Origin: Terriglobia bacterium
Lineage (GTDB): Bacteria; Acidobacteriota; Terriglobia; Acidiferrales; UBA7541
Length of the DNA: 64,000 bases
Reading direction: 5' to 3'
NCBI GenBank assembly: GCA_020072785.1
Contig: JAIQGG010000002.1
Location: 1-64,000, forward strand
Part shown: piece after piece, positions 1 through 64,000 of the stretch
Layout: every line of letters starts with the position of its first letter
Position numbering within the stretch: the first letter of the stretch is position 1
Notes under the pieces: generated by a model
Seen by the model: only the letters and a program-made list of their open reading frames with translations
Database searches by the model: none
Told to the model about the DNA's origin: nothing
Translations under genes and position numbers: made by a program

Positions 1-1344
1 CCGGCGGGCGGAGCGGTGGTGACGCTGGCGAGCAGCAATACCGCGGCAGCCACGGTGCCGGCCAGCGTGACGGTGGCGGCGGGAGCGACGAGCGCCACGT
101 TCACGGTGACCACCCTGGCGGTGAGTGTAGCGACGCCCGTAACCATCTCCGGAACCTACAACGGGACGCAGGGAGCTACGCTGACGGTAGATCCGCCGGC
201 GGTCACCGTGTCATCTGTTAGCTTGAGTCCGACCGCGGTGACCGGGGGAGCCTCTTCCACCGGGACGGTGACCCTGAGCAGCGCAGCTCCGGCGGGCGGA
301 GCGGTGGTGACGCTGGCGAGCAGCAATACCGCGGCAGCCACGGTGCCGGCCAGCGTGACGGTGGCGGCGGGAGCGACGAGCGCCACGTTCACGGTGACCA
401 CGATTCCGGTGGCGGTCAACACGACGGTAAGTATTTCCGCCACGCTCAATGGCACGACAAAGTCTGTGAATTTGACAGTCAGAGCGGCAGCTCTCTCTTC
501 GGTCTCACTCAGTCCAAACAACCCAGTCGGGGGAGCAGTGTCGAGAGGTACGGTGACTTTGAATGGCGCGGCTCCGGCAGGCGGAGCCGTGGTGACGCTC
601 ACGAGCAGCAATACCTCGGCCGCCACAGTGCCGGCCAGCGTGACGGTGGCGGCGGGAGCGACGAGCGCCACGTTCACGGTGACGACGACTCCGGTGGCGG
701 CCAACACGACGGTAAGCATTTCCGCCACGCTCAATGGCACGACAAGGTCTGCGAATTTGACAGTCAGAGCGGCAACTCCCTCCTCGCTCGCGCTCAGCCC
801 ATCCAGCGTAACTGGTGGGACCTCCTCAACCGGTACGGTAACCTTGAATGGCGCGGCTCCGGCTGGTGGAGCCGTGGTGACGCTGACGAGCAGCAACACC
901 TCGGCAGCGACAGTGCCTGCGAGCGTGACGGTGGCGGCGGGAGCGACGAGCGCCACGTTCACGGTGACCACGACTCCGGTGGCGGCCAGCACGACGGTTA
1001 CTATTTCTGCTGCGCTAAACGGCACGACTAGGAATGCGAGCTTGACGGTCTCTCGGCCGACTCCCTCTTCGCTCACGCTCAGTCCATCCAGCGTAACCGG
1101 CGGGACCTCCTCCACCGGTACGGTAACCCTGAATGGCGCGGCTCCAGCTGGTGGGGCAGTGGTGACGCTCACGAGCAACAAAACTTCGGTAGCTACGGTG
1201 CCGGCCAGCGTGACGGTGGCGGCGGGAGCGACGAGTGCCACGTTCACGGTGACGACGACTCCGGTGGCGGCCAGCACGACAGTTACCATTTCTGCTGCGC
1301 TAAACGGCACAACTAGGAGCGCGAGCTTGACGGTAACGCCCTGA
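1..1344 (+). CDS. Ig-like repeat surface/secreted protein, 5'-truncated by window edge
   Basis: The reading frame is open from base 1, so the start lies upstream; the 447 codons seen are only the C-terminal part. It is made of five tandem copies (the first incomplete) of a ~95-residue all-beta unit, each with an SSNTxxATVPASVTV core, an AGATSATFTVTT strand and a closing TVxISAxLNGT strand. Such Ser/Thr/Val-rich units are typical of bacterial Ig-like (BIG-type) domains in large surface or secreted adhesins. No anchor or sorting signal follows the last repeat; the protein ends just after it. The open frame on the opposite strand is a by-product of the repeats. The fold class is well supported; the biological role is not known. 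Confidence 0.8.
   Translation, partial: PAGGAVVTLASSNTAAATVPASVTVAAGATSATFTVTTLAVSVATPVTISGTYNGTQGATLTVDPPAVTVSSVSLSPTAVTGGASSTGTVTLSSAAPAGGAVVTLASSNTAAATVPASVTVAAGATSATFTVTTIPVAVNTTVSISATLNGTTKSVNLTVRAAALSSVSLSPNNPVGGAVSRGTVTLNGAAPAGGAVVTLTSSNTSAATVPASVTVAAGATSATFTVTTTPVAANTTVSISATLNGTTRSANLTVRAATPSSLALSPSSVTGGTSSTGTVTLNGAAPAGGAVVTLTSSNTSAATVPASVTVAAGATSATFTVTTTPVAASTTVTISAALNGTTRNASLTVSRPTPSSLTLSPSSVTGGTSSTGTVTLNGAAPAGGAVVTLTSNKTSVATVPASVTVAAGATSATFTVTTTPVAASTTVTISAALNGTTRSASLTVTP
13..1344 (+). repeat. Tandem 285-288 bp coding repeats
   Basis: The repeat phase mark (GCN GTG GTG ACG CT) recurs at 13, 301, 586, 871 and 1156, giving periods of 288, 285, 285 and 285 bp. Stretches such as the one encoding ASVTVAAGATSATFTVTT are nearly identical at the DNA level between copies, indicating recent duplication or gene conversion. 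Confidence 0.9.
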
Positions 1345-1569
1345 CGAGCCCGTAGCTCGGGGCGGCGAGCAAGCCAATCGCCGCAACCTTGATGGAAGAG
1401 GCGGCGTCCGCCAGTCTTGTCTGGCAGACGTTGAAGTTCTCGTTAAGCCGGACGGCGAGCAGGTCACACGATCTTCCTCTTCTCCTCCGCCGTCCTCTGC
1501 ATCCGCTCGCGCTTGCCCATACCTCCTCCGTTGTTCTCGGAGGCCCTTACTCATACCTAAACTACCTGT

Positions 1570-1611
1570 CCAGTTTTAGCGGGGTGCACTACACCCGCCG
1601 AAAACTACTGG
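1570..1611. repeat. Imperfect inverted repeat, possible insertion-sequence end remnant
   Basis: CCAGTTTTAGCGGGGTG (1570-1586) faces CACCCGCCGAAAACTACTGG (1592-1611) across five bases. Outward AAAACTGGACAGG-type ends resemble termini of some IS3-family elements, but no transposase is present. It lies in the 410-bp gap between two convergent genes, which holds no convincing gene. Confidence 0.35.
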
Positions 1612-1637
1612 CATACTTTCAACTCCGAAAACATACA

Positions 1638-1675
1638 GACTCGCCCTCGCTCCTCGGACGGCGAGTCTTCTTTTT
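1638..1675 (+). terminator. Rho-independent terminator
   Basis: GACTCGCC (1638-1645) pairs perfectly with GGCGAGTC (1660-1667), followed at once by TTCTTTTT. The T tract orients it for the + strand, so it would end transcripts from the Ig-like repeat gene about 300 bp upstream. Confidence 0.7.
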
Positions 1676-1754
1676 GGGGCGGGATTTTGTTTGCCGAGGC
1701 AGTCTCGGGCTCGCAGGCGTCGTCAGGCCGACGCAGTAGTTATTCCCCGGGAAG

Positions 1755-4700
1755 CTACGCTTCAGCGTCATCGCCCACGCTAAAATAGGCGCAGTCCGGG
1801 TGGTGGAAGACGATGGCGCTGACACTGGCCTCGGGGTCCATCATGAAGCCTTCGGTGAGCTGCACACCGATCTCCTCCGGCCGCAGCAATTTCCAGATTC
1901 CAGCCTGATCTTCGAGGTCCGGGCAGGCCGGATAGCCAAAGCTGTATCGTTTGCCGCGGTAGCGCGCCGTAAAGCGCTCTGGCATGGCCATTTGCGGCGG
2001 GTCCGGGAAGCCCCAGTCCTCGCGGATGCGCCGGTGCAGCCATTCCGCGCAGGCTTCCGCCGTCTCCAGCGCCAGCGCCTGCAGCCCGTGCGACTTGAAG
2101 TAGTACCCGGCGTTCTTGGCTTCTTCCGCGCGCGTGCGGATCCCCGCGCCGGCGGTCACCACGAACAGCGCCACATGGTCGCGCATCCCCTTCTGCGTCG
2201 GGAGCACATAGTCGGCCAGGCACAGCCGGTCGCCTGTGCGCTGCCGCTTGAACACGAACATGTGTGCCGCCTCCGCCTTGCCCGGGGCATACAGCCGGAT
2301 CGCGTTCCCCTCGGCTTCCGCCTCGAAGAACTCCCACACCGCGTGCACCTTCATGAATTCCGCCGCTTCGCGCTTGATCTCTTCCATGCCCTCGAACAGC
2401 TCCAGGGCCTTCGGCTCGCGCGCCGCCAGTTGCTTTTCGAAGTCGCCGCGGTAGCCCAGGTGCCGTCCGAACAGCATGTACGGGTTGATGTAGCTCCAGA
2501 TCTCGCGCAGATCCGGCACCAGTCGCGCCTTGCGCTCCAGCGTGCTCACCGGCGGAATCGGCAGGTCCGTGCGCACTCGTGCGGACCGCGCCGTCGCCCT
2601 CACTTCTTCCGCGGCCGCGGCCGTGCTGGCGGCGGCTCCCGCAGTCTCCGCGCCTGCCGTGTGCTCGCGCAGCACGGCTTCGCGTTTCGCCGGGTCCGTC
2701 AGCTCGTTCATCAGCCGCAATCCGGTCATCGCGTCCTTGGCGTAGCACACCGCTTGGCCGTAGCTGGGCGCAATCTTCTGCCGTGTGAATTTCCCGGACA
2801 GCGCGGCTCCCCCCACCAGCAGCGGCACCTCCACCCCCGCGTCGCGCAGGTCGCTCGCCGTCACCACCATCTGCTGCGCGCTCTTCACCAGCAGCCCCGA
2901 GAGCCCGATGGCGTCCGGATGGTGCTCCTGATAACCCCGGATCAGCTCCTCCGGCGGCACCTTGATCCCCAGGTTGATCACCTCGTAGCCGTTGTTCTTC
3001 AGGATAATCTCCACGAGGTTCTTCCCAATGTCATGGACGTCGCCTTTCACCGTGGCCAGCAGCACTTTGCCTCGCGCCGCGGTGTCTGCCTTCTCCATGA
3101 ACTGCTCGAGGTAGCTCACCGCCGTCTTCATCGCTTCCGCCGACTGCAGCACCTCTGCCACGATCAGCTCATTGGCGTTGAACAGCCGCCCCACCTCGGC
3201 CATGCCCTCCATCAACGGCCCGTTGACGATCTCCAGCGGCGCCGCGCCCTCGGCGCGCTTGCGCTCGAGGTCCTCGATCAGGCCGTCGCGCGTTCCTTCG
3301 ATGATGTAGTGGGCCAGGCGCTGGTCGAGCGGCAGCGCGGCCGCGGCCGCCTTCTCCTTTTTCTTCGCCGTCCGGAAATGTTCGGCAATCGCCGCGATGT
3401 GGAATTGGTTGAGCGCGGTGCGCTGCTCCAGCGGTTGCTGCCGCCAGTCCGCCGGCGCCTCGCGCAGCAGCGCCGCCTGCGGATGGTCCGCCGGCACGTC
3501 CTGCGGCGGGTGCTGGAACAGCACATTTTCCGCCAGCCGCCGTTCGTGCTCGGGAATCGAGGCGAAGCGCTCCAGCCGCTCTGCATTCACGATCGCCAGG
3601 TCCAGTCCGGCTTTCGTGCAGTAGTAGAGAAAGACCGAGTTCACCACTTCCCGCGCGCCCGTCGGCAGCCCGAACGACACGTTGGAGATCCCCAGGATCG
3701 TGCGCGCCTCCGGCAATTCCTGCCGGATCAGCCGGATGCCTTCCATCGTCTCCACCGCGCCGCCGATGTAGTTGGCATCGCCCGTGGCGCAGGGGAAGAC
3801 CAGCGGGTCGAAAATAATGTCCTCCGGCGCCAGGCCGTATTTCTCCGTCAGCAGCTTGTAGGAGCGCTGCGCAATCGCCAGCTTGCGCTCCCGCGTGAAC
3901 GCTTGCGCCTGCTGCTTGTCCTCGTCGATGCAGCCCACCACCACCGCTGCGCCGAACTCCCGGGCCAGCGGCATCACCCGCTCGAACTTCTCCTCGCCGT
4001 CTTCCAGATTGATCGAGTTGATGATCGCCTTGCCCTGCAGGTAGGTCAGCGCCAGCGCGATCGCCGCCGCATCCGTCGTGTCGATCATCACCGGCACTTT
4101 TACCTTGCGGATCAGCTTTTCGTAGAACGCCGGAATATCCTTCCTTTCCTCGCGCTCCGTGCTCTGCAGGCACACGTCCACGATCTGCGCCCCGCCGCGC
4201 ACTTGCCGCCGCGCGATCTCGCTGGCCTCTTCCCACTTCTCTTCGGCCACCAGCTGCTTGAAGAGCCGCGATCCGATCACGTTGGTCCGCTCGCCCACCA
4301 GCAGCGGCCGCGTGCTCTCTTCCGCCTCGATCATCTCGATCCCCGAATAGACCGCGCGATGTGCCGGCCTCGGCGGCCGCCGCGGCGCTTTGCCCTCGGC
4401 CATCTGCGCGATCGCCCGGATATGTTTGTCCGTCGTTCCGCAGCATCCGCCCACCAGGTTCAGCCAGCCGTGCTCCACGAATTTCGCCAACTGCCCCGCC
4501 AGCGACTCCGGCGTCTCCAGATACTTGCCCTCTTCATCCGGCAGCCCCGCGTTCGGATAGCAGGAGATGAATTCGCTGGTGAGCTGGCTGAGCGTCCGGA
4601 TGTGGTCGGTCATGAATTCCGGCCCGGTCGCGCAGTTCAGCCCGAAGGCCAGCGGCCGCGCGTGGCGCAAGGAGGCCCACAGGGCTTCCACGTTCTGCCC

Positions 4701-5327
4701 CGCCAGCATCGTGCCCATGGCCTCGATGGTCACGGAAATCAGGAACGGCACGTCGCAGCCCAGCTCCCGTCCCAGCTTGTGGATTCCCCGCACCCCGGCC
4801 TTGATGTTGCGCGTGTCCTGACAGGTTTCCAGGATCAGCAGGTCCGCCCCGCCTTCCACCAGCCCGCGCGCCTGTTCGTAATACGTCGCGCACAGCTCGT
4901 CGAAGGTGACTCCGCCGGTCACCGTAATCGCCTTCGTCGTCGGTCCCATGGCCCCGGCCACGAAGCGCGGCTTCGCCCCCGTGGACGCCGCGTCCGCCGC
5001 CTGCCGCGCCAGTTGCGCCGCGATGCGGTTCAGCTCCCGCGCCTCGCCCGCCAGCCCGTACTCCGCCAGCACCAGCGAAGTCGCCCCGAACGTGTTGGTC
5101 TCGATAATGTCCGACCCGGCGGCCAGGTAGCGCCGGTGGATGTCCAGGACCACGTCCGGCCGCGTGCGCACCAGGTTCTCGTTGCAGCCCTCGAACGCGG
5201 CGCCCCCAAAATCCTCCGCCGTCAGCTCGCGCGCCTGCAGCATCGTGCCCATCGCCCCGTCGAGCACGAGAATGCGTTGCGCGAGCAGCTCACGCAGCGT
5301 ACGGGCAGTTTCGGTCAAGTCTGGCAT
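1755..5327 (-). CDS. metH: Cobalamin-dependent methionine synthase
   Basis: Cytosolic enzyme moving a methyl group from methyltetrahydrofolate via cobalamin to homocysteine. All four modules are present in 1190 aa: an N-terminal homocysteine/zinc barrel (LDGAMGTML near residue 22; Zn cysteines in GLNC and GGCCGT), a pterin-binding barrel (GERTNVIGS), the cobalamin cap and domain (GDVHDIGKN holds the axial His) and the C-terminal AdoMet reactivation domain (RGKRYSFGYPACPD). Length is slightly below the E. coli protein. The ATG at 5327 precedes MPDLTETARTL; an AAGGAG lies 17 nt upstream, unusually far. The open frame continues 127 codons upstream, but that part is low-complexity and is not counted. 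An Ala-rich linker of about 35 residues precedes the reactivation domain. Long antisense frames over this gene are codon-bias shadows. Confidence 0.97.
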   Translation of the reverse strand: MPDLTETARTLRELLAQRILVLDGAMGTMLQARELTAEDFGGAAFEGCNENLVRTRPDVVLDIHRRYLAAGSDIIETNTFGATSLVLAEYGLAGEARELNRIAAQLARQAADAASTGAKPRFVAGAMGPTTKAITVTGGVTFDELCATYYEQARGLVEGGADLLILETCQDTRNIKAGVRGIHKLGRELGCDVPFLISVTIEAMGTMLAGQNVEALWASLRHARPLAFGLNCATGPEFMTDHIRTLSQLTSEFISCYPNAGLPDEEGKYLETPESLAGQLAKFVEHGWLNLVGGCCGTTDKHIRAIAQMAEGKAPRRPPRPAHRAVYSGIEMIEAEESTRPLLVGERTNVIGSRLFKQLVAEEKWEEASEIARRQVRGGAQIVDVCLQSTEREERKDIPAFYEKLIRKVKVPVMIDTTDAAAIALALTYLQGKAIINSINLEDGEEKFERVMPLAREFGAAVVVGCIDEDKQQAQAFTRERKLAIAQRSYKLLTEKYGLAPEDIIFDPLVFPCATGDANYIGGAVETMEGIRLIRQELPEARTILGISNVSFGLPTGAREVVNSVFLYYCTKAGLDLAIVNAERLERFASIPEHERRLAENVLFQHPPQDVPADHPQAALLREAPADWRQQPLEQRTALNQFHIAAIAEHFRTAKKKEKAAAAALPLDQRLAHYIIEGTRDGLIEDLERKRAEGAAPLEIVNGPLMEGMAEVGRLFNANELIVAEVLQSAEAMKTAVSYLEQFMEKADTAARGKVLLATVKGDVHDIGKNLVEIILKNNGYEVINLGIKVPPEELIRGYQEHHPDAIGLSGLLVKSAQQMVVTASDLRDAGVEVPLLVGGAALSGKFTRQKIAPSYGQAVCYAKDAMTGLRLMNELTDPAKREAVLREHTAGAETAGAAASTAAAAEEVRATARSARVRTDLPIPPVSTLERKARLVPDLREIWSYINPYMLFGRHLGYRGDFEKQLAAREPKALELFEGMEEIKREAAEFMKVHAVWEFFEAEAEGNAIRLYAPGKAEAAHMFVFKRQRTGDRLCLADYVLPTQKGMRDHVALFVVTAGAGIRTRAEEAKNAGYYFKSHGLQALALETAEACAEWLHRRIREDWGFPDPPQMAMPERFTARYRGKRYSFGYPACPDLEDQAGIWKLLRPEEIGVQLTEGFMMDPEASVSAIVFHHPDCAYFSVGDDAEA

Positions 5328-5368
5328 CCGCGGGAAAGTACTGACTCCTTGAAGGGTAATCTTCCGCA

Positions 5369-5423
5369 CCGCCGGCAGCCCGTGCGGAGCCGGCCCGGCG
5401 GCACATCTGGCAACCTCATTGTA
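5369..5423 (-). promoter_or_regulatory. Possible metH promoter -10 and structured leader
   Basis: On the minus strand TACAAT (5423-5418) stands about 90 nt before the metH start. The leader can fold a GC-rich hairpin with arms CCGCCGG/CCGGCGG (5395-5401 with 5369-5375). I could not match it to a cobalamin, SAM or SAH riboswitch. The rest of the 419-bp gap between metH and the divergent regulator gene shows no gene. Confidence 0.3.
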
Positions 5424-5746
5424 CGCGGTCTCCCCCGGGGAATCGAACCCCCCACAAGGCCCCCGCCTGGCCCCCGTCAAGCCGTTGCTTCTTTGGCGTC
5501 TTCCGCGCCGCTGCTCCTGGTGCCCGCAAAGGGCGGTGCTATACTGCGGTCCGGTCGCATCTGTTCGTGTCCCGGGGCCTCGCAGGGGAAGCTCATCATT
5601 CGGGGTCCCCTCGGGGCGGAAGAGCGCAGACTGCCCGCGGAACCGCGTTAGAGGGTATCGGTCACGTAACGGTTCGGGTACACACTGGCCGAACTTTCTT
5701 GCCCGCACCGCCGGAATTGACTACGCTGAGGGTCCGTGAGCATCTC

Positions 5747-6424
5747 GTGAGCACTGCAAAAACAGCACAACCCCGCTTGACCGTTTGCCTGCTCTCTCCG
5801 CATCCGCTGGTGCTGAACGAGTTCGAGCGCCTGTTGGCCAAGCCCCAGTTTAAGGTGATCAGCAAGCAGCTGGAATCCACTCTCGCCCCGGATCTCCGCC
5901 AGCTCGATCCGCCCAAGGCCCAGATCTATGTCGTGGACGCGCATGCTGCGCGGCAGGCCACCGGCGCCCTGCTCACCAACCTTCTCGAACGCTATCCCGG
6001 TTCCCGGCTCATCGTCGTCGGCGAAAAGCATGACGAAGCCAACAGCTATGCCATGCTGCGCACCGGCGTGAAGGGCCTGCTCACCTATGCCGAAGCGCGC
6101 GAGCAGCTTTCCCGGGCTCTGCCCCTGGTGGCCCGCGGCGGTTTCTGGGTGCCCCGCCAGTTGCTTTCCAATTTCGTGGATTCCATCCTTGTCGGACAGG
6201 GCCGCCGCATGAAGACGGACTCCGTGGCCAATCTCAGCCGCCGCGAGCAGGAAGTCCTGGAATCGCTGCTCGAAAATCTGGCCAACAAGGAAATCGCCAG
6301 CAAACTGAATATCGCCGAGCGCACCGTCAAATTTCACGTTTCCAACCTGCTCAGCAAGTTCGGCGTGCGCCGCCGCGCGGACCTCATCCTCCTTTGTTTT
6401 CAGCGCCGCATCTCCCAGGCTTAA
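5747..6424 (+). CDS. LuxR/NarL-type response regulator
   Basis: A 225-aa transcription regulator with an N-terminal receiver-like domain (TVCLLSPHPLVLNEFERLL, candidate phospho-acceptor Asp in IYVVDAHA) and a C-terminal GerE helix-turn-helix (LSRREQEVLESLLENLANKEIA, then ERTVKFHVSNLLSKFGVRRR). The receiver is atypical: the acidic pair near the N-terminus is missing, so it may not be phosphorylated conventionally. The GTG at 5747 is chosen because homology-like sequence starts just after it; a TTG at 5717 is the alternative. No kinase gene is adjacent. It is transcribed divergently from metH; its targets cannot be told from sequence. Confidence 0.85.
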   Translation: MSTAKTAQPRLTVCLLSPHPLVLNEFERLLAKPQFKVISKQLESTLAPDLRQLDPPKAQIYVVDAHAARQATGALLTNLLERYPGSRLIVVGEKHDEANSYAMLRTGVKGLLTYAEAREQLSRALPLVARGGFWVPRQLLSNFVDSILVGQGRRMKTDSVANLSRREQEVLESLLENLANKEIASKLNIAERTVKFHVSNLLSKFGVRRRADLILLCFQRRISQA

Positions 6425-6501
6425 CCGTGCCGGAAAATTGGAATTGTCAAGCGCGGCGCGCTCTTTGCGCCTCGGATTGGTTTTCGGAGCGATCGATCTC
6501 C

Positions 6502-6541
6502 GATTCCGGCCGGGTCGGAAAGATTCCGGCCGGGTCGGAAA
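6502..6541. repeat. Tandem 20-bp palindromic repeat (TCCGRCC-GGTCGGA family)
   Basis: Two identical 20-bp copies of GATTCCGGCCGGGTCGGAAA stand in tandem in the 268-bp gap between the regulator and galE. Variants of this unit recur at 11645, 23941, 31747 and 39172. Confidence 0.8.
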
Positions 6542-6692
6542 GAATCGCAACTTCAAGTATTGCAACCCGGTCGTTCCACAGGGGCGGCTTCCGCAGCCAC
6601 GCGGTCCTCTTTCGCGCTGACAAGTTTCCGCCTTCCTGTTAGTTTGTTTTGGCGAAGAATTTCGTTGCCCTCGGGAAGGGGGACTACTCGGC

Positions 6693-7673
6693 GTGAACAT
6701 TCTGGTGACCGGTGCCGCAGGCTATATCGGAAGCGTCTGCGCGGAAGTGCTCCTCGCCCGCGGCATGCGCGTGGTGGCTCTCGACAACCTGCAGGAGGGG
6801 CACCGCGCGGCCGTTCCCCCGCAGGCTGCCTTCGTCCACGCCGATCTCGCCAACCGCCCGGATCTCGACCGCGTCTTCGCCCAGCACCGCTTCGATGCCG
6901 TCATGCATTTTGCCGGGGAAGCCCTCGTCGCCAAGTCCATGCGCGAGCCCAGCACCTTTTTTGCCGCCAACGTCGCCTGCGGCGTCAATCTCCTCGACGC
7001 CATGGTCCGCCACGGCGTCGCCCAGTTCATCTTTTCCTCCACCGCCGCCACTTATGGCGAGCCGCAGATCGTTCCCATTCCCGAAGACCACCCCCAGAAG
7101 CCCATCAATCCCTATGGCAAATCCAAGCTGGTCTTCGAACAGATTCTCGCTGACTACGCCCAGTACACCGGCCTGCAGTATGTCGTCCTGCGCTATTTCA
7201 ATGCCGCCGGCGCCTCCCCCGCCCTCGGCGAGGCCCATCGCGAGGAAACCCACCTCATTCCCCGCGTGCTCGCCGCCGCCGCCGGCGACATCCCCTGCGT
7301 CGAGGTCTTCGGTACCGACTATCCCACGCCCGACGGTACCTGCGTCCGCGACTACGTGCACATCCTGGACATTGCCGAGGCTCACGTCCTGGCCCTCGAA
7401 TCCATCGCCCGCGTCACCGGCAACGCCTTCAATGTCGGCAACAGCCGCGGCTATTCCATCCTCGAAGTCATCGAAGCCGCCCGCCGCATCACCGGCCGGC
7501 CCATTCCCCACAAGCTCTCCCCGCGCCGTCCCGGCGACCCCGCTGTGCTCGTGGCCAGCGCCGAAAAGCTTCGCCGCGAGCTGCACTGGGAGCCCCGGCA
7601 CTCCTCGCTCGAAAATATCGTGGAAACCGCCTGGCGCTGGAAGCTGGCCCATCCCCATGGCTATCCGGAGTAG
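6693..7673 (+). CDS. galE: UDP-glucose 4-epimerase
   Basis: Extended short-chain dehydrogenase of 326 aa that interconverts UDP-glucose and UDP-galactose for cell-surface polysaccharides. The NAD Rossmann motif GAAGYIGS is at residues 7-14, the active Ser/Thr in SSTAATYG near 115-122, and catalytic Tyr141/Lys145 in NPYGKSK. GTG start at 6693 with a purine-rich GGAAGGGGG upstream. It ends 20 bp from a convergent glycosyltransferase gene, which fits a shared role in envelope sugars. Other NDP-sugar epimerases of this family share the motifs, so the exact substrate is the main uncertainty. Confidence 0.9.
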   Translation: MNILVTGAAGYIGSVCAEVLLARGMRVVALDNLQEGHRAAVPPQAAFVHADLANRPDLDRVFAQHRFDAVMHFAGEALVAKSMREPSTFFAANVACGVNLLDAMVRHGVAQFIFSSTAATYGEPQIVPIPEDHPQKPINPYGKSKLVFEQILADYAQYTGLQYVVLRYFNAAGASPALGEAHREETHLIPRVLAAAAGDIPCVEVFGTDYPTPDGTCVRDYVHILDIAEAHVLALESIARVTGNAFNVGNSRGYSILEVIEAARRITGRPIPHKLSPRRPGDPAVLVASAEKLRRELHWEPRHSSLENIVETAWRWKLAHPHGYPE

Positions 7674-7693
7674 GGAACAGGCCGGGGAATTTT

Positions 7694-8473
7694 CTAGTCG
7701 AACATCCGGTACCGGAAGATGAACCACAGCGCCTGCAGCCCGTCGCGCCAGGTGATTTTCTTGCCTTCCTCGTACGTCCGCCCCGCATAGGTAATCGGCA
7801 CTTCGTACACGCGCCAGTTGCCTTTGGCGATCTTCGCCGTGATCTCCGGCTCGAACCCGAAGCGGTTGGAACGCAGCCGGATGCCCGCCAGGACCTCTCG
7901 CCGGAAGACCTTGTAGCAGGTCTCCATGTCCGTCAGCTTCAGGTTGGTCAGCATGTCCGAAAGCAGCGTCAGCGCCTTGTTGGCCACGTAATGCCAGAAG
8001 TAGTGCACGCGTTGCGGCCCGCCCAGAAACCGCGACCCGTAGACCACGTCTGCGCGCCCGTCCAGGAGCGGCTCCAGCAGCTTCGGATAATCGCGCGGGT
8101 CGTATTCCAGGTCCGCGTCCTGCACCAGCACGATCTCCCCGCGCGCCTCGGCAAAGCCCCGCCGCAGCGCCGCGCCCTTTCCCTGATTCTTCTCCTGAAA
8201 GATAAAGCGCAGATCCTGTAGCGGAATGGCCTCGCGGCCGTCCTGTGCCTCCACCGCGGCCGCGCCCTGCGCCTGCCGCGCCTGCATCTTCTCCAGAATC
8301 TGCCGCGTCCCGTCCGTCGAGCAATCGTCCACCACCACCACTTCCTTGCGCTGCGGCGTTTCCAGCACGCGGCGCAGAATCTCTTCGATGGTGCCCTTTT
8401 CGTTGTAAACGGGAATGACCACGGAAACGGTCGGATCGATCAACGCGGCGGGATTGTAGCGTGGCGCAGTCAT
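7694..8473 (-). CDS. Family 2 glycosyltransferase, dolichol-phosphate-mannose-synthase-like
   Basis: A 259-aa GT-A enzyme: VSVVIPVYNEKGTIEEIL near the N-terminus binds the nucleotide sugar, VVVDDCSTDGT follows, and LVQDADLEYDP carries the metal-binding DxD. MDTCYKVF-like text (METCYKVFRREVL) and FEPEITAKI are typical of polyprenyl-phosphate sugar transferases. It likely loads a sugar onto a lipid carrier at the membrane; no C-terminal membrane helix is seen. The frame is open a further 62 codons upstream, but the ATG at 8473 precedes the conserved part; no clear Shine-Dalgarno. Convergent with galE. Confidence 0.88.
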   Translation of the reverse strand: MTAPRYNPAALIDPTVSVVIPVYNEKGTIEEILRRVLETPQRKEVVVVDDCSTDGTRQILEKMQARQAQGAAAVEAQDGREAIPLQDLRFIFQEKNQGKGAALRRGFAEARGEIVLVQDADLEYDPRDYPKLLEPLLDGRADVVYGSRFLGGPQRVHYFWHYVANKALTLLSDMLTNLKLTDMETCYKVFRREVLAGIRLRSNRFGFEPEITAKIAKGNWRVYEVPITYAGRTYEEGKKITWRDGLQALWFIFRYRMFD

Positions 8474-8600
8474 AATGAAGCGAGAATTGTAGCGGTCCGC
8501 CCGCCGGAGAGTAAAGAAATCTCCCGGCCGCGTGTTTCGCCCCGCGCACCTCTCGGCCGGCTTTGCCCGCCGCACCTCGCCCGGGTATCCTACCAAGTGT

Positions 8601-8615
8601 GACCGCGAAGCGGTC
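8601..8615. repeat. 15-nt palindromic element GACCGCnnnGCGGTC, intergenic copy
   Basis: GACCGCGAAGCGGTC, a perfect 6-bp stem with a 3-nt centre, lies 36 bp before the mtaB start. A second hairpin, CCCGGGAACGCTCCGGG (about 8626-8642), follows directly. Confidence 0.85.
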
Positions 8616-8651
8616 ATCGCCTTTCCCCGGGAACGCTCCGGGCTACGCACC

Positions 8652-10112
8652 ATGGCCACTTTCTACATCGAACAGTTCGGCTGCCGCGCCACCCAGGCGG
8701 ACGCCGCGGCCATCGCGCGCCAGTTGTGTGAGCAAGGCTGCTCCCCCGCCGCCGATGCCGCCGCCGCCGTGGTCATCGTGAACACCTGCACGGTCACCGC
8801 CGCGGCCGATGCCCAGGCCCGCGACGCCATCCGCTCCATTCATCGCCGCAATCCCGCCGCGCGCATTATCGTCACCGGCTGCTACGCCCAGCGCGCTCCC
8901 GAAGATCTCGCCGCGCTCCCCGGCGTCCACTGGGTCGTTGGCAATTCCCACAAGCCGGAAATCCCGCGCCTCGCCGCCAGTCTCGCTTCGGCTCCCCAGC
9001 CTCCCGCGGCCGCGCCTGCCTGTGACGGCGCGTTTCTTCCCCTCGCGCAGCTCCTTCCGCAGCCCCCCGCGCACAGCCCCGCCCAGATCCTCACCGGCAG
9101 CATCCTCGATGAGAGCGGCATGCTCGTCGCTCCCGTCTTCGGCGGGGAACCCGGCCCCGATGGCAGCGGGGCCGGCCACACCCGCCCCATCTTGAAGATT
9201 CAGGACGGCTGCAACAGCCGCTGCTCGTTCTGCGTGATCCCCTTCGTGCGCGGCCGCAGCCGCAGCCTCCCGCCCGCCGCCGTCCTCGAGGAAATCCGCA
9301 AGCTGGCCGCGGCGGGCTATCGCGAGGTCGTTCTCAGCGGCATCAATCTCGGCGCCTACGGCCGCGATCTCTCTCCGCGCGTCGAATTCCTCGGCCTCCT
9401 GCGGCAGATCCTCTCCGCAACCCCCCTCGAGCGTCTGCGCGTCAGTTCCATCGAGCCGCTCGACGTCACCGAGGAGCTCATCGCCCTCGTCGCCTCCACC
9501 GCGCGCCTCGCCCAGCACTTCCACATCCCGCTGCAGTCCGGCTCCGACCGCATCCTGGCCGCCATGCACCGCTGGTACCGCGCCGAGCACTATGCCATGC
9601 GCGTCCGGCGCATCCACGAGCGCCTCCCGCACGCCGCTCTCGGCGCCGACGTCATCACCGGTTTTCCCGGCGAAACCCAGGACGACCACGCCGCCACCCT
9701 GGCTTTCCTCCGCGGCCTCCCCTTCACCTATCTCCACGTTTTCTCTTATTCGCCGCGCCCCGGCACGCACGCCGCCGCGCTCCCCGGCCACGTCCCCGCC
9801 GCTGTCATCAAGCGCCGCGCCCGCGAACTCCGCGCCCTCGGCGAAGAAAAAGCTGCCGCCTTTCGCCGCTTCCAGCTCGGCCGCGCCCTGCGCGTCCTCA
9901 CCCTCCATCGCGCCGAAGACGCCGCCCCCGGCGCTACCCCTGCCATCTCCACCAACTACTTGCGCGTCCGCGTCCCCGGCGACTGGCCCTCCAATCACTG
10001 GCTCGATGTCCGGATAATGAGCGAAGAAGGGAACTGCCTGCTGGCGGAAACTGTGGGAAAGCCTGCCTCTGCTGCGTCCTACCCCTCGAAGATCACCTGC
10101 GCCAGCGCCTGA
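8652..10112 (+). CDS. mtaB: tRNA t6A37 methylthiotransferase
   Basis: Radical-SAM enzyme that adds a methylthio group to t6A at position 37 of tRNA (ms2t6A). The N-terminal cluster cysteines are C11 (FGCRATQAD), C46 (NTCTV) and C77 (TGCYAQ); the radical-SAM triad is C187, C191 and C194 (CNSRCSFC). The QLGRALRVL region fits the start of a TRAM-like C-terminus, which looks shortened. 486 aa from the ATG at 8652; the open frame extends farther upstream through the palindrome at 8601 but without homology. The 3' end overlaps the convergent acpS by 34 bp. MiaB and RimO are the alternatives; the GCRATQAD start favours MtaB. Confidence 0.9.
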   Translation: MATFYIEQFGCRATQADAAAIARQLCEQGCSPAADAAAAVVIVNTCTVTAAADAQARDAIRSIHRRNPAARIIVTGCYAQRAPEDLAALPGVHWVVGNSHKPEIPRLAASLASAPQPPAAAPACDGAFLPLAQLLPQPPAHSPAQILTGSILDESGMLVAPVFGGEPGPDGSGAGHTRPILKIQDGCNSRCSFCVIPFVRGRSRSLPPAAVLEEIRKLAAAGYREVVLSGINLGAYGRDLSPRVEFLGLLRQILSATPLERLRVSSIEPLDVTEELIALVASTARLAQHFHIPLQSGSDRILAAMHRWYRAEHYAMRVRRIHERLPHAALGADVITGFPGETQDDHAATLAFLRGLPFTYLHVFSYSPRPGTHAAALPGHVPAAVIKRRARELRALGEEKAAAFRRFQLGRALRVLTLHRAEDAAPGATPAISTNYLRVRVPGDWPSNHWLDVRIMSEEGNCLLAETVGKPASAASYPSKITCASA

Positions 10113-10456
10113 GCCGCGGTGTGCGTGAGGCTCAGCGCGATGTGCTTCACCCCCAGCTCGTCCGCGATCGTGCGCGCCGCCCCGTGCAGTTCCAGCGACG
10201 GCTTCCCGCCCTTCTGCCGCGCCACTTCGATGTCCGTCCAGTGGATCCCCCGCCGCCAGCCCGTCCCCAGCGCTTTCATCGCCGCTTCCTTGACCGCGAA
10301 GCGCCCCGCGTAGCGCTCGTACTTGTTGCGGTACCTCTCGCAGTACGCTCGCTCCGCCGGCGTGTAAATCCGCCGCAGAAACGTCTCCCCATGCCGCTCG
10401 ATCGCCGTTCGCACTCGCTCCACTTCCGCTATGTCCACGCCCAGTCCGACGATCAC
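10079..10456 (-). CDS. acpS: Holo-[acyl-carrier-protein] synthase
   Basis: Transfers 4'-phosphopantetheine from CoA to acyl carrier protein. 125 aa, the usual length. VGLGVDIAEVERV holds the Mg-binding Asp, and RRIYTPAERAYC, AGRFAVKEAAMKALGTG (with the E of KEA) and HIALSLTHTAAQALAQ are signature blocks. The GTG at 10456 starts V-IVGLGVDIAEV; an AGGAGG lies only one base upstream, so an internal GTG a few codons on is an alternative. Divergent from pgeF (93 bp apart) and convergent with mtaB. Confidence 0.93.
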   Translation of the reverse strand: MIVGLGVDIAEVERVRTAIERHGETFLRRIYTPAERAYCERYRNKYERYAGRFAVKEAAMKALGTGWRRGIHWTDIEVARQKGGKPSLELHGAARTIADELGVKHIALSLTHTAAQALAQVIFEG

Positions 10457-10549
10457 GCCGCCTCCTGCCGCCCCGCCCGCTTCCGCACGAGCAGAATTGC
10501 TCTCCCCGATTTCAGCCCGCCACCGCTCTGCGATTATACTGGTAAGCCT

Positions 10550-11554
10550 GTGCCCACAGCCAAAAGACAATCCGAGCGGCGCTCGCCCGCCCGCAGCGCC
10601 AAGACCGCGCCGGTCTCCCCGCCTTGGAAGCTCCTCGCCAGGGGCAGCGTGCGTGTTCTGCGCGCCGCGCCGTTCGATAAAATTCCCTGGCTCGTCCACG
10701 GCTTCAGCACCCGCCCCGGCGGCGTCAGCACACTTGTCGACCGCTCTGCGGTCGCACGTGAAGCCGACCGCTCTGCGGTCGCACGTGAGAAAGACGAGCG
10801 TGTCTTGAATCTCGGCTTTACCGACTGGGACACCCGCGAAAACGTCATCGAAAACCGCAAGCGCTTCCTCCGCGCCGCGGATGCCGCCGCGATGCCCCTC
10901 GTGTCCCTGCGCCAGTTCCATTCCGACGTCATCCGCCTCTTCGACGCCGCCCCGCCCGAGCCCTGCCGCGGCGACGCCTCCGCCACCGATCGTCCCGGCC
11001 TGCTTCTCGCCGTGCAGACCGCCGACTGCGTGCCCATCCTTCTCGCGGACACCCGCCGCCGCGCCGTCGCCGCCGTGCACGCCGGCTGGCGCGGGACCCT
11101 CCGCCGCATCGTGCAGAAGACCGTCGGCCGCATGCGCATGGAGTACGGCACGCGCCCCGAAGATCTCGTCGCCGCGCTCGGCCCGGCCATCGGCGGCTGC
11201 TGCTACGAGGTCGGCACCGAAGTCGCCCGCGATTTCTCTTCCCAGTTTGCCCGGGCCGCGGAATGGTTCGACGAACTGCGCACTGGCGATGAGCCCAACC
11301 CTTTGCAGTGGATGAACATGATGCCCCCCGGCCACCAGCCGCCCCCGAAAAACGTTCTGCTCGATCTGCGCCAGGCCAATCGCGCGCAGCTCCTCGACGC
11401 CGGCCTTCCCGAAAAAAACATCTTCGTCAGCGGCCTGTGCACCGCCTGCCGCACCGATCTCTTCTTCAGCTACCGCAAGGAAGGCCCGCAGTCCGGCCGC
11501 CTCATGGCCGTCATTGGGATTCGTGAGGATTCACGCCGCAAAGCAAAAAGTTAA
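10550..11554 (+). CDS. pgeF: Purine nucleoside phosphorylase/polyphenol oxidase of YfiH (PgeF, DUF152) family with in-frame palindrome insert
   Basis: 334 aa. The zinc-site residues of the family are visible: H124 (LRQFHSDV), C160 (QTADCVPIL) and H177 (AVHAGWRG). Family members act on purine nucleosides or peptidoglycan by-products. At residues 63-80 the loop between STRPGGVS and LNLGF carries VDRSAVARE followed by ADRSAVARE, encoded by two 27-bp tandem repeats centred on the palindrome GACCGCTCTGCGGTC. The frame is kept, so the gene is probably functional. A GTG at 10550 is the likely start; TATACT ends only 9 nt before it, suggesting a leaderless or very short-leader mRNA. The last codons run into an AACAGTC repeat. 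Confidence 0.88.
   Translation: MPTAKRQSERRSPARSAKTAPVSPPWKLLARGSVRVLRAAPFDKIPWLVHGFSTRPGGVSTLVDRSAVAREADRSAVAREKDERVLNLGFTDWDTRENVIENRKRFLRAADAAAMPLVSLRQFHSDVIRLFDAAPPEPCRGDASATDRPGLLLAVQTADCVPILLADTRRRAVAAVHAGWRGTLRRIVQKTVGRMRMEYGTRPEDLVAALGPAIGGCCYEVGTEVARDFSSQFARAAEWFDELRTGDEPNPLQWMNMMPPGHQPPPKNVLLDLRQANRAQLLDAGLPEKNIFVSGLCTACRTDLFFSYRKEGPQSGRLMAVIGIREDSRRKAKS
10739..10780 (+). repeat. Two in-frame copies of palindrome GACCGCTCTGCGGTC inside pgeF
   Basis: Perfect copies at 10739-10753 and 10766-10780, 27 bp apart, each followed by GCACGTGA. Both are translated as DRSAVARE. This is tandem duplication of a 27-bp unit within a coding sequence. Confidence 0.93.
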
Positions 11555-11674
11555 CAGTCAACAGTTAACAGTCAACAGTCGACAGTCACAGTCCACAATC
11601 TGTGCCAAAATTACCGATTGTCATCCTGAGCGAAGCGATCGAAGATTCCGACCCGGTCGGAAAGGATCTCAACT
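11551..11674. repeat. AACAGTC tandem repeat followed by dispersed CATCCTGAGCGAAGCG/TCCGACC element
   Basis: Degenerate 7-bp units (AACAGTC/AACAGTT/GACAGTC) run from 11551 to about 11593 and include the pgeF stop codon. Next come GTCATCCTGAGCGAAGCGAT and a TTCCGACCCGGTCGGAA palindrome with GGATCTCAAC. The same two-part element recurs at 23898 and, inverted, at 39160. No gene is seen in 11555-11841. Confidence 0.75.
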
Positions 11675-11784
11675 GTCAGTGTCTGCAATGCGTCACGTTA
11701 CGATTCTGCGGGCCGGGAATAAACTCCGGATGACGATGATTATTTTTTCCGCAGCCCGTTAAAAGTTGAAAGTTCCACCCCACA

Positions 11785-11812
11785 AACAAAAAAGCAACCC
11801 TGTGGGGTTGCT
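11785..11812 (-). terminator. Rho-independent terminator of rlmN
   Basis: Read on the minus strand, AGCAACCC-loop-GGGTTGCT (11812-11793) is followed by TTTTTTGTTT. It lies 30 bp past the rlmN stop codon. Confidence 0.85.
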
Positions 11813-11841
11813 TTCAACTTTCAACTTTCAACTCTCAACTC

Positions 11842-12921
11842 TTATCCCTTAACTTCCACTTCCGTCCCCGCAATCTCCACCAGCGCCAGCTGCCCGCACG
11901 CCGCCATCACGTCCCGTCCCCGCGAATAGCGCACGAACACCGGCACGCCTTTCGCCAGCAGAATGCTGTGAAAATCTTCGATCCGGCTCGGCGTAGGCTC
12001 GCGATAGGGCAGCTCCCCCGGGTTCCACGGGATCAGGTTCACTTTGGCCTTCACTTTCGCCAGCAGCCGCACCAGCCGCCGCGCATCCTCCGGCGCATCG
12101 TTCACCCCGCCAAGCAGCACGTATTCAAACATCAGCTGCTCCCACTTCCGCAGCGGATACTTCTCGCAGGCCTCCATCAGCTTCGCCAGCGGGTACTTGC
12201 GGTTGATCGGCATCAGCGCGTCGCGCTGCTCGTCGTTCGACGCGTTCAGCGAAATCGCCAGCCGCGGCCGCACTTTCTCCTGCGCCAGCCGCTCGATCCC
12301 CGGCACGATCCCGCTCGTCGAGAGCGACACATGCCTCGGCGAAAGCCCCACGCCCTGCTGGTCCAGCAGGATGCGCACCGCCCCCATCACCGCGTCGTAG
12401 TTCAGCAGCGGCTCGCCCTGGCCCATTAGCACCACGTTGGTCTGCGGCGCGAGCTGTCCCTTGTGCTCTTCCAGCGCCACCAGCACCTGCGCCACGATTT
12501 CCCCCGCCGTCAGGTTGCGCACCAGGCCCAGTTGCGCTGTCAGGCAGAAGTGGCAATCCACCGCGCAGCCCGCCTGCGTCGAGATGCAGATCGTCTGCCG
12601 CCCCTCGCTGGGCATGAACACCGCTTCGACCGACGCCGCCCGCGCCGTGCCTCTTTCCTCGCCCGGCGCCAGCGCAAAGAGATAGCGCACCGACCCGTCC
12701 TGCGAGACGAACCGCCGCGTGATCTCCGGCAGCGTGATCCGCGCCTCTTCGCTCAGCCGCGCGCGCAGCCCCGCCGGCAGATTGCTCATCTCCGCGAAGT
12801 CGAACTTCCGCTCCGCGTACAGCGCGTGATACACCTGCACCGCGCGATACCCCGGTTCGCCCAGCCCCGCGAAGTATCCCCGCAGCTCTTCTTTCGATTT
12901 CCCCAGTAGTTCCGTTGCCAT
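11842..12921 (-). CDS. rlmN: Dual-specificity 23S rRNA/tRNA adenine-C2 methyltransferase
   Basis: Radical-SAM methyltransferase of 359 aa that methylates C2 of A2503 in 23S rRNA and A37 of some tRNAs. The radical-SAM cysteines C119, C123 and C126 are in GCAVDCHFC; VLMGQGEPLLNYD and SLSTSGIVPGI are family signatures; the second catalytic Cys is in MAACGQL near the C-terminus. The N-terminal helical RNA-binding part (GYRAVQVYHALY) is intact. ATG at 12921. A good terminator follows the gene. Cfr-type resistance enzymes are close relatives, but the length and N-terminus fit RlmN. Confidence 0.95.
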   Translation of the reverse strand: MATELLGKSKEELRGYFAGLGEPGYRAVQVYHALYAERKFDFAEMSNLPAGLRARLSEEARITLPEITRRFVSQDGSVRYLFALAPGEERGTARAASVEAVFMPSEGRQTICISTQAGCAVDCHFCLTAQLGLVRNLTAGEIVAQVLVALEEHKGQLAPQTNVVLMGQGEPLLNYDAVMGAVRILLDQQGVGLSPRHVSLSTSGIVPGIERLAQEKVRPRLAISLNASNDEQRDALMPINRKYPLAKLMEACEKYPLRKWEQLMFEYVLLGGVNDAPEDARRLVRLLAKVKAKVNLIPWNPGELPYREPTPSRIEDFHSILLAKGVPVFVRYSRGRDVMAACGQLALVEIAGTEVEVKG

Positions 12922-13072
12922 CAGCCTGCTCAGCTACCTCACTCTTCATCTTAACACGCGCCTCGCTGCGCCCTTGCCGGCCCCCGCCCCGCCGCCCCGC
13001 GCACAACCGCCCCCCAAAACGCTATAATCCCCTGCCTGTGCCGCCCGCAAGCCCGGGCGCGGGGGATACACG

Positions 13073-13681
13073 ATGGCTGACCGCTCGGCGATCACACCGG
13101 CAAAAGACCGGCTGCCGATTCAACAGTGGGTCGAAGGCCTCGCCGCCATTCCCGAGCCCGATTTCACCATCCAGCGCGTCCACGCCTATTTCTCTCAGCA
13201 CGCCATCCAGCCCGCTACTCTCGCCCCCTATCTCTTCTTCTCCCAGGGCAACTACACTCGCAACCTCATCTTCAAAAACAGCCTCTTCGAGTGCATGGCC
13301 ATCTGCTGGGAGATCGGCCAGGGCAGCCGCATCCACAATCACCGCGATCAGTACTGCTGGATGGCCGCTCCCATCGGCCGTCTGCGCATCCAGAATTTCC
13401 GCGTCGAAGCTCGCGACCCCGCCCGCGGCACCTGCCGCATCTTCCCCGCCGGCGTCGTGGAGATGACCCCCGATCAGTCCGCCTGCGTCGATCCCGCCGA
13501 GCCCGTCCACATCGTCCTCAATCCCCCCGAATACGCCCAGCGCGCCGTCAGCATCCACGTCTATTCCAAGCCTTTCGACAGCTGCGAAGTCTACCTCCGC
13601 GAGAAAGGCACCTACGCCGACGTCCCCCTCCACTACACCAGCGAATATGGCCGCCTCAACCCCGCCGAAAAGCTCCTGTAG
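13073..13681 (+). CDS. Cysteine dioxygenase family protein
   Basis: 202-aa cupin that probably oxidises cysteine or a similar thiol to the sulfinate using non-haem iron. The iron triad is visible: H88 and H90 (RIHNH) and H162 (VSIHVYSKPF); C95 (QYCWM) matches the Cys that forms the Cys-Tyr cross-link in many CDOs. GGGGGA 7 nt before the ATG at 13073 is a plausible ribosome site, and TATAAT at about 13023 may be a -10 box. The first codons read MADRSAITPAKD, encoded by GACCGCTCGGCGATC, a decayed copy of the 15-nt palindrome found in pgeF and dapD. 3-Mercaptopropionate dioxygenase is an alternative substrate class. Confidence 0.85.
   Translation: MADRSAITPAKDRLPIQQWVEGLAAIPEPDFTIQRVHAYFSQHAIQPATLAPYLFFSQGNYTRNLIFKNSLFECMAICWEIGQGSRIHNHRDQYCWMAAPIGRLRIQNFRVEARDPARGTCRIFPAGVVEMTPDQSACVDPAEPVHIVLNPPEYAQRAVSIHVYSKPFDSCEVYLREKGTYADVPLHYTSEYGRLNPAEKLL
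13079..13093 (+). repeat. Degenerate palindromic element at dioxygenase N-terminus
   Basis: GACCGCTCGGCGATC differs from GACCGCTCTGCGGTC at two positions and is read as DRSAI right after the start codon. Confidence 0.55.
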
Positions 13682-13774
13682 CTCCGGCCGGAATTTTTCC
13701 TGGCGCAGGCGGGTAGCCGGCGTCTTTCCCACTGTTATTTCGCCTTTCCCGCCCGCCTGTGTCAAAATTGGACA

Positions 13775-15052
13775 ATGCACACGGAGATACGCGACATCCA
13801 GCGCCAGGTCCTGCCCAACGGCCTCGTCGTCGTCACCGAGACTATGCCCCACGTGCGTTCTGTCTCTGTCGGCGTCTGGGTGCGCACCGGCTCGCGTTCC
13901 GAGCCCGCCGCGCACAACGGCCTCGCCCATTTCCTCGAGCACATGGTCTTCAAGGGCACCGAGCGCCGTTCCGCCGAGGAGATCGCCCGCTCCATGGACT
14001 CCGTCGGCGGCATGCTCGACGCCTTCACCGCCAAAGAGCTCACCTGCTTCAACGCCAAGGTCCTCGACGAGCACCTGCCCATCGCCTTCGACGTTATCTC
14101 CGACCTGATCCTCCGTCCGCTCTTTGCCCCCGCGGACATCGAGAAGGAAAAGCAGGTCGTCCTCGAAGAGATCAAGATGGATATGGACAGCCCCGAGCAC
14201 GTCCTGCACGAGCTCTTCACCCAGGGCTTCTGGCCCAACCACCCCCTGGGCCGCCCCATTCTCGGCACCCCGGAGAGCGTCCGCGCCTTCAGCGCCGAAG
14301 CGCTCTTCGCCTACCACCGCTCCTGGTTCGCTCCCGACCGCCTGGTCCTCACCGCCGCGGGCAATGTCACCCACGAGCGCGTCCTGGAGCTGGCCGAGCG
14401 CGAATTTTCCGCCGTGCCTCCCGCGGGCCCCATCGCCAGCCCCCGGGCCCCGCAGACCGAAGCGCCCATCCGCTTCGAAAAAATGCGCGACCTCGAGCAG
14501 GTGCACCTCTGTCTCGGCGTGCCCTCCTATCCCCTCGCCCACGAGCGCCGCTTCGCCGTCGCCGTCCTCAACAACCTCCTCGGCGGCGGCATGTCCTCCC
14601 GCCTCTTCCAGAACATCCGCGAAAAGCTCGGCCTCGTCTACGCCGTCTTCAGCGAGCTCACTCCCTATTCCGACGCCGGCATGCTCAGCGTCTACGCCGC
14701 CACCGCTCTCGAAACTACCGGCCAGGTCGTCGACCTCGTGGTCCGGGAATTCCGGGCCATGAAGGAATCTCCCGTCAGCGTCGAGGAGCTGCGCCGCGCC
14801 AAGGACCACCTCAAGGGCTCCATCATGCTTTCCCTCGAATCCACCAGCGCGCGCATGTCCAATCTCGCCCGCCAGGAGCTCTATTTCGACCGCTTCTACT
14901 CCCTCGACGAAATCCTCCTCTCCATCGAAGCCGTCACCCGCGAGGAGGTCCACGCCATCGCCTGCGAATTCTTCCAGCCCGAGCAGATCGCCATCACCGT
15001 CCTCGGCAATCTCAACGGTTTCTCCCTCGACCGCAACCGCCTCGCCTGCTAG
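13775..15052 (+). CDS. M16 family zinc peptidase (processing-peptidase-like)
   Basis: 425 aa in two M16 halves. The inverted zinc motif HxxEH is HFLEH (residues 52-56) with the distal Glu in VVLEEIKMDMDSPEH. The second half contains the typical GGGMSSRLFQNIREKLGLVY substrate-binding loop. No signal peptide is seen, so it is probably cytoplasmic. Related bacterial proteins (PqqL/YmxG-type) degrade short peptides. ATG at 13775 just after a short gap from the dioxygenase gene; the two may be cotranscribed. Confidence 0.93.
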   Translation: MHTEIRDIQRQVLPNGLVVVTETMPHVRSVSVGVWVRTGSRSEPAAHNGLAHFLEHMVFKGTERRSAEEIARSMDSVGGMLDAFTAKELTCFNAKVLDEHLPIAFDVISDLILRPLFAPADIEKEKQVVLEEIKMDMDSPEHVLHELFTQGFWPNHPLGRPILGTPESVRAFSAEALFAYHRSWFAPDRLVLTAAGNVTHERVLELAEREFSAVPPAGPIASPRAPQTEAPIRFEKMRDLEQVHLCLGVPSYPLAHERRFAVAVLNNLLGGGMSSRLFQNIREKLGLVYAVFSELTPYSDAGMLSVYAATALETTGQVVDLVVREFRAMKESPVSVEELRRAKDHLKGSIMLSLESTSARMSNLARQELYFDRFYSLDEILLSIEAVTREEVHAIACEFFQPEQIAITVLGNLNGFSLDRNRLAC

Positions 15053-15203
15053 GTTTTGAACCTTCGCATCGGGGAAAGAGTTCTATCCGTCCGGTGTGTG
15101 AGCCGGCATGCAACTTTTCTGCAACCTGTGGTGTCCAACAAATCTGTAGGGTACTGTATCGTTGGGTCTATAACTTCTAACTGCGGTCCTATGGAGGATG
15201 CGT

Positions 15204-15947
15204 ATGCATACGCGTTATGGGTTGCCGGTGTGTACGGCTATCCTATTTGCTTTCTCGATTGCTCACGCCCAGGAAGTCCAGGTCAACCGCTCCAACAAGA
15301 CCATTGAGGTTAGTGTCAGGGAAACAGTGAAAGTTGAACCGGAAATAGCACAGCTTCACATCGGGTACAGGAACTATGCCGCCACTCACGAGACGGCTGT
15401 TGAGCAAAACGTTCAAGTAGCCAACAAAATTACGAAAGCTTTGCAGGATGCTGGTGTTCCCAAGGACGCGATCGCAACGGAAACCATTCGTGTGGATCGC
15501 ACGCGCGACACTCAATATAGATCGAATAGTACAACCCTTGGCGAATTCGTCGCGAACCAGGAGTGGATGGTCGCCGTTCCGGTCTCTGCTTCCGAAAAGA
15601 TTCTGGAGCTGGCCATCCGCAGCGGCGCAAATGTAGTGGAAGAGGTCAATTGGGTTGTGTTAGCCCCGGAAAAACTTAGAGAGCAGGCAAATGTCGCCGC
15701 GCTGCAAAGGGCACGTACTGTCGCCGAGCAGATGGCCAAGCAAATGGGTGCAAAGCTGGGTGATCTTCTCTACTTGAGTAACATCGAGCCGGAGTTATTA
15801 CGCCGAGGTCTTGGTGCGGGAGGGGGCGGAGGCAGCATGTATCAAATGTCCGCGGTCATGCCGCCGCCCCCGCCTCTGCCTATTCACTTGTTTCCCGCAA
15901 AGGTAGAGGAATCCGCCACCGTCACAGCTGTATTCGCATTAGAGTAA
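15204..15947 (+). CDS. Secreted SIMPL-domain (DUF541) protein
   Basis: 247 aa with a signal peptide (MHTRYGLPVCTAILFAFSIAHAQ) and a SIMPL/DUF541 body: ISVRETVKVEPEIAQLHIGY-like start, then VANKITKALQDAGV and the repeated AL..A...AEQMAKQMGAKLGDLLYLS helix. These periplasmic proteins have been tied to outer-membrane homeostasis or stress, with no defined enzymology. GGAGG at 15193-15197 is 6 nt from the ATG at 15204, which is preferred over the ATG at 15198 that touches it. A Pro-rich stretch (MPPPPPLPIH) precedes the last strand. Codon use is visibly less GC-rich than in the neighbours, hinting at different ancestry. Confidence 0.88.
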   Translation: MHTRYGLPVCTAILFAFSIAHAQEVQVNRSNKTIEVSVRETVKVEPEIAQLHIGYRNYAATHETAVEQNVQVANKITKALQDAGVPKDAIATETIRVDRTRDTQYRSNSTTLGEFVANQEWMVAVPVSASEKILELAIRSGANVVEEVNWVVLAPEKLREQANVAALQRARTVAEQMAKQMGAKLGDLLYLSNIEPELLRRGLGAGGGGGSMYQMSAVMPPPPPLPIHLFPAKVEESATVTAVFALE

Positions 15948-16082
15948 CTGCTTTGCTGTGACGGGATCTTTGTAAGGACGTGGTTGACGCGCGCGCACCG
16001 CTCTGCCATCATCCTGCAAGTTGTAGGAGTTGTAGCGCGGGGCGATAGCCCTGCGGCTTTTTCCCCGGGGTGACCGATCGGC

Positions 16083-16886
16083 TTGCGCGTATCCATTCTG
16101 GCGTCCGGCAGCTCGGGCAACATGACCCTGCTCGAGACCCCGCACACCCGCCTCCTCGTGGACGCCGGACTCGGCAAGCGCGAAACCCTCGCCCGTCTCG
16201 CCGCCCTCGGCATCGACCTCGATGGCCTCGACGGCATCGTCATCTCCCACGAGCACACCGACCACTGCAGCGGCCTTCCCCAGGTCCTCGGCCTGTGGAA
16301 AGCCCCGCTCTACGTCACCGAGCCCACCCTGGACGCCCTCCAGCGCACCCTCCCGGACACTTTCGGCAAGCGCCTCGCCGCCGTCGAAACCATTCACGCC
16401 GGCCAGTGCTTCACCGTCGGCGACATCGAGGTCCACGCCTTCGCCATCCCCCACGACGCCGCCGATCCCATCGGCTTCACCTTCCGCAGCAACGGCAGCA
16501 AGATGGCTCTGGTCACCGATCTCGGCTACATGCCTGAGCTCGTCAAGCACCACCTCCGCGACGCCGATTGCCTCATGCTCGAATCCAATCACGATCTGGA
16601 CATGCTCAAGGTCGGCCCCTATCCCTGGGTCGTCAAGCAGCGCGTCCTCAGCCGCACCGGGCATCTCTCCAATCATGCGGTCAGCGAATATCTCTGCGAT
16701 CCCGAAGGCTTCGACGCCCGCGCCCGCTTTCTCGTCCTCGCCCATCTCTCCGAGCAGAACAACAACCCCGAGCTGGCGCGCATCTCCGCCGAAGAAGCCT
16801 TGAACCGCCGCCCCCCCGAAGCCCCCTTCCGCGGCGAACTCCTCATCGCCTCCCAGCAACTCCCCCTCCAGCCCCTCGATCTCTAG
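16083..16886 (+). CDS. YycJ/WalJ-like metallo-beta-lactamase-fold hydrolase
   Basis: 267 aa. The metal motif HxHxDH is H56-H58-D60-H61 in SHEHTDH; GSSGN near the start and GHLSNH toward the end are typical of the YycJ branch, proposed to be an exonuclease involved in DNA repair or cell-wall coordination. Later ligands are in VTDLGYM and the final LAHLSEQNN. The start is probably TTG at 16083 (L/M-RVSILASGSSGN); no ATG is available at this point. A terminator follows at 16924. Confidence 0.87.
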   Translation: MRVSILASGSSGNMTLLETPHTRLLVDAGLGKRETLARLAALGIDLDGLDGIVISHEHTDHCSGLPQVLGLWKAPLYVTEPTLDALQRTLPDTFGKRLAAVETIHAGQCFTVGDIEVHAFAIPHDAADPIGFTFRSNGSKMALVTDLGYMPELVKHHLRDADCLMLESNHDLDMLKVGPYPWVVKQRVLSRTGHLSNHAVSEYLCDPEGFDARARFLVLAHLSEQNNNPELARISAEEALNRRPPEAPFRGELLIASQQLPLQPLDL

Positions 16887-16923
16887 TGTGCTGCGGAAAA
16901 CTCCTTTTCCTTCCGGTTTTGTA

Positions 16924-16955
16924 GATGCCGGGCTTTAGCCCGGCATCTTGTTTTT
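16924..16955 (+). terminator. Rho-independent terminator
   Basis: GATGCCGGGCT (16924-16934) pairs perfectly with AGCCCGGCATC (16937-16947), followed by TTGTTTTT. It closes the YycJ-like gene. The hairpin is preceded by TTGTA, the hallmark of a dispersed hairpin family seen also at 25446, 25503 and 61851. The gap 16887-17237 otherwise holds the left end of the element at 17057. Confidence 0.8.
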
Positions 16956-17131
16956 ATGCTTTGCCCGCCTGGAAACGGCCCCTGCACTTGTTCTAGCCCT
17001 TTTTTCGCAGCCTGCTAACTTTTTCCTTACCTCCTCCCCTCCGAACTTTCATTGACGGGATAGGAGATAGGGCCGTCGTAAAGCTCATGCGCGTGCGCTG
17101 GCGCCGCGACGCCAACGCGGCGATTCCACTT

Positions 17132-17156
17132 GTCCGGTTATCCGACTTATCAGGAC
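17132..17156. repeat. GATAA-type hairpin, copy a
   Basis: GTCCGGTTA...TTATCAGGAC, an imperfect stem, lies upstream of the 17238 gene. It belongs to a six-copy family with consensus arms GTCCYGATAA/TTATCRGGAC and an ACGNC-like loop. Confidence 0.6.
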
Positions 17157-17237
17157 TTGGCAGCAAGCGTTCCATCTACATCGCGCTATACTGCCACCTG
17201 ACCACTCGTACGCGATCCTCGTCTTGGCGAGGAACAT

Positions 17238-17888
17238 ATGGATCGATTGAAATTATTCGTGGCCCTAGTCGTGCTTCTGTGTACCGACGCGGTTCTCGTT
17301 GGGTCGGCGCAAGACAAACAAGACCAATTGACCATAGATGCAACGAAACAGCAGTCGGGTCCCGTCCGGGGCCGTGGCCCCTTTCCGGGCTCCCCTACTC
17401 CGGGCCACTCAGCGGGTCTGCCTATTCGGCTTGAGCTGCAGGTTCCAACCGGTGAACTGCGACCCGACGGAACAACAGTCGTTGATTTCATAATTACCAA
17501 CGTCGGGACTGAACCCATCAAACTTCCTTCTATTCTTGTTAACCCCGATAACGAGGGGACGGAGGTCCTTACCTTATGGTTGACCTCAGACGCAATCAGG
17601 GACCAGTATCTGAAAAATCGAAACGGGGGTTTGGTCAGGATAGAGTCTGTCCCGCTAAGTGCAAAGCTATATGGGCGAGACGACGACCCAACGAGCTCTT
17701 ATGCACTTGCCCCGAATAAGTCAATTCGAGTGCACGGTTCCTCACCTCAGTTGAAAGCAGGAACCTATTCGCTCATAGCTCATGCCGAGCTTGTTCGCCT
17801 TTCGAATGGGACCTCCAACGGATTAGGCACGGCAGACTCGGATGCTGTAACGAAGACCTTTTCAACAATTAGTCCCACATCTCGATAA
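17238..17888 (+). CDS. Secreted protein of unknown function
   Basis: 216 aa. Residues 1-24 (MDRLKLFVALVVLLCTDAVLVGSA) form a signal peptide. The body has a Pro/Gly-rich linker (GRGPFPGSPTPGH) and a beta-rich segment, LELQVPTGELRPDGTTVVDF, followed by IITNVGTEPIKLP, reminiscent of a small Ig-like or CARDB-like fold; no catalytic motif is seen. GAGG sits 7 nt before the ATG at 17238. The stop codon lies within hairpin copy b, and hairpin copy a precedes the gene, so it is framed by repeats inside the 17057-19899 element. Base composition is lower in GC than in the core genes. I do not recognise a named family. Confidence 0.75.
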   Translation: MDRLKLFVALVVLLCTDAVLVGSAQDKQDQLTIDATKQQSGPVRGRGPFPGSPTPGHSAGLPIRLELQVPTGELRPDGTTVVDFIITNVGTEPIKLPSILVNPDNEGTEVLTLWLTSDAIRDQYLKNRNGGLVRIESVPLSAKLYGRDDDPTSSYALAPNKSIRVHGSSPQLKAGTYSLIAHAELVRLSNGTSNGLGTADSDAVTKTFSTISPTSR

Positions 17889-17904
17889 ACGCGCTTACCG
17901 GAGA
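17880..17904. repeat. GATAA-type hairpin, copy b
   Basis: TCTCGATAA...TTACCGGAGA, an imperfect stem with loop ACGCGC, overlaps the stop codon of the 17238 gene. Confidence 0.5.
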
Positions 17905-17928
17905 AGTCGGTGCACGGACGGTAGCCTT

Positions 17929-18369
17929 CTAAGCTGGAGGCCACAATTCCACCTTGACCCCAGCTTCTTCCAAAAGGCGTACCAATTCTTCTCTATTTCG
18001 CTTGATTGAGGCATTGTCGCCGGGGGCACGTACTCCGTTCTCTTGCACTGCTACGACGAGGCCATAGGGCCATGCGATGGACGGTAATTTTTCCAAGTAC
18101 GCGACCACGTCCGCAGGTGACATCGTTGGCGTGTCCGTAGCGGCGCTGCTTGGTCGGGCATCAATCCCGTTGGCTTGCACCATCAGATAGGGATTCAGCC
18201 AATCACGCGCATCCACAACGGAGCGGTACTTATTCGAGTCCGCAGGAGGGATGCGATTCTTGAGCGTGGATGTTCCTCTGTCGGCGACCCTCTGCATACT
18301 CGTGCGCTGCGAGCAGGAAGCGACAGCAATTACTGCACACAGGGAAGCCGCAAGTAGGCATCGTGCCAT
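17929..18369 (-). CDS. Small lipoprotein of unknown function
   Basis: 146 aa from the ATG at 18369. MARCLLAASLCAVIAVASCSQR looks like a lipoprotein signal peptide with Cys after VAS, so it is probably membrane-anchored and exported. The mature part contains WLNPYLMVQANGI, a SPADVVAYLEKLPSIAWPYG segment and an EELVRLLEEAGVKVELWPPA C-terminus, which looks like a small alpha/beta domain. On the minus strand TATAAT (18382-18377) ends 7 nt before the ATG, so the transcript is probably leaderless. Two more Met codons lie just upstream in frame but are on the promoter. No function recognised. Confidence 0.7.
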   Translation of the reverse strand: MARCLLAASLCAVIAVASCSQRTSMQRVADRGTSTLKNRIPPADSNKYRSVVDARDWLNPYLMVQANGIDARPSSAATDTPTMSPADVVAYLEKLPSIAWPYGLVVAVQENGVRAPGDNASIKRNREELVRLLEEAGVKVELWPPA

Positions 18370-18435
18370 GCGTCGCATTATAGCCTGAATTTGTCTCCGC
18401 ATTTACGCGGGGCAACTTGGCAGAATCGGGGTCAG

Positions 18436-18460
18436 GTCCTGGTAAACGACTTATCAGGAC
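18436..18460. repeat. GATAA-type hairpin, copy c
   Basis: GTCCTGGTAA (18436-18445) pairs with TTATCAGGAC (18451-18460) with one G-T wobble; loop ACGAC. It separates the lipoprotein gene from the PLP-enzyme gene. Confidence 0.75.
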
Positions 18461-18499
18461 TTACGGCAGTTCGCTGACAGATTGTTTCCGAGTAGCCCG

Positions 18500-19642
18500 T
18501 CATACGGCCATGTTGCGCAGCGCTCGATCCAGATCGGTCCAAAGGTCCTCGACGGCCTCGATACCCACGCTCAGCCGCAGCAGCGCCGGAGGCAGGTGCT
18601 CCTGCCCAGGAATGCTGGCCCGCCGTTCGATGGTGGACTCGACCGCGCCCAGGCTGGTTGCGTGTTGGATGAGCTGCAGCCCGGCGCATACGGCGTCAGC
18701 GGCGGGGGCGCCGCCACGCACGTCGAACGAGATAATCGTGCCGAAGCCCTTGAGTTGGCGTCGCGCGGCCTCGTGAGTTGGGTGGCTCGCCAGGCCGGGG
18801 TAGCGCGTCAGAGTGATGTTTGGATGACGCGCGAGGCGCTCGGCCAGTGTCATCGCGTTGCGCTGCGCACGCTCCAGCCGCAGCGCCAGCGTCCTAGCCC
18901 CGCGGACCGCGAGAAACGTTTCGAGGGTGCCGGGTGTTGCACCCGCCAGCTCCCGGGCCTGCCGCAGCGCGGCCAGCAGGTTCGCGTCGCGCACGGTGAC
19001 GACACCGCCGAGTAGGTCCGAGTGTCCACCGATGAACTTCGTCACCGATTGCACAGCCACGTCGGCCCCGAGCGCCAGTGGACGCTGATTGAGCGGCGTA
19101 GCGAATGTGTTGTCCACGCCCAGGATCGCGCCACGCTTCCGCGGTGCGGCGCAGATGGCGTCCAGGTCAGCCACTGTCAGCAGAGGGTTTGAAGGCGACT
19201 CCAGCCAAATCAAGTCGGCCACGCCGCACATCTTGATCCAGCCTGCGGTGTCGGCCACGGCGACGCGATGCACGGTCCACCGGCCGCGGCTTTGGCCAGC
19301 TTTGGCGAGTCCCGCGACACCCTGGTAGCAGTCGTCCGACAAGGCCACGACCGAGCCTGTGTGGAGTTGATCGAAAATCGCCGCGATCCCCGCCATGCCG
19401 GAGGCGAAGGAGACCGAAGAGCCACCTTCGAGGCCGCCGACGATCTCTTCCAGTGCCTCCCAACTCGGCGTGCCGTCGTCGCGAGAGTACGCACGGCGCT
19501 CGCCCAGCACGAAGTTCGACGCCGGGCATGGCGGTACATTTAGCGGCGAGCCGGGGCGCCGGTCCCGTCCTGCCGAGACCAGCCACGATTCGACCGAACC
19601 TGGATCACCCGCGTTGTGCCCTGTCTTATCCCTCGATGTCAT
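18500..19642 (-). CDS. Cystathionine gamma-lyase/synthase family PLP enzyme
   Basis: 380-aa Cys/Met-metabolism PLP-dependent enzyme. The cofactor lysine is in SVTKFIGGHSDLLGG; SFASGMAGIAAIF, ESPSNPLLTVADL and VDNTFATP are the usual phosphate- and ring-binding blocks. The N-terminus (RAYSRDDGTPSWEALEEIVGGLEGG) resembles the trans-sulfuration enzymes of actinobacteria, which would fit acquisition by transfer, but this is inference. It could act on cystathionine, homocysteine or methionine; sequence alone does not decide. It is the only enzyme gene in the 17057-19899 element, bounded by hairpin copies c and d. Confidence 0.88.
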   Translation of the reverse strand: MTSRDKTGHNAGDPGSVESWLVSAGRDRRPGSPLNVPPCPASNFVLGERRAYSRDDGTPSWEALEEIVGGLEGGSSVSFASGMAGIAAIFDQLHTGSVVALSDDCYQGVAGLAKAGQSRGRWTVHRVAVADTAGWIKMCGVADLIWLESPSNPLLTVADLDAICAAPRKRGAILGVDNTFATPLNQRPLALGADVAVQSVTKFIGGHSDLLGGVVTVRDANLLAALRQARELAGATPGTLETFLAVRGARTLALRLERAQRNAMTLAERLARHPNITLTRYPGLASHPTHEAARRQLKGFGTIISFDVRGGAPAADAVCAGLQLIQHATSLGAVESTIERRASIPGQEHLPPALLRLSVGIEAVEDLWTDLDRALRNMAV

Positions 19643-19747
19643 TGCTCGATTTTAGCAAATGGCCCCTTCCTAGGAAACACGACCATTGATGCCCTGGACC
19701 GTTGGCCCACGTGTGTATCGTCGGCCACTCGGATCTAACCATCTAGG

Positions 19748-19775
19748 TCCCGATAAACGCAGCATTTATCGGACA
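19748..19775. repeat. GATAA-type hairpin, copy d
   Basis: GTCCCGATAAA (19748-19758) pairs with TTTATCGGAC (19766-19775) with one bulged C; loop CGCAGCA. It lies upstream of the PLP-enzyme gene and inside the right end of the element. A separate perfect hairpin, GGCCGTTTTGAACGGCC, is at 19870-19886. Confidence 0.75.
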
Positions 19776-19908
19776 AGTGAAATCACCGCGTTGGCCTCGC
19801 GCCGCCGACACACGCCATGAGCTTTGCGGGCATCCCCGCCGCAAATTGCACCACACTAGTGCAAAATTGGCCGTTTTGAACGGCCCTATCTCCTATCCCA
19901 AACTTTCA

Positions 19909-19937
19909 TTGACACTCCTGGCGCCCTCCCCTACACT
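19909..19937 (+). promoter_or_regulatory. Promoter of the lysine-riboswitch/dap operon
   Basis: TTGACA (19909-19914), a 17-bp spacer and TACACT (19932-19937). The first five bases of the -35 box belong to the 13-bp direct repeat flanking the element at 17057-19899. Confidence 0.75.
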
Positions 19938-19944
19938 TTCTAAG

Positions 19945-20133
19945 TTCTTGGTAGAGGCGCGGAAGCCATCAGTAGCCGGGCGCGCAGTTCCGAGCAGCAT
20001 CGGAGCTCCTGGCCAAAGGGGCACAGCAGTTTTCCGCCGAAGTCGCTGCGTTCGCTGAAACCGCAGCGGTTGGGGGCTCAGGTCTAAGGCCTGTCCACTG
20101 TCATCCGTGAAAACGGGTGGAGCGCTATCGAGT
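19945..20133 (+). promoter_or_regulatory. Lysine riboswitch (L box)
   Basis: The conserved L-box blocks appear in order: GGTAGAGGCGCGGAA (19950), AGTAGCC (19971), AAAGGGGCAC (about 20018), CGCCGAAGTCGC (about 20037), GGTTGGGGGCT (about 20070), AAGGCCTGTC (about 20087) and GGTGGAGCGCTATCGAG (about 20117). The GGTAG and CTATC ends can form the closing P1 stem. It lies between the promoter at 19909 and a diaminopimelate/lysine operon, exactly where lysine-sensing control is expected. The expression platform (about 20134-20200) is not resolved; a CGAG/CTCG hairpin followed by T-rich sequence is a candidate terminator. Confidence 0.85.
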
Positions 20134-20204
20134 GGCAGCGGCCCCGAGCCTTACCTCGCGGTTTCTCCTTCTCGTTTCGTTTCCCCCTGAAATGCCCGGT
20201 GCAA

Positions 20205-21230
20205 ATGAATCTTTTTGAATTGACGCGTGCCCTCGTGGACATCGACTCGGTCACCAATCACGAGCAGCAGGTCGGCGACTTCCTGCTGCGGCATCTCTCG
20301 CCCCTCGTCAACTCCTTTGGCGGGCATCTCGAGCAGATGGAAGCCGGGCCGCAGCGCAACAACGTCTTCGCTTGCTGGGGCCAGCCCGTGGTCACCCTCT
20401 CCACGCACATGGATACCGTGCCGCCCTTCTTCGCTTCCCGCGAGGATGACGGCTTCCTCTGGGGCCGCGGCGCCTGCGACGCCAAAGGCATCGTCGCGGC
20501 CATGATCGCCGCCGCGGAAAAACTCCTGGCCGGCGGCACCCGCAATTTCGGCCTGCTCTTCGTCGTCGGCGAGGAGCGCAACAGCGCCGGTGCCCAAGCT
20601 GCCGCCGCGAATCCCCGCGGCTCGCGCTTCCTCATCAACGGCGAGCCCACCGAAAACCGTCTGGCGCTCGGCTCCCAGGGCGCGCTGCGCTACGAAATCA
20701 CCGCCCAGGGAAAACTCGCGCACTCGGCCTATCCCGAGCTCGGCCATTCCGCCATCCACGCGCTTCTCGATGTTCTGCACGACATCCGGCAAATTCCCCT
20801 GCCCGAAGATCCGCTGCTCGGCCGCAGCACCCTGAATATCGGCACCATCTCCGGCGGCCGCGCCCCCAACGTCGTCGCCGACCACGCCCAGGCGGAAATC
20901 ATGTTCCGCCTCGTCGGCGATCCCGCGGAACTCCGCACAGCCGTCTCTGCGGCCGCCGCCAACCGCGCCGAAGCCCGCGAAGTCCTCTACACGCCCGCGC
21001 TGCGCCTCGCCGCTCTTGAGGGCCTGCCCACCACGGTGGTCGCCTTCACCACCGATATCCCCACCTTCGCCGGCGCCTGGGGAACGCCCTTCCTGATTGG
21101 CCCGGGCAACATTCATGTGGCGCACACCGCCGAGGAACGCATTTCCAAGAAGGAATTATCGGAAGCCGTGGAAATCTACGCGCGCATGGTCAAGCAGCTT
21201 CTCGCCACCGGGCAGGGAATCGCCCGATGA
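20205..21230 (+). CDS. M20 family metallohydrolase, probable succinyl-diaminopimelate desuccinylase
   Basis: 341 aa, first gene of the operon. Two-zinc M20 motifs: LSTHMDTVPPF, WGRGACDAKG and VVGEERNSAG; the inserted dimerisation domain (GKLAHSAYPELGHSA) follows. Sitting with dapB, dapA and the succinyltransferase dapD under a lysine riboswitch, it is most likely the DapE step that removes succinate from N-succinyl-LL-diaminopimelate. It is somewhat shorter than proteobacterial DapE, and ArgE or LysK-type deacylases share the motifs. ATG at 20205 preferred over a GTG six bases upstream; the Shine-Dalgarno is poor. Its stop overlaps the dapB start by 4 bp. Confidence 0.85.
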   Translation: MNLFELTRALVDIDSVTNHEQQVGDFLLRHLSPLVNSFGGHLEQMEAGPQRNNVFACWGQPVVTLSTHMDTVPPFFASREDDGFLWGRGACDAKGIVAAMIAAAEKLLAGGTRNFGLLFVVGEERNSAGAQAAAANPRGSRFLINGEPTENRLALGSQGALRYEITAQGKLAHSAYPELGHSAIHALLDVLHDIRQIPLPEDPLLGRSTLNIGTISGGRAPNVVADHAQAEIMFRLVGDPAELRTAVSAAAANRAEAREVLYTPALRLAALEGLPTTVVAFTTDIPTFAGAWGTPFLIGPGNIHVAHTAEERISKKELSEAVEIYARMVKQLLATGQGIAR

Positions 21231-21934
21231 CCCACGGCATCGCCATCGTCGGCTACGGGAAGATGGGGCGGCTGATCGAACAGCTTGCGCCGGAATATGG
21301 CTTCGCCGTGCGCGCGAAATTCGACAGCACCAGCAATCCGCGCGGCGCGGGGCTGACCCGCGAAACTCTCCGCGGCGTGGACGTGGCCCTCGAGTTTTCC
21401 GCTCCCGATGCCGCAGCCGAAAATCTCCGCCGCCTGGCCGCGCTCGGCCTCCCCGCCGTCGCGGGCACCACCGGCTGGTTCGAACAGCTTCCCGCCGTCC
21501 GCGCTGCGGTGGCCGCAGGCGGCGCCGGCCTGGTCTGGAGCGCGAACTTTTCCGTCGGCGTGAATCTCTTTCTCCAGGTCGTCGCGCAGGCCGCCGCGCT
21601 TTTCGCGCAACACCCGGAATACGAAGCCTGGGGCTGGGAGATTCACCACGCCGCGAAAAAAGACGCGCCCTCGGGCACCCTGCGCAAACTGGCCGAGGAG
21701 ATGCTCCGCAGCGGCTACGCCCGCCCGGTGAACCTCAGCGCCAGCCGCGCCGGCGCGCATCCCGGAACGCACGAGATCGGCTTCGATTCTCCGGCGGACA
21801 CCGTCACCCTGCGCCACACCGCGCGCAGCCGCGAAGGCTTTGCCCGCGGCGCCTTGCGCGCCGCGCGCTGGGTGCTCGGCAAAAAAGGTCTTTTCGAATT
21901 TCGCGAAATTCTCGGCGAATTGGACGCCGGGTAA
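21227..21934 (+). CDS. dapB: 4-hydroxy-tetrahydrodipicolinate reductase
   Basis: 235-aa NAD(P)H-dependent enzyme of lysine/diaminopimelate synthesis. Rossmann motif IAIVGYGKMGR at residues 5-15, AGTTGW near 80, and the catalytic block EIHHAAKKDAPSGT with H140-H141 and the substrate-binding K144/K145. It is shorter than E. coli DapB (273 aa), in the range of many short bacterial forms. ATGA overlap with the preceding gene implies translational coupling; 20 bp separate it from dapA. Confidence 0.93.
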   Translation: MTHGIAIVGYGKMGRLIEQLAPEYGFAVRAKFDSTSNPRGAGLTRETLRGVDVALEFSAPDAAAENLRRLAALGLPAVAGTTGWFEQLPAVRAAVAAGGAGLVWSANFSVGVNLFLQVVAQAAALFAQHPEYEAWGWEIHHAAKKDAPSGTLRKLAEEMLRSGYARPVNLSASRAGAHPGTHEIGFDSPADTVTLRHTARSREGFARGALRAARWVLGKKGLFEFREILGELDAG

Positions 21935-21954
21935 TTCTCCAGGAGGAACAGGCG

Positions 21955-22857
21955 ATGTTTACAGGATGCGGTACGGCCATGGTCACCCCCTTTCGGCGCG
22001 ACGCTTCGCTCGATGAGGCAACCCTGCGGCGGCTCATCCGCCGGCAGATGGAAGCGGGCGTGGATTTCCTCGTGCCCTGCGGCACGACCGGGGAGAGTCC
22101 CACGCTCACCCGCGAGGAGCACCTGCGCGTCGTGGCGATCACCGTCGAGCTGGCCAAGGGCCAGCTCCCCGTGCTCGCCGGCGCCGGCGGCTACAACACC
22201 GCCGAGGTCATCGCCATGGCCCGCGAACTCGCCGCCCTCGGCGTGGACGGCCTTCTCTCCGTCACCCCTTACTACAACAAGCCCACGCAGGAAGGCCTCT
22301 ACCAGCACTATCGCGCCATCGCCGCCGCGGTGCCCCTGCCCATCATCCTTTACAGCGTGCAGGGCCGCACCGGCGTGAACATCGAGCCGGCCACGGTCCA
22401 GCGCCTGGCCGCCATCGACAACATCGTCGGCATCAAGGAGGCCTCCGGAAATATTTCGCAGATGGCCGCCATCCTCAATGCCGTGCCGGAGCGCTTTCTC
22501 GTTCTCTCCGGCGACGACGCCCTCACCCTCCCGCTCATCGCCCTCGGCGGACGCGGCGTCATCTCCGTCGTCTCCAACGAAATCCCCGCGGAGATGGCCT
22601 GCCTGACGCGGCTCTGCCTGCAGAACGATCTTTCCGCCGCGCGCCAGTTCTATCGCCGCTATCTTCCCCTGATGGAAGTGAACTTCGCCGAGTCCAACCC
22701 CATTCCGGTGAAGGCGGCGATGGCCATGATGGGCCTGCTCGAACCCGTCTGGCGTCTGCCGCTCGTTCCCCCGCGCGCGGAAAGCCAGGCGCGCATTCGC
22801 GGCGTCCTCGAATCCCTGGGTCTCGTGGAGAGGACGCATGTTGCCATCGCCAGTTGA
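21955..22857 (+). CDS. dapA: 4-hydroxy-tetrahydrodipicolinate synthase
   Basis: 300-aa class I aldolase condensing pyruvate with aspartate semialdehyde, the committed step to diaminopimelate and lysine. GTTGES at 43-48, catalytic Tyr133 (ILYSV) and the Schiff-base Lys161 (IVGIKEASG) are present. AGGAGG 9 nt before the ATG at 21955. The 3' end overlaps dapD by 20 bp, and the stop codon TGA shares its last two bases with the palindromic element at 22856, so the C-terminus (HVAIAS) may have been reshaped by that insertion. Confidence 0.95.
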   Translation: MFTGCGTAMVTPFRRDASLDEATLRRLIRRQMEAGVDFLVPCGTTGESPTLTREEHLRVVAITVELAKGQLPVLAGAGGYNTAEVIAMARELAALGVDGLLSVTPYYNKPTQEGLYQHYRAIAAAVPLPIILYSVQGRTGVNIEPATVQRLAAIDNIVGIKEASGNISQMAAILNAVPERFLVLSGDDALTLPLIALGGRGVISVVSNEIPAEMACLTRLCLQNDLSAARQFYRRYLPLMEVNFAESNPIPVKAAMAMMGLLEPVWRLPLVPPRAESQARIRGVLESLGLVERTHVAIAS

Positions 22858-23731
22858 CCGCTTCGCGGTCGCGCGTGAAGTTGAGCGGCTCTTCGACGCG
22901 CCTCCCGCGCAGTACACCGAAGAACATTTCCGCCTCTTCGCCGCGTTCAAGGACGCGCTCAACCGCGGCGCAGTCCGCGCCGCCGAGCCTGATCCCGCTT
23001 CCAAGTCCGGCTGGCGCGCCAACGCCTGGGTCAAGAAGGGCATTCTCCTGGGCTTCCGCATGGGCACGGTCGTGGACATGTCCGTCGACCGCTCTGCGGT
23101 CGCACTGACAACAACCCCCGCTCTTCAGCCCTTTTTCGATAAGTCCACCTATCCCGTGCGCCCCCTCACGCTCTCTGACGGCGTGCGCGTCGTCCCCGGC
23201 GGCTCCAGCATCCGCGACGGCAGCTACATCGGCCGCGGCGTCGTCTGCATGCCCCCCATGTTCGTCAACGTCGGCGCCTACGTCGGCGAAGGCACCATGA
23301 TCGATTCCCACGCGCTCGTCGGGAGCTGCGCCCAGGTTGGCCGCAACTGCCACGTTTCCGCCGGCGCGCAGATCGGCGGCGTTCTCGAACCGGTTGGCGC
23401 GCTCCCGGTCATCCTCGAAGACGACGTTCTGCTCGGCGGCAATTCCGGCGTCTATGAAGGCACGGTCGTGAAACGCCGCGCCGTCCTGGGCACCGGCACC
23501 ATCCTCAACCGCTCCATTCCCGTCTACGACCTCGTCCGCGACGCCGTCTACACCGCCACCGGCACCGAGCCGCTCATCATTCCCGAAGAGGCCATCGTCG
23601 TCCCGGGCTCCCGCGCCGTTTCCCATCCCGCCGGCAAGCACTGGGGCCTCTCCCTGCAGGCCGCCGTCATCGTCAAATACCGCGACGCCAAAACCGACGC
23701 CCGCGTCCAGCTCGAGGACCTCCTCCGCTAG
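22838..23731 (+). CDS. dapD: Tetrahydrodipicolinate N-succinyltransferase with two palindrome-encoded inserts
   Basis: 297-aa left-handed beta-helix acyltransferase that succinylates tetrahydrodipicolinate. Hexapeptide coils run from about residue 115 (GSSIRDGSYIGRGVVCMPPM, then VNVGAYVGEGTMIDSHALVG and SAGAQIGGVLEP). Two copies of the 15-nt palindrome are translated: VDRFAVARE at residues 6-14 and VDRSAVA at 83-89, the latter placed between GTVVDMS and the PFFDKSTYPV strand where homologues have a short loop. GGAGAGGAC 4 nt before the ATG supports this start, so the first copy is indeed within the coding region. Confidence 0.94.
   Translation: MLPSPVDRFAVAREVERLFDAPPAQYTEEHFRLFAAFKDALNRGAVRAAEPDPASKSGWRANAWVKKGILLGFRMGTVVDMSVDRSAVALTTTPALQPFFDKSTYPVRPLTLSDGVRVVPGGSSIRDGSYIGRGVVCMPPMFVNVGAYVGEGTMIDSHALVGSCAQVGRNCHVSAGAQIGGVLEPVGALPVILEDDVLLGGNSGVYEGTVVKRRAVLGTGTILNRSIPVYDLVRDAVYTATGTEPLIIPEEAIVVPGSRAVSHPAGKHWGLSLQAAVIVKYRDAKTDARVQLEDLLR
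22856..22870 (+). repeat. Palindromic element at dapA/dapD junction
   Basis: GACCGCTTCGCGGTC. Its first two bases complete the dapA stop codon, and in the dapD frame it reads DRFAV. Confidence 0.9.
23087..23101 (+). repeat. Palindromic element within dapD
   Basis: GACCGCTCTGCGGTC, read in frame as DRSAV in a loop region. Confidence 0.92.
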
Positions 23732-23770
23732 TGCTGGGTCTCGGGAATATCTTTCATTTCTCCTGAGGGG

Positions 23771-23829
23771 GTCGGAGCTTCAGCTCCGACATTAAGTTGC
23801 GGGAACCTCAGGGGTTTTAACCCCTGAGG
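23771..23829. repeat. Two perfect intergenic hairpins after dapD
   Basis: GTCGGAGCTTCAGCTCCGAC (23771-23790) and CCTCAGGGGTT facing AACCCCTGAGG (23806-23829). Neither has a T tract, so they may be repeats or Rho-assisted ends of the dap operon. Confidence 0.7.
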
Positions 23830-23897
23830 ACGACCCAAACATATGCAGCAAATTTGTGAGACAAAACACTAGCGGAAGGCGAAAAAGCAAGCGCTTG

Positions 23898-23967
23898 TCA
23901 TCCTGAGTCCCGGTGTCTTTTACCGGGACGATCGCAGATTCCGGACCGGCCGGAAAGGATCTCAACG
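23898..23967. repeat. Dispersed CATCCTGAG / TCCGGACCGGCCGGA element
   Basis: TGTCATCCTGAG, a small CCCGGT-TTTT-ACCGGG hairpin, then GATTCCGGACCGGCCGGAAA and GGATCTCAAC. Same organisation as 11618-11674. The rest of the 350-bp gap 23732-24081 holds no gene. Confidence 0.7.
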
Positions 23968-24081
23968 GATGGCGTCTCCCATACATTTGCGTCGGTTTCT
24001 AAATTGCGCATCTCCGACCCCCGCCTTTCCCCTTTGCGCAAGCCCCAGCCTTCTCTCCGCCAATTCTGTTAGCATCCTCCT

Positions 24082-25422
24082 ATGCGCTCTTCCGCACACT
24101 TCTACATTCGCCTTTTCTCTCTCTCCTTGCTTCTTTACTTCCTGATCTCCTTGCCTCCCGCTCTTTCGCAGGAGCGTCCCGCCGACGCCGCCGAAATCTC
24201 CCGCAACCTCCTCTTCCTCGCCCCCTCTTCCATCGAAACCGGCGCAGCGGAAACCGTTTTTCAAGCCCGGGCTTTTACCTACAAATTCACGCCCGCTTCC
24301 GGATGGAGCGTTGCGCGCAGCGCAGATGCTGCCGGGCCAGCCGAGGTGCGCCGCAAAAAAGTTTCGCTCACCTTGGGCGGCGAGGACTACACCCTCACGG
24401 GCGCCTCCGACGACGAGCGCGCCACCCTCGAATTCCGCCGCACGGGCGCCGCCGAGCCTCTGGCCACGGCAGTTCTCTGGACCCGCGAGCAGTTGGTCGC
24501 CGCCTGGCTGCCCGTTTTGCAGCGCCAGATCAAGGGCCTCACCGCCGCCAAGCTCAGCCAGGATCTGGAAGTCGGCGACCCCATCCTCTATGCCGTCGAA
24601 GCCGCCGGCGATTCGCTCTGGGTGGGCGTGGGCCATTCCACGGGCGAAAGCGAGCTGGGCATCGGCACGCTGGTGCGCTTCGACGTGAAAACCGGGGAAG
24701 CCGCCGTCTTCCAGCCTCCGGAACTGGCCGCCTGCGCGGTCACCCATCTCGTCGTCGCCGCGCCCGATGCGCTCCTGCTCGGCACGCGCCGCCAGAATGA
24801 AGGCGTGGTGCGCCCCTGCGCGGGGCTGGTGCGCTTTCATCCCTCGACGCGCCAGATCGAAAAGATCGCCCCCGCGGGCACCCCGCTCCAGGGCGCCGTC
24901 GTCACGGCTCTCCGCGGAACGTGGGTCGCCACCGGCAAGGGCATTTGCACCAGCGCCGCGGACGGCGCCTGGAACTGCTGGCGCATCGTGCCCACGGTCA
25001 CTCTGGCGGAACCCGTGCTGCTCACCAACAAGCCCGGCGAAAAATCCGGCGCCAGCGCCAAGCCCGGCGGCTACGAAGTTCTCTGGGCCAACGCCGCCTT
25101 CTTTGAAATCGCCACCAGGGACTCCTACGACGCCTGGCTCGCCGCCGACGATCTCGCGGATGCCGCCGCGCGCAACTTCGACGCCGAGCCTTGGAAGCTC
25201 CTCAACACCTCCGAGGGCCCCGCACCGATCCGCCCGCTGGCCAAGCCCGGCGGCGATCCCCTGGAAGGCACATTGGTCTATCGCGCCCCGCTCGAAAAAC
25301 TGCCCGCGCCGCCGGGCGCGCCCGCCGGCTTCGTGAAAGTCCGCATCCGCGCCGGCTGGATCGAGCGCGGCGCCCTCGAAGTCGTCCCCCAGCTCGTCCC
25401 CGTTGAGCCGCCCCAGCCTTAG
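24082..25422 (+). CDS. Large secreted protein of unknown function
   Basis: 446 aa. Residues 1-30 (hydrophobic LFSLSLLLYFLISLPPALS then QERPAD) are a signal peptide. The mature part is Ala/Glu-rich with regular beta segments such as DSLWVGVGHSTGESELGIGTLVRF and GTWVATGKGI, resembling blades of a beta-propeller as in two-component-regulator or Kelch-like proteins, but no blade consensus is firm. No catalytic motif found. TAGCAT ends 6 nt before the ATG at 24082, a possible leaderless promoter. Genes on the opposite strand here are codon-bias shadows. Function not recognised. Confidence 0.7.
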   Translation: MRSSAHFYIRLFSLSLLLYFLISLPPALSQERPADAAEISRNLLFLAPSSIETGAAETVFQARAFTYKFTPASGWSVARSADAAGPAEVRRKKVSLTLGGEDYTLTGASDDERATLEFRRTGAAEPLATAVLWTREQLVAAWLPVLQRQIKGLTAAKLSQDLEVGDPILYAVEAAGDSLWVGVGHSTGESELGIGTLVRFDVKTGEAAVFQPPELAACAVTHLVVAAPDALLLGTRRQNEGVVRPCAGLVRFHPSTRQIEKIAPAGTPLQGAVVTALRGTWVATGKGICTSAADGAWNCWRIVPTVTLAEPVLLTNKPGEKSGASAKPGGYEVLWANAAFFEIATRDSYDAWLAADDLADAAARNFDAEPWKLLNTSEGPAPIRPLAKPGGDPLEGTLVYRAPLEKLPAPPGAPAGFVKVRIRAGWIERGALEVVPQLVPVEPPQP

Positions 25423-25439
25423 CGACGCCTTTCCCCCAA

Positions 25440-25913
25440 TATTCCCTGTAGGGGCGGGGCTTGCCCCGCCCGGGCAGCTCGCCCAGCCTTCTCCGAATTC
25501 CTTGTAGGGGCACGGCACGCCGTGCCCGCCCCCCAGCCTGTAGGCGCGGGGCGGAACTTGTCCCGACTTGGTCGGGAGCCCCGCCCTTTTCGCCCCGCCC
25601 AGGATAGCTCGCCCCGACCTTGTCGGGGCCCTCTTCCTGAACAATCCCAAACCCGCCCCGTCATTCCGAACGGAGCGAAGCGATGTGAGGAATCTCTCTT
25701 CGCTTGCCGGGTGAGCAACTCTCCGCTCCGGGCACAACCCCAGCCCTCTCCGAATTCTTTGTAGGGGCGCGCGCAATGGCCGGGCAACATCCAGCACAAT
25801 GACGGGGTCGGCGGAGTGCGGGGAGGATTCCGCGTCGCGCTCCTGCTCGATGGCCGGGAGCTGAACTTATAGAAGCGGGGCGGAATTTATCCCGACTTGG
25901 TCGGGAGCCCCGC
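25440..25913. repeat. Cluster of TGTAG-headed hairpins and two 39-bp near-identical repeats
   Basis: Hairpins preceded by TGTAG: GGGGCGGGGCTTGCCCCGCC (25450), GGGGCACGGCACGCCGTGCC (25507) and others near 25763. A 39-bp unit (GCGGGGCGGAA...GGTCGGGAGCCCCGC) occurs at 25546-25584 and again at 25875-25913 with two differences. A CGTCATTCCGAACGGAGCG motif is at 25660. No gene is apparent between 25423 and 25913. Confidence 0.8.
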
Positions 25914-26063
25914 AATCAATCCGCAGGTGAACACGGCGGCGCGCCGCGGCGAGATGCGGTTCTGGGCGAGGAGCAGGTAGAGTTCGCTGAGGGAATGATG
26001 GATGCCGGCGGCGGTTCGGAAGTCATCGGAATGGCCGGTGAGCGCGGCGGCGAGTCTAGGCCA
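25914..26063 (-). pseudogene. Remnant of a gene related to the 29209-29658 gene
   Basis: The minus strand reads LAAALTGHSDDFRT...SLSELYLLLAQNRISPRRAAVF for about 50 codons without a start; it begins after a stop and is cut off exactly at the edge of the 39-bp repeat ending at 25913. It aligns with the 29209 gene product (DFLSALLVHLAHNRISARRAAVL). The 5' part with the Cys-rich motif and the 3' end are missing, so this is a truncated paralogue. Confidence 0.75.
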
Positions 26064-26116
26064 CTAATAGGTGTCAAAAGAAGACTGATCTGAATGTCAT
26101 GCTTCCTGCAAATGTT

Positions 26117-26356
26117 TTATCGCTTTCTTTTCGAGCGAGTCTTGCCTTTGATTCCATGTTTCACAAATTTGCCATCCAGTCTTTCCCAACTCATGTGAAA
26201 CGCTTTCTTGCTATCGCTCTTCTGCATCCATTCTACGCCGCCCTTAGAAATGCGCAGGCGACCGAAAGCTTGACCATTCTCTTTGACACGAAAAACTACA
26301 TCGACCTTGGGTACGTCTAGTGCCGGCGTCCGGAATTCAACTGAATGTCGTGCCAT
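26117..26356 (-). CDS. Small conserved protein of unknown function
   Basis: 79 aa: MARHSVEFRTPALDVPKVDV, then VFRVKENGQAFGRLRISKGGVEW and a very basic tail (KHGIKGKTRSKRKR). The pattern of two beta strands then GxLRISKGGVxW recurs in small proteins of unknown function, often seen next to accessory or phage-type genes. AGGAGAG is 8 nt before the ATG at 26356. It lies just downstream of the Z1 ATPase gene (30 bp) on the same strand and is probably cotranscribed. The basic tail suggests nucleic-acid binding; this is inference. Confidence 0.7.
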   Translation of the reverse strand: MARHSVEFRTPALDVPKVDVVFRVKENGQAFGRLRISKGGVEWMQKSDSKKAFHMSWERLDGKFVKHGIKGKTRSKRKR

Positions 26357-26385
26357 ATGAAAGTCTCTCCTTGTAGCTATCACAG

Positions 26386-28599
26386 TTAGGTTGCTGGAGC
26401 AGAAGAACTTGAGGGACTGCCACTCCTTCCTGCGAGAGGAATTGCCGCGTCCGCCGCCGGCGTTTCGGCAGCGAAGACAGACGTGACGGCGTCACGAGGC
26501 ACTACGATGACTGGCCACCAGAAAGGCAGTCCGCGCCACCCCTTCGCTTCGGTTCCGTTTTGTCGCATCATCATGAGCACCGGGACACTCTTGGCCTTGT
26601 CATATGCAAAATCAGCCTGCTGCTTCGTATCTGGCGCGTTCGAGAAACGTCCCTCTGCACGCATTCTCGCAACGTCGCGATCCGAAGCCGCGATCAGGAA
26701 TACCTGGTCCTTGTATGCGAGATCCTTCGCCTGTTTCGATAGGTGTTCAAGCGCGGCGATGTGAGCACGCCGATCATCTTCGTGCTCCTCATCAAATGCC
26801 AAGTTTTCGTACGCCAATTCCAAGAGCTTCACTGCAGTGTCCAGGGGAATGAGTCCGTTGCCGTCCAGACTGCCAACCAGAGTTCCAATTCTTTGATCTA
26901 GCTGATCAAGCTTTTTCTTTCCCACAGACATGGCTACAGTTTGGAAGCCAATGGGGAGCAAGCGGCGACCTGGGCGCACCGATGTCAGCTTGGAAAACAT
27001 TAGTTTGTTCGGTGAGCAAGGCATCAAGCGGTCCGTAATATCCCGGCGAATAAAATACACGCCGCGATCATGCGCGCCACTCAAGAAGGCATCACGCAGG
27101 GCTGAGTCAAATTCGTGAATCCTCTGCATGACCTGATAGATATGCCGAGGAGCGTAAAACCTGGTGACAGAGAGATCTTCCTTAGGACGCGCTCCGTACA
27201 TGCGCGAATGTTGAAGAACAGTGTCCTGTTGGAACTTTTGAGGATTGCGGCCGTAATAGAATCCGATCAGGTTCGCGATGGTGATTCCTCGGTCGAGAAT
27301 TTGACCACCGATGTAAATGTTCATTGGGGTGCGGAGTTTCAGTTGCCCTTTGTCGTCGAGTAGTTCTGCGACATCCTTGTCTGAGTTCACCTTGGTAATC
27401 ATCAGAAAGCCGTCAGTGAGGGCCCGGCGGACAGCAGCCGCGCACGTCGCGAAATCGGGCATAGTGTCCCCGCCTAATGTCATAGACCGTTTCAAGTCGT
27501 CGTAGGATTCTCTGAGGATTAAATCTAAGCGGGGATTGTTCTTCTGCGCCGCCTCAACGAGTTGGTCCCGAATGGCAGTAACAACCTCCTCCTGCCAATC
27601 GTGCGATTTCCGTGCCTGTTCAGTATGAAAAAGGAAGCTATACTTCCTGGTCGGCTGGCCGCTCTCTTGTTGTTGAATCCGGCGAATTGCAGCTCCCATG
27701 ACAAAATTGACGATTGCCAATCGCAGAATGGTCACGTTCTTTTCGTTCAGGATATCCTCAATCTTTAGGCGTCGGCGATCTTCCAGCTTCAGCGCGTCCC
27801 GCTCCGGCACCGACACGTCCTCGTAGAAATAGAATGCTGTGGAGTCCGGGTCGCTGCTCTTCTCAAAATAGTAGTCACCGCCAACGTAATCGGGGTGCGT
27901 AGGAAGAATCTCAGTGAACGCGGGTCTCTTGGGCAAGAAGAGTGGATTGCCGTTTCGGACCGCAGCTTCCTCAGGCTGCAGATAGAGCGAATATGGCGTA
28001 GCCGTTACTTGAAGGAAGCTCGAAGACCGCACTACCTTCCGAAGATTGTCAATCTGGCCGGCGATGACACCAACAGTGACGATGCCTTCTTTTCTGCGAA
28101 ATGTGAGTGAGGCGAAATCGGCCTCGTCGTCGATAATAAGTACCTTCTTCTCCCGAAGCGCAGGAAAATCTGCGAATGCCTTGAGGAGTCGGCGTAGGTT
28201 GTCGTCTTCCTTTTTCACCACAAAGATCAGTTTATGACCAAGCTCGTAGGGAGTGAGCTGGGGAAGTGCCATGATGTCGAATACATGGACAGAATCCACG
28301 TCATCTGCTAGGAAGGGAGCGAAATCCTTCTGCACACGATTGAGAGTTTGCTTAGCAAGTGAAACCGTCCCTTTTGTCAGAATCACCGCAACGTCATAAT
28401 CCTTGTCGAAAGCCGAGGCGATAACTCCCAAAAACGCGCGAGTCTTGCCACTCTGGATTTTGCCTAAAAGGATTCCGGGGCGCTGTGCGGAAGTTTCTTC
28501 TCGCAGCAGTTGCTGGACGGTTCGTTCAACGCACTCCCTTAGTTCAGGTGCATCATTACGATTCAGAGCAATCTGTTGATACATCGTCCCGTTACTCAT
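26386..28599 (-). CDS. Z1-domain superfamily 2 helicase-like ATPase, putative defence protein
   Basis: 737 aa. Walker A GKIQSGKT (46-53), Walker B IIDDEAD (155-161), motif III VTATPYS (198-204), and in the C-terminal half the Z1 signature YIGGQILDRGITIANLIGF with DTVLQHSRMYGAR, corresponding to helicase motifs V/VI. Z1 proteins are known from restriction-like and MORC-associated clusters with methyltransferases and PD-(D/E)XK nucleases; none of those partners is present here. The start is the ATG at 28599 with GGGGAG 10 nt upstream; a TTG six codons earlier lies on that ribosome site. Low GC compared with flanking core genes marks it as acquired. It ends in a Ser/Ala-rich tail. Confidence 0.85.
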   Translation of the reverse strand: MSNGTMYQQIALNRNDAPELRECVERTVQQLLREETSAQRPGILLGKIQSGKTRAFLGVIASAFDKDYDVAVILTKGTVSLAKQTLNRVQKDFAPFLADDVDSVHVFDIMALPQLTPYELGHKLIFVVKKEDDNLRRLLKAFADFPALREKKVLIIDDEADFASLTFRRKEGIVTVGVIAGQIDNLRKVVRSSSFLQVTATPYSLYLQPEEAAVRNGNPLFLPKRPAFTEILPTHPDYVGGDYYFEKSSDPDSTAFYFYEDVSVPERDALKLEDRRRLKIEDILNEKNVTILRLAIVNFVMGAAIRRIQQQESGQPTRKYSFLFHTEQARKSHDWQEEVVTAIRDQLVEAAQKNNPRLDLILRESYDDLKRSMTLGGDTMPDFATCAAAVRRALTDGFLMITKVNSDKDVAELLDDKGQLKLRTPMNIYIGGQILDRGITIANLIGFYYGRNPQKFQQDTVLQHSRMYGARPKEDLSVTRFYAPRHIYQVMQRIHEFDSALRDAFLSGAHDRGVYFIRRDITDRLMPCSPNKLMFSKLTSVRPGRRLLPIGFQTVAMSVGKKKLDQLDQRIGTLVGSLDGNGLIPLDTAVKLLELAYENLAFDEEHEDDRRAHIAALEHLSKQAKDLAYKDQVFLIAASDRDVARMRAEGRFSNAPDTKQQADFAYDKAKSVPVLMMMRQNGTEAKGWRGLPFWWPVIVVPRDAVTSVFAAETPAADAAIPLAGRSGSPSSSSAPAT

Positions 28600-28793
28600 A
28601 TTCGTATTACTCCCCAAGCCAAGCTGGGCGTACTCTCTCTGTAAAGCTCATCGTCCACACTGGTGTGCAAAGAGAGACGGCGGCCCGCGCCGATTTGTCC
28701 GACAATCATGCCCACCCTGACGCGCATGCCGCGAAGACAGGCCTTTCCACCCAAAACCCCAGCCTCCTGGGTGATGCGGTCGAATGCTGTCAT
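28596..28793 (-). CDS. DUF433-like antitoxin-type protein, C-terminally altered
   Basis: 65 aa. FDRITQEAGVLGGKACLRGMRVRVGMIVGQI matches the N-terminal two-thirds of DUF433 proteins, small putative DNA-binding antitoxins usually paired with a DUF5615 PIN-like toxin. After GQIGAG the expected EEILxDYPxLxxEDIxxAL helices are missing and the sequence is unrelated, so the gene looks truncated by recombination with the Z1 gene, whose start it overlaps by 4 bp. GAGGG sits 5 nt before the ATG. No toxin gene is nearby. Confidence 0.6.
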   Translation of the reverse strand: MTAFDRITQEAGVLGGKACLRGMRVRVGMIVGQIGAGRRLSLHTSVDDELYRESTPSLAWGVIRI

Positions 28794-28893
28794 TCGTCCC
28801 TCTCGTCGGAGCTCATCTTGGCTTCAGATTATCATTCTATTTCTTCATTTGTTTGGAATTTGAATGATTCACTGGATGAGTTTCCTTCATCAT

Positions 28894-28939
28894 CCATTCG
28901 AACGTACTACCGCAGACCATTCGAAAGTAGTACCATAGA
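28894..28939. repeat. Tandem 23-bp repeat upstream of the Z1/DUF433 genes
   Basis: Two copies (28894-28916, 28917-28939) share CCATTCGAA-GTA-TACC and 18 of 23 bases. They lie between the divergent DUF433/Z1 genes and the + strand promoter at 28948, a natural place for regulator binding. Confidence 0.7.
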
Positions 28940-28947
28940 GTAATCTA

Positions 28948-28976
28948 TTGACACTCTAACTATCCCATGCTAACAT
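28948..28976 (+). promoter_or_regulatory. Promoter for the 29209 gene
   Basis: TTGACA (28948-28953), 17-bp spacer, TAACAT (28971-28976). This leaves a leader of about 225 nt before the ATG at 29209. The gap 28794-29208 otherwise holds the 23-bp repeat and one arm of a dispersed repeat. Confidence 0.65.
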
Positions 28977-29145
28977 GGCGCGTGCTCCCCGCCCCCAGCC
29001 CCGCCGCCACGCCTGCTTGGCATGTAATTCTTCACTCGCCACTCGTCTCTCGCCACTTCATCTCCCTTTCTTCTCAATCTCTTGCGCACTCTTCCGCTCT
29101 TCCAAGAACAGGAGCGCGCTCCAACCCTTTTGCCTTCATCGTCTT

Positions 29146-29183
29146 CCGCACTCTTTGCAAAAACACCCGGGGTGGGCACCCCC
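29146..29183. repeat. Dispersed repeat, direct-orientation copy
   Basis: CCGCACTCTTTG...AAAA.CACCCGGGGTGGGCACCCCC. A copy in opposite orientation lies at 33433-33472, 4.3 kb away, enclosing the 29209 gene, purB, efp and the Xaa-Pro peptidase gene. Confidence 0.65.
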
Positions 29184-29208
29184 GCCCCCCGCTTCATCGA
29201 GGAGCCTT

Positions 29209-29658
29209 ATGACCCACAAATCCGCTAACCACCACTCGCAACAGAACTTGCCCCGCTGCCAATACCACTCGCCCTCCGGCCGCCGCTGCCGTTTCCCCGT
29301 CTCGGACGCCCGCTCCCCGCACTGTCTCCGCCACGCCTCGCGCCTCGCCCAGCCGCGTTCCGCCGCGCCTGCCGGGCTCGATGCCGGCCTCAGCTCCGTT
29401 CTTCCCACGGACCCTGCCGCCTTCAAATCCCCCTCTCAAATCAATGACTTCCTCTCCGCGCTCCTCGTCCATCTCGCGCACAACCGCATCTCCGCGCGCC
29501 GCGCCGCCGTCCTGGCTTACATCACCAACCAGCTCCTCCGCACCCTCCCGGCCATCGAGAAGGAACTCGAAGCACAATCGCCCGAAGACCCACCCGGCAC
29601 CAAGGTCATATTGGATCTTCCCCGCCCGGAGCGCTTGGAGTCCAACCAGCCCTCATGA
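29209..29658 (+). CDS. Conserved protein of unknown function with Cys-rich N-terminus
   Basis: 149 aa. RCQYHSPSGRRCRFPVSDARSPHCLRH near the N-terminus contains a Cys/His arrangement that could bind a metal ion; the C-terminal half (INDFLSALLVHLAHNRISARRAAVLAYITNQLLRTLPAIEKEL) is helical. I associate this layout with small proteins seen repeatedly in Acidobacteriota genomes, function unknown. GAGGAG is 5 nt before the ATG at 29209. The open frame extends upstream to 28975, but that part is low-complexity. A truncated paralogue lies at 25914-26063, on the other side of the Z1 island. Its stop overlaps an open frame leading to purB. Confidence 0.75.
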   Translation: MTHKSANHHSQQNLPRCQYHSPSGRRCRFPVSDARSPHCLRHASRLAQPRSAAPAGLDAGLSSVLPTDPAAFKSPSQINDFLSALLVHLAHNRISARRAAVLAYITNQLLRTLPAIEKELEAQSPEDPPGTKVILDLPRPERLESNQPS

Positions 29659-29795
29659 CTCCTTCCGCCTATCTCCGCCTCGCGCCCAGCCCGCTTCCGG
29701 TTTATGATGGGACAGGGACTTGCCCCCCAGGCGCAGCTTTTCCGGGAATTCCGGGGCTGCGGCAATACTCGAAAGCCGGCCGTCAGGAGCTAGGA

Positions 29796-31121
29796 TTGAT
29801 TCCACGGTACACGCGCGAAGAGATGGGCCGCGTCTGGAGCGACGCGAACAAGTTTGCGAAGTGGCTCGAGGTCGAGCTGGCCGCGGCGGAAACGCTCGCC
29901 GAAGCCGGCCAGGTGCCACGCGAAGCCGCGGCCGCTCTGCGCGCCCGCGCCAAGGTGGACGTCGCGCGCATTCTCGAAGTCGAGCGCCGCGTGAAGCACG
30001 ACGTCATCGCCTTCACCATGGTCGTCGGCGAATCCATCGGCGATCCCGCCGCCGCGCGCTGGCTGCATTACGGCATGACCTCCAACGACGTTGTGGACAC
30101 CGCCCAGGCCCTGCAGTTGCGCGACACTTCGCATCTCATCGAGCGCGCCCTCGTCCTCTTCGGCGAAATTCTTTCATTGCGCGCGCAGGAATTCCGCCAC
30201 ACCCCGCAGATTGGGCGCACCCACGGCGTGCACGCTGAGCCCATCACCTTCGGCCTGAAAGTCGCCAACTGGTTCGCGGAAAATCAGCGCAACATCGGCC
30301 GCTTCCGCGACGCCGCGGCGCAGATGGCCGTCGGGAAAATCTCCGGCGCGGTCGGCAACGCCGCGCACCTCGGCCCGGAAATCGAAGAGCGCATCTGCCG
30401 GCGCCTCGGCCTCGAGGCCGCCCCGGTCGCCTCGCAGGTGATCCAGCGCGACCGCCACGCGCAGTACCTCAGCGCCCTCGCGCTCATCGCCGCTACCCTC
30501 GAAAAAATCGCCCTCGAAATCCGCCACCTGCAGCGCACCGAAGTCCGCGAAGCCGAGGAACCCTTCGGCGGCGAGCAGCGCGGCAGTTCGGCCATGCCCC
30601 ACAAACGCAATCCCGTCGGCTGCGAGCAGATTTGCGGCCTCGCGCGCGTGGTGCGCGCGAACATGCTCGCGGCCTACGAAAATGTGGCGCTGTGGCACGA
30701 GCGCGACATTTCCCACAGCTCCGTCGAGCGCATCATCCTGCCCGATTCCGCCATTCTCGTGGATTACATGCTCGCGAAGATGACCGAGATCATCGGCAAG
30801 ATGCACGTCTTTCCGGAACGCATGCGCCGCAACCTCGAATCCACGCACGGCCTGGTTTATTCCGGGCAACTGCTGCAGGATTTGGTGGAGAAGGGCATGC
30901 CCCGCGACGAGGCCTACAAGACCGTGCAGGAAAACGCCATGGCCGCCTGGGAAACCGAAAGCAGTTTCCGCGAGCGCGTGGAGAAGGATGCGCGCATCGC
31001 GAAGTACCTGGACGCCAAGGCGCTGGCGAATACCTTCGACCTGCAGCGGCAGTTGCGGTTTGTGGATGCGATTTTCGCGCGGGTGTTATCGGAAGAGACG
31101 GCGAAAGCGACGAGCCGCTGA
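29796..31121 (+). CDS. purB: Adenylosuccinate lyase
   Basis: 441 aa; removes fumarate from SAICAR and adenylosuccinate in purine synthesis. HYGMTSNDVVDTA, IGRTHGVHAEPITFG and the signature loop SSAMPHKRNP with the catalytic Ser are present, followed by WHERDISHSSVER. The start is most likely TTG at 29796 (L/M-IPRYTREEMGRVW), with AGGAG exactly 6 nt upstream; no ATG is available. The frame is open back to 29655 but without homology. 138 bp after the preceding gene. Confidence 0.95.
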   Translation: MIPRYTREEMGRVWSDANKFAKWLEVELAAAETLAEAGQVPREAAAALRARAKVDVARILEVERRVKHDVIAFTMVVGESIGDPAAARWLHYGMTSNDVVDTAQALQLRDTSHLIERALVLFGEILSLRAQEFRHTPQIGRTHGVHAEPITFGLKVANWFAENQRNIGRFRDAAAQMAVGKISGAVGNAAHLGPEIEERICRRLGLEAAPVASQVIQRDRHAQYLSALALIAATLEKIALEIRHLQRTEVREAEEPFGGEQRGSSAMPHKRNPVGCEQICGLARVVRANMLAAYENVALWHERDISHSSVERIILPDSAILVDYMLAKMTEIIGKMHVFPERMRRNLESTHGLVYSGQLLQDLVEKGMPRDEAYKTVQENAMAAWETESSFRERVEKDARIAKYLDAKALANTFDLQRQLRFVDAIFARVLSEETAKATSR

Positions 31122-31169
31122 GGGGAAGCGGGCGCGGACGGAAGCCCGCGCCGCCGGAAGAAGAGAAAA

Positions 31170-31736
31170 TCAGACGCGCTGGACGTAGCGCGCTTCGGAA
31201 GTGTCCACCTTCACGGTGTCGCCGTTGTTGACGAAGGGCGGCACGTTGATGACCAGGCCGGTTTCGAGCTTGGCCTGCTTCATCACCGCGCTGGCGGTGG
31301 CCTTCTGCAAGGTGGGCTCGGTGTCCACGACCTTGAGGTCCATGGTGTCCGGAAGATCCACTCCGATGGCCTTGGCCTCGAAGAATTCGATCTTCACCAC
31401 GGTGTTGGGAATCAGGTAGTACACGGACTCGCCGAGCTCGTCGCGGGTCATCTGCATCTGCTCGTAGGTTTCCGTGTTCATGAAGTGGAAGTCATCGCCT
31501 TCCTGATAGAGATACTCGAATTCGATCTCGTCGAGGATGGCGCGGTCCACGAACTCTTCCGCGCGGAAGCGGTAGTCGATGATCGAGCCGGTGCGCAGGT
31601 TCTTCATCCTGGTCTGCATGGAGCCGCGCTTGTTGCCCGGAGTGCGGTGCTCGGTGCTGAAGACGGTGAAAAGCTGGCCCTCGTGCTGGATGACCATGCC
31701 GGGGCGGAGTTGCGTCGCTTTAACGGTATTGCCCAT
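31170..31736 (-). CDS. efp: Elongation factor P
   Basis: 188 aa, full length. Three-domain translation factor that relieves ribosome stalling at polyproline. Domain I tip loop reads TPGNKRGS with Lys36/Arg37 at the place of the modified residue; domain II (VYYLIPNTVVKIEFFEAKAIGVDLP) and domain III (TASAVMKQAKLETGLVINVPPFV and GDTVKVDTSEARYVQR) are intact. No modification enzyme gene (epmA, earP, ymfI) is nearby. ATG at 31736. Confidence 0.95.
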   Translation of the reverse strand: MGNTVKATQLRPGMVIQHEGQLFTVFSTEHRTPGNKRGSMQTRMKNLRTGSIIDYRFRAEEFVDRAILDEIEFEYLYQEGDDFHFMNTETYEQMQMTRDELGESVYYLIPNTVVKIEFFEAKAIGVDLPDTMDLKVVDTEPTLQKATASAVMKQAKLETGLVINVPPFVNNGDTVKVDTSEARYVQRV

Positions 31737-31746
31737 TGTTTTTTGC

Positions 31747-31766
31747 GATCCCGACCGAGTCGGATC
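31747..31766. repeat. TCCCGACCGAGTCGGATCG, member of the TCCGACC family
   Basis: Palindromic CCGAC-CGA-GTCGG just upstream of efp, similar to the units at 6502, 11645 and 39172. Confidence 0.5.
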
Positions 31767-31911
31767 GACATCTCCCTGTTACTCACTGCGATGTATCGGA
31801 AATTCCGGCCGACGGCCCGCGGGATAACCGGCGGTTGCGCGCGGAATGACTCGAGGGACACTGGGGCGAACTGCAGCCCCATATCAATTATAAAGACCAT
31901 ATTCAGCCGAG

Positions 31912-33312
31912 TCAATTGCCGCCTTTGCGCTGCTTGGCGGCTTCGGCCATGATGTTTTCGATTTCGCCGGGGGAGCGGGGGAGGCGCTCGCTGAGAAGCT
32001 GGTAGCCGTTGCCGGTGATGAGGGCATCGTCCTCGATGCGCACGCCGAGGTTTTCCTCGGGGATATAGATGCCGGGCTCGATGGTGACGATCATGCCGGG
32101 CTCGAGGGGGCGGCAGGCGTCGCCGGGATCGTGAACGTCCAGGCCGATGTGGTGGCCGAGGCCGTGAATGAAGTATTTTCCGAGGCGCTCGCCGTGCAGG
32201 TCCTTGCCGTGGGAGTTGATGTAGTCGTAGGCGATTTTGTAGACGCTTTTTTTGCCGGTGCGGCAGAAGTCCATGCCGGGCCGGAGGGCGGCGAGGGCGG
32301 CGTTCTGCGCGCCGAGGACGATCTCGTAGATTTCGCGCTGGCGCGGAGTGAATTTTCCATTGGCGGGGAGAGTGCGGGTGATGTCCGCGGAGTAGCCGGA
32401 GAACTGCGCGGCCACGTCGAGAACGACGATGTCGCCGTCCTCGATTTTGCGGGCAAGCTTGTCGTAGTGCAGCACGGTGGAGTTGAAACCTGCGCCGACG
32501 ATGGGGGCGTAACCTTCGGCTTCTGCGCCGCCCATGGCATGGACTTCAGCCATCTTCGCCGCGACCTGATATTCGTAGAGGCCGGGACGCATCATGCGCA
32601 TGGCTTCGAGGTGCGCATCCACGGAGAGATGGATGGCGCGCTGCAGGAAGGCGATCTCGCCGGGGGACTTGAACTCGCGCAGTGCGGTGATGGCCTCGCG
32701 GACGTCCTTCAGCTTGGCTTGCGGGGCCGCCTGCTGGAGCCAGCTGACCACGTCTTTTTCGTGGGGGTAGCCGCCAAGCTCTCTCTGGTAGGGGAGGATG
32801 GTGGCGAAAGCGGGGTAGAGTGTGGCGAGTTTTTCGACGGTAGCGCGCAGCTCGGGAAAGGGGCGCACGGCGGCGAAGCCGGTTTTTTCGCTGATGCCGG
32901 AATCCTCGGGGCTAAGGCGCACGCCGTTCCATTTTTCCTTGGCCGGGTCGCGCGGGGGGAGAAAGAGGATTTCGCGCGGGCCATCCCAAACAGGGGTGGT
33001 CTCTTTCGGCAGGAGGAGCAGGGCGGCGCCCTCTTCGTTGTGGCCGGTGAGGTAATAGAAATTATCTTCCTGGGCGAAGACGTAGCTTTGCGAGGATTCT
33101 TCGCGGCCGGTGAAGCCCCAGAGGACGATGGGGCTGTCAATCTGTGCGGCGAGACGGGCGCGTCGCGCGGCGTAGACGGCGTTGGGCTCGCGCTCGCGGC
33201 GCTGCTGGGCGAGGGCCGGGGGAGCAGCGAAGGCCAGGCAGAGCAGAGGCAAAAGAACCGCCCGGGGAAGGCAAAGACCAGAGAAGCTGACGCGCCACGA
33301 GCGACCACTCAT
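31912..33312 (-). CDS. pepP: Exported Xaa-Pro aminopeptidase (M24B)
   Basis: 466 aa. Residues 1-36 (basic start, then VLLPLLCLAFAAPPALAQQ) form a signal peptide, which cytoplasmic PepP lacks, so the enzyme is probably periplasmic or outer-membrane associated. The N-terminal domain (VLWGFTGREESSQSYVFAQE) precedes the pita-bread catalytic domain with metal ligands in VLDVAAQFSGYSADITRT (two Asp), HGLGHHIGLDVHD (His), TIEPGIY (Glu) and RIEDD (Glu). It removes N-terminal residues before proline. ATG at 33312 at the signal peptide; the frame extends upstream without homology. Confidence 0.92.
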   Translation of the reverse strand: MSGRSWRVSFSGLCLPRAVLLPLLCLAFAAPPALAQQRREREPNAVYAARRARLAAQIDSPIVLWGFTGREESSQSYVFAQEDNFYYLTGHNEEGAALLLLPKETTPVWDGPREILFLPPRDPAKEKWNGVRLSPEDSGISEKTGFAAVRPFPELRATVEKLATLYPAFATILPYQRELGGYPHEKDVVSWLQQAAPQAKLKDVREAITALREFKSPGEIAFLQRAIHLSVDAHLEAMRMMRPGLYEYQVAAKMAEVHAMGGAEAEGYAPIVGAGFNSTVLHYDKLARKIEDGDIVVLDVAAQFSGYSADITRTLPANGKFTPRQREIYEIVLGAQNAALAALRPGMDFCRTGKKSVYKIAYDYINSHGKDLHGERLGKYFIHGLGHHIGLDVHDPGDACRPLEPGMIVTIEPGIYIPEENLGVRIEDDALITGNGYQLLSERLPRSPGEIENIMAEAAKQRKGGN

Positions 33313-33432
33313 GCATGCACCTCGGCACCACCGATTGATATGTTGGGCCCACAGGGCAAGTGGGTTTGCCGCGCGTGTGGCGCGGCAGGAGGATTGTATC
33401 CGAAGTGGGCGGCGCCCCGAAATTGGAAGGCC

Positions 33433-33472
33433 GGGGGCACCCCCACCCTGGTGCTTTTCACAAAGAGTGCGG
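33433..33472. repeat. Dispersed repeat, inverted copy of 29146-29183
   Basis: GGGGGCACCCCCACCCTGG...CAAAGAGTGCGG is the reverse complement, with several differences, of the repeat at 29146. Confidence 0.65.
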
Positions 33473-33593
33473 TTATGCTTGAAACGAAACGACTTGATTT
33501 TTCGAGAAAAAAACAAGAGTGTGTGAGAGCGGAAAACAAAGCTACTTAAACAAGGGTTGTGCAGAAGAAATGCAGGAAAGGGCGGAGGTCAAC

Positions 33594-33935
33594 ATGCGGG
33601 AACTGTTTGCCGTTTGCGGATTGCTGCTGGTGTTTCTATTGCCGGCCCGCGCTGCGGAAGATGCGGAGACAACTTACAAGGCCCAATGCGTGAAGTGTCA
33701 TGGAGTGAACGGGGACGGGACGGGCCACGCCGGCATGAAGATCAAACCGGCTGACCTGCGCTCGGACGCGGTGCAGAAACTTTCGGATGAAGAGCTCTTC
33801 AAGACGATTGCTTATGGCGTGGGCCACAAGCAATATCCACACGCGTTTGCGGAGCGCGGCTTGAGTCAGAAACAGATCGCGGATTTGGTTACGTACCTAC
33901 GAACGTTCGCGAAAACTCCGAAAAAAGGCAAGTGA
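33594..33935 (+). CDS. Periplasmic class I cytochrome c
   Basis: 113 aa. Signal peptide MRELFAVCGLLLVFLLPARA followed by haem site CVKCH (C32, C35, H36). The likely distal Met is in GTGHAGMKIKPADL. DLVTYLRTF is the usual C-terminal helix of small c-type cytochromes. It would carry electrons in the periplasm. GGAGG is 5 nt before the ATG at 33594; in-frame Met codons upstream lie before this ribosome site. A monocistronic gene. Confidence 0.93.
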   Translation: MRELFAVCGLLLVFLLPARAAEDAETTYKAQCVKCHGVNGDGTGHAGMKIKPADLRSDAVQKLSDEELFKTIAYGVGHKQYPHAFAERGLSQKQIADLVTYLRTFAKTPKKGK

Positions 33936-33974
33936 GGGGACGCGGCGCGCGCGGCGGTGCAGTGCGGAATTGAG

Positions 33975-34775
33975 TCAGGCGAGCGGATTCGGGAAGGTGC
34001 AATGGCGCTGCCAATCCTCCGCATCATGCGCGATCCAGGAATCCGCACGGTTCTCCGCGATCAACTGCTTGAGCCGCTGCACACTGCGGACCGCGGCAAC
34101 CGGATCGGAGTCAAAAAGGGTGGGCTTTTCACGCTCGAGAGCTTCGCGCACATGCACGGTATCGGCGGTCAGCATGAGATTGCGAGAAGCGAGCCTGACG
34201 AGGAGGCTCCCCTCGCCCGCGCTGTGCCCAGGCAATTTGAAAAACCGCAGGCTCCCGTCTCCGAAGATATCCACGTCGCTGTCGTAGAGCTTCCAGGCGG
34301 AGTTTTCGACGGCAGCCAGATCCTCCCGCTGGTAGACGGCATGAGGCGCATGGCGCGCCGCCCGGGCTTCGGCCAGCTCATCGGCGAACGCGTGGAATGT
34401 GGCGTGGGGAAACAGGCACATTCCACCCGCATGATCAATGTGCAGATGGGACATGATCACATGGCGGACATCGGTGGAACGGTATCCGAGCACCGCCAGC
34501 CGCGCGTCAATCCGCTGTTCCCGGGAGAAGCGGAGTTTCATGGCTCGAGCGATCTCCTCCCCGTAGTAACCGACCGGGTCATCGATCGCACGGGGACTGA
34601 GGCCCGTATCGAAGAGAACGAGCGCGGCAGGATGCTCGATGAGAAATGCGGGGCAAGGCACCGTATAATTTCGCGAGGCGCCCCCTTCCACCAGGAAGGA
34701 GTAATCCACGGTGAAATCGCCGCCGGGCAAAACCCACAAGCGCGAGATCGTAACCTGCGATTGAGCTTTATGCAT
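33975..34775 (-). CDS. Metallo-beta-lactamase-fold hydrolase, N-acyl-homoserine-lactonase-like
   Basis: 266 aa. HxHxDH motif H110-H112-D114-H115 (SHLHIDHAGG), a downstream His in LPGHSAGEGSLLV and Asp in LTADTVH complete a two-metal site as in AttM/AiiB-type lactonases. No signal peptide. Substrate cannot be assigned: lactonases, but also other ester hydrolases, share this layout. It starts 29 bp after the end of the 34805-36019 gene on the same strand and is probably cotranscribed with it. Confidence 0.8.
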   Translation of the reverse strand: MHKAQSQVTISRLWVLPGGDFTVDYSFLVEGGASRNYTVPCPAFLIEHPAALVLFDTGLSPRAIDDPVGYYGEEIARAMKLRFSREQRIDARLAVLGYRSTDVRHVIMSHLHIDHAGGMCLFPHATFHAFADELAEARAARHAPHAVYQREDLAAVENSAWKLYDSDVDIFGDGSLRFFKLPGHSAGEGSLLVRLASRNLMLTADTVHVREALEREKPTLFDSDPVAAVRSVQRLKQLIAENRADSWIAHDAEDWQRHCTFPNPLA

Positions 34776-34804
34776 CGTACGAGGAGCCTCCTGCGCCGGA
34801 TTGT

Positions 34805-36019
34805 TCAGAGATGCAGCGGCGAAAAAATCGGTCCAGCGGTCTTGGCGATGTGCTCCATCACCAGCGGAATGCGGCGGGCAGCCAGCTCGGAAAAGTGCGC
34901 TTCCGCAGAGCGCTCGTAACCGGCAATGGTGCGGCGAGCGAGTTCCGGGGCGCCATTCCCGGGGATCATTTCCCAGAAACCGCGCAGAAAATTCGCGTGC
35001 AGGAGCGTGCCGTAGCGAAGTTTCCGGGATTCCTCCCAGCCACAGAATTCTTCAAAGAGGACACCGCTGTTTTCCGACACAACATCCAGGATCTTCTTTG
35101 CGGCAGACTCATCGGCGGGGATCAGCCGGCCCGCAGATATTTCGAATAGCCCATCGAGAACGATGCGATCGTCGAATACCTGCGGCTGCGTGGCCACACC
35201 GCCGAGCACATCGAAACGGCATTCGACGTCCTGCAGGATCATGGCGCGCACGAATCCCGCAGGAAGCCCGCGAATCCTGGCGGACCATGGGAAATAGGCG
35301 TTGTGCAGCTCCGTCAGCTCCTTGACCAGCAGACAGCGGCCGCCTCCAAGATCGTAAGGCCCGTGATTGAAAATGCCGTCCCGCATTTCCCCATGGAACA
35401 AGAAGTTATACGCGGTGAGAGCCGCCCAGGCGCGGCGCCTCCAGGAGAGATCCTGCGGCGAGGGTTCGCACAATTGGCGCACCAGCGCCTGCTGCGCGGC
35501 AGCATCGAGAAGGGGCATGGAATCCCGGGCTTCGCCCGGAAAATGCAGGCCATCGTTGCGCGCCACGCTCAAAATCGTCCGGCCGGCTCCGAAGAGCAGA
35601 TCCATCTCCTCCAGGCGCTTCTCGTCACTGTAGGGCAACCCTTCGACCTGCCGTAAGAGAATCTCCTGCTGCCGCGCGATCAGATAACTCACCAGGAGGC
35701 AGGTGATGTGAAAGATTCCCGGCCGCGCGGCTGTTTCCTTCATCCGGCGGCCGATTTGCTCTGCTGGAATAGTTGCCAGAAGCTGCTCGAAGACCGCGCC
35801 CATGCACTCGTAATCGGCCCAGCAGCCCGCAACCAACCGTCCGGGAACATTGAAGAGGGGCGACTGGAGATGGGAGCGGTCCTCGCCCCGGAAAAACCGG
35901 CGGAAATACGTTTCGAAGACTGCAATCTCGCGATTGACGCTCTCCACTCTTGCGGCCATTTCCCCATCCAAGCAACTGGTCTGCTCTGAGGCCCTGTGAT
36001 AGTCTTTGCCGGTCTGCAA
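34805..36019 (-). CDS. Unknown protein, 404 aa
   Basis: I do not recognise this protein. It is predicted to be soluble and mainly helical, with aromatic- and Arg-rich segments (VFETYFRRFFRGEDRSHLQS near the N-terminus; HGEMRDGIFNHGPYDLGGG in the middle, which has the look of a ligand-binding loop). No signal peptide, membrane helix or nucleotide motif is visible. ATG at 36019. It is divergent from the 36139 gene (119 bp between them) and upstream of the lactonase-like gene; the three may form a pathway cluster. Confidence 0.7.
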   Translation of the reverse strand: MQTGKDYHRASEQTSCLDGEMAARVESVNREIAVFETYFRRFFRGEDRSHLQSPLFNVPGRLVAGCWADYECMGAVFEQLLATIPAEQIGRRMKETAARPGIFHITCLLVSYLIARQQEILLRQVEGLPYSDEKRLEEMDLLFGAGRTILSVARNDGLHFPGEARDSMPLLDAAAQQALVRQLCEPSPQDLSWRRRAWAALTAYNFLFHGEMRDGIFNHGPYDLGGGRCLLVKELTELHNAYFPWSARIRGLPAGFVRAMILQDVECRFDVLGGVATQPQVFDDRIVLDGLFEISAGRLIPADESAAKKILDVVSENSGVLFEEFCGWEESRKLRYGTLLHANFLRGFWEMIPGNGAPELARRTIAGYERSAEAHFSELAARRIPLVMEHIAKTAGPIFSPLHL

Positions 36020-36138
36020 CCAAACGCTTGTTTGCTCGCTGAGGATAGCATCTTCGGTCCGGCTTGTGCGCCTCCGTTCCCGGCGGGAGGAGTCCGTGCC
36101 GCCCGGCGGAACACTCGCCAGCGCCCTCTGGAGAACCC

Positions 36139-37074
36139 ATGTTGCAACCGCAGGATGATCTGATCCACCCGACCGGGGCGGAACCCTGGTGGCGTGAAGC
36201 CTGGTACTGGGGTTTCTACGACCGCCGGCATGATCTGCAGTTCGTATGTTACCTCGGCGTTTTTCCCAACCAGGAGCGCGCCGACGTAATCGCCGCGGTG
36301 TTCCAGGGGAATCGGGTTCTGCATCATCACATGAAAATGGATTACCACATCCCCGCGGATATTCAGGAAGACCGCTTGAGCTTCGGCCCGGTGCTCATGA
36401 AGAACGTGGAGCCGATGAAACGGTGGCAGGTCTACTACGTGGGTCCAGAGATACAGTTGGACCTCCAGTTCGACGCCGTGCACGCCCCCTACTCCTGGGC
36501 GGAATCGAAATTGTGGATGGAATCCGAGAAGGCGGGAGCATCCAGCAACCACTTTGACCAGGTCGGAAGGTTCACCGGCGAGGTCCGATTGCAGAATGCG
36601 ACGATGGCAATTGACAGCCTGGGCTACCGCGACCGGATGTGGGGCTGGGGCGGACGTTCCAAGTGGAAACAGTACATCATGCTGTGGCCGCTGTTTGACG
36701 AATCGTTTACGGTGAATGTCTATCCCCAGGGGTTTACGGATGGACGCGAGCAACTCTGCGGATACATCCTGCGCAACGGAAATCGCGATCTTCTGCAGTC
36801 GGCGGATTTCGCCGTTGACTGGCCGGAGAGCGGGCGCGTCCCAGCCGGGGTCCAAGTGGAGGTGGTGAGCAAGGCGGGTGAAAGGCTGGCGCTGGAGGTG
36901 CAACCGCTCAACATCGTGGACACCTCGGGTCACTGGCCACACCGCATCGGGCACTTGTTGTTTGGCACAGCGAAGTACACTTGCGGAGGACGCACGGGGT
37001 TCGGAGATTTTGCGTATTACTATCGAACCGAAGCGGAGAAGCCGCACAGATGGCTGTGCACAGCAGCCCTGTAA
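36139..37074 (+). CDS. Unknown protein, possible CrtC/AttH-like lipocalin fold
   Basis: 311 aa, Trp-rich. EPWWREAWYWGFYDRRHDLQ at the start, paired beta-strand blocks (HHHMKMDYHIPADIQ; DSLGYRDRMWGWGGRSKW) and FDEVNVY-like strands recall the two-domain beta-barrel of the carotenoid hydratase CrtC/AttH superfamily, in which W and D/H residues line the pocket. This is a resemblance, not an assignment. Start taken as the ATG at 36139; the preceding 25 codons in frame are low-complexity. Divergent from the 34805 gene. Confidence 0.7.
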   Translation: MLQPQDDLIHPTGAEPWWREAWYWGFYDRRHDLQFVCYLGVFPNQERADVIAAVFQGNRVLHHHMKMDYHIPADIQEDRLSFGPVLMKNVEPMKRWQVYYVGPEIQLDLQFDAVHAPYSWAESKLWMESEKAGASSNHFDQVGRFTGEVRLQNATMAIDSLGYRDRMWGWGGRSKWKQYIMLWPLFDESFTVNVYPQGFTDGREQLCGYILRNGNRDLLQSADFAVDWPESGRVPAGVQVEVVSKAGERLALEVQPLNIVDTSGHWPHRIGHLLFGTAKYTCGGRTGFGDFAYYYRTEAEKPHRWLCTAAL

Positions 37075-37452
37075 GTCCGGAACAACAGCCCATCCGCCAG
37101 CGCTTCCATTGACGGGACGCATTTCGGGGATGGGGAGGACAGCGAAGAGAAAAACCCCACTCCTGCTGCGCATGAATGGGGGCACCCCATCGCACTACTT
37201 CCCGATAATTTGCAGAAGCGGCGTCCCTTTTGCGTGCGCCACCAGGAAGAAAGGAAGAATCTGGAAGAGTGGGCCATTCGCCAATTCCTCAGCACGATGT
37301 TCTCGACACCTCCCCAAGAATCGTTTGCACCCGTTGGTAATCATCGGAGTCAGATTCTTGGAGGAATAAGGCGCTGGCCCATATACAGCAATCCTGCTTT
37401 CGAGGTTTGCATTGGGTTCCAGTTCTGCGCAGGTACGAGCCCGGCCTCTGGA
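37075..37452. other. Gene-poor interval
   Basis: No open frame here has a ribosome site or recognisable protein. A GGGGGCACCCC motif at about 37178 resembles the core of the repeats at 29146 and 33433. The interval separates a + strand gene from the stop of a convergent gene; no clear terminator was found. Confidence 0.5.
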
Positions 37453-38139
37453 CTATTCACCGGGGATCATGGGCAAGAGAAATTCCTGTAATCTCTCACT
37501 CTCCACGAGAGGCAGCCTATCCAGGTGAATCCCCATTCGATTTCCGCCGATAACGCGGACGACCGACCCTGCGCCCACGACTGGCTTCATCCGGTGGGAC
37601 AGACACAAGCGGACGTGCACGGAGGAACCAGTCGGAACGGTCCGGGGAGCTTCGACCAATATGCCGCTGAGGCTGACATCAATCGTTTCGCCGTCCCACT
37701 CTTCGGTCCCACACTTGAGTCCCACCTTGCACTGAAGCGCCACGCGCCTGGTCCGCCTTCTCTCATTTTCTATCGTTCCCTGTATCGCCCGAACAAGCTT
37801 TAACAAACGGTCTTTGTCGATCGGCTTGTACAGAAAAAAGCTTGCGCCAGCCTCAAATCCTATCGAGAGTGCGCTCGGACGCTGATCGTCACTGATGAGG
37901 ATGATCGGCGTTGTCCGGTTCCATCCCGAACGGCGCATTTGCCGGGCAAGCTCGATTCCATCGGGAGCGGCCATATGTAAGTCCAGGAAGACCATATCGA
38001 ACTTTCCTTCGTCGAGAAGACCGGAAGCTTCGGTACTGCGTGTCAGAGTCAGGGCCTCAATACCGGCGGAAGCCAAAACCTTCCCCAGCATTTCGCAAAT
38101 CGCCGTCTCATCATCCACGATCAGACCTCGTCTTTGCAT
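37453..38139 (-). CDS. REC-PilZ response regulator
   Basis: 228 aa. Receiver domain with acidic pair D9-D10, phospho-acceptor D53 (VFLDLHM), S83 and K105 (LYKPIDK), then a C-terminal PilZ domain with the c-di-GMP-binding motifs RRTRR (near 128) and DVSLSG (154-159). This joins phosphorelay input with c-di-GMP binding. AAGG about 5 nt before the ATG at 38139 favours this start over a GTG four codons upstream. A second protein of this layout is at 59277, and a lone PilZ gene follows upstream at 38286. No kinase is adjacent here. Confidence 0.9.
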   Translation of the reverse strand: MQRRGLIVDDETAICEMLGKVLASAGIEALTLTRSTEASGLLDEGKFDMVFLDLHMAAPDGIELARQMRRSGWNRTTPIILISDDQRPSALSIGFEAGASFFLYKPIDKDRLLKLVRAIQGTIENERRRTRRVALQCKVGLKCGTEEWDGETIDVSLSGILVEAPRTVPTGSSVHVRLCLSHRMKPVVGAGSVVRVIGGNRMGIHLDRLPLVESERLQEFLLPMIPGE

Positions 38140-38285
38140 GTCACCCTTCACCTTCGGCCATTTATCAGTCCGTTCGATGCGGGAAACGCGGACGGCCTCC
38201 CACGCAGAATTCGCAACTCAGTCCGAGCGGAAGTCCGCCAGGCTCACGAAGGACATCTTCGATCTACGCTCTCGGTCGAGCAGCC

Positions 38286-38633
38286 TCAAGCCGATCGAAG
38301 TTCTTTCACCCGCGCAATTTCAAAACAATCAAATTGCACGCCCACACCCAATTTACCGCGCGGCGAATTGATCGGCACGAGTCGTACCACGTGACCCGAG
38401 CAAAGCCATTCAGTCGTCGGTTTGCCAGTGATCTCCTCCGGCATTTTCAAAAGGACGTCGACTGCGGCGCCAATACGCAACGGTGAATCCGTGGCGAAGA
38501 AAATTCCCCGCTCGGAGAGGTTCTCCGATTCCGCTCGCTGTTCCGGGATGACGGACTTCCAAATGCGCACACGCAGTGAGGCTTTAACATTGTAGCGGCG
38601 CACTACACGACGGTCAGACACAGGCACTATCAT
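38286..38633 (-). CDS. Single-domain PilZ protein
   Basis: 115 aa. PilZ motif 1 in RRVVRRYNV (residues 8-16), motif 2 in ENLSERGIFF (N38-S40-G43). Probably a c-di-GMP receptor. Start taken at the ATG at 38633 just before MIVPVSDRR; the frame continues 35 codons upstream without homology. It lies 146 bp upstream of the REC-PilZ gene on the same strand. Confidence 0.85.
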   Translation of the reverse strand: MIVPVSDRRVVRRYNVKASLRVRIWKSVIPEQRAESENLSERGIFFATDSPLRIGAAVDVLLKMPEEITGKPTTEWLCSGHVVRLVPINSPRGKLGVGVQFDCFEIARVKELRSA

Positions 38634-38975
38634 GAGGGGCCTCCGCGCGCCCGGGAGGGAAAATGGCGCAGGCTGAGATAAAGAAAGGGAGGCGTGCAGT
38701 ATACAATTTTCCTTCGGGGCGTCAAAGCACATTTTCATAATTTGCCGCTATCCCTGAGGGAGTGCCTCCACGCAGGTCCGCAAATTCGGAATAAGCACGC
38801 GTGAATTCGATTAATCGACGCTGCCTGTGTCCAACATGAACGGATGCGGTGCGGATGGCTTGCATCGCTCCCTGCGATTCTTCGCCGCGCACCGCCGTCG
38901 GCGAGGCTTATACATAACCAAGTCACCAAGGCTGCGCCCCTGCCTGCAGGGAAGATTTTTTGCTGATGCCCGCCC

Positions 38976-39074
38976 TTAAATGTGGATGTGCATTCCGGAG
39001 AAGAGGCGGGAGAGAAAGAAGAGCCCCAGCGCGGTGAGCGCCCAACGCAGATGAAAAAAATCACTAAATTCCAT
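38976..39074 (-). CDS. Possible 32-aa single-span membrane peptide
   Basis: MEFSDFFHLRWALTALGLFF followed by LSRLFSGMHIHI: a short soluble start, one membrane-length hydrophobic segment and a His-containing tail. No convincing Shine-Dalgarno. It is the only plausible gene in the 618-bp gap 38634-39251. Could be a chance frame. Confidence 0.3.
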   Translation of the reverse strand: MEFSDFFHLRWALTALGLFFLSRLFSGMHIHI

Positions 39075-39159
39075 GACCAGTGCCCGCAAAGCCGTGGACA
39101 CGCGCCGGTGTGCGGTGCGGTGGCGGGCTAGGACGCATCTCATAAATACAAAAACTAAA

Positions 39160-39213
39160 GAGAGATTCCTTCCGACCGGGTCGGAATCTTCGATCGCTGC
39201 GCTCGGAATGACG
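39160..39213. repeat. Dispersed TCCGACC/GCTCGGAATGACGG element
   Basis: GAGAGATTCCTTCCGACCGGGTCGGAAT..., then GATCGCTGCGCTCGGAATGACGG: the reverse-oriented form of the elements at 11618 and 23898. Confidence 0.7.
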
Positions 39214-39251
39214 GTTTTTGGTTAGTCGTCCGAGTATTTATGAGAGAGCTT

Positions 39252-39929
39252 TTAGGCTTTTGCGGGGAGGATGACGGAGCAAAGGACGGCGACGTAGTGG
39301 CAGGCGCTGGCGGCGAGGACGAAGAGGTGCCAGATGACGTGGTTGTAGGGGAGCCGCTTCCAGGCGTAGAAAACGACGCCGAGGGTGTACAGCAGGCCGC
39401 CGGCGAGCAGCCACAGCAGGCCGCTGGGTGGGACCGCGGCGAGGAGAGGCTTCAGGGCAATCACGGCGAGCCAGCCCATCAGAAGATAGACCGCGGTGGA
39501 CAGGAATGGGAGATGGTCCACGAAGCGGAATTTGAAGATTATTCCGGCCATGGCGAGTCCCCACACGATCCCCAGCAGCGACCAGCCCCAGCCGCCACGC
39601 AAATTGACGAGCAAGAAAGGGGTGTAGGTTCCGGCGATGAGCAGGTAGATGGCGCAATGATCGAAGATCCGGAGGGCACGTTTCAGGCGCGGCGAGGGGA
39701 TGCCGTGGTAGAGGGTCGAGGCCGCGTAAAGGCAGACGAGGGTGGCACCGTAGATGGCGCAGCTGACGATGTGCCGGGGGCCGCCGCGCATCGCCGCCAG
39801 GATCAGGAGGACGACGAAGCCGGCGAGACTCAGCGCCAGGCCGATGCCGTGGGTGATGGCGTTGGCGAGCTCTTCGGCGGAAAGGCGATGTGTGCGGGCG
39901 CGCGGCATGGATTTTGTCCCCATAGACAT
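39252..39929 (-). CDS. Hemolysin III / PAQR-family membrane protein
   Basis: 225 aa, seven predicted membrane helices. Family marks: ELANAITHGIGLALS, STLYHG, FDHCAIYLLIAGTYTPF and a final WHLFVLAASACHYVAV; these His/Asp residues form the metal site of PAQR-type proteins. Physiological role in bacteria is unclear (lipid homeostasis is proposed); cytolysis is not implied. Start at the ATG at 39929 or 39923. Confidence 0.9.
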   Translation of the reverse strand: MSMGTKSMPRARTHRLSAEELANAITHGIGLALSLAGFVVLLILAAMRGGPRHIVSCAIYGATLVCLYAASTLYHGIPSPRLKRALRIFDHCAIYLLIAGTYTPFLLVNLRGGWGWSLLGIVWGLAMAGIIFKFRFVDHLPFLSTAVYLLMGWLAVIALKPLLAAVPPSGLLWLLAGGLLYTLGVVFYAWKRLPYNHVIWHLFVLAASACHYVAVLCSVILPAKA

Positions 39930-40006
39930 TGTTCGCTCTTGGAGAGCGCAGCGCAACCGCTATTCAGCGGTCTGGAGGCGTGCGTAGAACGACAGGCGCG
40001 AGGGAA

Positions 40007-41644
<1,638 letters not shown>

Positions 41645-41676
41645 GGTTCGATTCTCTCCGGTTACAATCTCCGGCC

Positions 41677-42987
41677 ATGAGCGGCCGTTTTTCTTCCCGA
41701 ACCCAGCTCGGCAGCGTGATCTGCGGCGGCGCCGTGCTCGAAGCGCTGTACGCGCGGATGCATCATCTGAACGACCTGAAACTGCACGTCATCGAGTTCA
41801 TCGCGCTGGCGCTGTGCGCCGGCGTGGTGTATCTCGTGGCGCTGTACCTGCTGGAGCAGTCGGCGCGGGCGCGGGGAGCCTATCTGCTGCTGATCGCCGC
41901 GGCGCTGGTGTTCCGCGTGACGCTGTTCCCGCTCGAGCCGTCGCTTTCCGACGACCTGCACCATTACCGCTGGGACGGCCGCATCCAGAATCACGGCTGG
42001 AATCCGTACGCCGTAACCGGGCTGGACCCGCGGCTTGCGCCGTTGCGCGATGCGCACTGGCGCTGGATGCCCGCCGCGGATATGCCGTCCATCTATCCGC
42101 CGGCGGCACAACTGATCTTCCGGCTGACGGACAAGGTGCTGCCGGGGCCGACGGGGTTCAAGACGCCGTTTCTGCTGGCCGACCTGCTGATTCTGCTGCT
42201 GCTGGCGTGGCATTTTCGCCGCGCGGAAGATCGCGTCTTCCGCCTGGCGGTGTACGCCTGGAATCCACTGGTGATTGTGGAGTTTGCCGGCAGCGGACAC
42301 AGCGACGCCCTGGCGTTAGCCGGGGTGGTAGCCGCACTGCTGATTATAAGGCGGCATCCGGCGCTGTCAACGATTCCGCTGACGGCGGCGGCGCTGGCCA
42401 AGGCGTTTCCGGTGGTGCTGCTGCCGCTGTGGATCCGGCGGGCGGGCTGGCCGAAGAAAAGAGAGGGCTGGGTCGCGGTGCTGCTCACGGGAGCGACGGC
42501 GGGGATGCTGCTGGCGCCGTACTGGCGGGGTTTGCCGATGCTGCATGCGAACCTGATCGCCTATGAGGCGACGTTCCGGAATTATCACGCGAGCCTGTAT
42601 ACGGTGATGGCCTGGGCGGCGGGGGATCCGCGGGTGGCGGGGCTGGCAGGGGTGGCGGTGGTGTGGGGGCTGGCGCTGTGGCTGGCGGCGCGGCGCGCGG
42701 AGCCGGAGCGGGCGGCGTTTCTGCTGTTCGGCACGATCCTGCTGTTCGCGCCGAACGGGTATTCGTGGTACTTCACGTGGGTGGTGCCGTTTCTCTGCTT
42801 TTATCCGAATTCGGCGTGGCTGCTGCTGACGGTGCTGCAGTTTCTGTCGTACAACGTGCTGGTGGATTACGGGATCAACGGGAAGTGGCACTTCGATCCG
42901 TTTTTGCAGTGGCTGGTGTACGCGCCGTTTTATGCGCTGCTGGCGGGGCAGTTTTTGTACGAGAGAAAGAGACAGCCGCCGGCTTGA
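41677..42987 (+). CDS. Multi-pass membrane glycosyltransferase (GT87/ArnT-like)
   Basis: 436 aa with about ten hydrophobic helices. An early extracytoplasmic loop with SDDLHHYRWDGRIQNHGWNPYAV has the acidic/His residues expected of GT-C enzymes that use polyprenyl-phosphate sugars. YLGxxHxD-like text (SGHSDALALAG) follows. It likely transfers mannose or another sugar outside the membrane, perhaps from a donor made by the GT2 gene at 7694; that link is speculative. ATG at 41677 only 8 nt after TACAAT, so the mRNA is probably leaderless. Confidence 0.8.
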   Translation: MSGRFSSRTQLGSVICGGAVLEALYARMHHLNDLKLHVIEFIALALCAGVVYLVALYLLEQSARARGAYLLLIAAALVFRVTLFPLEPSLSDDLHHYRWDGRIQNHGWNPYAVTGLDPRLAPLRDAHWRWMPAADMPSIYPPAAQLIFRLTDKVLPGPTGFKTPFLLADLLILLLLAWHFRRAEDRVFRLAVYAWNPLVIVEFAGSGHSDALALAGVVAALLIIRRHPALSTIPLTAAALAKAFPVVLLPLWIRRAGWPKKREGWVAVLLTGATAGMLLAPYWRGLPMLHANLIAYEATFRNYHASLYTVMAWAAGDPRVAGLAGVAVVWGLALWLAARRAEPERAAFLLFGTILLFAPNGYSWYFTWVVPFLCFYPNSAWLLLTVLQFLSYNVLVDYGINGKWHFDPFLQWLVYAPFYALLAGQFLYERKRQPPA

Positions 42988-43057
42988 AGGCCGGCGCTGG
43001 CAGAGCGAGGAATGGAAGTTGAGGCAATGCCGGGCTTCAGCCCGGCATTTTGCTTTT
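42976..43057 (+). terminator. Tandem hairpins, second one a terminator
   Basis: CGCCGGC-TTGAAG-GCCGGCG (42976-42995) is followed by AATGCCGGGCT (43026-43036) paired with AGCCCGGCATT (43039-43049) and TTGCTTTT. The second is nearly the same hairpin as the terminator at 16924. Confidence 0.75.
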
Positions 43058-43089
43058 GGTGGTCGGCGGGTCCGACCTTACTACTCCGC

Positions 43090-44052
43090 TTACGGGATCA
43101 GGATGATTTTGCCGAAGGCGTGGGACTCCATGACCTCTGTGTGGGCCCGGGGAGCTTCCGCGAGGGGCAGCTCCTTGCCGACGACGGGGCGGAGGGTGGC
43201 GTTGTCGAGGCCGGCGAGGATGGCGGCGTGAACATCGGCGGCGTCGGCGGGCGGGATGCCCCACAGGGTGAAGGCGTGGATGGAGGCTTCGCGGACCATG
43301 ACGTCGCGCGGGGTGATGGTGACGTCGCCGCGGCTGCCGATGACGACGACACGGCCGCGGGTGGCGAGGAGCTTGAGGTCGGCGCCGAGATTGACGTTGG
43401 CAAGCATCTCGAGGATGACGTCAACGCCGCGGCCGGCGGTGGCTTTGAGGATGCCGTCGGTGTAGCCGGGGGCGCGGTGGTCAAAGGCGTGGTGCGCGCC
43501 CTCCCGCTGGATGAGTTCGAGGCCTTGCGGGGTGCCGGCGGTGCCGAGCACGGTCATGCCCGCGGCGCGGGCGAACTGCACGGCGGCGAGGCCCACGCCG
43601 CCGCTGGCGCCGTGGACGAGGACGGTTTCCGCGGCGCGGGCGCGGGCGATCTGGCGCAGGGCGCGGTAAGCGGTGCCATAGGGGATGTAGATGCCGGCGC
43701 CCTGCGCGAAGCTGATGCGCTCGGGGAGCGGATGCACCTGGGATTCCAGAGCCACGGCGTATTCGGCGCAGGTGCCGGTGAGCGAGCCGGAAGTGTAGAC
43801 GCGATCGCCGGGCTTGACGCGGGTGACCCCCGCGCCGACGGCTTCGATGATGCCGGCGGCGTCTACGCCGGGAGTGTAGGGAAGCGGGGGCTTGATGGCG
43901 TAGTTGCCGCTGCGCATGTAGGTGTCGGCGGGGTTGACGCCAGTGGCGTGCACGCAGACGAGGACCTGGCCGGCTGCGGGCCTGGGTGCGGGAATTTCCT
44001 CGAGCTTCATCACTTCCGGCGCGCCGAATTCGTGAACGCGAATGGCTTTCAT
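43090..44052 (-). CDS. Quinone oxidoreductase-like NADPH-dependent dehydrogenase
   Basis: 320-aa zinc-free MDR of the zeta-crystallin/QOR type. N-terminal GroES-like fold (MKAIRVHEFGAPEVMKLEEI; ATGVNPADTYMRSG), coenzyme domain with VLVHGASGGVGLAAVQFARAAG and VVVIGSRGDV. No zinc ligands. It probably reduces quinones or conjugated carbonyls with NADPH. AGAGGAACC places a ribosome site 4 nt before the ATG at 44052. Confidence 0.93.
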   Translation of the reverse strand: MKAIRVHEFGAPEVMKLEEIPAPRPAAGQVLVCVHATGVNPADTYMRSGNYAIKPPLPYTPGVDAAGIIEAVGAGVTRVKPGDRVYTSGSLTGTCAEYAVALESQVHPLPERISFAQGAGIYIPYGTAYRALRQIARARAAETVLVHGASGGVGLAAVQFARAAGMTVLGTAGTPQGLELIQREGAHHAFDHRAPGYTDGILKATAGRGVDVILEMLANVNLGADLKLLATRGRVVVIGSRGDVTITPRDVMVREASIHAFTLWGIPPADAADVHAAILAGLDNATLRPVVGKELPLAEAPRAHTEVMESHAFGKIILIP

Positions 44053-44119
44053 GGTTCCTCTCCAGCGAAAAAATTAGCGAACGAAAGATACGGCTTCAAG
44101 CCGCGGCATTCCAAGAAAA

Positions 44120-45277
44120 CTAGAAATGGTCATCGGCGACGATCATGGCCACTTCTTTCGCGATAAGCCCGGCGGACTGCGCCCAGGCCGTGGTCTGCCA
44201 ATTGTCTTTGCCTTTTTTCTGGGTAATCCAGGGCGGTAGCGTCTGGTTCAGGTAATTGGCCAGCGCATGGATGTAGGGCTCATACAACCTGCGAAGCTCC
44301 GTGAGCTTGTGATCGGCTTGTTCTCCGTCATGGAGTTTCATTCCGTGTTGCGCGAGGATGTCGCGGATTTGGCGCAACTGCTGCGCAGGCAACCGGTCTT
44401 GCGGCAGGGGCTTCGGCGCCGTTCCGAAAACTTGCGAAAGGTCAACGACGGCGTGACGGGCAATCGCAAAAGTAAGCTCTGCCTGTTTCTCGCAAGCGCC
44501 CTCGAGACCAACGATAACGAGCGCGCACGTGTCCAGAATGGCCGTGAGCGAAGCGATCCAGGATTGGTTGTCGTGCTGCGAACGAAAATACGCGAGCACG
44601 GGATAGGAAAGATGGCTCTCCATCAGCTCGGCGCACCACTGCTCCCAATCCTTGAGGAGAACGCGGAGGGCGTACAGGCCGTCGGCGTAGCTGTGACGGC
44701 GAAGCAGTTCGCCGGCGGTGGGGGGCGTGCCGGCTCTGGAATCGAGCAGGGAAATATTCACTTCGCGCTTGGAGAACGACCCATAGATGAAAGGCAGGTA
44801 ACCGATCACAGCGGCAAGGAATCCGAAACCAAAACCAGCTTCCAGAACGACCAGGACGCGGGCCAAACCCGACCGGGGAATGACGTCGCCCAGCCCAAGA
44901 GTAAAGAAGGTCGTGCCACTCAGATAAATATCGGTCTGAAACCCGGGCTGGCCGCCGGTCACCACCAGCGCGGACCCCGCGCCGTATTGCATGAGCCCGA
45001 AGCCGAGCACGAGGCCAACCGCCCAAACCCCGACGAGAACGAGGAGCGAGAGCGGGCCATAAAAACCCAGCAAGGATTCGCGCGTCTTGCGCGTGGGGAT
45101 GAGACAGACCACGAATTTCCACATGCTCCAGGTGGAGCGGTAAAAAAGACGAGCGAGGCGGAACTTCCGCGTGACGCGGCGCGGCAGAATGATCGCCTCG
45201 AACGCATCCCAGAGCACGATCAGAAAGATCGCGACACCTGCAGCGAACACTCCCGGAGCTGGAATCATGTGCGGCAT
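44120..45277 (-). CDS. Two-helix potassium-channel-like membrane protein
   Basis: 385 aa. Hydrophobic segments near residues 8-30, 70-98 and 130-155; between the last two, SGTTFFTLGLGDVIPRSG resembles a K+ channel pore with selectivity filter TLGLGD in place of TVGYGD. The long C-terminal part (about 200 residues) is soluble and helical and may sense a ligand. The altered filter leaves ion selectivity open. ATG at 45277 (or 45268). Confidence 0.8.
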   Translation of the reverse strand: MPHMIPAPGVFAAGVAIFLIVLWDAFEAIILPRRVTRKFRLARLFYRSTWSMWKFVVCLIPTRKTRESLLGFYGPLSLLVLVGVWAVGLVLGFGLMQYGAGSALVVTGGQPGFQTDIYLSGTTFFTLGLGDVIPRSGLARVLVVLEAGFGFGFLAAVIGYLPFIYGSFSKREVNISLLDSRAGTPPTAGELLRRHSYADGLYALRVLLKDWEQWCAELMESHLSYPVLAYFRSQHDNQSWIASLTAILDTCALVIVGLEGACEKQAELTFAIARHAVVDLSQVFGTAPKPLPQDRLPAQQLRQIRDILAQHGMKLHDGEQADHKLTELRRLYEPYIHALANYLNQTLPPWITQKKGKDNWQTTAWAQSAGLIAKEVAMIVADDHF

Positions 45278-45367
45278 TGCACCTATTTAGGCCTTTCAAG
45301 GAGAACGTCCGGTAAGAACGTTCCACGAAGACGCTCGATGAGAATGTCCGGCAAAAACCTCTAAGTC

Positions 45368-45793
45368 CTAGGATTCCAGCCGGGCGGTGACGCTGATTTC
45401 TGCCTTGAAGAGTTTCGATACCGGGCAGCCGGTTTCCGCGGCTTTCACTGCGGCGTCGAATTTGGCTTTGTCTGCGCCGGGGATTTGCGCGGTCAGGTCC
45501 AGGTGGCTTTTCGTGATCGCGAAGCCGTCCGGCAGCTTTTCGAGCGAAATCGTCGCCGTCGTCTCGAGCCTGCTGGCGGTCATGCCCGCGTTGCCCAGTT
45601 GCGCGGAAAGCGCCATCGTAAAACAGCCGGCGTGTGCCGCGGCGAGGAGCTCCTCGGGGTTTGTGCCGGCGCCGTTTTCAAACCGTGTGCTGAACGAATA
45701 TTGCGTTTGCTTCAGGACGCCGCTATCCGTCGAAATCGAGCCCTTCCCATCTTTCAAACCGCCCTGCCAAACCGCGGAAGCTTTTCGCTGCAT
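45368..45793 (-). CDS. OsmC-family peroxiredoxin
   Basis: 141 aa. The two redox cysteines are in ELLAAAHAGCFTMAL and AETGCPVSKLF, the standard OsmC/Ohr pattern, so it probably reduces organic hydroperoxides. GAGAGG is 4 nt before the ATG at 45793. The C-terminal SKLFKAEISVTARLES favours the OsmC rather than Ohr branch. Confidence 0.94.
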   Translation of the reverse strand: MQRKASAVWQGGLKDGKGSISTDSGVLKQTQYSFSTRFENGAGTNPEELLAAAHAGCFTMALSAQLGNAGMTASRLETTATISLEKLPDGFAITKSHLDLTAQIPGADKAKFDAAVKAAETGCPVSKLFKAEISVTARLES

Positions 45794-45869
45794 GATTCCT
45801 CTCTTTTGGGCTTTTTCGTTCTCTTTAAATCCAGAGAATTCGATTCCGGAGCCCCTTCGAGGGGTATAT

Positions 45870-46091
45870 TCAAGGCATGAACTTTCCTGCCGCCACGCGA
45901 ACCGCATCACAATGATCGGGAGGAACGGCGAGCCCATCTTGCTGTAGTGCGAGAAGATAGTCTTCCCTGGCTTCGCGAATATCTTGAATGGCGCCTTCTT
46001 TTGTTCTTCCCTGGCTGACACAGCCGGGAAGGCTGGGGCAATCCGCCACCCAGTAGCCATCTTCGCCGGGGTAAAGGACGACCTGTCGCAT
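45870..46091 (-). CDS. hicB: HicB-like antitoxin, no HicA partner
   Basis: 73 aa. YPGEDGYWVADCPSLPGCVSQGRTKEGAIQDIREA is the partly degraded RNase-H-like domain of HicB. The usual C-terminal HTH or RHH is absent, and no HicA is seen in the 77 bp before OsmC or the 88 bp upstream. It may be an orphan or act with a distant partner. ATG at 46091. Confidence 0.85.
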   Translation of the reverse strand: MRQVVLYPGEDGYWVADCPSLPGCVSQGRTKEGAIQDIREAREDYLLALQQDGLAVPPDHCDAVRVAAGKFMP

Positions 46092-46179
46092 AGCCGTTAG
46101 TTTAGCACCACTTTCAGAAATGGCTTTCACGGCCTTTCCCGCTCGTGGAAATGCATCCCGGACTTTTGCGGGCTCCAGC

Positions 46180-46509
46180 CTACCACTTGTGGAAGAGGAA
46201 GAAGACGGCCAGGACGATGCAGCCGAAACCCGCGAAATAGTTCCAGCGCAACTGCTCCTTCAGGTAAAACACGGAAAAGACGGCGAAGACGCCGAGGGTG
46301 ATGACTTCCTGAATGGTCTTGAGCTGCGCGGTAGAGAACTGATAGGAACCGATGCGGTTCGCCGGGACCTGAAAACAGTATTCGAAAAAGGCGATGCTCC
46401 AGCTGGCGATGACGACTTTCCAGAGCGTCGCGCTGCGGTATTTGAGGTGGCCGTACCAGGCAAAGGTCATGAAGATATTGGAAATGGTCAGCAGGACGAT
46501 GGTTCGCAC
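46180..46509 (-). CDS. DUF486 (DMT-family) membrane protein
   Basis: 109 aa with four membrane helices: RTIVLLTISNIFMTFAWYGH, then WKVVIASWSIAFFEYCFQVP, a third (IQEVITLGVFAVFSVFYL) and a short last one. Matches the DUF486 pattern (small drug/metabolite-transporter fold). GTG at 46509 gives the canonical VRTIVLL start with AAGGAG 9 nt upstream; a TTG farther up is less likely. Substrate unknown. Confidence 0.88.
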   Translation of the reverse strand: MRTIVLLTISNIFMTFAWYGHLKYRSATLWKVVIASWSIAFFEYCFQVPANRIGSYQFSTAQLKTIQEVITLGVFAVFSVFYLKEQLRWNYFAGFGCIVLAVFFLFHKW

Positions 46510-46565
46510 GGCGCGTTTCTCCTTTTTGCGGGCCAAGGTACAAAAACGACGAATGAGTCATGGGT

Positions 46566-46814
46566 TTAGGGAATTCGCGCGGGCCACAGGCCGCGGATGT
46601 AGACGGTATTGTCCGCCACGCGGTAAAAGAGCAGCCAATTTCCGGCGCGGAACCAGCGGTGGCGGCGGAAGCGCCGGCTCTTTATTATCACGGGATATAG
46701 ATGGGGAAAGGGCTCGAGGTACTGCACTTTTTCCAGGAGCTCATCTTGAACTTCATCGGGGAGTTCCTGGAAAAGTACCCAGACGGTGCGGGTCCAGACG
46801 ACCCGGGCCTTCAC
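46566..46814 (-). CDS. RelE/ParE-superfamily toxin
   Basis: 82 aa. WVLFQELPDEVQDELLEKVQYLE, SRRFRRHRWFRAGNWLLFYRV and a final WPARIP fit the compact RelE fold with basic active-site residues. Second gene of a toxin-antitoxin operon, overlapping the antitoxin gene by 4 bp. ATG at 46814. Could be an mRNA interferase or gyrase inhibitor; not decidable here. Confidence 0.85.
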   Translation of the reverse strand: MKARVVWTRTVWVLFQELPDEVQDELLEKVQYLEPFPHLYPVIIKSRRFRRHRWFRAGNWLLFYRVADNTVYIRGLWPARIP

Positions 46815-47071
46815 CTTTTCTTCCTCCTCGCGTGCAACATCTTTTTCACTTCACGATGGGGTGTCACGCGGCCGGCGCGGATGTCGGCTTCGGATTGGGC
46901 GATCATTTTCTGGAAGGCGGGGTCGGCTTCGATCCTGTCCAGATGCTCTTCCATGTCGGCATAGCGCTGGATGGCTTCGCGGACGACCAGGCTGCGGTTG
47001 CCGGCGCGGTAGGAGGCGAGCTCGTTGAGGAGTTTGTTGGTTTTCTTGTCGAGGACAAATTGGTGGCGCAT
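46811..47071 (-). CDS. Ribbon-helix-helix antitoxin
   Basis: 86 aa. RHQFVLDKKTNKLLNELASY then RAGNRSLVVREAIQRYADMEE gives a beta strand and two helices typical of RHH DNA-binding antitoxins; the Lys/Arg-rich C-terminus would bind the toxin. AAGGAGG is 8 nt before the ATG at 47071. The operator at 47114-47137 suggests autoregulation. Confidence 0.85.
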   Translation of the reverse strand: MRHQFVLDKKTNKLLNELASYRAGNRSLVVREAIQRYADMEEHLDRIEADPAFQKMIAQSEADIRAGRVTPHREVKKMLHARRKKR

Positions 47072-47087
47072 AAGATCCCTCCTTTAA

Positions 47088-47137
47088 AAAATACCCGCTG
47101 GATGGAGAAGAGTCAACACCATTCATGAATAGTGTTG
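47088..47137 (-). promoter_or_regulatory. Promoter and palindromic operator of the toxin-antitoxin operon
   Basis: On the minus strand TTGACT (47116-47111), 17-bp spacer, TATTTT (47093-47088). The near-perfect 24-bp palindrome CAACAC-c-ATTCATGAAT-a-GTGTTG (47114-47137) overlaps the -35 box, as expected for repression by an RHH antitoxin. Confidence 0.82.
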
Positions 47138-47186
47138 AATGCGGAAAAGCACCGGGTGAAATGCCGGCGCGTATGGACATAAAGCG

Positions 47187-48371
47187 TCAGACGTTGAGGC
47201 TGAGGGTGACGCCGGGGCGCGCGGCGGGGGGCGGAGGCAGCTGGGAGCGGTCGACGGGGCGGTAGAGGGTGTCGCGCTCGACGGGGACGCGGCCGGCGGC
47301 GCGGATGAGGCGCTCGAGCTCGGCGCGGGGGGTGAACTCAGCGGTGGTGGCACCGGCGTCGTGGTAGATCTTTTCTTCGACGACGGTGCCATCGAGGTCG
47401 TTGGCGCCGAAGCGCAGGGAGATCTGCGCGATGCTGGTGGTGAGCATGACCCAGTAGGCTTTGATGTGCGGGAAATTGTCGAGAAGCAGGCGGGCCACGG
47501 CGATGTTGCGCAGGTCGGCGTAGCCGGTGGTCGGGGGAAGGTGCGCGAGCGCGGTGTTGGCGGGGTGGAAGGCCAGGGGGATGAAAGCGACGAAGCCGTG
47601 GGTTTCATCCTGCAGCTCGCGGAGTTTCACGAGGTGGTCGACGCGCTCTTCTTCGGTTTCCACGTGGCCGTAGAGCATGGTGGCGTTGGAGGGCAGGCCG
47701 AGCTGGTGGGCCTGGCGGGCGACGTTGAGCCACATCTGGCCGCTGACCTTGTGGTCGCAGATGATCTTGCGCACGCGGGGGTGGAAGATTTCCGCGCCGC
47801 CGCCGGGGAGGGAATCCACGCCGGCTTCTTTCATCTTGAGCAATGTGTCCTTGATGGAGAGCTTGGCGATGCGCGCGAAGTAGCCGACCTCGACCATGGT
47901 GAAGGCTTTGAGGTGCACGCCGGGGCAGCGCTGCTTGAGGCCGCGGACGAGCTCCAGGAAGTAGTCGAAGGGCAGGTCAGGGTGCAGGCCGCCGACGATG
48001 TGGAACTCGGTGGCGCCTTCGCGGACGCCCTGCTCGGCGCGCTGGTAGATCTCTTCGAGGGCGAAGGTGTAGGCGCCGGGAGCGTTGGGGTCGCGGCCAA
48101 AGGCGCAGAGCTTGCAGTGCGCGACGCAGACGTTGGTGGGATTGATGTGGCGGTTGACGTTGAAATAGGTGACGTTGCCGTGGCGCTGCTCGCGGACGTG
48201 GTTGGCAAGCCAGCCGACGGCGAGGAGATCGGGGGAGCGGTAGAGGGCGATGCCGTCGTCGATGGACAGGCGTTCGCCGGCGAGCACCTTGGCGGCGATG
48301 GGCTTCAGTTGCTGGTCGGTGATGGTCAGGTCGCTCATTTCGAATCCATCGAATTCGTGCAACACCCTCAT
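47187..48371 (-). CDS. mqnE: Aminodeoxyfutalosine synthase
   Basis: 394-aa radical-SAM enzyme of the futalosine route to menaquinone; joins carboxyvinyl-oxybenzoate to SAM-derived adenosine. Radical-SAM cysteines C82, C86 and C89 (NVCVAHCKLCAF); THIVGGLHPDLPF and SLPGGGAEIF are MqnE/MqnC features, and the length and HINPTNVC start favour MqnE. ATGA overlap with the upstream mqnP gene suggests coupling, so the ATG at 48371 is taken; the ATG at 48338 is the alternative. C-terminus has a Pro-rich LPPPPAARPG stretch. Confidence 0.9.
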   Translation of the reverse strand: MRVLHEFDGFEMSDLTITDQQLKPIAAKVLAGERLSIDDGIALYRSPDLLAVGWLANHVREQRHGNVTYFNVNRHINPTNVCVAHCKLCAFGRDPNAPGAYTFALEEIYQRAEQGVREGATEFHIVGGLHPDLPFDYFLELVRGLKQRCPGVHLKAFTMVEVGYFARIAKLSIKDTLLKMKEAGVDSLPGGGAEIFHPRVRKIICDHKVSGQMWLNVARQAHQLGLPSNATMLYGHVETEEERVDHLVKLRELQDETHGFVAFIPLAFHPANTALAHLPPTTGYADLRNIAVARLLLDNFPHIKAYWVMLTTSIAQISLRFGANDLDGTVVEEKIYHDAGATTAEFTPRAELERLIRAAGRVPVERDTLYRPVDRSQLPPPPAARPGVTLSLNV

Positions 48372-49252
48372 CCGCGCCAGAGGGCGGCGGCGGCTCCCCA
48401 GAAGAGCAGGAACAAGAGACTAATATAGCCGTTCACGGTGAAAAACGCAGCGTCCAGCTTGCTGAGGTCGTCGGAATGGACCAGGGAGTGCTCGTAGGCG
48501 AGGAGCGTGGCGACGACGGCGACGCCGGCCCAGGCGGGCCAGGGCAGGGCGAAGCTGGCGGCGAGGGCGGCGAGAAGGGCGACGACGGCGACGTGCATTC
48601 CGCGGGCAATCAGCAGGGCGCGGGGGATGCCGAAGCGCTTGGGGACGGAGTAAAGGCCGGCTTGCTGGTCGAAGGCCACATCCTGGCAGGCGTAGAGGAC
48701 GTCGAAGCCGCCGACCCACAGGGTGACGGCGGCGCAGAGGAGGAGCATGCGCAGATCGAGCGCGCCGGTGATGGCGATCCAGGCGGCGGCAGGGGAGATG
48801 CCGAGGGCCAAGCCCAGGACGAGATGCGACCAAGTGGTGAAGCGCTTGGTGTAGGAATAGAAGAAGAGTATGGCGAGCGCCACGGGAGCGAGTTTGAGAG
48901 CCAGGGGATTGAGGCGCCAGGCGGCGAGGAAGAAGACCGCCACGGCGGCGAATGTGAAGCCCCAGGCGAAGCCGAGGGAGAGAGCGCCGGTAACCAGAGG
49001 GCGCTGGCTGGTGCGGGGATTGGCCTTGTCGAAGCGGAGGTCGGCGATGCGGTTCATGGTCATGGCGGCGGAGCGGGCGGCGACCATGGCCACGACGATC
49101 CAGAGAATCTGGCGCCAAGCGGGCCAGGTGTGGGTGGTCGCGCGCGCCGCCAGCAACGCGCCGGTCAGCGCGAAGGGCAGGGCAAAGACGGAGTGCTCGA
49201 ACTTGATCATTTCGAGCACGGTGCGGAGGCGGCTGTGGGGGCTGGGAGTCAT
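48368..49252 (-). CDS. mqnP: UbiA-type prenyltransferase of menaquinone synthesis
   Basis: 294 aa, eight or nine membrane helices. First Asp motif MNRIADLRFDKANPRT and second DVLYACQDVAFDQ bind the prenyl diphosphate through Mg2+; YSYTKRFT follows. In this operon it most likely prenylates the futalosine-pathway naphthoate product (MqnP role); UbiA is the close relative. It overlaps mqnE by 4 bp; ATG at 49252. Confidence 0.9.
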   Translation of the reverse strand: MTPSPHSRLRTVLEMIKFEHSVFALPFALTGALLAARATTHTWPAWRQILWIVVAMVAARSAAMTMNRIADLRFDKANPRTSQRPLVTGALSLGFAWGFTFAAVAVFFLAAWRLNPLALKLAPVALAILFFYSYTKRFTTWSHLVLGLALGISPAAAWIAITGALDLRMLLLCAAVTLWVGGFDVLYACQDVAFDQQAGLYSVPKRFGIPRALLIARGMHVAVVALLAALAASFALPWPAWAGVAVVATLLAYEHSLVHSDDLSKLDAAFFTVNGYISLLFLLFWGAAAALWRG

Positions 49253-49371
49253 GGGGACAGGAAGAAAGTATAAGAGTTCCAGAGTTTAAAAGTCCAAGAG
49301 TCCAAAATTCGAAGAGCCGGGGAGTGTATTTCCCCTTTGAGTTGTTCAGATTTTCTGGCTTTGTGACTTTT

Positions 49372-49998
49372 TTACTTTTTGACTTTTGAACTGCCTTCCC
49401 AGCGGTACATGATTTGCTGGGGGAGGGCGATCTGGGCGAGGACGCGGCAGACGTATTGGGAAACGAGGTCGTCGATGGTTCTGGGCTTGTGGTAGAAGGC
49501 CGGGATGGCGGGCATGATGACGGCGCCGGCCTGCTGGGCGCGGAGCATGTTTTCCAGGTGGATGCGGCTGAAGGGGGTGTCGCGCACGCAGAGGACAAGC
49601 TTGCGGGATTCCTTGAGCATGACGTCGGCGGCGCGGGACACGAGGTCGTCGCTCAGGCCGCAGGCGATGGCGGCGAGGGTGCCCATGGAGCAGGGGATGA
49701 CCAGCATGGCGTCCACGGGGTAGCTGCCGGAGGCGATGGCGGCGCCGATATCCTGATTGGGGAGGGCGGCGATCTTTTTGGTGGGGCGGCCGAGGAGGCG
49801 CGCGGGAAGTTTTTTCAGATCGCCGGAGGAGAGGAGCAGTTCTTCGGCGAGGAGGCGCTGTCCGGCTTCAGTGACGACGAGATGGACGCGGGCGACGCGC
49901 GGGTCTTCGTCAAGGAGGGCGAGAGCCTTTTGCGCGAGGAGAGCGCCGCTGGCTCCGGTGACGCCGACGGTGATGATTTGGCCTTCAGTTTTGGGCAT
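49372..49998 (-). CDS. ubiX: Flavin prenyltransferase
   Basis: 208 aa. Makes prenylated FMN for UbiD-type decarboxylases. GVTGASGALLAQKAL binds FMN, IPCSMGTLAAIACGLSDDLVSRAADV and the CVRDTPFSRIHLENM block with its Arg/Glu are standard UbiX. Sitting upstream of mqnP-mqnE suggests a role in the menaquinone decarboxylation step. No ubiD gene is in the window. ATG at 49998; poor Shine-Dalgarno. An AT-rich 119-bp gap, with no gene, separates it from mqnP. Confidence 0.93.
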   Translation of the reverse strand: MPKTEGQIITVGVTGASGALLAQKALALLDEDPRVARVHLVVTEAGQRLLAEELLLSSGDLKKLPARLLGRPTKKIAALPNQDIGAAIASGSYPVDAMLVIPCSMGTLAAIACGLSDDLVSRAADVMLKESRKLVLCVRDTPFSRIHLENMLRAQQAGAVIMPAIPAFYHKPRTIDDLVSQYVCRVLAQIALPQQIMYRWEGSSKVKK

Positions 49999-50085
49999 GG
50001 TTATTTGTCTGGGTACGGAAAAGTCAGTCTCGCAGCGGTATCGGGGGCAAGTCAAGCGGGGCGGGAGGGGCGGTGGGGCGGTTTT

Positions 50086-50103
50086 CGATAAGCCGACTTA
50101 TCG
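50086..50103. repeat. GATAA-type hairpin, copy e
   Basis: CGATAAG-CCGA-CTTATCG, a perfect 7-bp stem, lies 97 bp before the VWA-protein gene. Confidence 0.7.
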
Positions 50104-50200
50104 GGAGTTAGTTGGGCTTTGCTAAGACGCTCGCGGCACCACTACAAGTTGGGACCTCTGAAGTGTAGAATCCTAACTGTTCCAGGAGAGTAACGATCTC

Positions 50201-51115
50201 ATGCGAATTATCCGACTTGGCTTCTTGGTTGGCGTTCTACTACCCATCATCTTCTTTGGGGCTGTTTCTCAAAGAGCTTCTCAAACTCCAGGTCCTAATC
50301 CACTTACAGCCGCTTCTCACGATTCGCAACCCGGGGCCCAAGTGTTGATCACGATTGTCAGTAAGGGCGGCAGCCCGGTCTCGGCACCTGCGAAGAGTGA
50401 TTTTCTCATTCGGGATGACCGGCATTCCGTCGAAGTGAAGGAACTCCGTTCCGTGAAGGATGAGCCCCTAATCTTTTCTCTGTTGGTGGATGCCAGCGGA
50501 TCGATGCGGAGCATAAGGTCTTCACAAATTGCAGGAGCAATTAGACTGTTCAACGCTCTTTCCAAACAGGGCAACCGCGGCTACTTGATTTTGTTTGGAG
50601 ATGAGGTCACCACGAATGATCAGTTTGTCGACGCGCCAATAGCGGAGCAGATATTAAACCAGGAAGATCCCCGGGGTTCCACGGCACTTTTTGACGCGAT
50701 CGTTCACGCAGCCAAGCAGCAGCTCACCTCAGCCAAAAATTACCCTTCGTCGCGGCGAGCAATTTTTCTGTTCTCGGACGGTGGGGACAACGCCAGCCGC
50801 AATTCTCTTGAACACACGCTAACAGTACTTCAGCGTGAGGGTATTTCCGTGTTCCCCATTGCCATGCCCTCAAAAAAGCCGGGTAAGCAGGAGTCGGCAA
50901 ACCTCCGTGCTCTGAGCCAAAACACAGGCGGGGACATCGTTTCTCTGGATGAATCGGGCGACTTCGTTTCTCGTCTGGTCGAATCTATTGACAACCAATA
51001 CCTGCTGAGTTTCTCGGCGTTCCCCGCAAAACGGCATAAGCTCCACTCACTGGAAGTGAAATCCGTTTCGCAGGATATTGAGGTCTCGGCACCCACTCAG
51101 TACCTCGCACCATGA
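50201..51115 (+). CDS. Secreted VWA-domain protein
   Basis: 304 aa. Signal peptide RLGFLVGVLLPIIFFGAVS, then a beta domain (ITIVSKGGSPVSAPAKSDFLI) and a von Willebrand A domain with MIDAS DASGS (97-101), TDTDS-like later ligands in FLFSDGGDNAS. The whole plan (LLVDASGSM...GSTALFDAI...LFSDGGDN) is that of the VWFA-related proteins frequent in Acidobacteriota; role probably in metal-dependent protein binding at the surface. GGAGAG 12 nt before the ATG at 50201. Bounded by hairpins e and f; less GC-rich than the core. Confidence 0.88.
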   Translation: MRIIRLGFLVGVLLPIIFFGAVSQRASQTPGPNPLTAASHDSQPGAQVLITIVSKGGSPVSAPAKSDFLIRDDRHSVEVKELRSVKDEPLIFSLLVDASGSMRSIRSSQIAGAIRLFNALSKQGNRGYLILFGDEVTTNDQFVDAPIAEQILNQEDPRGSTALFDAIVHAAKQQLTSAKNYPSSRRAIFLFSDGGDNASRNSLEHTLTVLQREGISVFPIAMPSKKPGKQESANLRALSQNTGGDIVSLDESGDFVSRLVESIDNQYLLSFSAFPAKRHKLHSLEVKSVSQDIEVSAPTQYLAP

Positions 51116-51192
51116 CCTGTTCTCCTTATCCCCAACTTGGCCCGGCACGCACAATAGTCCTGTCGATTGAGCAATGCCAGTTCCTTGTGGCT

Positions 51193-51212
51193 CCTGATTA
51201 ACGCTTATCGGG
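51193..51212. repeat. GATAA-type hairpin, copy f
   Basis: CCTGATTAACGCTTATCGGG, an imperfect stem, lies 77 bp after the VWA gene. Confidence 0.5.
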
Positions 51213-51252
51213 AACTGACCCCCTGCAGGGAGTTTTAGCGAGCAGGAAAGGC

Positions 51253-51274
51253 GCACAGCCAAGAATGGCTGTGC
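51253..51274. repeat. Hairpin GCACAGCC...GGCTGTGC
   Basis: Perfect 8-bp stem with loop AAGAAT between the convergent VWA and TonB-C-like genes. No T tract next to it; may act as a bidirectional transcription barrier. Confidence 0.5.
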
Positions 51275-51344
51275 CACTCTTGGGGTTGGCCGAGATAGAA
51301 CCCTCCGTCACTCTAGCTGACAAGCATTGACGATACCCTGCTAA

Positions 51345-52373
51345 TCAGTTAGGGACGATGAACTGTCCCAGCCATTCGTAATGGTGTTCCTTCACGGACT
51401 CCTGTTCAACGGGGACTCCGGCACATTTGGCCGGGGTATAGCGCTGCTGGAGCATTTGATCCATCCAGTATGAATCCACCTCTTTGCCAGCCGACTTCAC
51501 CACGGCAAGGTCGTGCCACCTGCCGTCGATTCCGATGATTCCGTAGATGGCTGCAACATGTTGGTGGGCAGCGTCGCGAAGCTGCGAGGGCAAAAGAGAG
51601 AGTGCGCCCAGGTCCTCGAGTTTCGCGGGTTCCGGATGCGGGCACCAGCGAAGCACGGTTGCATCCTTTGGCGGAATAAAAAAGGAAGCGTCGAAGGCCG
51701 CTTGCTCAAGTTTTTGTACTTGAACCTGAACCAGCGGTCTATTCAAGATGAATTCGGCGAGGGTTCGGGGAAATTGGCGTCCGTCGAAAGACACGTAGTC
51801 TTTGAACTGGTATTCAAAATGAAAGCTCTTGAATTCGACGCGGATCGGGATTGGGGATGACCCATCCAGGATGACGATCCGGGATCCAACTTCGATCGTT
51901 CTCTCGCGCGAGCCATTTCTTGTTCTTTCCTTCACTTTGCCTGGTTTAACGGCCAGGTTGGGATGGAGAACGTTTGGAAAATCCAAAAGCTCGTGCAGCC
52001 GGAAAATCTCAAGCGGCAAAATGGGCGGGTTACGGCTTATGGAGAGTTTGTCGCCGATTGCGACGCGAACCTGGGAGAAATGCGCAAACTTAATCTCCTC
52101 TCGCCAAGCGGTTGGCGATGCCCAGAACAGGTCATACGTCCCGTCCGCCGCCAGATCTTTTCCCTCATACATGTACACACGAGCCGCCAGGTGAAACGAG
52201 CGACTCCCCGATGAGCGTATGTCCGTGAGATCTTCGGCTTGCTGCAGGAGCTTTTGTGCTTCCAGACCCTTATCGCCGGCAGCCGCCATATTCCCGGACC
52301 ATGGTTCCGAAGACGCTAAAGCGAACAACGCGCAAGCCGCAATGAGCGAAGGGAGCTTCATAACTGTCCTCAT
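51345..52373 (-). CDS. Exported protein with TonB-C-like terminal domain
   Basis: 342 aa. Signal peptide MRTVMKLPSLIAACALFALAS. Residues about 40-240 (FHLAARVYMYEGKDLAADGTYDLFWASPTAW) look like an outer-membrane lipoprotein sorting (LolA)-like half-barrel; the end (IIGIDGRWHDLAVVKSAGKEVDSYWMDQML) then QRYTPAKC...V resembles the TonB C-terminal fold. The protein may bind lipids or link to an outer-membrane partner; this is inference. GGGAGG 4-5 nt before the ATG at 52373. Composition is lower in GC than the neighbouring core genes. Confidence 0.75.
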   Translation of the reverse strand: MRTVMKLPSLIAACALFALASSEPWSGNMAAAGDKGLEAQKLLQQAEDLTDIRSSGSRSFHLAARVYMYEGKDLAADGTYDLFWASPTAWREEIKFAHFSQVRVAIGDKLSISRNPPILPLEIFRLHELLDFPNVLHPNLAVKPGKVKERTRNGSRERTIEVGSRIVILDGSSPIPIRVEFKSFHFEYQFKDYVSFDGRQFPRTLAEFILNRPLVQVQVQKLEQAAFDASFFIPPKDATVLRWCPHPEPAKLEDLGALSLLPSQLRDAAHQHVAAIYGIIGIDGRWHDLAVVKSAGKEVDSYWMDQMLQQRYTPAKCAGVPVEQESVKEHHYEWLGQFIVPN

Positions 52374-52466
52374 ATAGCCTCCCTGGATGCAAAATACCAG
52401 AAGTATATCCACCCGGACCTGGCGGGGTTTGGACGGGGAGGGTGGTAGAATGCGCAGCGGGAAACC

Positions 52467-53234
52467 ATGCACGAACGGGACATCGTGAAGATTCTGGAGG
52501 CGGTGGGCGCGGGGAAGCTCGCGACCGGGGCGGCGATTGCGCGGCTGAAGCATCTGCCGTTCGAGGATTTGGGGTTTGCCAAGGTGGACCATCACCGGGC
52601 GCTGCGGCAGGGGTTTGCCGAGGTGGTTTTCGGGAAGGGCAAGACGCCGGGGCAGGTGGCGGAGATCGTGCGGGCGATGCTGCGGGCGAAGGCCACCCGG
52701 CACAACATCCTGATCACGCGGGCGGACCGCAAGATTTACGCGGCGGTGCGGCGGCTGAACGGGAAGGCGGGCCGGGCGGCAAAATTTCACGCGCTGTCGG
52801 GGGTGATCACGATCGAGCGGACGCGGGTGATGCGCGGGAAGGGCACGATCGTGGTGGTGTCCGCGGGGACGAGCGACATTCCGGTGGCCGAGGAGGCGGT
52901 GCTGACGGCGCGGATGATGGGCAACCGGGTGGAGCAGATTTATGACGTGGGCGTGGCGGGGATTCACCGGCTGCTGAAGCATCGCGGGAAGCTGGGCGAG
53001 GCGCGGGTGATCATCTGCGTGGCGGGGATGGAAGGGGCGCTGCCGAGCGTGGTGGGCGGGCTGGTGGGCGTGCCGGTGATCGCGGTGCCGACGAGCACGG
53101 GGTATGGCGCGAGCTTTGGCGGGGTGGCGGCGCTGCTGGGGATGCTGAACAGTTGCGCGTCGAATGTGACAGTGGTGAATATTGACAATGGGTTTGGGGC
53201 GGGGTGTGTGGCGTCGTGTATCAACCGGCTGTAA
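52467..53234 (+). CDS. larB: Nickel pincer cofactor biosynthesis protein LarB
   Basis: 255 aa. The C-terminal PurE-like domain holds [48 protein letters not shown] and [17 protein letters not shown], the LarB carboxylase signature that starts synthesis of the nickel-pincer nucleotide of lactate racemase-type enzymes. LarC, LarE and a LarA enzyme are not in the window. ATG at 52467; ribosome site weak. Confidence 0.95.
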
Positions 53235-53242
53235 GAGGGGAT

Positions 53243-53382
53243 TTAACGCAGAGGCGCAGAGGACGCAGAGAAGCAGAGGGAAATTCCGAGAGATACTTGC
53301 AAAAACGTCTAGCGGTAGGGCTCTTCAGGTTTTAACTTTCCACTTTTAACTTTCGACTGTTAACTCTGTGCCTCTGCGTTAA
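53243..53382. repeat. Inverted pair of TTAACGCAGAGGCGCAGAG repeats
   Basis: TTAACGCAGAGGCGCAGAGG (53243-53262) and its reverse complement, with one change, at 53364-53382, where it overlaps the stop codon of the dehydrogenase gene. Between them is AT-rich sequence with TTTTAACTTTC-like repeats. Confidence 0.75.
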
Positions 53383-54386
53383 TCCATTCTTAGCAGGACT
53401 TTCATGACGCCGGGTTTTTGCGCGTAGGCGATGGCGGCGGGGGCTTGGACGAGCGGGAATGTGCGCGAGATGAGCGGGGTGGGGTCCACGTGGGCGGAGC
53501 GGAGGAGGGCGAGGGCTTTGGCGAAGGGGCCGCAGCGGGAGCCGAGGATGGTGAGCTCCTTGACGACGGTGGGCCAGGTTTCAACGGGGGCGGCGCCGTG
53601 GAAGGTGGATTTCAGGACGAGGGTGCCGCGCGGCTCGGTGATGTGTTGCGCCAGAGTCAGGCCGCTAGGCGAGCCCGTTGCTTCCACCACCAGCGGAAAG
53701 TTTTCCTTGATGCGGCGGAGGTCGGAAGCGTCGCCGCGGACTTTTTGCACGGGGATGCCGGCGAGGCGTGCCAGGGCCAATTTTGCTTCGTGCTTGCCGA
53801 AGAGGGTGACGCGCGGCATAACGGAGTGCAGGACGCGGGCGATCAACTGCGCGAGCTTGCCGTCGCCGAGGACGGCGGCGTCGCGGAAGCGCGCCACCGG
53901 GAGCTGGGCGAGGATCTGGCAGGCGGCGGCGAGCGGCTCGGTGAAGACGGCCTGCTCGTCGGAGAGGCCATCGGGAACGAGGTGCAGATTTTCGAGGGGC
54001 AGGGCGAGGAATTCGGCGAAGGCGCCGTTGTGGGCGACGATACCGAGCACCTTCCTGCGCGCGCAGTGCGTTTTCAGGCCGCGGCGGCAGAAGCGGCACA
54101 CGGGGCGAAAGCCCAGGGCGGCGCAGGCGATGTTGATCTCGCCGACGACGCGGCGGCCGAGCCAGTGCGCGCTCTCGCGGGTGGAGACGCCGCGCACGGC
54201 CACGACTTCGCCGACGAATTCGTGGCCGGGAGTGCCGCGGAAACTGTGGTAGCCGCGGAGGATCTCGACGTCGGTGTTGCAGATGCCGGCGAGGCGGAGC
54301 TGAAGGAGAGCCCAGCCGGGGCGGAGCTTGGGGAGAGGCTTTTTTGCAGGGACGAGGCGGTTGTTGCGGACGGTGAAGGCCAGCAT
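53379..54386 (-). CDS. Zinc-dependent alcohol dehydrogenase family protein
   Basis: 335-aa medium-chain dehydrogenase. Catalytic zinc: C in LAGICNTDVEI, H in GTPGHEFVGEV; structural zinc: four cysteines in CAALGFRPVCRFCRRGLKTHC-like stretch. Nucleotide-binding GDGKLAQLIARVL lacks a typical GxGxxG, having GDGKLA. Substrate (polyol, threonine, glucose) unknown. It follows selA by 13 bp on the same strand, suggesting cotranscription. Confidence 0.9.
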   Translation of the reverse strand: MLAFTVRNNRLVPAKKPLPKLRPGWALLQLRLAGICNTDVEILRGYHSFRGTPGHEFVGEVVAVRGVSTRESAHWLGRRVVGEINIACAALGFRPVCRFCRRGLKTHCARRKVLGIVAHNGAFAEFLALPLENLHLVPDGLSDEQAVFTEPLAAACQILAQLPVARFRDAAVLGDGKLAQLIARVLHSVMPRVTLFGKHEAKLALARLAGIPVQKVRGDASDLRRIKENFPLVVEATGSPSGLTLAQHITEPRGTLVLKSTFHGAAPVETWPTVVKELTILGSRCGPFAKALALLRSAHVDPTPLISRTFPLVQAPAAIAYAQKPGVMKVLLRMD

Positions 54387-54399
54387 GGGGCGGGTTCCT

Positions 54400-55830
54400 T
54401 CAGCGGAGAGCCGCGGAGAGGGCGGCGGCGAGCGCAGGTTCCTCGTCGGGGAAGACGGTGCGGAGATCGAGGAGCAGGCGGTCGTTCTCGACGCGGGCGA
54501 TGACGGAGACGCCGGCGGGAGGGCGGCGCAGGCGCTCTTCGAGTTTCGCGGCGGAATGGCGGGCGCTGGCGATGCGCAGGAGCATGGTGGGGAGGGACTC
54601 CGCGGGAGTGGAGCCGCCGCCGATGAGGGAGGCGCCGGCGACGATGTCCGCTTCGAGTTCCTCGAGGGGGAGAGCGGGGCGGAGAGCGCCGAGAAACTGT
54701 TCGGCGCGCTGGCCGATCTCGCGGGGGCTCATACGAATCATGCGCAGCGCGGGAATTTCGTCGAGGGCGCCGCGCAGGTAGGCGCCGAGGGTGGCTTCCA
54801 GCGCGGCAATGGTGAGCTTGTCCACGCGCAGGGCGCGGAAGAGGGGATAGCGGCGGATGCGGGTGACCAGGGTGCTGTGACCGGCGATGACGCCGGCCTG
54901 CGGGCCGCCGAGGAGCTTGTCGCCGCTGAAGGCCACCAGGGAGGCGCCGGCCTCGAAGCTCTGGCGGACGACGGGTTCGCTGACGCCGCTGGCGGAGAGG
55001 TCCACGAGGCAGCCGGAGCCGAGGTCTTCCATGACGGGAAGATTGGCGCGGCGGCCCAGCTCGGCGAGTTCGCGGAGCTCGGGACGCTCGGTAAAGCCGG
55101 TGATGCGGAAATTGGAGGGGTGCACGCGGAGGAGGAGGCGGGTCTTGTCGGTGATGGCGCGCTCGTAGTCTTCGATGCGGGTGCGGTTGGTGGTGCCGAC
55201 TTCGCGGAGGATGGCGCCGCTTTCGGCCATGATCTCCGGGATGCGGAAGCCGTCGCCAATCTCGATGAGCTCGCCGCGGGAAACCAGGACTTCGCCGCCT
55301 TTGGCGAGAGCGGCGAGAGAGAGGAGGACGGCGGCGGCGCAGTTGTTGACCACGATGGCGGCTTCGGCGCCGGTGAGGCGCTCGAGGAGGCGGGAGGTGT
55401 GGACATCGCGCTTGCCGCGCGCGCCGGCATCGAGGTCGTATTCGAGGTTGCTGTAGTGCGTGGCGGCGTGGCGGATGTGGTCGGCGACGGCGGAGGGCAG
55501 CGGGGCGCGGCCGAGATTGGTGTGCAGGATGACGCCGGTGGCGTTGATGACCGGCTGGAGGGAGAGCGCGAGGATGCGTTCGACCTCGGCGGTGATGTGC
55601 GCCTCGATCTCCGCGGGAGCAAGCGCGAGGACGGTGCGCGCCTCCGCGCCGGTGATGCGCGTGCGGATGCCGGCGAGGGCAGCGCGCGTTACCTCGAGGA
55701 GCAGGCCGCGGCTCACCCGGGAAGCGAGCGCGCGGAGGCGCGGCTGGGCGAGCAACTCGTCAACGGAGGGCAACTGGCGCAGGAGATCGGCTTGCGCGGG
55801 GGAGAGGGCCGGCTTGGCGCGAGGGTCCAT
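54400..55830 (-). CDS. selA: L-seryl-tRNA(Sec) selenium transferase
   Basis: 476-aa PLP enzyme converting Ser-tRNA(Sec) to Sec-tRNA(Sec) with selenophosphate. N-terminal tRNA-binding part (LPSVDELLAQPRL), then VINATGVILHTNLGRAPL, HYSNLEYDL, EDLGSGCLVDL and the cofactor Lys in FSGDKLLGGPQ; full length. No selB, selD or selC is in the window. Cotranscription with an alcohol dehydrogenase gene is likely. Related SelA-like aminotransferases exist, but the N-terminal domain favours true SelA. ATG at 55830. Confidence 0.92.
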   Translation of the reverse strand: MDPRAKPALSPAQADLLRQLPSVDELLAQPRLRALASRVSRGLLLEVTRAALAGIRTRITGAEARTVLALAPAEIEAHITAEVERILALSLQPVINATGVILHTNLGRAPLPSAVADHIRHAATHYSNLEYDLDAGARGKRDVHTSRLLERLTGAEAAIVVNNCAAAVLLSLAALAKGGEVLVSRGELIEIGDGFRIPEIMAESGAILREVGTTNRTRIEDYERAITDKTRLLLRVHPSNFRITGFTERPELRELAELGRRANLPVMEDLGSGCLVDLSASGVSEPVVRQSFEAGASLVAFSGDKLLGGPQAGVIAGHSTLVTRIRRYPLFRALRVDKLTIAALEATLGAYLRGALDEIPALRMIRMSPREIGQRAEQFLGALRPALPLEELEADIVAGASLIGGGSTPAESLPTMLLRIASARHSAAKLEERLRRPPAGVSVIARVENDRLLLDLRTVFPDEEPALAAALSAALR

Positions 55831-55997
55831 GCCGCCATTTCAGCACAGGCGGGGCCGGGGAGCAATTGCCGGAGCGCCGGCGGGGGCCCGCCGGGGCGAA
55901 CCGGCGGCGCGCATTGCCCGATGCGTATCCCCGGCGGTTGTTACGATTGACGCAACCTGCGCGGGCCACCTAGCATGGACGGTGGAAGGGCTCGCCG

Positions 55998-56606
55998 ATG
56001 GCAACCATTGACGAAGAACTGAGCCAGCTGGAGAAGGACATCCGCCAGCTGAAAATTGAATACGACCAGTTCTTCGGCGGAGGCCGCAAGCGTCCTCCGA
56101 CGGACGTGGAATGGCGCATCGATTCGCTGATCAAGCGCTATTCCGAGCGCATGGGGCAGTTGAAATTCGGGCAGAGCTTCCGTTTCAACAATCTCGCGCA
56201 AACCTACGCCAAGTATAAAGAGATTTTCCGCAAGCGGCTGCAGCAGAAGGAAGAAGGCAAAGTGGAGCGGCATTACGGCGCGGCCGCCAAAGCGATCGAG
56301 GCGGAGCGCGCCCAGCGGCACGCCGCGGAAGCCGCGGCGCAGCCTGCGGAGCAGGGAGCGGCCTTCCGCATCAGCTGCTCCGCGCCGGAGAAGGAGAGCG
56401 AGAAGGTGGAAGAGCTCTACCAGGCATTCATCAGCGCCAAGGAAAAGGCCGGGGAGCCGACGGAGAAGTTTACGCGCGCGAATTTCCGGGAGTTCGTGCG
56501 CAAGAAGACCAGCGACCTGCAGAAGCAGAAGGGCGTGAAGGAAGTGGAATACGTGGTGGAAGTGGTCGGCGACCAGGTCAAACTGAAGGCCCTCACCAAA
56601 TCGTAG
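55998..56606 (+). CDS. Coiled-coil protein of unknown function, MXAN_5187-like
   Basis: 202 aa. N-terminal helical region (LSQLEKDIRQLKIEYDQFFG, then GRKRPPTDVEWRIDSLIKRYSERM and FRFNNLAQTYAKY), an Ala/Glu-rich linker (AEAAAQPAEQGAA) and a C-terminal alpha/beta part (ELYQAFISAKEKAGEP; KGVKEVEYVVEVVGDQVKLK). The layout recalls proteins with an MXAN_5187-type C-terminal domain; I am not certain. Soluble. ATG at 55998 next to a GAAGGGCTC weak ribosome site. Confidence 0.78.
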   Translation: MATIDEELSQLEKDIRQLKIEYDQFFGGGRKRPPTDVEWRIDSLIKRYSERMGQLKFGQSFRFNNLAQTYAKYKEIFRKRLQQKEEGKVERHYGAAAKAIEAERAQRHAAEAAAQPAEQGAAFRISCSAPEKESEKVEELYQAFISAKEKAGEPTEKFTRANFREFVRKKTSDLQKQKGVKEVEYVVEVVGDQVKLKALTKS

Positions 56607-57000
56607 CGACCGCAGTTTTTTCTTTCCTGGCAGGTTGCGGGCCGCCCGCGGAGCGCGCGATCCGCGACCCGCGACCCCTGATTCGTGAAGAAGGAAGAAT
56701 CCCCGCCAGCGAGCGACAGCCTTGTGCGGAGGATGGGTGTGTGCGGCGAGTTATGGCGCAGCGGGCAGTGCGGGAAGGAAGGGCTAGGGCGGCGAGAACT
56801 GCTGGAAGGGAGGATTGTGTCACGGCCTATGTTTCGAACTGCCACGCGCAGTCCGAGATGGGACACCGGCGCGGGGGTACCAGCGCTTGCGGGGGTGCCA
56901 GCGCTCCGGCTAACCCTCACGGACGCAGTAAGTTGAAACGAGCCGTGGGGAGAAAGCCACAGATGGCAGTTGGTGGGTGCCGTGCAGGGATTCCAGCGGT
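56607..57000. other. Intergenic interval, no gene seen
   Basis: 394 bp between the coiled-coil gene and the kinase gene. It has short GCGGGGGT-type direct repeats near 56871 (GGGGTACCAGCGCTTGCGGG and GGGGTGCCAGCGCTCCGGC). No convincing promoter, RNA or protein gene. Confidence 0.5.
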
Positions 57001-59262
57001 ATGGGGCCACTGAAAGCGCAGACCGGGAAAGACGAAAACCACGCTGGGGGCGGCACGTTCCGCAGCCATCACAGCCGAATTGAAAGGCGGGAATGGTGGC
57101 TGTGGGCTGCGACGGTGGTCATTACGCTTCTGCTGACCCTGGGCCTGGCTTCCTTTCTCCTGCCGTCCTTGCACCAGACGGAAGATTATGAAGGCACGCT
57201 GGCGCTATCGGTGGCGGTCCGGAGCCTGGTGGGGCTGGTGCTGCTGTTCAATGTTTACATCATCTATCAGCAGGTGCAGATCCACCGGATTCGCTGCCAG
57301 TTGGTGGAAAAGGAAGAGCTGTTCCGTCTGATCAGCGAGAACGCCGCGGACATGATTGCGGTCGTGGATATGGAAGGGCACCGAATCTATAACAGCCTGG
57401 CGTACCAGAAGGTCCTGGGTTACTCCCCGGAAGAGCTGCGCGCGTCGTCTTCGTTCGCGCAGATTCATCCCGAAGACCAAGAGCGCGTGCGGGGAGCGGC
57501 GGAGGAAGCGCGGCTGACCGGGCAGGGCAAGACTTTGGAATACCGCATCCGCCACAAAGACGGCACGTGGCGGATGCTGGAATCGACTTCGAGCGTGATT
57601 CGCAATGTGAAAGGGGAACCGGTGCAGTTAGTGATTGTGAACCGCGACATCAGCGAGCGGAAACGGGCGGAAGAGGCTTTGCGGCTGTCGGAAGCCAGTT
57701 TCCGCGCGGTGGTGGAGGACGCCCCGTATGGCATCTACCGCGCGAGCATGGGCGGGCAATTGCTGCAGGTGAATCCCGCGCTGCAAACCATGCTGGGCTA
57801 CGCATCGCCCAGCGAACTGCTGCAGGCCAATCTCGCGAGCGACATCTATCGCTGCCCGGAGGAATATCAGAGGCTGAATGAGCTGTTGGCCGGGGCGGAA
57901 GAGATGAAGGATGTGGAAGTCGAATGGAAGCGGAAAGACGGCGCACCGATCACCGTGCGGTGCAGCGGACGGCGCTTGAAAGATGCGAACGGGGTTCCGG
58001 CGCATATCGAAGCGTTCGCCGAAGATGTGACGGAGAAGCGCGTTCTGGAGCGGCAACTGCGCATGGCGCAGAAGATGGAAGCGATCGGAAGACTGTCCGG
58101 AGGGATCGCGCACGACTTCAACAATCTTCTCGGGGTGATCATCGGGTATAGCCAGGTGTTGAAGCGGGAGCTGGGGGCGGGCAGCCCGCTTTACGAACAC
58201 ACGGTGGAAGTGGAAAAGGCCGGACAGCGGGCCGCGACGCTGACCCGGCAGTTGCTGGCGTTCAGCCGGCAGCAGGTGTTGACGCCCGCGGTGCTGAACC
58301 TGAATGCGCTGTTCAGCGACATGGAAAAGATGCTGCCCCGGCTGCTGGGAGAAGACATCGAAGTGACGACGGCGCTCGATCCGGGGCTGGGTTGCGTGAA
58401 GGCCGATCAGGGACAGATCGAGCAGGTGGTGATGAATTTGGCCGTCAACGCCCGGGATGCCATGCAGCAGGGCGGCCAGCTGAAGATTGAAACCGCGAAC
58501 GCGGAGTTCGACGAGGCGTACGTCCGGCAGCATCCTGGCGCAAAACGCGGGCACTACATCATGCTCTCCGTCACCGATACGGGAGTGGGAATAGACGCAG
58601 AGACACAAGTGCACATTTTCGAGCCCTTCTTCACGACCAAAGAGCTCGGCAAAGGCACGGGACTGGGGCTGTCCACGGTATACGGAGTCGTGAAGCAGAG
58701 CGGGGGCTACATCACGGTGGAAAGCGCGCCGGGCAAGGGAGCCTCGTTCAAGGTCTATCTGCCGCGCATCGAGGAGCAAGCCACGGTGGAAGCACCGAAC
58801 AGCCCGCAGGGCCGGCCGCTGCGGGGGGCGGAGACGGTTCTCCTGGTGGAGGATGAGGACCCGCTGCGGAAACTTGCGCAAACCTTTCTGGAGACAAACG
58901 GGTACCGGGTTCTGTCGGCGCCGAACGGAGAGAAAGCCCTGGAGGCGGCTGCGCAGAATTCCGCTCCGATTCAGCTGCTGCTGACCGACGTGGTGATGCC
59001 CGGGATGAACGGGCGAGTGCTCGCCGAGCAGCTGGTAGCGCGGCAGCCGGGGATCAAGGTGCTGTACATGTCGGGGTATACCGACAGCTTTATCGCCGGA
59101 CACGGCGTCCTCAAGCCCGGGACCTACTTGCTGCACAAGCCGTTCACGGAAGAAGCGCTGGTCCGGAAGGTTCGCGAGGTGCTCGACGCGGAGAAGAAAG
59201 GACCGGAAGCGCCGACGGGGGAAGCGACACTGGTGGGGAGCGAACGCTCCCGGGGACGATAG
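57001..59262 (+). CDS. Hybrid sensor histidine kinase (2 TM, 2 PAS, HisKA, HATPase, REC)
   Basis: 753 aa. Two membrane helices (LWAATVVITLLLTLGLASFLL; ALSVAVRSLVGLVLLFNVYII) enclose a short external loop. PAS 1 starts LFRLISENAADMIAVVD with PAC, PAS 2 SFRAVVEDAPYGIYRAS. The H-box GGIAHDFNNLLGVI carries the phospho-His; N-box NLAVNARDAM, G1 DTGVGI and G2 GTGLGLS follow. A C-terminal REC (LLVEDEDPLR, TDVVMPGMNG, HKPF) completes the protein. It is followed by a REC-PilZ gene 14 bp away, its likely partner. Start is taken as ATG 57001; a GTG at 56977 is possible. Confidence 0.9.
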   Translation: MGPLKAQTGKDENHAGGGTFRSHHSRIERREWWLWAATVVITLLLTLGLASFLLPSLHQTEDYEGTLALSVAVRSLVGLVLLFNVYIIYQQVQIHRIRCQLVEKEELFRLISENAADMIAVVDMEGHRIYNSLAYQKVLGYSPEELRASSSFAQIHPEDQERVRGAAEEARLTGQGKTLEYRIRHKDGTWRMLESTSSVIRNVKGEPVQLVIVNRDISERKRAEEALRLSEASFRAVVEDAPYGIYRASMGGQLLQVNPALQTMLGYASPSELLQANLASDIYRCPEEYQRLNELLAGAEEMKDVEVEWKRKDGAPITVRCSGRRLKDANGVPAHIEAFAEDVTEKRVLERQLRMAQKMEAIGRLSGGIAHDFNNLLGVIIGYSQVLKRELGAGSPLYEHTVEVEKAGQRAATLTRQLLAFSRQQVLTPAVLNLNALFSDMEKMLPRLLGEDIEVTTALDPGLGCVKADQGQIEQVVMNLAVNARDAMQQGGQLKIETANAEFDEAYVRQHPGAKRGHYIMLSVTDTGVGIDAETQVHIFEPFFTTKELGKGTGLGLSTVYGVVKQSGGYITVESAPGKGASFKVYLPRIEEQATVEAPNSPQGRPLRGAETVLLVEDEDPLRKLAQTFLETNGYRVLSAPNGEKALEAAAQNSAPIQLLLTDVVMPGMNGRVLAEQLVARQPGIKVLYMSGYTDSFIAGHGVLKPGTYLLHKPFTEEALVRKVREVLDAEKKGPEAPTGEATLVGSERSRGR

Positions 59263-59276
59263 GAGGGAAGCGGACG

Positions 59277-59942
59277 ATGGAAAAGCTGCTGATTGTGGAC
59301 GACGACGAAGCCCTGCGGCGCCTGGTGCGCCTGAATCTGAAAGACACGTATGAAATCATCGACACCGGAGTGCCCGAAGAGGCGCTGGCGCTGGCCATGG
59401 AGCACAAGCCCGACGCCATTCTGCTGGACTTGAGGATGCCGCACTATTCCGGATTCGAACTCTGCCAGATGCTCACCTCGTTCAGCCGCACGCAGTTGAT
59501 TCCCGTGCTGATCGTGAGCGGAGAGGCCGGGGCGCAGACCAAGGAATTCTGCCGCGATCTCGGGGCAGCAGCCTACTTCGAAAAGCCGGTAGACTTCGAG
59601 GCTTTGAAGGCGTGTCTGGCGCGAACGGTGACCACGAAGCGCAAGGAACGGCGCAGCGAAGTGCGCGTGCGCCTGCGCGTGCCGCTGAAGCTGCGCGGAA
59701 CCGACGCCCAGGGGAAGCCCTTCGAAGCCGTGACGAGCACGGAGAACGTCAGCTTGAGCGGCTTTCTCTGCGGATGCGCCGCAGTCTTGCAGAAGGACGC
59801 CATCGTCGGGGTGTATCTGGCCAGCGCAAGCGAAGAGTACGTGGGCAAGGCCCGGGTGGTGCGCGCCGAGGCCGAGGGCACACCGTTCCCGCGGTACGGC
59901 ATGCGCTTTGTCGAAAAAGAAGGGCGCTGGGTGCTGCAGTAG
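59277..59942 (+). CDS. REC-PilZ response regulator
   Basis: 221 aa. Receiver with D8-D9-D10, phospho-acceptor D51 (LLDLRMP), S81 and K103 (FEKPVD); PilZ domain with RRSEVR (125-130) and NVSLSGFL (157-164). AGGAGGGAAG lies about 10 nt before the ATG at 59277. Immediately downstream of the hybrid kinase, so it is probably phosphorylated by it and links the signal to c-di-GMP. Same architecture as the 37453 gene. Confidence 0.92.
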   Translation: MEKLLIVDDDEALRRLVRLNLKDTYEIIDTGVPEEALALAMEHKPDAILLDLRMPHYSGFELCQMLTSFSRTQLIPVLIVSGEAGAQTKEFCRDLGAAAYFEKPVDFEALKACLARTVTTKRKERRSEVRVRLRVPLKLRGTDAQGKPFEAVTSTENVSLSGFLCGCAAVLQKDAIVGVYLASASEEYVGKARVVRAEAEGTPFPRYGMRFVEKEGRWVLQ

Positions 59943-60234
59943 CCTGGGGCCGCCGGCGCCAGGCTGCCGGCCGGGACTTTCGAAGGAGACGGCCGGGCGC
60001 GGCTCTCTGCGCGGCGAGTTCGGACGAGGGCGTGTCCGAGCATCTGCAAAAGACTGCCGGAGGCGCACCGGGACGCGATTTTCCGGGCCTGCAAAACCCT
60101 CCCATCGGCTTCGATGCCAACAAAGGATTTTTGTGCGCCGGGGTGCCGGGCCACCGGAGTCCCGTGCGTTTCCGCTTTTCCAATCGCCGCGCAGCGCATA
60201 CAATACACGGCTCTTCAGTTGACAGGAGGAAGTC

Positions 60235-61806
60235 ATGCCGGTGGCGCGGGCGCTCATCAGTGTTTTCGATAAAACAGGGGTTGTGGACTTTGCCAAGCGG
60301 CTGGCCGCGCTGCGCATCGAGATCGTCTCGACGGGAGGGACGGCCAAGCTACTGCGGGAAGCGGGGCTGGCGGTGCGCGACGTGGCCGAACTGACGGGCT
60401 GGCCGGAGATGCTGGGCGGGCGGGTAAAGACGCTGCATCCGAAGGTGCACGGCGGGCTGCTGTTCCGGCGCAATCTGGCCGAGGACCGCAAGCAGGCCGA
60501 GGAACATGGGATCGCGCCGATCGATCTGGTGGCAGTGAACCTATACCCGTTCGAAGCCACGGCGGCCAAGGCGGGGCTGACCGCGGAAGAGCTGATCGAG
60601 AATATCGACATCGGCGGGCCGACGATGCTGCGGAGTGCGGCGAAGAATTTCGAGAGCGTGACGGTGGTGTGCGATCCGGGGGATTACGGGCGGGTGGCCG
60701 GGGAGCTGGAGGCGACGGGGGAGACGGCGCTGGCCACGCGGCTGGAACTGGCGCGCAAGGTGTACGCCACGACGTCGCGCTACGACGGGATGATCACGAC
60801 GGAGCTGGAGCGGCTGACGGCAGCGGCGGGGCGCGTGGCGCTGGGGGAGAAGGCGGTGCTGCCGGAGCGGCTGCACCTGGCGCTGGAGCGGCAGCGGCCG
60901 CTGCGCTATGGCGAGAACCCGCACCAGGCGGCGGCGCTGTACGTGCCGGCGGGGCGCGCGGCGGCGGGGCTGGCCGCGGCGAAGCAGCTGCAGGGCAAGG
61001 AGCTTTCCTACAACAATTACGTGGACCTGGAAGCGGCGCGCAGCCTGGCGGGAGAGTTCCGGCGGCCGGCAGCGGTGATCATCAAGCACAATAATCCGTG
61101 CGGGACGGCGGAGCAGGAGACGCTGCTGGAGGCGTACCGGAAGGCGTATGCCTGCGATCCGGTGTCGGCGTTCGGCGGGGTGCTGGCGTTTAACCGCGTG
61201 GTGGACGGGGCGACGGCGGAAGAGGTGGCCAAGCTGTTCGTGGAGTGCATCGTGGCGCCAGGCTTTGAGGAGCAGGCGCTGGCGGCGCTGGGGGCGAAGA
61301 AAAATCTGCGGCTGCTGGAGCTGCCGGCGGGCGGGCTGGATCCCGAGCGCGCGCCGCAACTCAAACAGATCTCCGGCGGAGTGCTGGTGCAGCAGCCGGA
61401 CCTGGGGGAATTGAACGAGGCGGAATTGAAGGTGGCCACGAAGCGCGCGCCGACGGCGGCAGAGCTGGCGGCGCTGAAGTTCGCGTGGAAGGTGGCCAAG
61501 CACGTGAAGTCCAACGCCATCGTGTTTGCGCGGGACGGGCAGACGCTGGGCGTGGGCGCGGGGCAGATGAGCCGCGTGGATTCGGTGAAGCTGGCGGTGA
61601 TGAAGGCGCAGAATCCGCTGGCGGGCTGCGTGGTGGCCTCGGACGCGTTCTTTCCGTTCGCGGACGGCGTGGAAGAGGCGGCGAAGGCCGGGGCCACGGC
61701 GGTGATTCAGCCGGGCGGGTCGGTGCGCGACGCCGAGGTGATTGCCGCGGCGGACCGGCTGAACCTGGCCATGGTGTTTACCGGGATGCGGCACTTCCTG
61801 CACTGA
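60235..61806 (+). CDS. purH: Bifunctional AICAR transformylase/IMP cyclohydrolase
   Basis: 523 aa, last two steps of IMP synthesis. N-terminal cyclohydrolase ([35 protein letters not shown]) and C-terminal transformylase ([22 protein letters not shown] with the catalytic Lys-His; [12 protein letters not shown]). AGGAGG 6 nt before the ATG. A TACAAT at 60199 may be its -10 box. The 292-bp gap upstream has no other gene. Confidence 0.96.
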
Positions 61807-61865
61807 GCCCGGTCAGCAGTCCGGCGCTGCCAAAGCGATTCCAGAAAAGCATGTAGCGCCCGCTT

Positions 61866-62315
61866 TCAGGTGGGCATGGGACCCGCATGGGGCGGGGTGT
61901 TCTCCGAGGAGAGAAATTCGCGGAGGCGCGTTTCGAGGGTGTTGCGGACGGCGCGGAAGGCCGCGAGTTGTTCTTCGGGGGAGCCGGCAACCGCGGCGGG
62001 GTCGGGCAGACTCCAATGCAGGCGCTGCGGCGCGCCGGGGAAGATGGGGCACTGTTCGGCGGCGCTGTCGCAGACGGTGATGACGGTGTCGAAGCGCTGG
62101 CCGTCGAATTCGGCCACGGATTTGGAGCGCTGGGCGGAAATGTCCACGGCGATCTCGCGCATAGCCTGAACCGCCAGGGGATTAAGGCCGGCGGGCCGGG
62201 TTCCCGCGCTGTGGACCTCGACGGCGGAGCCACCGAGGTGACGGAGCAGGCCTTCGGCCATCTGGCTGCGCGCGGAGTTGCCGGTGCAGAGGATAAGGAC
62301 GCGCTTCGGCTTCAT
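61866..62315 (-). CDS. arsC: Arsenate reductase, low-MW phosphatase type
   Basis: 149 aa. The phosphatase loop CTGNSARS (C10) and the redox cysteines C82 and C89 (VCDSAAEQCPIFPG) identify the thioredoxin-coupled ArsC of the pI258 type. It turns arsenate into arsenite for methylation or export. Start at the ATG at 62315, 16 bp after arsM. C-terminus SSENTPPHAGPMPT runs past the usual end. A TGTAG-headed weak hairpin lies downstream at about 61851. Confidence 0.94.
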   Translation of the reverse strand: MKPKRVLILCTGNSARSQMAEGLLRHLGGSAVEVHSAGTRPAGLNPLAVQAMREIAVDISAQRSKSVAEFDGQRFDTVITVCDSAAEQCPIFPGAPQRLHWSLPDPAAVAGSPEEQLAAFRAVRNTLETRLREFLSSENTPPHAGPMPT

Positions 62316-62331
62316 TTTCCTCTTCTCTGTC

Positions 62332-63183
62332 CTATGCGCAGCAGGCTGGGCCACAACACGCGGTTTGCGCGACGGGCTTGGCGGCGCGGACGAAGGCGCT
62401 CATGAATTTGCCGTCAATGAGCGGAGCGATGGCGTCGGCGTCCAAGCCGCTGTGTGCCAGATAGCCCCGGGCTTCCTCGGCGCGGTAGATGCGCGTGGGT
62501 TCGACGGCGATGGAGGTGAAGCCTGCGCGCGCCAGCTTTTCGCGGTACTCGCGCTCTTCGAGGGCGCCGGCGATGCAGCCGGCCCACAGCTCGATGCTCT
62601 TGCGGATGGCCGCGGGAACTTCGCCGCGCACGACGACGTCGGAGACGGCGAAGCGGCCGCCGGGCTTGAGCACGCGGAAAGCTTCGGCAAGGACGCGGTC
62701 CTTGTCGCCGGAAAGATTGATCACGCAATTGGAGATGATGACATCCACGGAATTATCAGGCAGGGGAATGCTTTCGATCGTGCCTTTCAGGAATTCGGCG
62801 TTCTGGACGCCGGCCTTGCGCTGGTTCTCCCGCGCCAGGGCCAGCATCTCGTCGGTCATGTCCAGGCCATAGGCTTTGCCCGCGGGGCCGACGCGGCGCG
62901 CCGAGAGCAGGACGTCAATGCCGCCGCCGGAGCCGAGGTCGAGGACGATCTCCCCGGGTTTCAGCTGGGCGAGGGCGGTGGGATTGCCGCAGCCGAGGGA
63001 AGCGGTGACGGCCTCGGTGGGGAGAGCGGCTTTCTGGGTTTCGTCGTAGAGATCGGTGGTGATGGGATCGCAAGCGGAAAGTTCGGCGCCGCCGCCGCAG
63101 CAGGCGCTGCCGCCGCTGGTGACCTGGCGGGCCGCCGCCGCGTACTTCTGTTTAACCGCTTCCTGAATGTTGGTGTCGGACAT
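62332..63183 (-). CDS. arsM: Arsenite S-adenosylmethionine methyltransferase
   Basis: 283 aa. Rossmann methyltransferase with [12 protein letters not shown] for SAM. The three arsenite-binding cysteines C65 (LGCGNP), C153 (SNCVINL) and C203 (WAGCIAG) match ArsM, and C28-C29 lie in a GSACCGGG linker. A Cys-rich tail ([10 protein letters not shown]) may add metal binding. AAGGAG is 6 nt before the ATG at 63183. It methylates As(III), usually to volatile or less toxic species. The upstream in-frame codons (VDRFAVTH) come from the palindrome at 63205 and are outside the gene. Confidence 0.93.
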
Positions 63184-63204
63184 GTTGTTCTCCTTTGTAT
63201 GCGT

Positions 63205-63219
63205 GACCGCGAAGCGGTC
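63205..63219. repeat. 15-nt palindromic element between arsR and arsM
   Basis: GACCGCGAAGCGGTC (minus strand reads GACCGCTTCGCGGTC). A second hairpin, CCGCCCTCTGAAGAGGGCGG, lies at 63237-63256 in the same gap. Confidence 0.88.
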
Positions 63220-63262
63220 AACTTGCAAGAAAATTCCCGCCCTCTGAAGAGGGCGGCTACAG

Positions 63263-63604
63263 TCAGGCCTTCAGGTGCACGATGGCCTCCGGGGCTACGG
63301 CGCGGCTGCGCGTGCAGCACTCGTCGTAGAGAAACCCGAGCAATTCGCGCAGGGCGCCGGTTTCCGCGGCATACCACAAGAACTGGCGGTCGCGCTGCAC
63401 CGTGATCAGTCCCACCTGCTTCAGTTTTTCCAGGTGATGGGAGAGGGTCGAAGCGGGGATGCCCAGCTCTTCCTGAATGTCTCCGGCACAGAGGCCCCCG
63501 GGGTGCGCGGCCAGCAGAGCGCGGACGATCTGCAAACGCGGGGCGGCGCCGAGAGCGGCAAAGCGCTGAGCAGTGCGGGAAACGAGAAGGGGATCGGGCT
63601 TCAT
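63263..63604 (-). CDS. arsR: ArsR-family arsenic-responsive repressor
   Basis: 113 aa, winged helix-turn-helix: [20 protein letters not shown], then [16 protein letters not shown] and a wing ([13 protein letters not shown]). Metal-binding cysteines are probably C-C in DECCTRS near the C-terminus plus C in GLCAG. First gene of an arsR-arsM-arsC operon. ATG at 63604; the frame is open farther upstream without homology. Confidence 0.92.
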
Positions 63605-63607
63605 TGC

Positions 63608-63627
63608 ATTTCGATAGTTGCAGAAAT
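63608..63627 (-). promoter_or_regulatory. Candidate ArsR operator
   Basis: ATTTCGATAGTTGCAGAAAT, with ATTTC and GAAAT arms separated by 10 nt, lies directly upstream of arsR, where autorepression is expected. Confidence 0.5.
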
Positions 63628-63706
63628 AGGGAAATAACGCAAGGCTTTTTTTCGCAAGTCTCCGGTGGCCCTCTTGCCGCTCGGGGAACTGTTTTTCAGT
63701 TGGTTT

Positions 63707-63735
63707 TTGACCGTGTCCGGCCTGCATGGGATAAT
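63707..63735 (+). promoter_or_regulatory. Promoter of the 63757 gene
   Basis: TTGACC (63707-63712), 17-bp spacer, GATAAT (63730-63735), 21 nt before the ATG at 63757. Confidence 0.7.
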
Positions 63736-63756
63736 TCCTAGTTTGAGGCGCAAGAG

Positions 63757-64000
63757 ATGAACCTACTTCGTGGCTTTACCGGCAAGCTGATGATGGCGGC
63801 GCTGGGGGTTTCGGCGGCCGGGCTGTCGCTGTGCGGGCAGCAGGCGCCCGCGGCCGCAGCGGCGCCAGTGTTCGCGGCGGCCGGTGCCGGGCCGAGCCAG
63901 CCGCAGGGTGCGGTGAGCGGAGCGAGCCGCGCCGACGCCTACTACAATTACATGATGGGGCACATCGCGGAACTGCGGTACGAGTCCACGAGCCAGACGG
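63757..64000 (+). CDS. Secreted Ala-rich protein, 3'-truncated by window edge
   Basis: 81 codons seen. A signal peptide (FTGKLMMAALGVSAAGLSLCG) is followed by an Ala/Pro/Gly linker and ADAYYNYMMGHIAELRYES, which looks like the first helix pair of a TPR-type domain. Cys26 at the end of the hydrophobic stretch lacks a canonical lipobox. GAGG is 9 nt before the ATG. The rest is outside the window. Confidence 0.75.
   Translation, partial: MNLLRGFTGKLMMAALGVSAAGLSLCGQQAPAAAAAPVFAAAGAGPSQPQGAVSGASRADAYYNYMMGHIAELRYESTSQT

Follow-up and report, generated by a model that had tools for sequence, protein, structure and literature searches.

A 27-bp palindromic unit repeated in pgeF of a soil acidobacterium, probably a REP-like mobile element

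Two 27-bp units within pgeF

The window that we analyzed is a stretch of 64,000 nucleotides (contig 2, bases 1-64000) from the 3.73-Mb, 98.9% complete genome of a soil acidobacterium. It contains pgeF (YfiH/YlmD; Pfam Cu-oxidase_4, PF02578, E = 2.2e-69) at 10550..11554 on the forward strand, with a proposed GTG start. The gene carries an insert of two tandem 27-bp units on the same strand, GTCGACCGCTCTGCGGTCGCACGTGAA at 10736..10762, which encodes VDRSAVARE, and GCCGACCGCTCTGCGGTCGCACGTGAG at 10763..10789, which encodes ADRSAVARE. Each of the two units (10736-10789) holds GACCGCTCTGCGGTC in frame, and their palindromes lie at 10739-10753 and 10766-10780, 27 bp apart. The original prediction that two palindromic copies are repeated here in tandem and in frame was borne out. 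It had placed the palindromes correctly, but the extent of the units is corrected to the coordinates given above.

Homologues of pgeF were present in 82 of 89 genomes of the same family. Alignment of homologues had been proposed as a check on the insertion, and the 18 columns of the insert were empty in 29 of the 29 PgeF homologues aligned, down to 58% identity and including one that is 93% identical. In the closest relative, pgeF is exactly 54 bp shorter, corresponding to the absence of the two units. That this empty site is derived, by precise deletion, is contradicted by outgroup homologues, which also lack the 54 bp. The insert sits in a variable loop between GGVS-L and xGExVLNLGF, and the reading frame and conserved residues of the host protein appear to be retained. 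Judged from its sequence, PgeF tolerates 18 additional residues in the GGVS-LNLGF loop. An AlphaFold model of PgeF (19 sequences) had a mean pLDDT of 39, too low for structural conclusions.

A family of units dispersed in and between genes

The core of the unit, GACCGCNNNGCGGTC, had 253 matches in the 3.73-Mb genome, compared with 5 for a reversed-pattern control, a count far from the chance level that would have spoken against the original prediction. There were six matches in the window and none across 100 dinucleotide shuffles of it. We read 2.05 Mb of sequence (contig 1 and contig 2:1-1284000, or 55% of the genome), in which 186 copies agreed with the consensus at 17 or more of its 22 positions; the reversed consensus had no copies at this threshold in the 1.25 Mb tested. 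Matches of 17/22 are included among the 186 copies and excluded from the 125 arrays analyzed below. One of them, within uvrA (contig 2:1069944), is common to a relative and probably due to chance, as is a similar near-match in an NlpC-like gene that the relative also has.

In its defined orientation, the unit reads GTTGACCGCTTCGCGGTCACACATACA (27 bp) and is laid out as GTTGACCGC-TTC-GCGGTCAC plus a spacer. It is asymmetric around the palindrome, with 3 bp, then the 15-bp palindrome, then 9 bp, and the spacer half is less conserved. Among single copies, the first base is G in 99%, giving a sharp 5' edge, and each position of the GTTG at the foot of the stem is 96-99% conserved. When single-stranded, the unit is predicted to fold into a 7-bp stem with a 3-nt loop (z = -4.4 to -4.7 relative to shuffles), and the outermost stem pair covaries from T-A to C-G (p = 1e-8, with copies rather than events counted). 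There was nearly no information in the 5' flank. In contrast to the 5' junction, which has no homology, the 3' flank after the last unit approximates RRKGA, its +3 position being G in 83% of arrays, and the first bases of the unit itself, GTTGA, resemble this 3' target. The unit thus has the properties of a REP in the broad sense, being short (within 14-40 nt), palindromic, and present in many similar copies.

Units often follow one another head to tail every 27 bp, in arrays of up to 7. Of 56 close neighbor pairs, 54 had the same orientation and 49 had both the same orientation and 27-bp spacing. Because units are more alike within an array than between arrays, local duplication must contribute at least partly to array formation. 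In one array (contig 1:522560-522685), two variants of the unit, encoding VDGVEVAPK and VDRFAVTHT, alternate as a 54-bp higher-order duplication.

Several other genes in the window are associated with units. Within dapD (22838-23731), there are two in-frame units on the forward strand, one near the N-terminus (22853..22879; VDRFAVARE) and one further inside (23084..23110; VDRSAVALT), the latter giving a net 9 extra residues compared with nearly all of 18 homologues. A single unit on the reverse strand (8592..8618) lies within a MiaB/MtaB-like gene as read from its longest ORF and is probably upstream of the true ATG, to judge from the MATFYIEQFGC N-terminus. A diverged unit (18/22 matches; 13076..13102, forward strand) lies at the start of the next ORF, and a reverse-strand unit at 63196..63222 is directly upstream of a gene; a relative has two units at that site and is 27 bp longer. 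Elsewhere in the genome, an N4-(glucosaminyl)asparaginase-like enzyme is longer by about 18 residues, here from the other open frame (LTASRSPI...), a TonB-like protein has five in-frame units at three sites, and there are in-frame units in a Peptidase_C26 amidohydrolase, an S15 peptidase and other proteins. An in-frame unit in TilS is suggested to be an insert by the matches to three relatives, which break nearby.

Among the 125 arrays in 2.05 Mb, of which about 80% is coding, 64 are intergenic, 21 overlap the edge of a predicted gene, and 40 are inside predicted ORFs. These gene calls come from our own simple gene finder, and for several of the 40 internal arrays, those close to the 5' end of an ORF, the true start probably lies further downstream. 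The original prediction was right that the family enters genes in frame, as in pgeF (29/29 homologues without the residues), dapD and the asparaginase, where conserved genes carry units missing from homologues, as Rickettsia palindromic elements (RPEs) do. It is not mainly a protein-invading family, and its placement predominantly outside genes is that of REPs. Intragenic arrays were in phases 0, 1 and 2 in 35, 0 and 5 cases; phase 1 would bring in a TGA. Target preference alone predicts 61, 12 and 26%, so the bias is largely accounted for by target preference together with the stop codon, and any extra selection is modest at most. There was no orientation bias of the 125 arrays relative to replication direction or transcription.

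Filled and empty sites in related genomes

The family is patchily distributed. Most of the 89 genomes of the same family, the comparison genomes being metagenome assemblies, had 0-6 core matches, similar to the control. High counts were found in genomes of the same genus: the source genome (253) and two others, G029 (237) and G016 (100), with several more at 10-26. In a scan of 84,980 species for an exact 20-base match, the sequence was found nearly only in soil acidobacterial metagenome-assembled genomes, namely JAIQEV01 (Terriglobia bacterium SRVP_26), QHYP01 and a few related 'gp2' assemblies; a single match in Paenarthrobacter is probably due to chance. This distribution indicates that the burst was recent and lineage-specific.

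We compared the source genome with a relative (G029/JAIQEV01, Terriglobia), using flanks with a median identity of 91% projected to the array edges. Among the unique orthologous sites, 30 were occupied in just one of the two genomes, including contig 1:616499, contig 1:617015 and contig 2:899338 in the source, and L092:7661, L220:7458 and L224:310 in the relative. The junctions were exact at 13 of these sites and within 2 bases at 19; at the remaining 11 they were imprecise, some of them in diverged flanks. We found neither target duplication nor loss of target bases in these comparisons. At a further 28 shared sites, in a count in which a site compared both ways may figure twice, the two genomes have unequal numbers of copies, and the difference is mostly a whole multiple of 27 bp.

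In those reconstructed empty sites whose flanks are good, there was a purine at +0 in 11 of 12 and G at +3 in 9 of 12. Because empty sites already bear an RRNG-like sequence, the preference belongs to the target and not to the element. The absence of target duplication and the short preferred target adjoining the insertion are as in IS200/IS605 elements.

Origin and spread of the units

These results indicate that the pgeF insert very probably consists of a REP-like, recently mobile and non-autonomous palindrome, two units of which stand in tandem. The unit enters as a monomer or a head-to-tail multimer directly 5' of an RRNG-like target, and arrays then expand and contract by 27 bp at a time. 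With its length of nine codons, no stops in four of the six frames, and a target (a purine, with G three bases on) that tends to fall at codon starts, many insertions in genes keep the frame open. Most coding insertions are nonetheless selected out or never happen, which leaves about two thirds of the arrays not contained in ORFs. Counting against this explanation are the lack of a linked mobilizing gene in the loci searched, the lack of orientation bias, the greater likeness of units within an array, and the 11 imprecise junctions.

How such a unit is transferred is less certain. The absence of target duplication, the exact edges, and the resemblance of the GTTGA start to the 3' target point to transfer as single-stranded DNA, in which an enzyme of the HUH/Y1 type acting in trans would cut the hairpin and join it again, a mechanism to which we give slightly less than even weight. 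On the complementary strand, the order at a site is TCNNY and then TGTATGTG-hairpin-AAC, and the unit end, TCAAC, fits the same target pattern, so that insertion beside an existing unit would yield exact head-to-tail arrays. The proposed pattern parallels the logic of IS200/IS605 elements (PMC8266576, PMC6006769). An orientation bias toward the lagging strand, a possible prediction of single-strand transposition, was not evident in the 2.05 Mb. More tentatively, the 27 nt could by themselves be a complete mobile unit with precise bounds, on which an enzyme independent of the GTAG tag acts in trans, with the nine codons and the codon-phased target permitting persistence in conserved genes. If so, few known transposable units that insert precisely would be as small.

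The main rival is an origin by microhomology, in which copies spread by template switching or break repair at the RRKGA target and GTTGA start, with tandem slippage and no dedicated enzyme. The likeness of the 3' flank to the unit's own 5' end and the growth of arrays in place are both consistent with this, and the search for a transposase turned up none, whether as a linked Y1_Tnp gene, as cargo, or as a correlated Y1 type. We nevertheless consider it unlikely. The 5' junction is exact despite having no homology, the units measure 27 bp and begin sharply where varied junctions and partial units would be expected, and the burst is limited to a few genomes.

A similarly low probability attaches to a classical REP family mobilized by a RAYT, whose REPtron was missed or has been lost. 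The size, hairpin and copy number are REP-like, REPtron loss is possible (PMC3733652), and Y1_Tnp genes are present, three in the source genome and some in relatives. However, no unit directly flanks a Y1_Tnp gene in the 30 loci searched, with flanks of up to 1.5 kb, the nearest being more than 1 kb away, and there was no transposon-like cargo between neighboring copies, which are separated by ordinary core genes. The best candidate among the Y1 genes looks TIR-associated, with terminal repeats of its own (CCCCACGTG) that are unrelated to the 27-bp unit, and has no linked unit. Y1 type was uncorrelated with copy number: one type that had seemed specific to the three high-copy genomes was equally present in genomes with 0-6 copies. 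The tag sequences also differ. The consensus contains neither GTAG, having GTTG at that position, nor the CGTC of CGTC REPs, RPE-4 and RPE-6, and a GTTG variant at the foot abolishes cleavage by the Stenotrophomonas enzyme (PMC8266576). One Y1 transposase gene of a type widespread in the genus (contig 2:747410-747937) lies between hairpins of its own, CCCCACGTGC...GCACGTGGGG.

Multiplication of a regulatory site for its usefulness, as an operator or a promoter (TTGACC-16-TANAAA), is very improbable. Many copies are intergenic, some of them directly upstream of a Shine-Dalgarno-like AAGGA, but there is no clear preference in orientation to the downstream gene (35/63), copies lie inside ORFs, presence is patchy and lineage-specific, and empty sites exist. 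That the insert is just a normal variable loop of PgeF in which a palindrome arose by chance has practically no probability, since, although it does fall in a variable loop, its residues are missing from every aligned homologue and the same 27 bp recurs across the genome; the 253 matches against 5, together with the homologues, rule out both a chance palindrome and a conserved loop.

The mobile palindrome favored here is of a kind already known. Intragenic GTAG or CGTC repeats encoding 20-82 residues occur in Opitutus terrae, Rickettsia conorii, Stenotrophomonas and others, and RPE-4 and RPE-6 are themselves CGTC REPs (PMC3733652). The comparison with RPEs made in the original prediction holds in effect, for an in-frame, repeated and mobile palindrome. 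As described for RPEs (PMC3733652), the units are dispersed in and between genes, keep the frame of ORFs whose products are likely functional, and are absent from relatives. Unlike RPEs, they are 27 bp long, lack CGTC, and inhabit a free-living acidobacterium, with precise empty sites and target preference resolved and with exact-period head-to-tail arrays. GTAG REPs and their REPtrons (RAYT/TnpA_REP; Opitutus terrae, Stenotrophomonas) are similar in having 20-40 bp, a single short-loop hairpin, hundreds of mostly intergenic copies with some in ORFs, dimers and clusters, and expected handling as single-stranded DNA. They differ from the 27-bp family in that its tag position has GTTG and no REPtron was found, and in that its arrays are direct and exact where REP dimers mostly have variable spacers. 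REPINs are also small, palindromic, mobile and of high copy number, but they are inverted REP pairs, whereas neighboring 27-bp units nearly all have the same orientation. TIR-flanked tyrosine transposases (TIRYT) have been reported for the Acidobacteria Koribacter and Terriglobus (PMC3733652), and the source genome has a TIR-associated Y1 transposase, but its flanking repeats, CCCCACGTG..., are unrelated to the unit. As tested here, the family is thus outside both tagged superfamilies, though RPE-like in behavior.

Such elements had been put forward as apparently undescribed in this kind of organism. In an incomplete literature search, neither the 27-bp family nor insertions of this sort turned up for Acidobacteriota. 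In-frame REPs are known in several bacteria other than Rickettsia (PMC3733652). The precise untagged unit and the exact empty sites are, to our knowledge, new. The way in which REP-like palindromes and RPEs move becomes directly testable in the 27-bp family, where many recent insertions with exact empty sites can be studied together with the fixed length of the unit, its preferred target, and in-place changes of copy number between two close genomes. The nine-residue insertions in conserved enzymes are also a natural set for studying protein tolerance.

There are other repeats in the region. At the very start of the window (1-1392), a 285-bp unit is repeated five times in tandem, the copies being 69-86% alike; they are probably from a repeat-domain protein. 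A second interspersed inverted repeat, GTCATCCTGAGCGAAGCG...GATTCCGACCCGGTCGGAAAGGATCTC, occurs at 6502-6567, 11620-11689, 23929-23982 and 39162-39212, with copies up to 90% complementary; it resembles a repeat often mis-annotated as CHPERSEG in acidobacteria. Two 44-nt direct repeats with TCCCGACTTGGTCGGGA (25541-25584 and 25870-25913), 91% alike, represent a further palindromic family. The inverted repeat GGGATAGGAGATAGGGCCGT is found at 17057-17076 and 19880-19899, and a similar sequence comes straight after a 27-bp unit near contig 1:387262.

Follow-up and report, generated by a model that had tools for sequence, protein, structure and literature searches.

A probable cargo-carrying, non-autonomous casposon inserted at a host promoter in a soil acidobacterium

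The window (the whole 64,000-nucleotide stretch of DNA that was analyzed, from a soil acidobacterium) harbors an element that is very probably a non-autonomous, cargo-carrying casposon, served in trans by a casposase and placed at a target chosen by its promoter; its movement is without experimental proof. Casposons are transposons whose mobility normally depends on a relative of the CRISPR enzyme Cas1; the CRISPR adaptation machinery has been proposed to descend from them. The features of the element and of its host locus are listed in Table 1.

Table 1. The element, its cargo and the host locus, in window coordinates
Feature	Position	Strand	Details
Host MBL-fold hydrolase gene	16083..16886	+	Other side of element; adjoins dapE in insert-free relatives
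Direct-repeat copy, left	17043..17056	+	13/14 match with right copy
Element	17057-19899		2,843 bp; 20-bp perfect inverted ends within ~140-bp imperfect inverted repeat
Left terminal inverted repeat	17057..17136	+	20-bp perfect end plus 60 bp subterminal repeat
Cargo ORF, probable secreted protein	17238..17888	+	216 aa; signal peptide by eye; no Pfam/NCBIfam match
Cargo ORF, lipoprotein-like	17929..18402	-	157 aa; lipobox by eye; no family match
Cargo gene, Cys/Met-metabolism PLP enzyme	18500..19642	-	380 aa; Pfam Cys_Met_Meta_PP 2.5e-86
Right terminal inverted repeat	19758..19899	-	~142 bp, full-length form; 91% identical to end in nearest relative (G007)
Direct-repeat copy, right	19900..19913	+	13/14 match with left copy
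Host promoter -35 hexamer TTGACA	19909..19914	+	Duplication terminates inside hexamer
Host promoter -10 hexamer TACACT	19932..19937	+	17-bp spacer; 98.6th percentile of control TTGACs
Lysine riboswitch aptamer	19944..20135	+	Rfam RF00168, 70.2 bits; first transcribed feature of target operon
Host target gene, M20 peptidase of DapE/ArgE group (dapE-like)	20199..21230	+	

Boundaries, Cargo and Insertion Site of the Element

The sequence-only reading of this DNA had described 20-bp inverted ends and 13-bp direct repeats. We observed the ends as described, with GGGATAGGAGATAGGGCCGT present exactly at 17057-17076 (+) and 19880-19899 (-), no further copy in the window at up to three mismatches, and none in shuffled sequences. 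The direct repeats were real but their length needed correction: AACTTTCATTGAC occurs exactly at 17044-17056 and 19901-19913 (the mean for such a pair in shuffles being 0.02), and the true repeat spans 14 bp and carries a single mismatch, GAACTTTCATTGAC on the left and AAACTTTCATTGAC on the right. The odd extra A at 19900 is explained by a duplication of 14 bp, as the 14/14 duplications of the relatives show. The shuffles rule out a chance origin of the ends and direct repeats. Further inward, 17091-17136 pairs with 19770-19815 and 17077-17089 with 19816-19828, the alignment leaving the left arm without about 55 bp that the right arm has.

The interior was said to contain no transposase, and indeed none of its three ORFs is one. 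Its description as a set of metabolic genes holds clearly for the PLP enzyme only; a Pfam match was obtained for 18500-19642 alone. The best NCBIfam model for this enzyme is cystathionine gamma-lyase PRK07582, at 340 bits against a cut-off of 440 bits. Among the loci compared, the three cargo proteins had no relatives beyond the window's own locus. Of the casposon criteria, terminal inverted repeats and a direct duplication of about 14-15 bp are met by the element (the latter at 13/14), whereas the presence of cas1 and polB inside it is not, there being no cas1 ORF and a tblastn search of the window with the polymerase of a relative (G012) having given nothing. Since there is no cas1 inside, the element was filed as a non-autonomous derivative rather than as an autonomous casposon.

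The element separates the MBL-fold hydrolase gene from dapE by a gap of 3.3 kb. A full-length or near-full-length MBL match lies beside dapE in 15 of 29 relative loci, and a partial one in two; the distance between the genes in relatives is about 335-520 bp, as read from coordinates. In G007, the nearest relative, this promoter likewise adjoins the same right end, with 94% identity over 861 bp. Because the two genes adjoin in relatives and the right end is shared at the promoter in G007, the block in the window is an insertion. The expectation of an empty site was borne out in part: the flanking gene order is kept without the insert in those 15 loci, but the identical empty 14-mer is present in no relative, the empty loci having diverged. 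An IS30-like element, named by eye, lies just inside the right end in G007.

Related Ends in Other Genomes of the Order

A 16-bp core of the ends, at up to one mismatch, was found in 20 of 95 genomes of the order, a count that alone proves little because a reversed control pattern matches in a similar number of genomes. Seventeen ends with a second block, GAAACTGCCC, align without gaps, and from these we built the end model R1. R1 matches 66 of the 95 genomes at E<=1, many of them weakly, and gives 46 matches at E < 0.01 in the 95 genomes (counted by hand). The model also detects cas1-bearing ends of other families, down to E 2e-9, and the window's right end agrees with cas1-bearing ends at 21-27 of 32 positions. 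Single ends without an identified partner are common. Two further candidates were rejected: a single copy at G000:C1:387224 (1 mismatch), which is hairpin-like, is not flanked by a -35 box and lacks a credible partner, and an exact match in Candidatus Limivicinus (L016), which has the 20-mer alone in common and was taken as chance.

Autonomous Relatives Encode a Casposase and a Polymerase

Two autonomous relatives, G012:C66 (14,420 bp) and G009:C54 (17,083 bp), combine such ends and 14/14 duplications with a Cas1 homologue (Pfam Cas_Cas1, 2.3e-38 and 4.7e-41, respectively) and a polymerase. By sequence, the best solved relative of the Cas1 homologue is the casposase of Methanosarcina mazei (6opm, 7.9e-18). 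The best fold match is likewise 6opm (Foldseek E-value 9.8e-17), with modest TM-scores and from an AlphaFold model of mean pLDDT 74 and pTM 0.48. Fourteen casposases, 50-83% identical to the first, were aligned. In all 14, E242/E244, H262, D274 and E277 are invariant, residues that we called catalytic by eye from the 6opm alignment, and the sequences also have in common four invariant cysteines plus an HTH-like stretch at the C-terminus. The B-family polymerase beside cas1 matched DNA_pol_B_2 (PF03175) in 10 of 12 cases (best 3.8e-7); a PDB profile search returned only weak matches for it (DNA polymerase alpha, 0.15). Both criteria for the autonomous relatives, a family B DNA polymerase and conserved Cas1 catalytic residues, are met. 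As Cas1, PolB, inverted ends and duplication are all present, these relatives are casposons by the published definition, so far as it is given in the available part of PMC4046053. Their domain order agrees with casposon family 3, an agreement of domain order only, without a phylogeny.

Among the 95 genomes of the order, 22 have a casposase (E<=1e-5, fragments counted); it was also detected in 24 of 399 genomes of the class (1e-40) and 8 of 396 genomes of a phylum sample (1e-50). A de novo search at 23 cas1 loci recovered a 14/14 duplication with inverted ends matching at 15-20 of 20 positions in 14, the best shuffle reaching 12/14 with 14/20. Together with a 24th locus from another class (G479), 15 of 24 cas1 loci have a 14/14 duplication and inverted ends on one contig. 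No end pair was found at 9 of the 23 loci, several of which are near contig ends; in G023 and G063 the matching 14-mers lie on two contigs each. Truncated cas1 copies are present in G146, G177 and G201:C2. No casposase was found on plasmids, and one IMG/VR contig (L244) has a casposase match. HNH-like genes (by eye) and HTH genes were also seen near cas1 in the autonomous relatives.

Cas1-free Elements and the Host Genome

The genome from which the window comes is 98.9% complete, and no casposase was found in it by either a single-sequence search or a 14-row profile at E<=1; a polymerase relic was found at C2:353671-354381 (4e-46). The sequence-only reading had called for a search of the genome for other copies of the ends, and a second one exists: a cas1-free element of 1,523 bp at C10:56024-57546, with a duplication of 11/14, located upstream of the trigger factor gene. 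It had also proposed a search for a transposase gene bounded by these ends; in relatives, ends of the same kind enclose a casposase and a polymerase, but this genome has no casposase. Cas1-free elements occur in relatives as well, namely G092:C7 (6,704 bp, duplication 13/14) and a 5,338-bp neighbor in G141 with 20/20 ends, a shared 14-mer and a methylase-like gene (by eye). The earlier suggestion of a non-autonomous carrier moved by an enzyme from elsewhere is thus supported by the C10 element, by the casposase-bearing relatives and by the insert-free gene order of relatives, with the amendment that the enzyme would be a Cas1-family casposase and not a classical transposase.

Insertion Beside Host Promoters

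Read on one strand, 12 of the 15 single-contig duplications at cas1 loci terminate in TTGAC, and one each in TTGAG and TTGTC; the G278 duplication (CGCAATCTCGCCGT) does not fit, having no -35 box and an ordinary -10 score. At 41 distinct ends in the order (score above 24), the expected place holds GTCAA in 15, TTGAC in 6 and neither in 20. By eye, many of these 20 exceptions are one-base or shifted variants.

We scored -10 hexamers at 27 sites whose downstream side is known, picked by a TTGAC-like flank or a complete duplication and not by the -10, using weights assigned by hand after the sigma-70 consensus. At a distance of 16-18 bp, 25 of the 27 lay above the 90th percentile set by 1,551 control TTGACs (Mann-Whitney 1.3e-15). 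Under a stricter control, consisting of TTGACs 30-200 bp upstream of an ORF, a strong -10 was present in 24 of 27 sites vs. 24 of 114 (Fisher 6e-11). The sites are not independent; grouped by hand they represent about 16 promoters, 14 of them above the 90th percentile. Of the 27 sites, only G278 and G032 (L130) fell short; in G032 the TTGAC abuts another casposon end. The G479 locus, fetched after the pattern had been noted, has a 14/14 duplication, 20/20 ends and the sequence GGCCTCTGCTTGAC, with AATACT 17 bp past the hexamer. This agrees with the prediction; the -10 score is moderate (2.87).

The genes downstream, named by eye from translations except for dapE in the window, encode a thiolase (G036, G109, G088), a small Tat-signal protein (G012, G023, G020), TyrRS (G095), RuvA (G015, G003), ThrRS (G304), ValRS (G276, G282, G141), trigger factor (the C10 element) and, with its lysine riboswitch, DapE (the window element); three tRNA-synthetase promoters are among the targets. 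The family was thus observed usually to insert exactly beside host-gene promoters, often housekeeping ones, and at the window element at the -35 box.

Proposed Mechanism and Alternative Explanations

Since the element has no casposase or polymerase, its movement in trans is merely inferred. A Cas1-family casposase would have been supplied by an autonomous casposon now gone from the genome, and would have joined the element ends to the target through a 14-bp staggered cut, a chemistry inferred from archaeal casposases; gap repair would then yield the 14-bp duplication. The target would be picked at a promoter and cut within the -35 hexamer (N9TTGAC / next base). With the cut at this position, the promoter-proximal side would retain the whole -35, spacer and -10, so that the gene side keeps a full promoter and the host gene is probably still expressed. 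For archaeal casposases, the available parts of the reports describe a target composed of the duplicated segment and an upstream leader, and a loss of activity upon HTH removal (PMC6614799, PMC6977970). By analogy, we infer that the promoter may act as the leader and be read by the casposase C-terminal domain, in which, for the acidobacterial enzymes, the invariant zinc ribbon and the helix-turn-helix are the likeliest putative promoter readers.

Other origins of the element were weighed. Classical DDE insertion-sequence families with long duplications, such as the IS4 group, in which target duplications are 10-13 bp, typically show inverted ends and a duplication of about 13 bp, and the element could be a cargo-bearing MITE of such a family with its transposase elsewhere. 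This is very improbable and was rejected: elements in which both ends and a perfect duplication are present code for Cas1 and PolB, and every one of the 15 single-contig pairs at cas1 loci has a 14-bp duplication. We give even less credence to the notion that the inverted ends are a conserved regulatory repeat upstream of promoters and the direct repeats remnants of duplicated promoters. R-type ends do abut a promoter, and partnerless ends are frequent, as this would require; however, at 15 cas1 loci 14/14 duplications and inverted ends flank large multigene blocks, the window block is absent from relatives of conserved gene order, and one promoter bears different elements in G234, G201 and G294; the notion was rejected.

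Harder to dismiss, though we consider it unlikely, is the decay in place of an autonomous casposon that lost cas1 and polB, kept its cargo and never transposed as a non-autonomous unit. The polymerase relic in a genome without a casposase and the truncated cas1 copies in G146, G177 and G201:C2 are in keeping with such decay, whereas Cas1-free elements with paired ends elsewhere (C10, G092:C7, G141) speak against it; for the window copy itself it is not excluded.

Tandem Arrays

In G234, G201:C2, G050 and G032, two outward-facing ends are separated by one 14-15-bp repeat, and in G141 the 14-mer occurs a third time, closing a second element on the promoter-distal side. Where visible, the promoter remains at one edge of the array. 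Tandem casposons are already known from archaea, according to the available parts of PMC4046053 and PMC10359463. We propose, tentatively and with rather more doubt than conviction, that acidobacterial casposons may use housekeeping promoters as a leader, their zinc ribbon and HTH reading the -35/-10 elements, and that by inserting at the -35 they may build polarized tandem arrays (element-14mer-element, with the promoter at one end) that include cargo-only units. If true, such arrays would be living analogues of the leader-repeat-spacer array and would allow genes to be parked beside strong, permanent promoters. The comparison with CRISPR arrays is one of analogy, and the array-edge promoters fire away from the elements.

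Comparison With Known Systems

Mobile insertion cassettes and the Tn3-derived TIME elements also consist of the ends of an autonomous transposon around cargo without a transposase, but they depend on DDE transposases and not, as casposons do, on a Cas1-family integrase. In the casposon literature searched, no title or abstract opening dealt with either promoter-targeted or cargo-only casposons, and literature joining casposons with acidobacteria was limited to one soil cas1 survey, which has casposons in its reference list only. Both features appear to be new, with the reservation that Krupovic et al. (2016), the report likeliest to mention non-autonomous copies, was outside the comparison. 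An unpublished survey of casposon diversity has been announced by one group (PMC9966878, available in part). With its many natural copies, its clear promoter target and its cargo-only derivatives, such a bacterial family would open casposase targeting to tests in bacteria, and it shows casposons carrying host-type and defence-type genes. The sites also form a natural series from which to work out what the C-terminal domain of the casposase recognizes, which the accessible portion of PMC6977970 leaves unanswered.

Judging from the available text of Krupovic et al. (2014; PMC4046053), the bacterial family 3 casposons (AceAut-C1, NitAL212-C1) have in common with the acidobacterial elements their inverted ends and a duplication of about 14-15 bp, and with the autonomous relatives cas1 and polB, which the window copy is without. 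A C-terminal zinc-binding domain followed by an HTH, described there for the Cas1 of AceAut-C1, is the same in acidobacterial casposases. The neighboring HNH-like genes (by eye) and HTH genes are a further trait in common. The targets differ, being promoter -35 boxes in acidobacteria and, in that text, tRNA 3' ends, aEF-2 and unspecified intergenic sites. MetMaz-C1 of Methanosarcina mazei, whose casposase is the closest solved relative of the acidobacterial Cas1 homologue, has a 14-bp duplication and ends that start with GGGATA, like the acidobacterial family, but it is archaeal and targets tRNA-Leu 3' ends with a CGCA motif (PMC10359463, PMC6977970); in the parts of these papers available, laboratory mini-casposons move and natural cargo-only copies are not described. 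The site choice of Tn7 likewise spares an essential host gene, as outlined in the accessible part of PMC4046053, but Tn7 relies on other enzymes and inserts behind glmS rather than at promoters.

Arrangement of the casposon ends

The motif CACTTGTCCG, in many cases followed by CTTATCAGGACTT-like letters, was seen repeatedly by the inner edge of the long casposon ends, in the window and at loci L130, L053, L061 and L157, and part of it is also present in the interior of the element and in the ends of other elements. Casposons in tandem, with one single 14-15-bp repeat between neighbours, were observed at four loci. In G009, which carries an autonomous casposon (L157), two left ends of the same direction enclose a tRNA-Arg gene (assigned by eye), and the outer of these ends is 80% identical to the form of the window's long end found in the nearest relative, G007.

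Coordinates of casposon-associated features
Feature	Location	Basis or context
Subterminal motif sites	window 17128-17158, 18436-18462, 19765-19790
Tandem junction	L219 14186-14271
Tandem junction	L229 12743-12800
Tandem junction	L215 13460-13534
Tandem junction	L130 5820-5960
Left ends enclosing tRNA-Arg	L157 17669-18006	tRNA by eye
ThiF/DUF6791 E1-like gene and Schlafen group 3 helicase	L157:2034-3239 and 6438-8345	G009 autonomous casposon cargo
IS30-like transposase gene	L061 ~863-2080	by eye
E2/JAB/E1-like genes	G000:C2:348436-352221	by eye from translations
Nucleotidyltransferase, E2-like and patatin-like set	G000:C2:357409-360046	by eye from translations

Associated genes

The E1-like gene and the helicase of the G009 casposon are candidate defence cargo; the PADLOC models E1-E2, PDC-S41, Nhi and AbiO all match in this casposon. 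Directly inside the shared casposon end of G007 lies an IS30-like transposase gene. In G020:C18, G075:C71, G106:C105, G029:C157 and other contigs there are short ORFs whose similarity to the casposase is confined to its C-terminal HTH portion (roughly residues 410-512); these are perhaps stand-alone HTH proteins or relics. In the window's own genome, the polymerase relic is flanked by genes resembling those of defence systems (G000:C2:348436-360046; loci L246/L247), among which the nucleotidyltransferase/E2-like/patatin-like set, as named by eye, resembles CBASS.

Follow-up and report, generated by a model that had tools for sequence, protein, structure and literature searches.

A DEAD-Z1 ATPase gene in an exchangeable chromosomal slot, a possible accessory motor of restriction-type defence

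The window (the whole stretch of 64,000 nucleotides that was analysed) contains a low-GC insert in which a full-length DEAD-Z1 ATPase gene lies between the gene of a small basic protein and a DUF433-like ORF (Table 1). This Z1 gene is probably a portable defence part and not a dedicated two-gene system. The reading that we tentatively prefer, with a probability of about 0.4, is that the insert encodes an accessory motor for restriction-type defence, mobile and working in trans with resident systems; it is based on the intact motifs and conserved full-length fold of the protein, the defence neighbourhoods of its relatives, their partner switching, the solo copies and the exchange of cargo at the slot. 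A text search, with subscription papers mostly outside it, found no literature on stand-alone Z1 proteins or on the family of the small protein, and the characterised DEAD-Z1 ATPases that it found were only dedicated subunits of CglI-like enzymes. If the preferred reading is true, a restriction-enzyme motor can be a shared, exchangeable part, and annotation pipelines would have grounds to list a solo Z1 gene as a defence candidate, not as debris.

Table 1. Features of the insert and its right flank, in window coordinates
Feature	Position	Strand	Basis or remark
79-aa basic protein, stop included	26117..26356	-	29 bp downstream of Z1 stop; ORF without stop 26120-26356
DEAD-Z1 ATPase gene, 737 aa from ATG 28599, stop included	26386..28599	-	Pfam, PADLOC, alignment, AlphaFold
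Z1 domain PF10593	27085..27726	-	Pfam
Walker B DDEAD	28117..28131	-	sequence, intact
Walker A GKIQSGKT	28441..28464	-	sequence, intact
65-aa DUF433-like ORF, degenerate or truncated	28596..28793	-	PF04255
Low-GC insert	26061..28893		GC, homology to sister genome G007
Two 23-bp direct repeats	28894..28939		right flank, outside insert
Sigma70-like promoter TTGACA-17-TAACAT of flanking gene 28975-29658	28948..28976	+	motif scan, putative

The ATPase and its insert

The protein reads as a nucleic-acid-stimulated ATPase of the SF2, DEAD type, in which two RecA domains are combined with a Z1 and a C-terminal domain. The Pfam Z1 match spans residues 298-511 (E 2.8e-22, 79.9 bits, cut-off 25), numbered from an alternative TTG start at 28617 that gives an ORF of 743 aa (26386-28617, reverse strand), and the PADLOC Helicase_II profile matches across residues 21-711 (E 1.1e-64). 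The protein, the one Z1 of the host genome, aligns over its full length with 42 relatives and keeps 122 of the 123 columns that are at least 95% conserved among them. G46 and Q49-T53 of Walker A and D157-D161 of Walker B are invariant in 43 sequences, with K47 at 90% or more. The AlphaFold model is confident (pLDDT 85); in a fold comparison it matches best the EcoR124I motor subunit HsdR (E 3e-9), followed by SF2 motors of the RIG-I/MDA5 type. The full-length Z1 protein with intact Walker A/B described in the first-pass annotation is thus confirmed, while the possibility that the module is broken, raised in the same place, is unsupported for Z1 itself and plausible for the DUF433 part. A similarity of residues 225-277 to AcrIF7 (E 0.037 in 177,635 sequences) was taken as chance.

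The GC content of the insert is 0.517, against 0.66 in the left flank, 0.62 in the right flank and 0.63 in the whole window, and the lowest-GC 2833-bp windows of the entire 64 kb fall here, in agreement with the low-GC setting first noted. On the right, homology to G007 is back from 28894; the left edge is approximate, with homology stopping at 25465 and the GC drop at about 26060. In G007, a sister species, the same slot holds MTase_II and REase_II (a type II methylase and nuclease), an exchange of defence cargo at this position. The 23-bp repeats and the promoter are both conserved in G007, whose cargo differs, and therefore belong to the flank; a promoter scan of the insert gave two sites against a shuffle mean of 2.0, no excess. 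As to the tandem repeats reported earlier, the two copies exist, although they are 83% alike, absent from the TRF list and located in the flank, not in the insert. No methylase or nuclease remnant was found in the insert, no window ORF matched any of 20 reference defence proteins at E 1e-3, and no linked DNA methylase of the kind that accompanies CglI/NgoAVII occurs among the window ORFs.

Neighbours and partner switching in the Z1 clade

Relatives of the window protein were surveyed at 82 clade loci, the genome loci being the best 80 of at least 284 relatives, picked via conserved peptide patterns, with genes taken as longest ORFs, not gene-finder calls. Among these matches, 20 loci have type III methylase and/or BPTD_3080 nuclease genes as neighbours (NF046055-like matches in 18, the methylase alone in L085 and L087). 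Restriction, DISARM or defence-like genes of other kinds adjoin Z1 in a further 31, no defence partner was recognised in 18, and the remaining 13 could not be classified because of their short flanks. Accordingly 51 of the 69 classifiable loci have partners and 18 are solo, so the earlier statement that multi-gene restriction-like clusters are the normal setting of Z1 proteins holds only in part for this clade; a solo Z1 is no oddity in this clade, whose members are often alone or swap partners. The solo loci span 10 genera; nine are Halobacillus records, in which Z1 occupies one of two places flanked by housekeeping genes.

These classes depend on how the neighbours were labelled. MTase_III, BPTD_3080, type III Res, DrmD, N6_N4 methylase, MvaI/BcnI, UvrD, PC4, HmaB, HmaC and type IIG are labels from searches; for Dcm, Vsr, HsdM and DISARM methylase/PglZ the labels of the reference set are readings of sequence, not HMM results. 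The label 'other defence', given to 12 loci, includes the weak cases L077 (methylase 6.7 kb away) and L084, and 'Dcm' includes methylases 3.5-7 kb away in L039, L042, L048 and L074. Solo status was checked by scanning 92 neighbour proteins, up to three genes on each side of 20 loci with some dropped; L055, L057 and L058, which are outside that scan, were classed by the reference scan and by synteny with L054. The matches of 33 PADLOC families in the scan were traced in part, after which six loci (L044, L069, L083, L093, L102 and L105) were no longer counted as solo and joined the 'other defence' class. L066 was counted as solo with a left flank of 2.2 kb, and in L101 the Z1 ORF is shortened.

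A viral scan with the single Z1 protein returned nothing, whereas the scan with an alignment returned 11 loci. In L157 the clade Z1 is prophage cargo, and in L158 it lies directly beside phage morphogenesis genes, by eye a P2-type portal and terminase. The place beside such genes is one where phages carry anti-phage genes. Together with the 51 defence neighbourhoods and the cargo of the G007 slot, these contexts support the earlier suggestion that the gene may serve defence.

The solo loci and L158 also favour the main rival of the accessory motor, a possible if less likely autonomous defence by the single gene, in which the DEAD-Z1 protein would sense invading DNA through its helicase and Z1 domains, with no nuclease partner, and remodel that DNA or block its replication. 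Arguing the other way are the partners found at most classifiable loci among the matches listed, and some of the solo loci may hold an unrecognised partner, the PADLOC matches among the 92 neighbours being partly traced. In addition, the characterised DEAD-Z1 relatives require an R subunit for DNA recognition and cutting (PMC4267653).

The tree of the clade, with 58 labelled rows, requires no fewer than 17 changes of partner label; 100 shuffles of the labels gave 30.7 on average. The clade is large, and within the best 80 of at least 284 relatives it is solo in about one quarter of the classifiable loci and elsewhere accompanies many unrelated restriction or DISARM systems. A broader and rather doubtful proposal is that the whole clade constitutes a universal plug-in motor for type I, II, III, IIG, BPTD_3080 and DISARM systems, acting also solo or in trans from an exchangeable chromosomal slot; the motor would then move between systems, and its target would be something common to all of them, such as a blocked or cut phage DNA end, and not a single dedicated nuclease.

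Named systems and the resident BPTD_3080 pair

The architecture is that of the H/N subunit of CglI/NgoAVII: the window protein has the same DEAD, Z1 and C-terminal order and the same size, is matched over query residues 18-712 at 24.5% identity by N. gonorrhoeae records, and has the intact NTPase motifs of such an ATPase subunit. In contrast, the window protein falls in a separate clade on a long branch, has no adjoining cytosine methylase and belongs to a clade with a far wider range of hosts and partners. In a quick tree of 84 rows including the window, with three CglI-type rows as a distant outgroup (branch length 4.2), it does not group with the CglI-type ATPases. The PLD-type R subunit PF09565 gave no match in the host genome, the C. 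glutamicum control being positive. With MzaC of the MZA system the protein shares its Z1 domain (NF041933, E 2.9e-16), but its 58.7 bits compare with an equivalog cut-off of 1500, and no MZA partner was recognised among the neighbouring ORFs in a scan that did not include MutL and AIPR.

The BPTD_3080 system, composed of a type III-like methylase and the NF046055 nuclease, is the one in or beside which the 20 loci mentioned above are found. The host genome has such a pair on the same contig, C2 (1143419-1149047), more than 1.1 Mb from Z1; the nuclease scores 1085 bits (cut-off 800), the type III methylase lies upstream of it, and no Z1 gene is beside the pair. Nuclease and methylase are therefore present in the genome, physically unlinked to the window Z1. 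Among five compared loci the nearest relatives of this pair are L035 and L065 (47-55% identity), in both of which a clade Z1 is directly upstream of the methylase. The window Z1 itself, among the matches listed, is nearest to L031-type Z1s (62%) and about 48% identical to that of L065; since it is nearer L031 and the pair is L065-like, a joint arrival of the two is not obvious.

In a phylum sample of 396 genomes the clade Z1 occurs in four, in two of them as gene fragments. Three of these four also hold BPTD_3080, compared with 46 of the remaining 392 genomes (Fisher p 0.0065), which favours the accessory motor; the 46 of 49 BPTD_3080 genomes that have no clade Z1 indicate that the nuclease does not need the motor, and most of the clusters in this sample are without Z1. 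This, the different affinities of Z1 and the host pair, and the solo loci, which point to autonomy, count against the accessory motor. On the accessory-motor reading, a partner would mark DNA as foreign, and Z1 would hydrolyse ATP on this DNA and move or remodel it so that the partner nuclease can cut it; the partner would be unlinked and act in trans, the host BPTD_3080 methylase/nuclease pair being the most likely candidate.

The small basic protein and the DUF433 fragment

The neighbour of Z1 is basic, as first described, with 21 K/R against 8 D/E and a pI of 11.1. It has no match in Pfam, PADLOC or NCBIfam. That it forms a minimal two-gene defence module with Z1, as had been proposed, is very improbable. 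The two genes are co-directional, 29 bp apart and share the low GC, and in L065 a homologue of the small protein is directly upstream of Z1; however, this is the only adjacency in 82 clade loci (genome loci being the best 80 of at least 284), and there Z1 is followed by a type III methylase and the BPTD_3080 nuclease in a larger operon. In L064 a weak homologue is found some 8 kb from Z1. By the refuting condition that the first-pass annotation set for itself, absence of conserved linkage or linkage confined to larger known systems, the two-gene module is largely refuted.

Other homologues are located in Hma, type IIG and Dcm/Vsr loci, and the closest (72% identity) lies in L168 between HmaB-like and HmaC-like genes, with no Z1 beside it. 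L168, with partial matches, and L126, where HmaB and HmaC match at E 0, are the two Hma (DUF499-DUF1156) loci with the family; searches with HmaB and HmaC references found no such gene in the window. Plasmids searched for homologues gave none for P0002, and the L065 homologue occurs there in two records of one Gordonia plasmid; phages gave none. Since the family recurs beside methylase-containing systems it may be a further shared component, and the protein itself would be a small, basic helper that probably binds nucleic acid.

The first-pass description of a truncated DUF433 gene holds: its PF04255 match (29.5 bits, cut-off 23.6) covers residues 7-38 and only profile positions 1-32 of 56, leaving the C-terminal half unmatched and the full domain incomplete. 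It is the sole DUF433 in the host genome at E <= 0.01, its TGA overlaps the Z1 ATG (ATGA, 28596-28599), and phmmer at E 1 found no homologue beside other Z1 genes in the fetched loci with ORFs down to 30 aa. It could be what is left of a DNA-binding regulator or N-terminal domain that once stood upstream, comparable to the HTH domains with which the closest Z1 relatives are fused. The truncation, the missing R subunit and L026 (G429), where a clade Z1 gene lies in fragments beside a methylase gene, would suit an insert that is being lost, with Z1 and the small protein left over from a larger restriction cluster. Such decay is possible and on balance unlikely, given a Z1 of full length with its near-invariant columns kept, the lack of methylase or nuclease traces, and an intact ORF for the small protein that runs in the same direction and has a good ribosome-binding-like motif (AAGGAG, read by eye) before its ATG.

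A PC4-like identity of the small protein was considered and is unsupported, the AlphaFold model (two sequences) having a pLDDT of 59 and PDB matches no better than E 0.4. At three other loci, L040, L072 and L094, a PC4 gene does adjoin Z1.

The insert and its chromosomal slot

Three co-directional minus-strand ORFs lie in a low-GC insert (GC 0.517; the lowest-GC 2833-bp windows of the 64 kb fall here), encoding a DUF433-like protein, the DEAD-Z1 ATPase (Z1) and a basic protein of 79 aa. An ATGA contains both the DUF433 stop and the Z1 start; a 29 bp gap separates the Z1 stop from the ATG of the 79-aa gene, which is preceded by AAGGAG (read by eye).

Features of the window, with positions and strand
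Feature	Position	Strand	Remark
DUF433-like ORF	28793-28596	-	65 aa
Z1 gene	28599-26386	-	
79-aa basic protein	26356-26117	-	
GC-rich intergenic mosaic	25441-25913		repeats of 32-44 bp; separates the left flank gene from the insert
Fragment left of insert	25916-26077		...LAQNRISPRRAAV...; by eye, like part of the gene right of the insert, in opposite orientation
Gene right of insert	28975-29658		part (...LAHNRISARRAAV...) like fragment 25916-26077, by eye
Tandem array	1-1331		285-bp unit, 4.7 copies, within a long ORF

The closest genome found is that of a sister species, whose adjacent purB-like protein is 98% identical. To the left of the insert its homology to the window (75%) stops at 25465, and to the right (90%) it restarts at 28894, where the first conserved bases in both genomes are 23-bp repeats and a promoter-like TTGACA box. 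Between these points the sister carries 3.3 kb of other low-GC DNA, similar in GC to the insert, with genes for MTase_II (E 3.8e-131) and REase_II (E 1.3e-68) as well as two small ORFs (locus L175, 5796-9104). Upstream of purB in other members of the genus there are still other genes. From these homology breaks, the different cargo of the sister and the other genes in the genus it follows that the slot exchanges its cargo; the region upstream of purB is a recurrent exchange site, and its cargo in the sister species is a restriction system.

The Z1 protein

Pfam recognises a Z1 domain in the window protein (E 2.8e-22) and, below threshold, a DEAD domain, and the PADLOC 'Type II helicase domain protein' profile spans nearly its whole length (E 1.1e-64). 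Its sole NCBIfam match, to MzaC, is weak, at 58.7 bits against a cut-off of 1500. The AlphaFold model, built with 43 sequences, is confident (pLDDT 85, pTM 0.80); its top PDB match (E 3e-9) is HsdR, the motor subunit of EcoR124I, a type I enzyme, and SF2 motors of the RIG-I/MDA5 type come next. Because global TM-scores are low (about 0.3), the similarity is that of a common motor core and not of the same protein. The CglI H subunit was reportedly described in a 2018 paper as a 'DEAD-Z1 helicase-like motor'. The window Z1 keeps 122 of 123 near-invariant columns. Passages of one study (PMC4267653) give the related subunit of CglI/NgoAVII DEAD, Z1 and C domains, and ATP hydrolysis when R protein and unmethylated target DNA are present.

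In five of the closest relatives (L031, L033, L034, L066, L157) some 70 extra residues are fused to the N-terminus of Z1, a stretch (VSPSAVANWRKRF...) that we read as a putative helix-turn-helix; residues 1-150 of L066 have no Pfam match, and L038 has an XRE/HigA-like stretch within its Z1 ORF. In the window the DUF433 ORF occupies the place of this extension, the DUF433 profile aligning over 32 of 56 positions. Followed upstream past its ATG, the Z1 frame gives ...ALQREYAQLGLGSNTN, which seems to resemble the DUF433 tail that the ORF lacks, here in the other frame and beyond a short AG repeat. From this single sequence we infer a possible frame-shifted DUF433-Z1 fusion or a coupled pair; no relative has an intact DUF433-Z1 form. 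The Z1 gene itself is real and intact, and it has been imported; the exchange slot in which it sits holds restriction genes in the nearest relative. It is unlikely that Z1 and the insert are a remnant.

Neighbours of the Z1 clade and of the 79-aa family

The window copy is the only Z1 in the host genome. Matches are rare near home (3/61 relatives at E 1e-3, the window's own among them), and of 396 phylum genomes ten have one at E 1e-10; by inspection, four of these ten hold the window clade (the host, G415, G165 and G429), those of G165 and G429 being fragments, the former at a contig edge. Scanning a genome collection with a two-member alignment gave at least 284 relatives, of which the best 80 are full length, 41-62% identical, and come from Acidobacteria, Verrucomicrobia, Proteobacteria, Bacilli, candidate phyla and others; viral contigs add two, for 82 loci. 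In a tree of 87 rows the window falls inside a set of nine (99% support), and all 84 clade members stand far from the three CglI-type rows.

Among the 82 loci, 20 have a type III methylase and/or a nuclease of the BPTD_3080 restriction family adjoining Z1 (L085 and L087 the methylase only, L109 fragments). Two further loci have DISARM-type DrmD, three have type III Res, three an MvaI/BcnI nuclease with methylase, 11 a Dcm-type methylase, some with Vsr, and 12 other restriction or defence-like genes (Mrr, type I, IIG, HEC-07, others). Another 18 are partner-free as far as recognised, and at 13 the flanks are too short to judge, so that solo Z1 accounts for 18 of 69 classifiable loci, in 10 genera; Halobacillus contributes nine, at two chromosomal places. 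On a labelled tree of 58 rows (57 survey loci and L018 of G415; labels BPTD/type III methylase, DISARM, type III, MvaI, Dcm and solo only), at least 17 label changes are needed, against 25-34 (mean 30.7) in 100 shuffles; partner type is thus partly inherited, yet often replaced. The clade behaves as a portable motor, accompanying many systems and often none. Autonomous defence by Z1, the main rival to the accessory role favoured below, is less likely; the solo loci speak for it and the many accompanied ones against it.

Seven Halobacillus records (L054-L060) have Z1 at the same place, 3' of a DUF1232 gene (PF06803 in L057), and in five of them it lies upstream of the same protein of 810-824 aa. 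On a viral contig that begins 103 bases before Z1, a solo Z1 directly adjoins apparent portal, terminase and scaffold genes of P2 type (L158, 104-5946). A prophage end (L157, 2345-12392) carries a complete cargo cassette: tail-like gene, BPTD_3080 nuclease, methylase, divergent HTH-Z1 and integrase. Regulators of many kinds are common near Z1 genes, among them a divergent LysR-like gene (named by eye) just upstream in L083, L085 and L087.

None of Pfam, PADLOC and NCBIfam yields a match to the 79-aa protein. Profile searches found homologues in 10/396 phylum genomes (E 1e-3) and 17/399 class genomes (E 1e-5), window included. The strongest seven besides the window have E below 1e-20, six of them having been in the profile. 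One adjoins Z1-methylase-BPTD_3080 (L065), one (72% identity) lies between HmaB-like and HmaC-like genes (L168), one comes after HmaB-HmaC, with genes for a kinase and for a GmrSD_N protein behind it (L126), and one, on a Gordonia plasmid, adjoins a type IIG enzyme (L131); of the others, one has a CglI-type Z1, Dcm and Vsr nearby (L021), one a TIR match below threshold (L029), and one is in L125. Weaker members sit among housekeeping genes (L028, L127, L130, L169). A defence link is likely for the close branch and does not extend to the whole family. The first-pass annotation had suggested a minimal defence module or a broken one; the window Z1 is not one half of a conserved two-gene pair, and a dedicated Z1 and 79-aa module, as judged from context and homology, is very improbable.

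A candidate partner in trans

A CglI-type R subunit is absent from the host genome, which comprises 3.73 Mb in 11 contigs and is 98.9% complete. More than 1.1 Mb from the window Z1, this genome does encode a complete BPTD_3080 nuclease; a type III methylase gene precedes it, and no Z1 adjoins it. Of five loci compared, these proteins are nearest to L035 and L065 (47-55% identity), both of which carry Z1 of the window clade. Three of the four phylum genomes with this clade also hold BPTD_3080 (Fisher p 0.0065, relatedness ignored), physically linked to Z1 in two of the three. BPTD_3080-type nucleases occur in 49/396 phylum genomes (E 1e-100), and the absence of this Z1 from 46 of the 49 counts against a partner in trans. 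On context and homology we tentatively favour, at a probability of about 0.4, that the window Z1 is an accessory motor acting in trans. The idea of a stand-alone version is not alien to the field: for a different ATPase family of these clusters, passages of a 2008 analysis (PMC2292703) already considered that it might work with RM systems to which it is not linked. A second, fragmentary host match to the BPTD_3080 start (E 9.9e-5; L114 near 8800-10110, G000:C2:1340743-1340850) sits in repeat-rich DNA.
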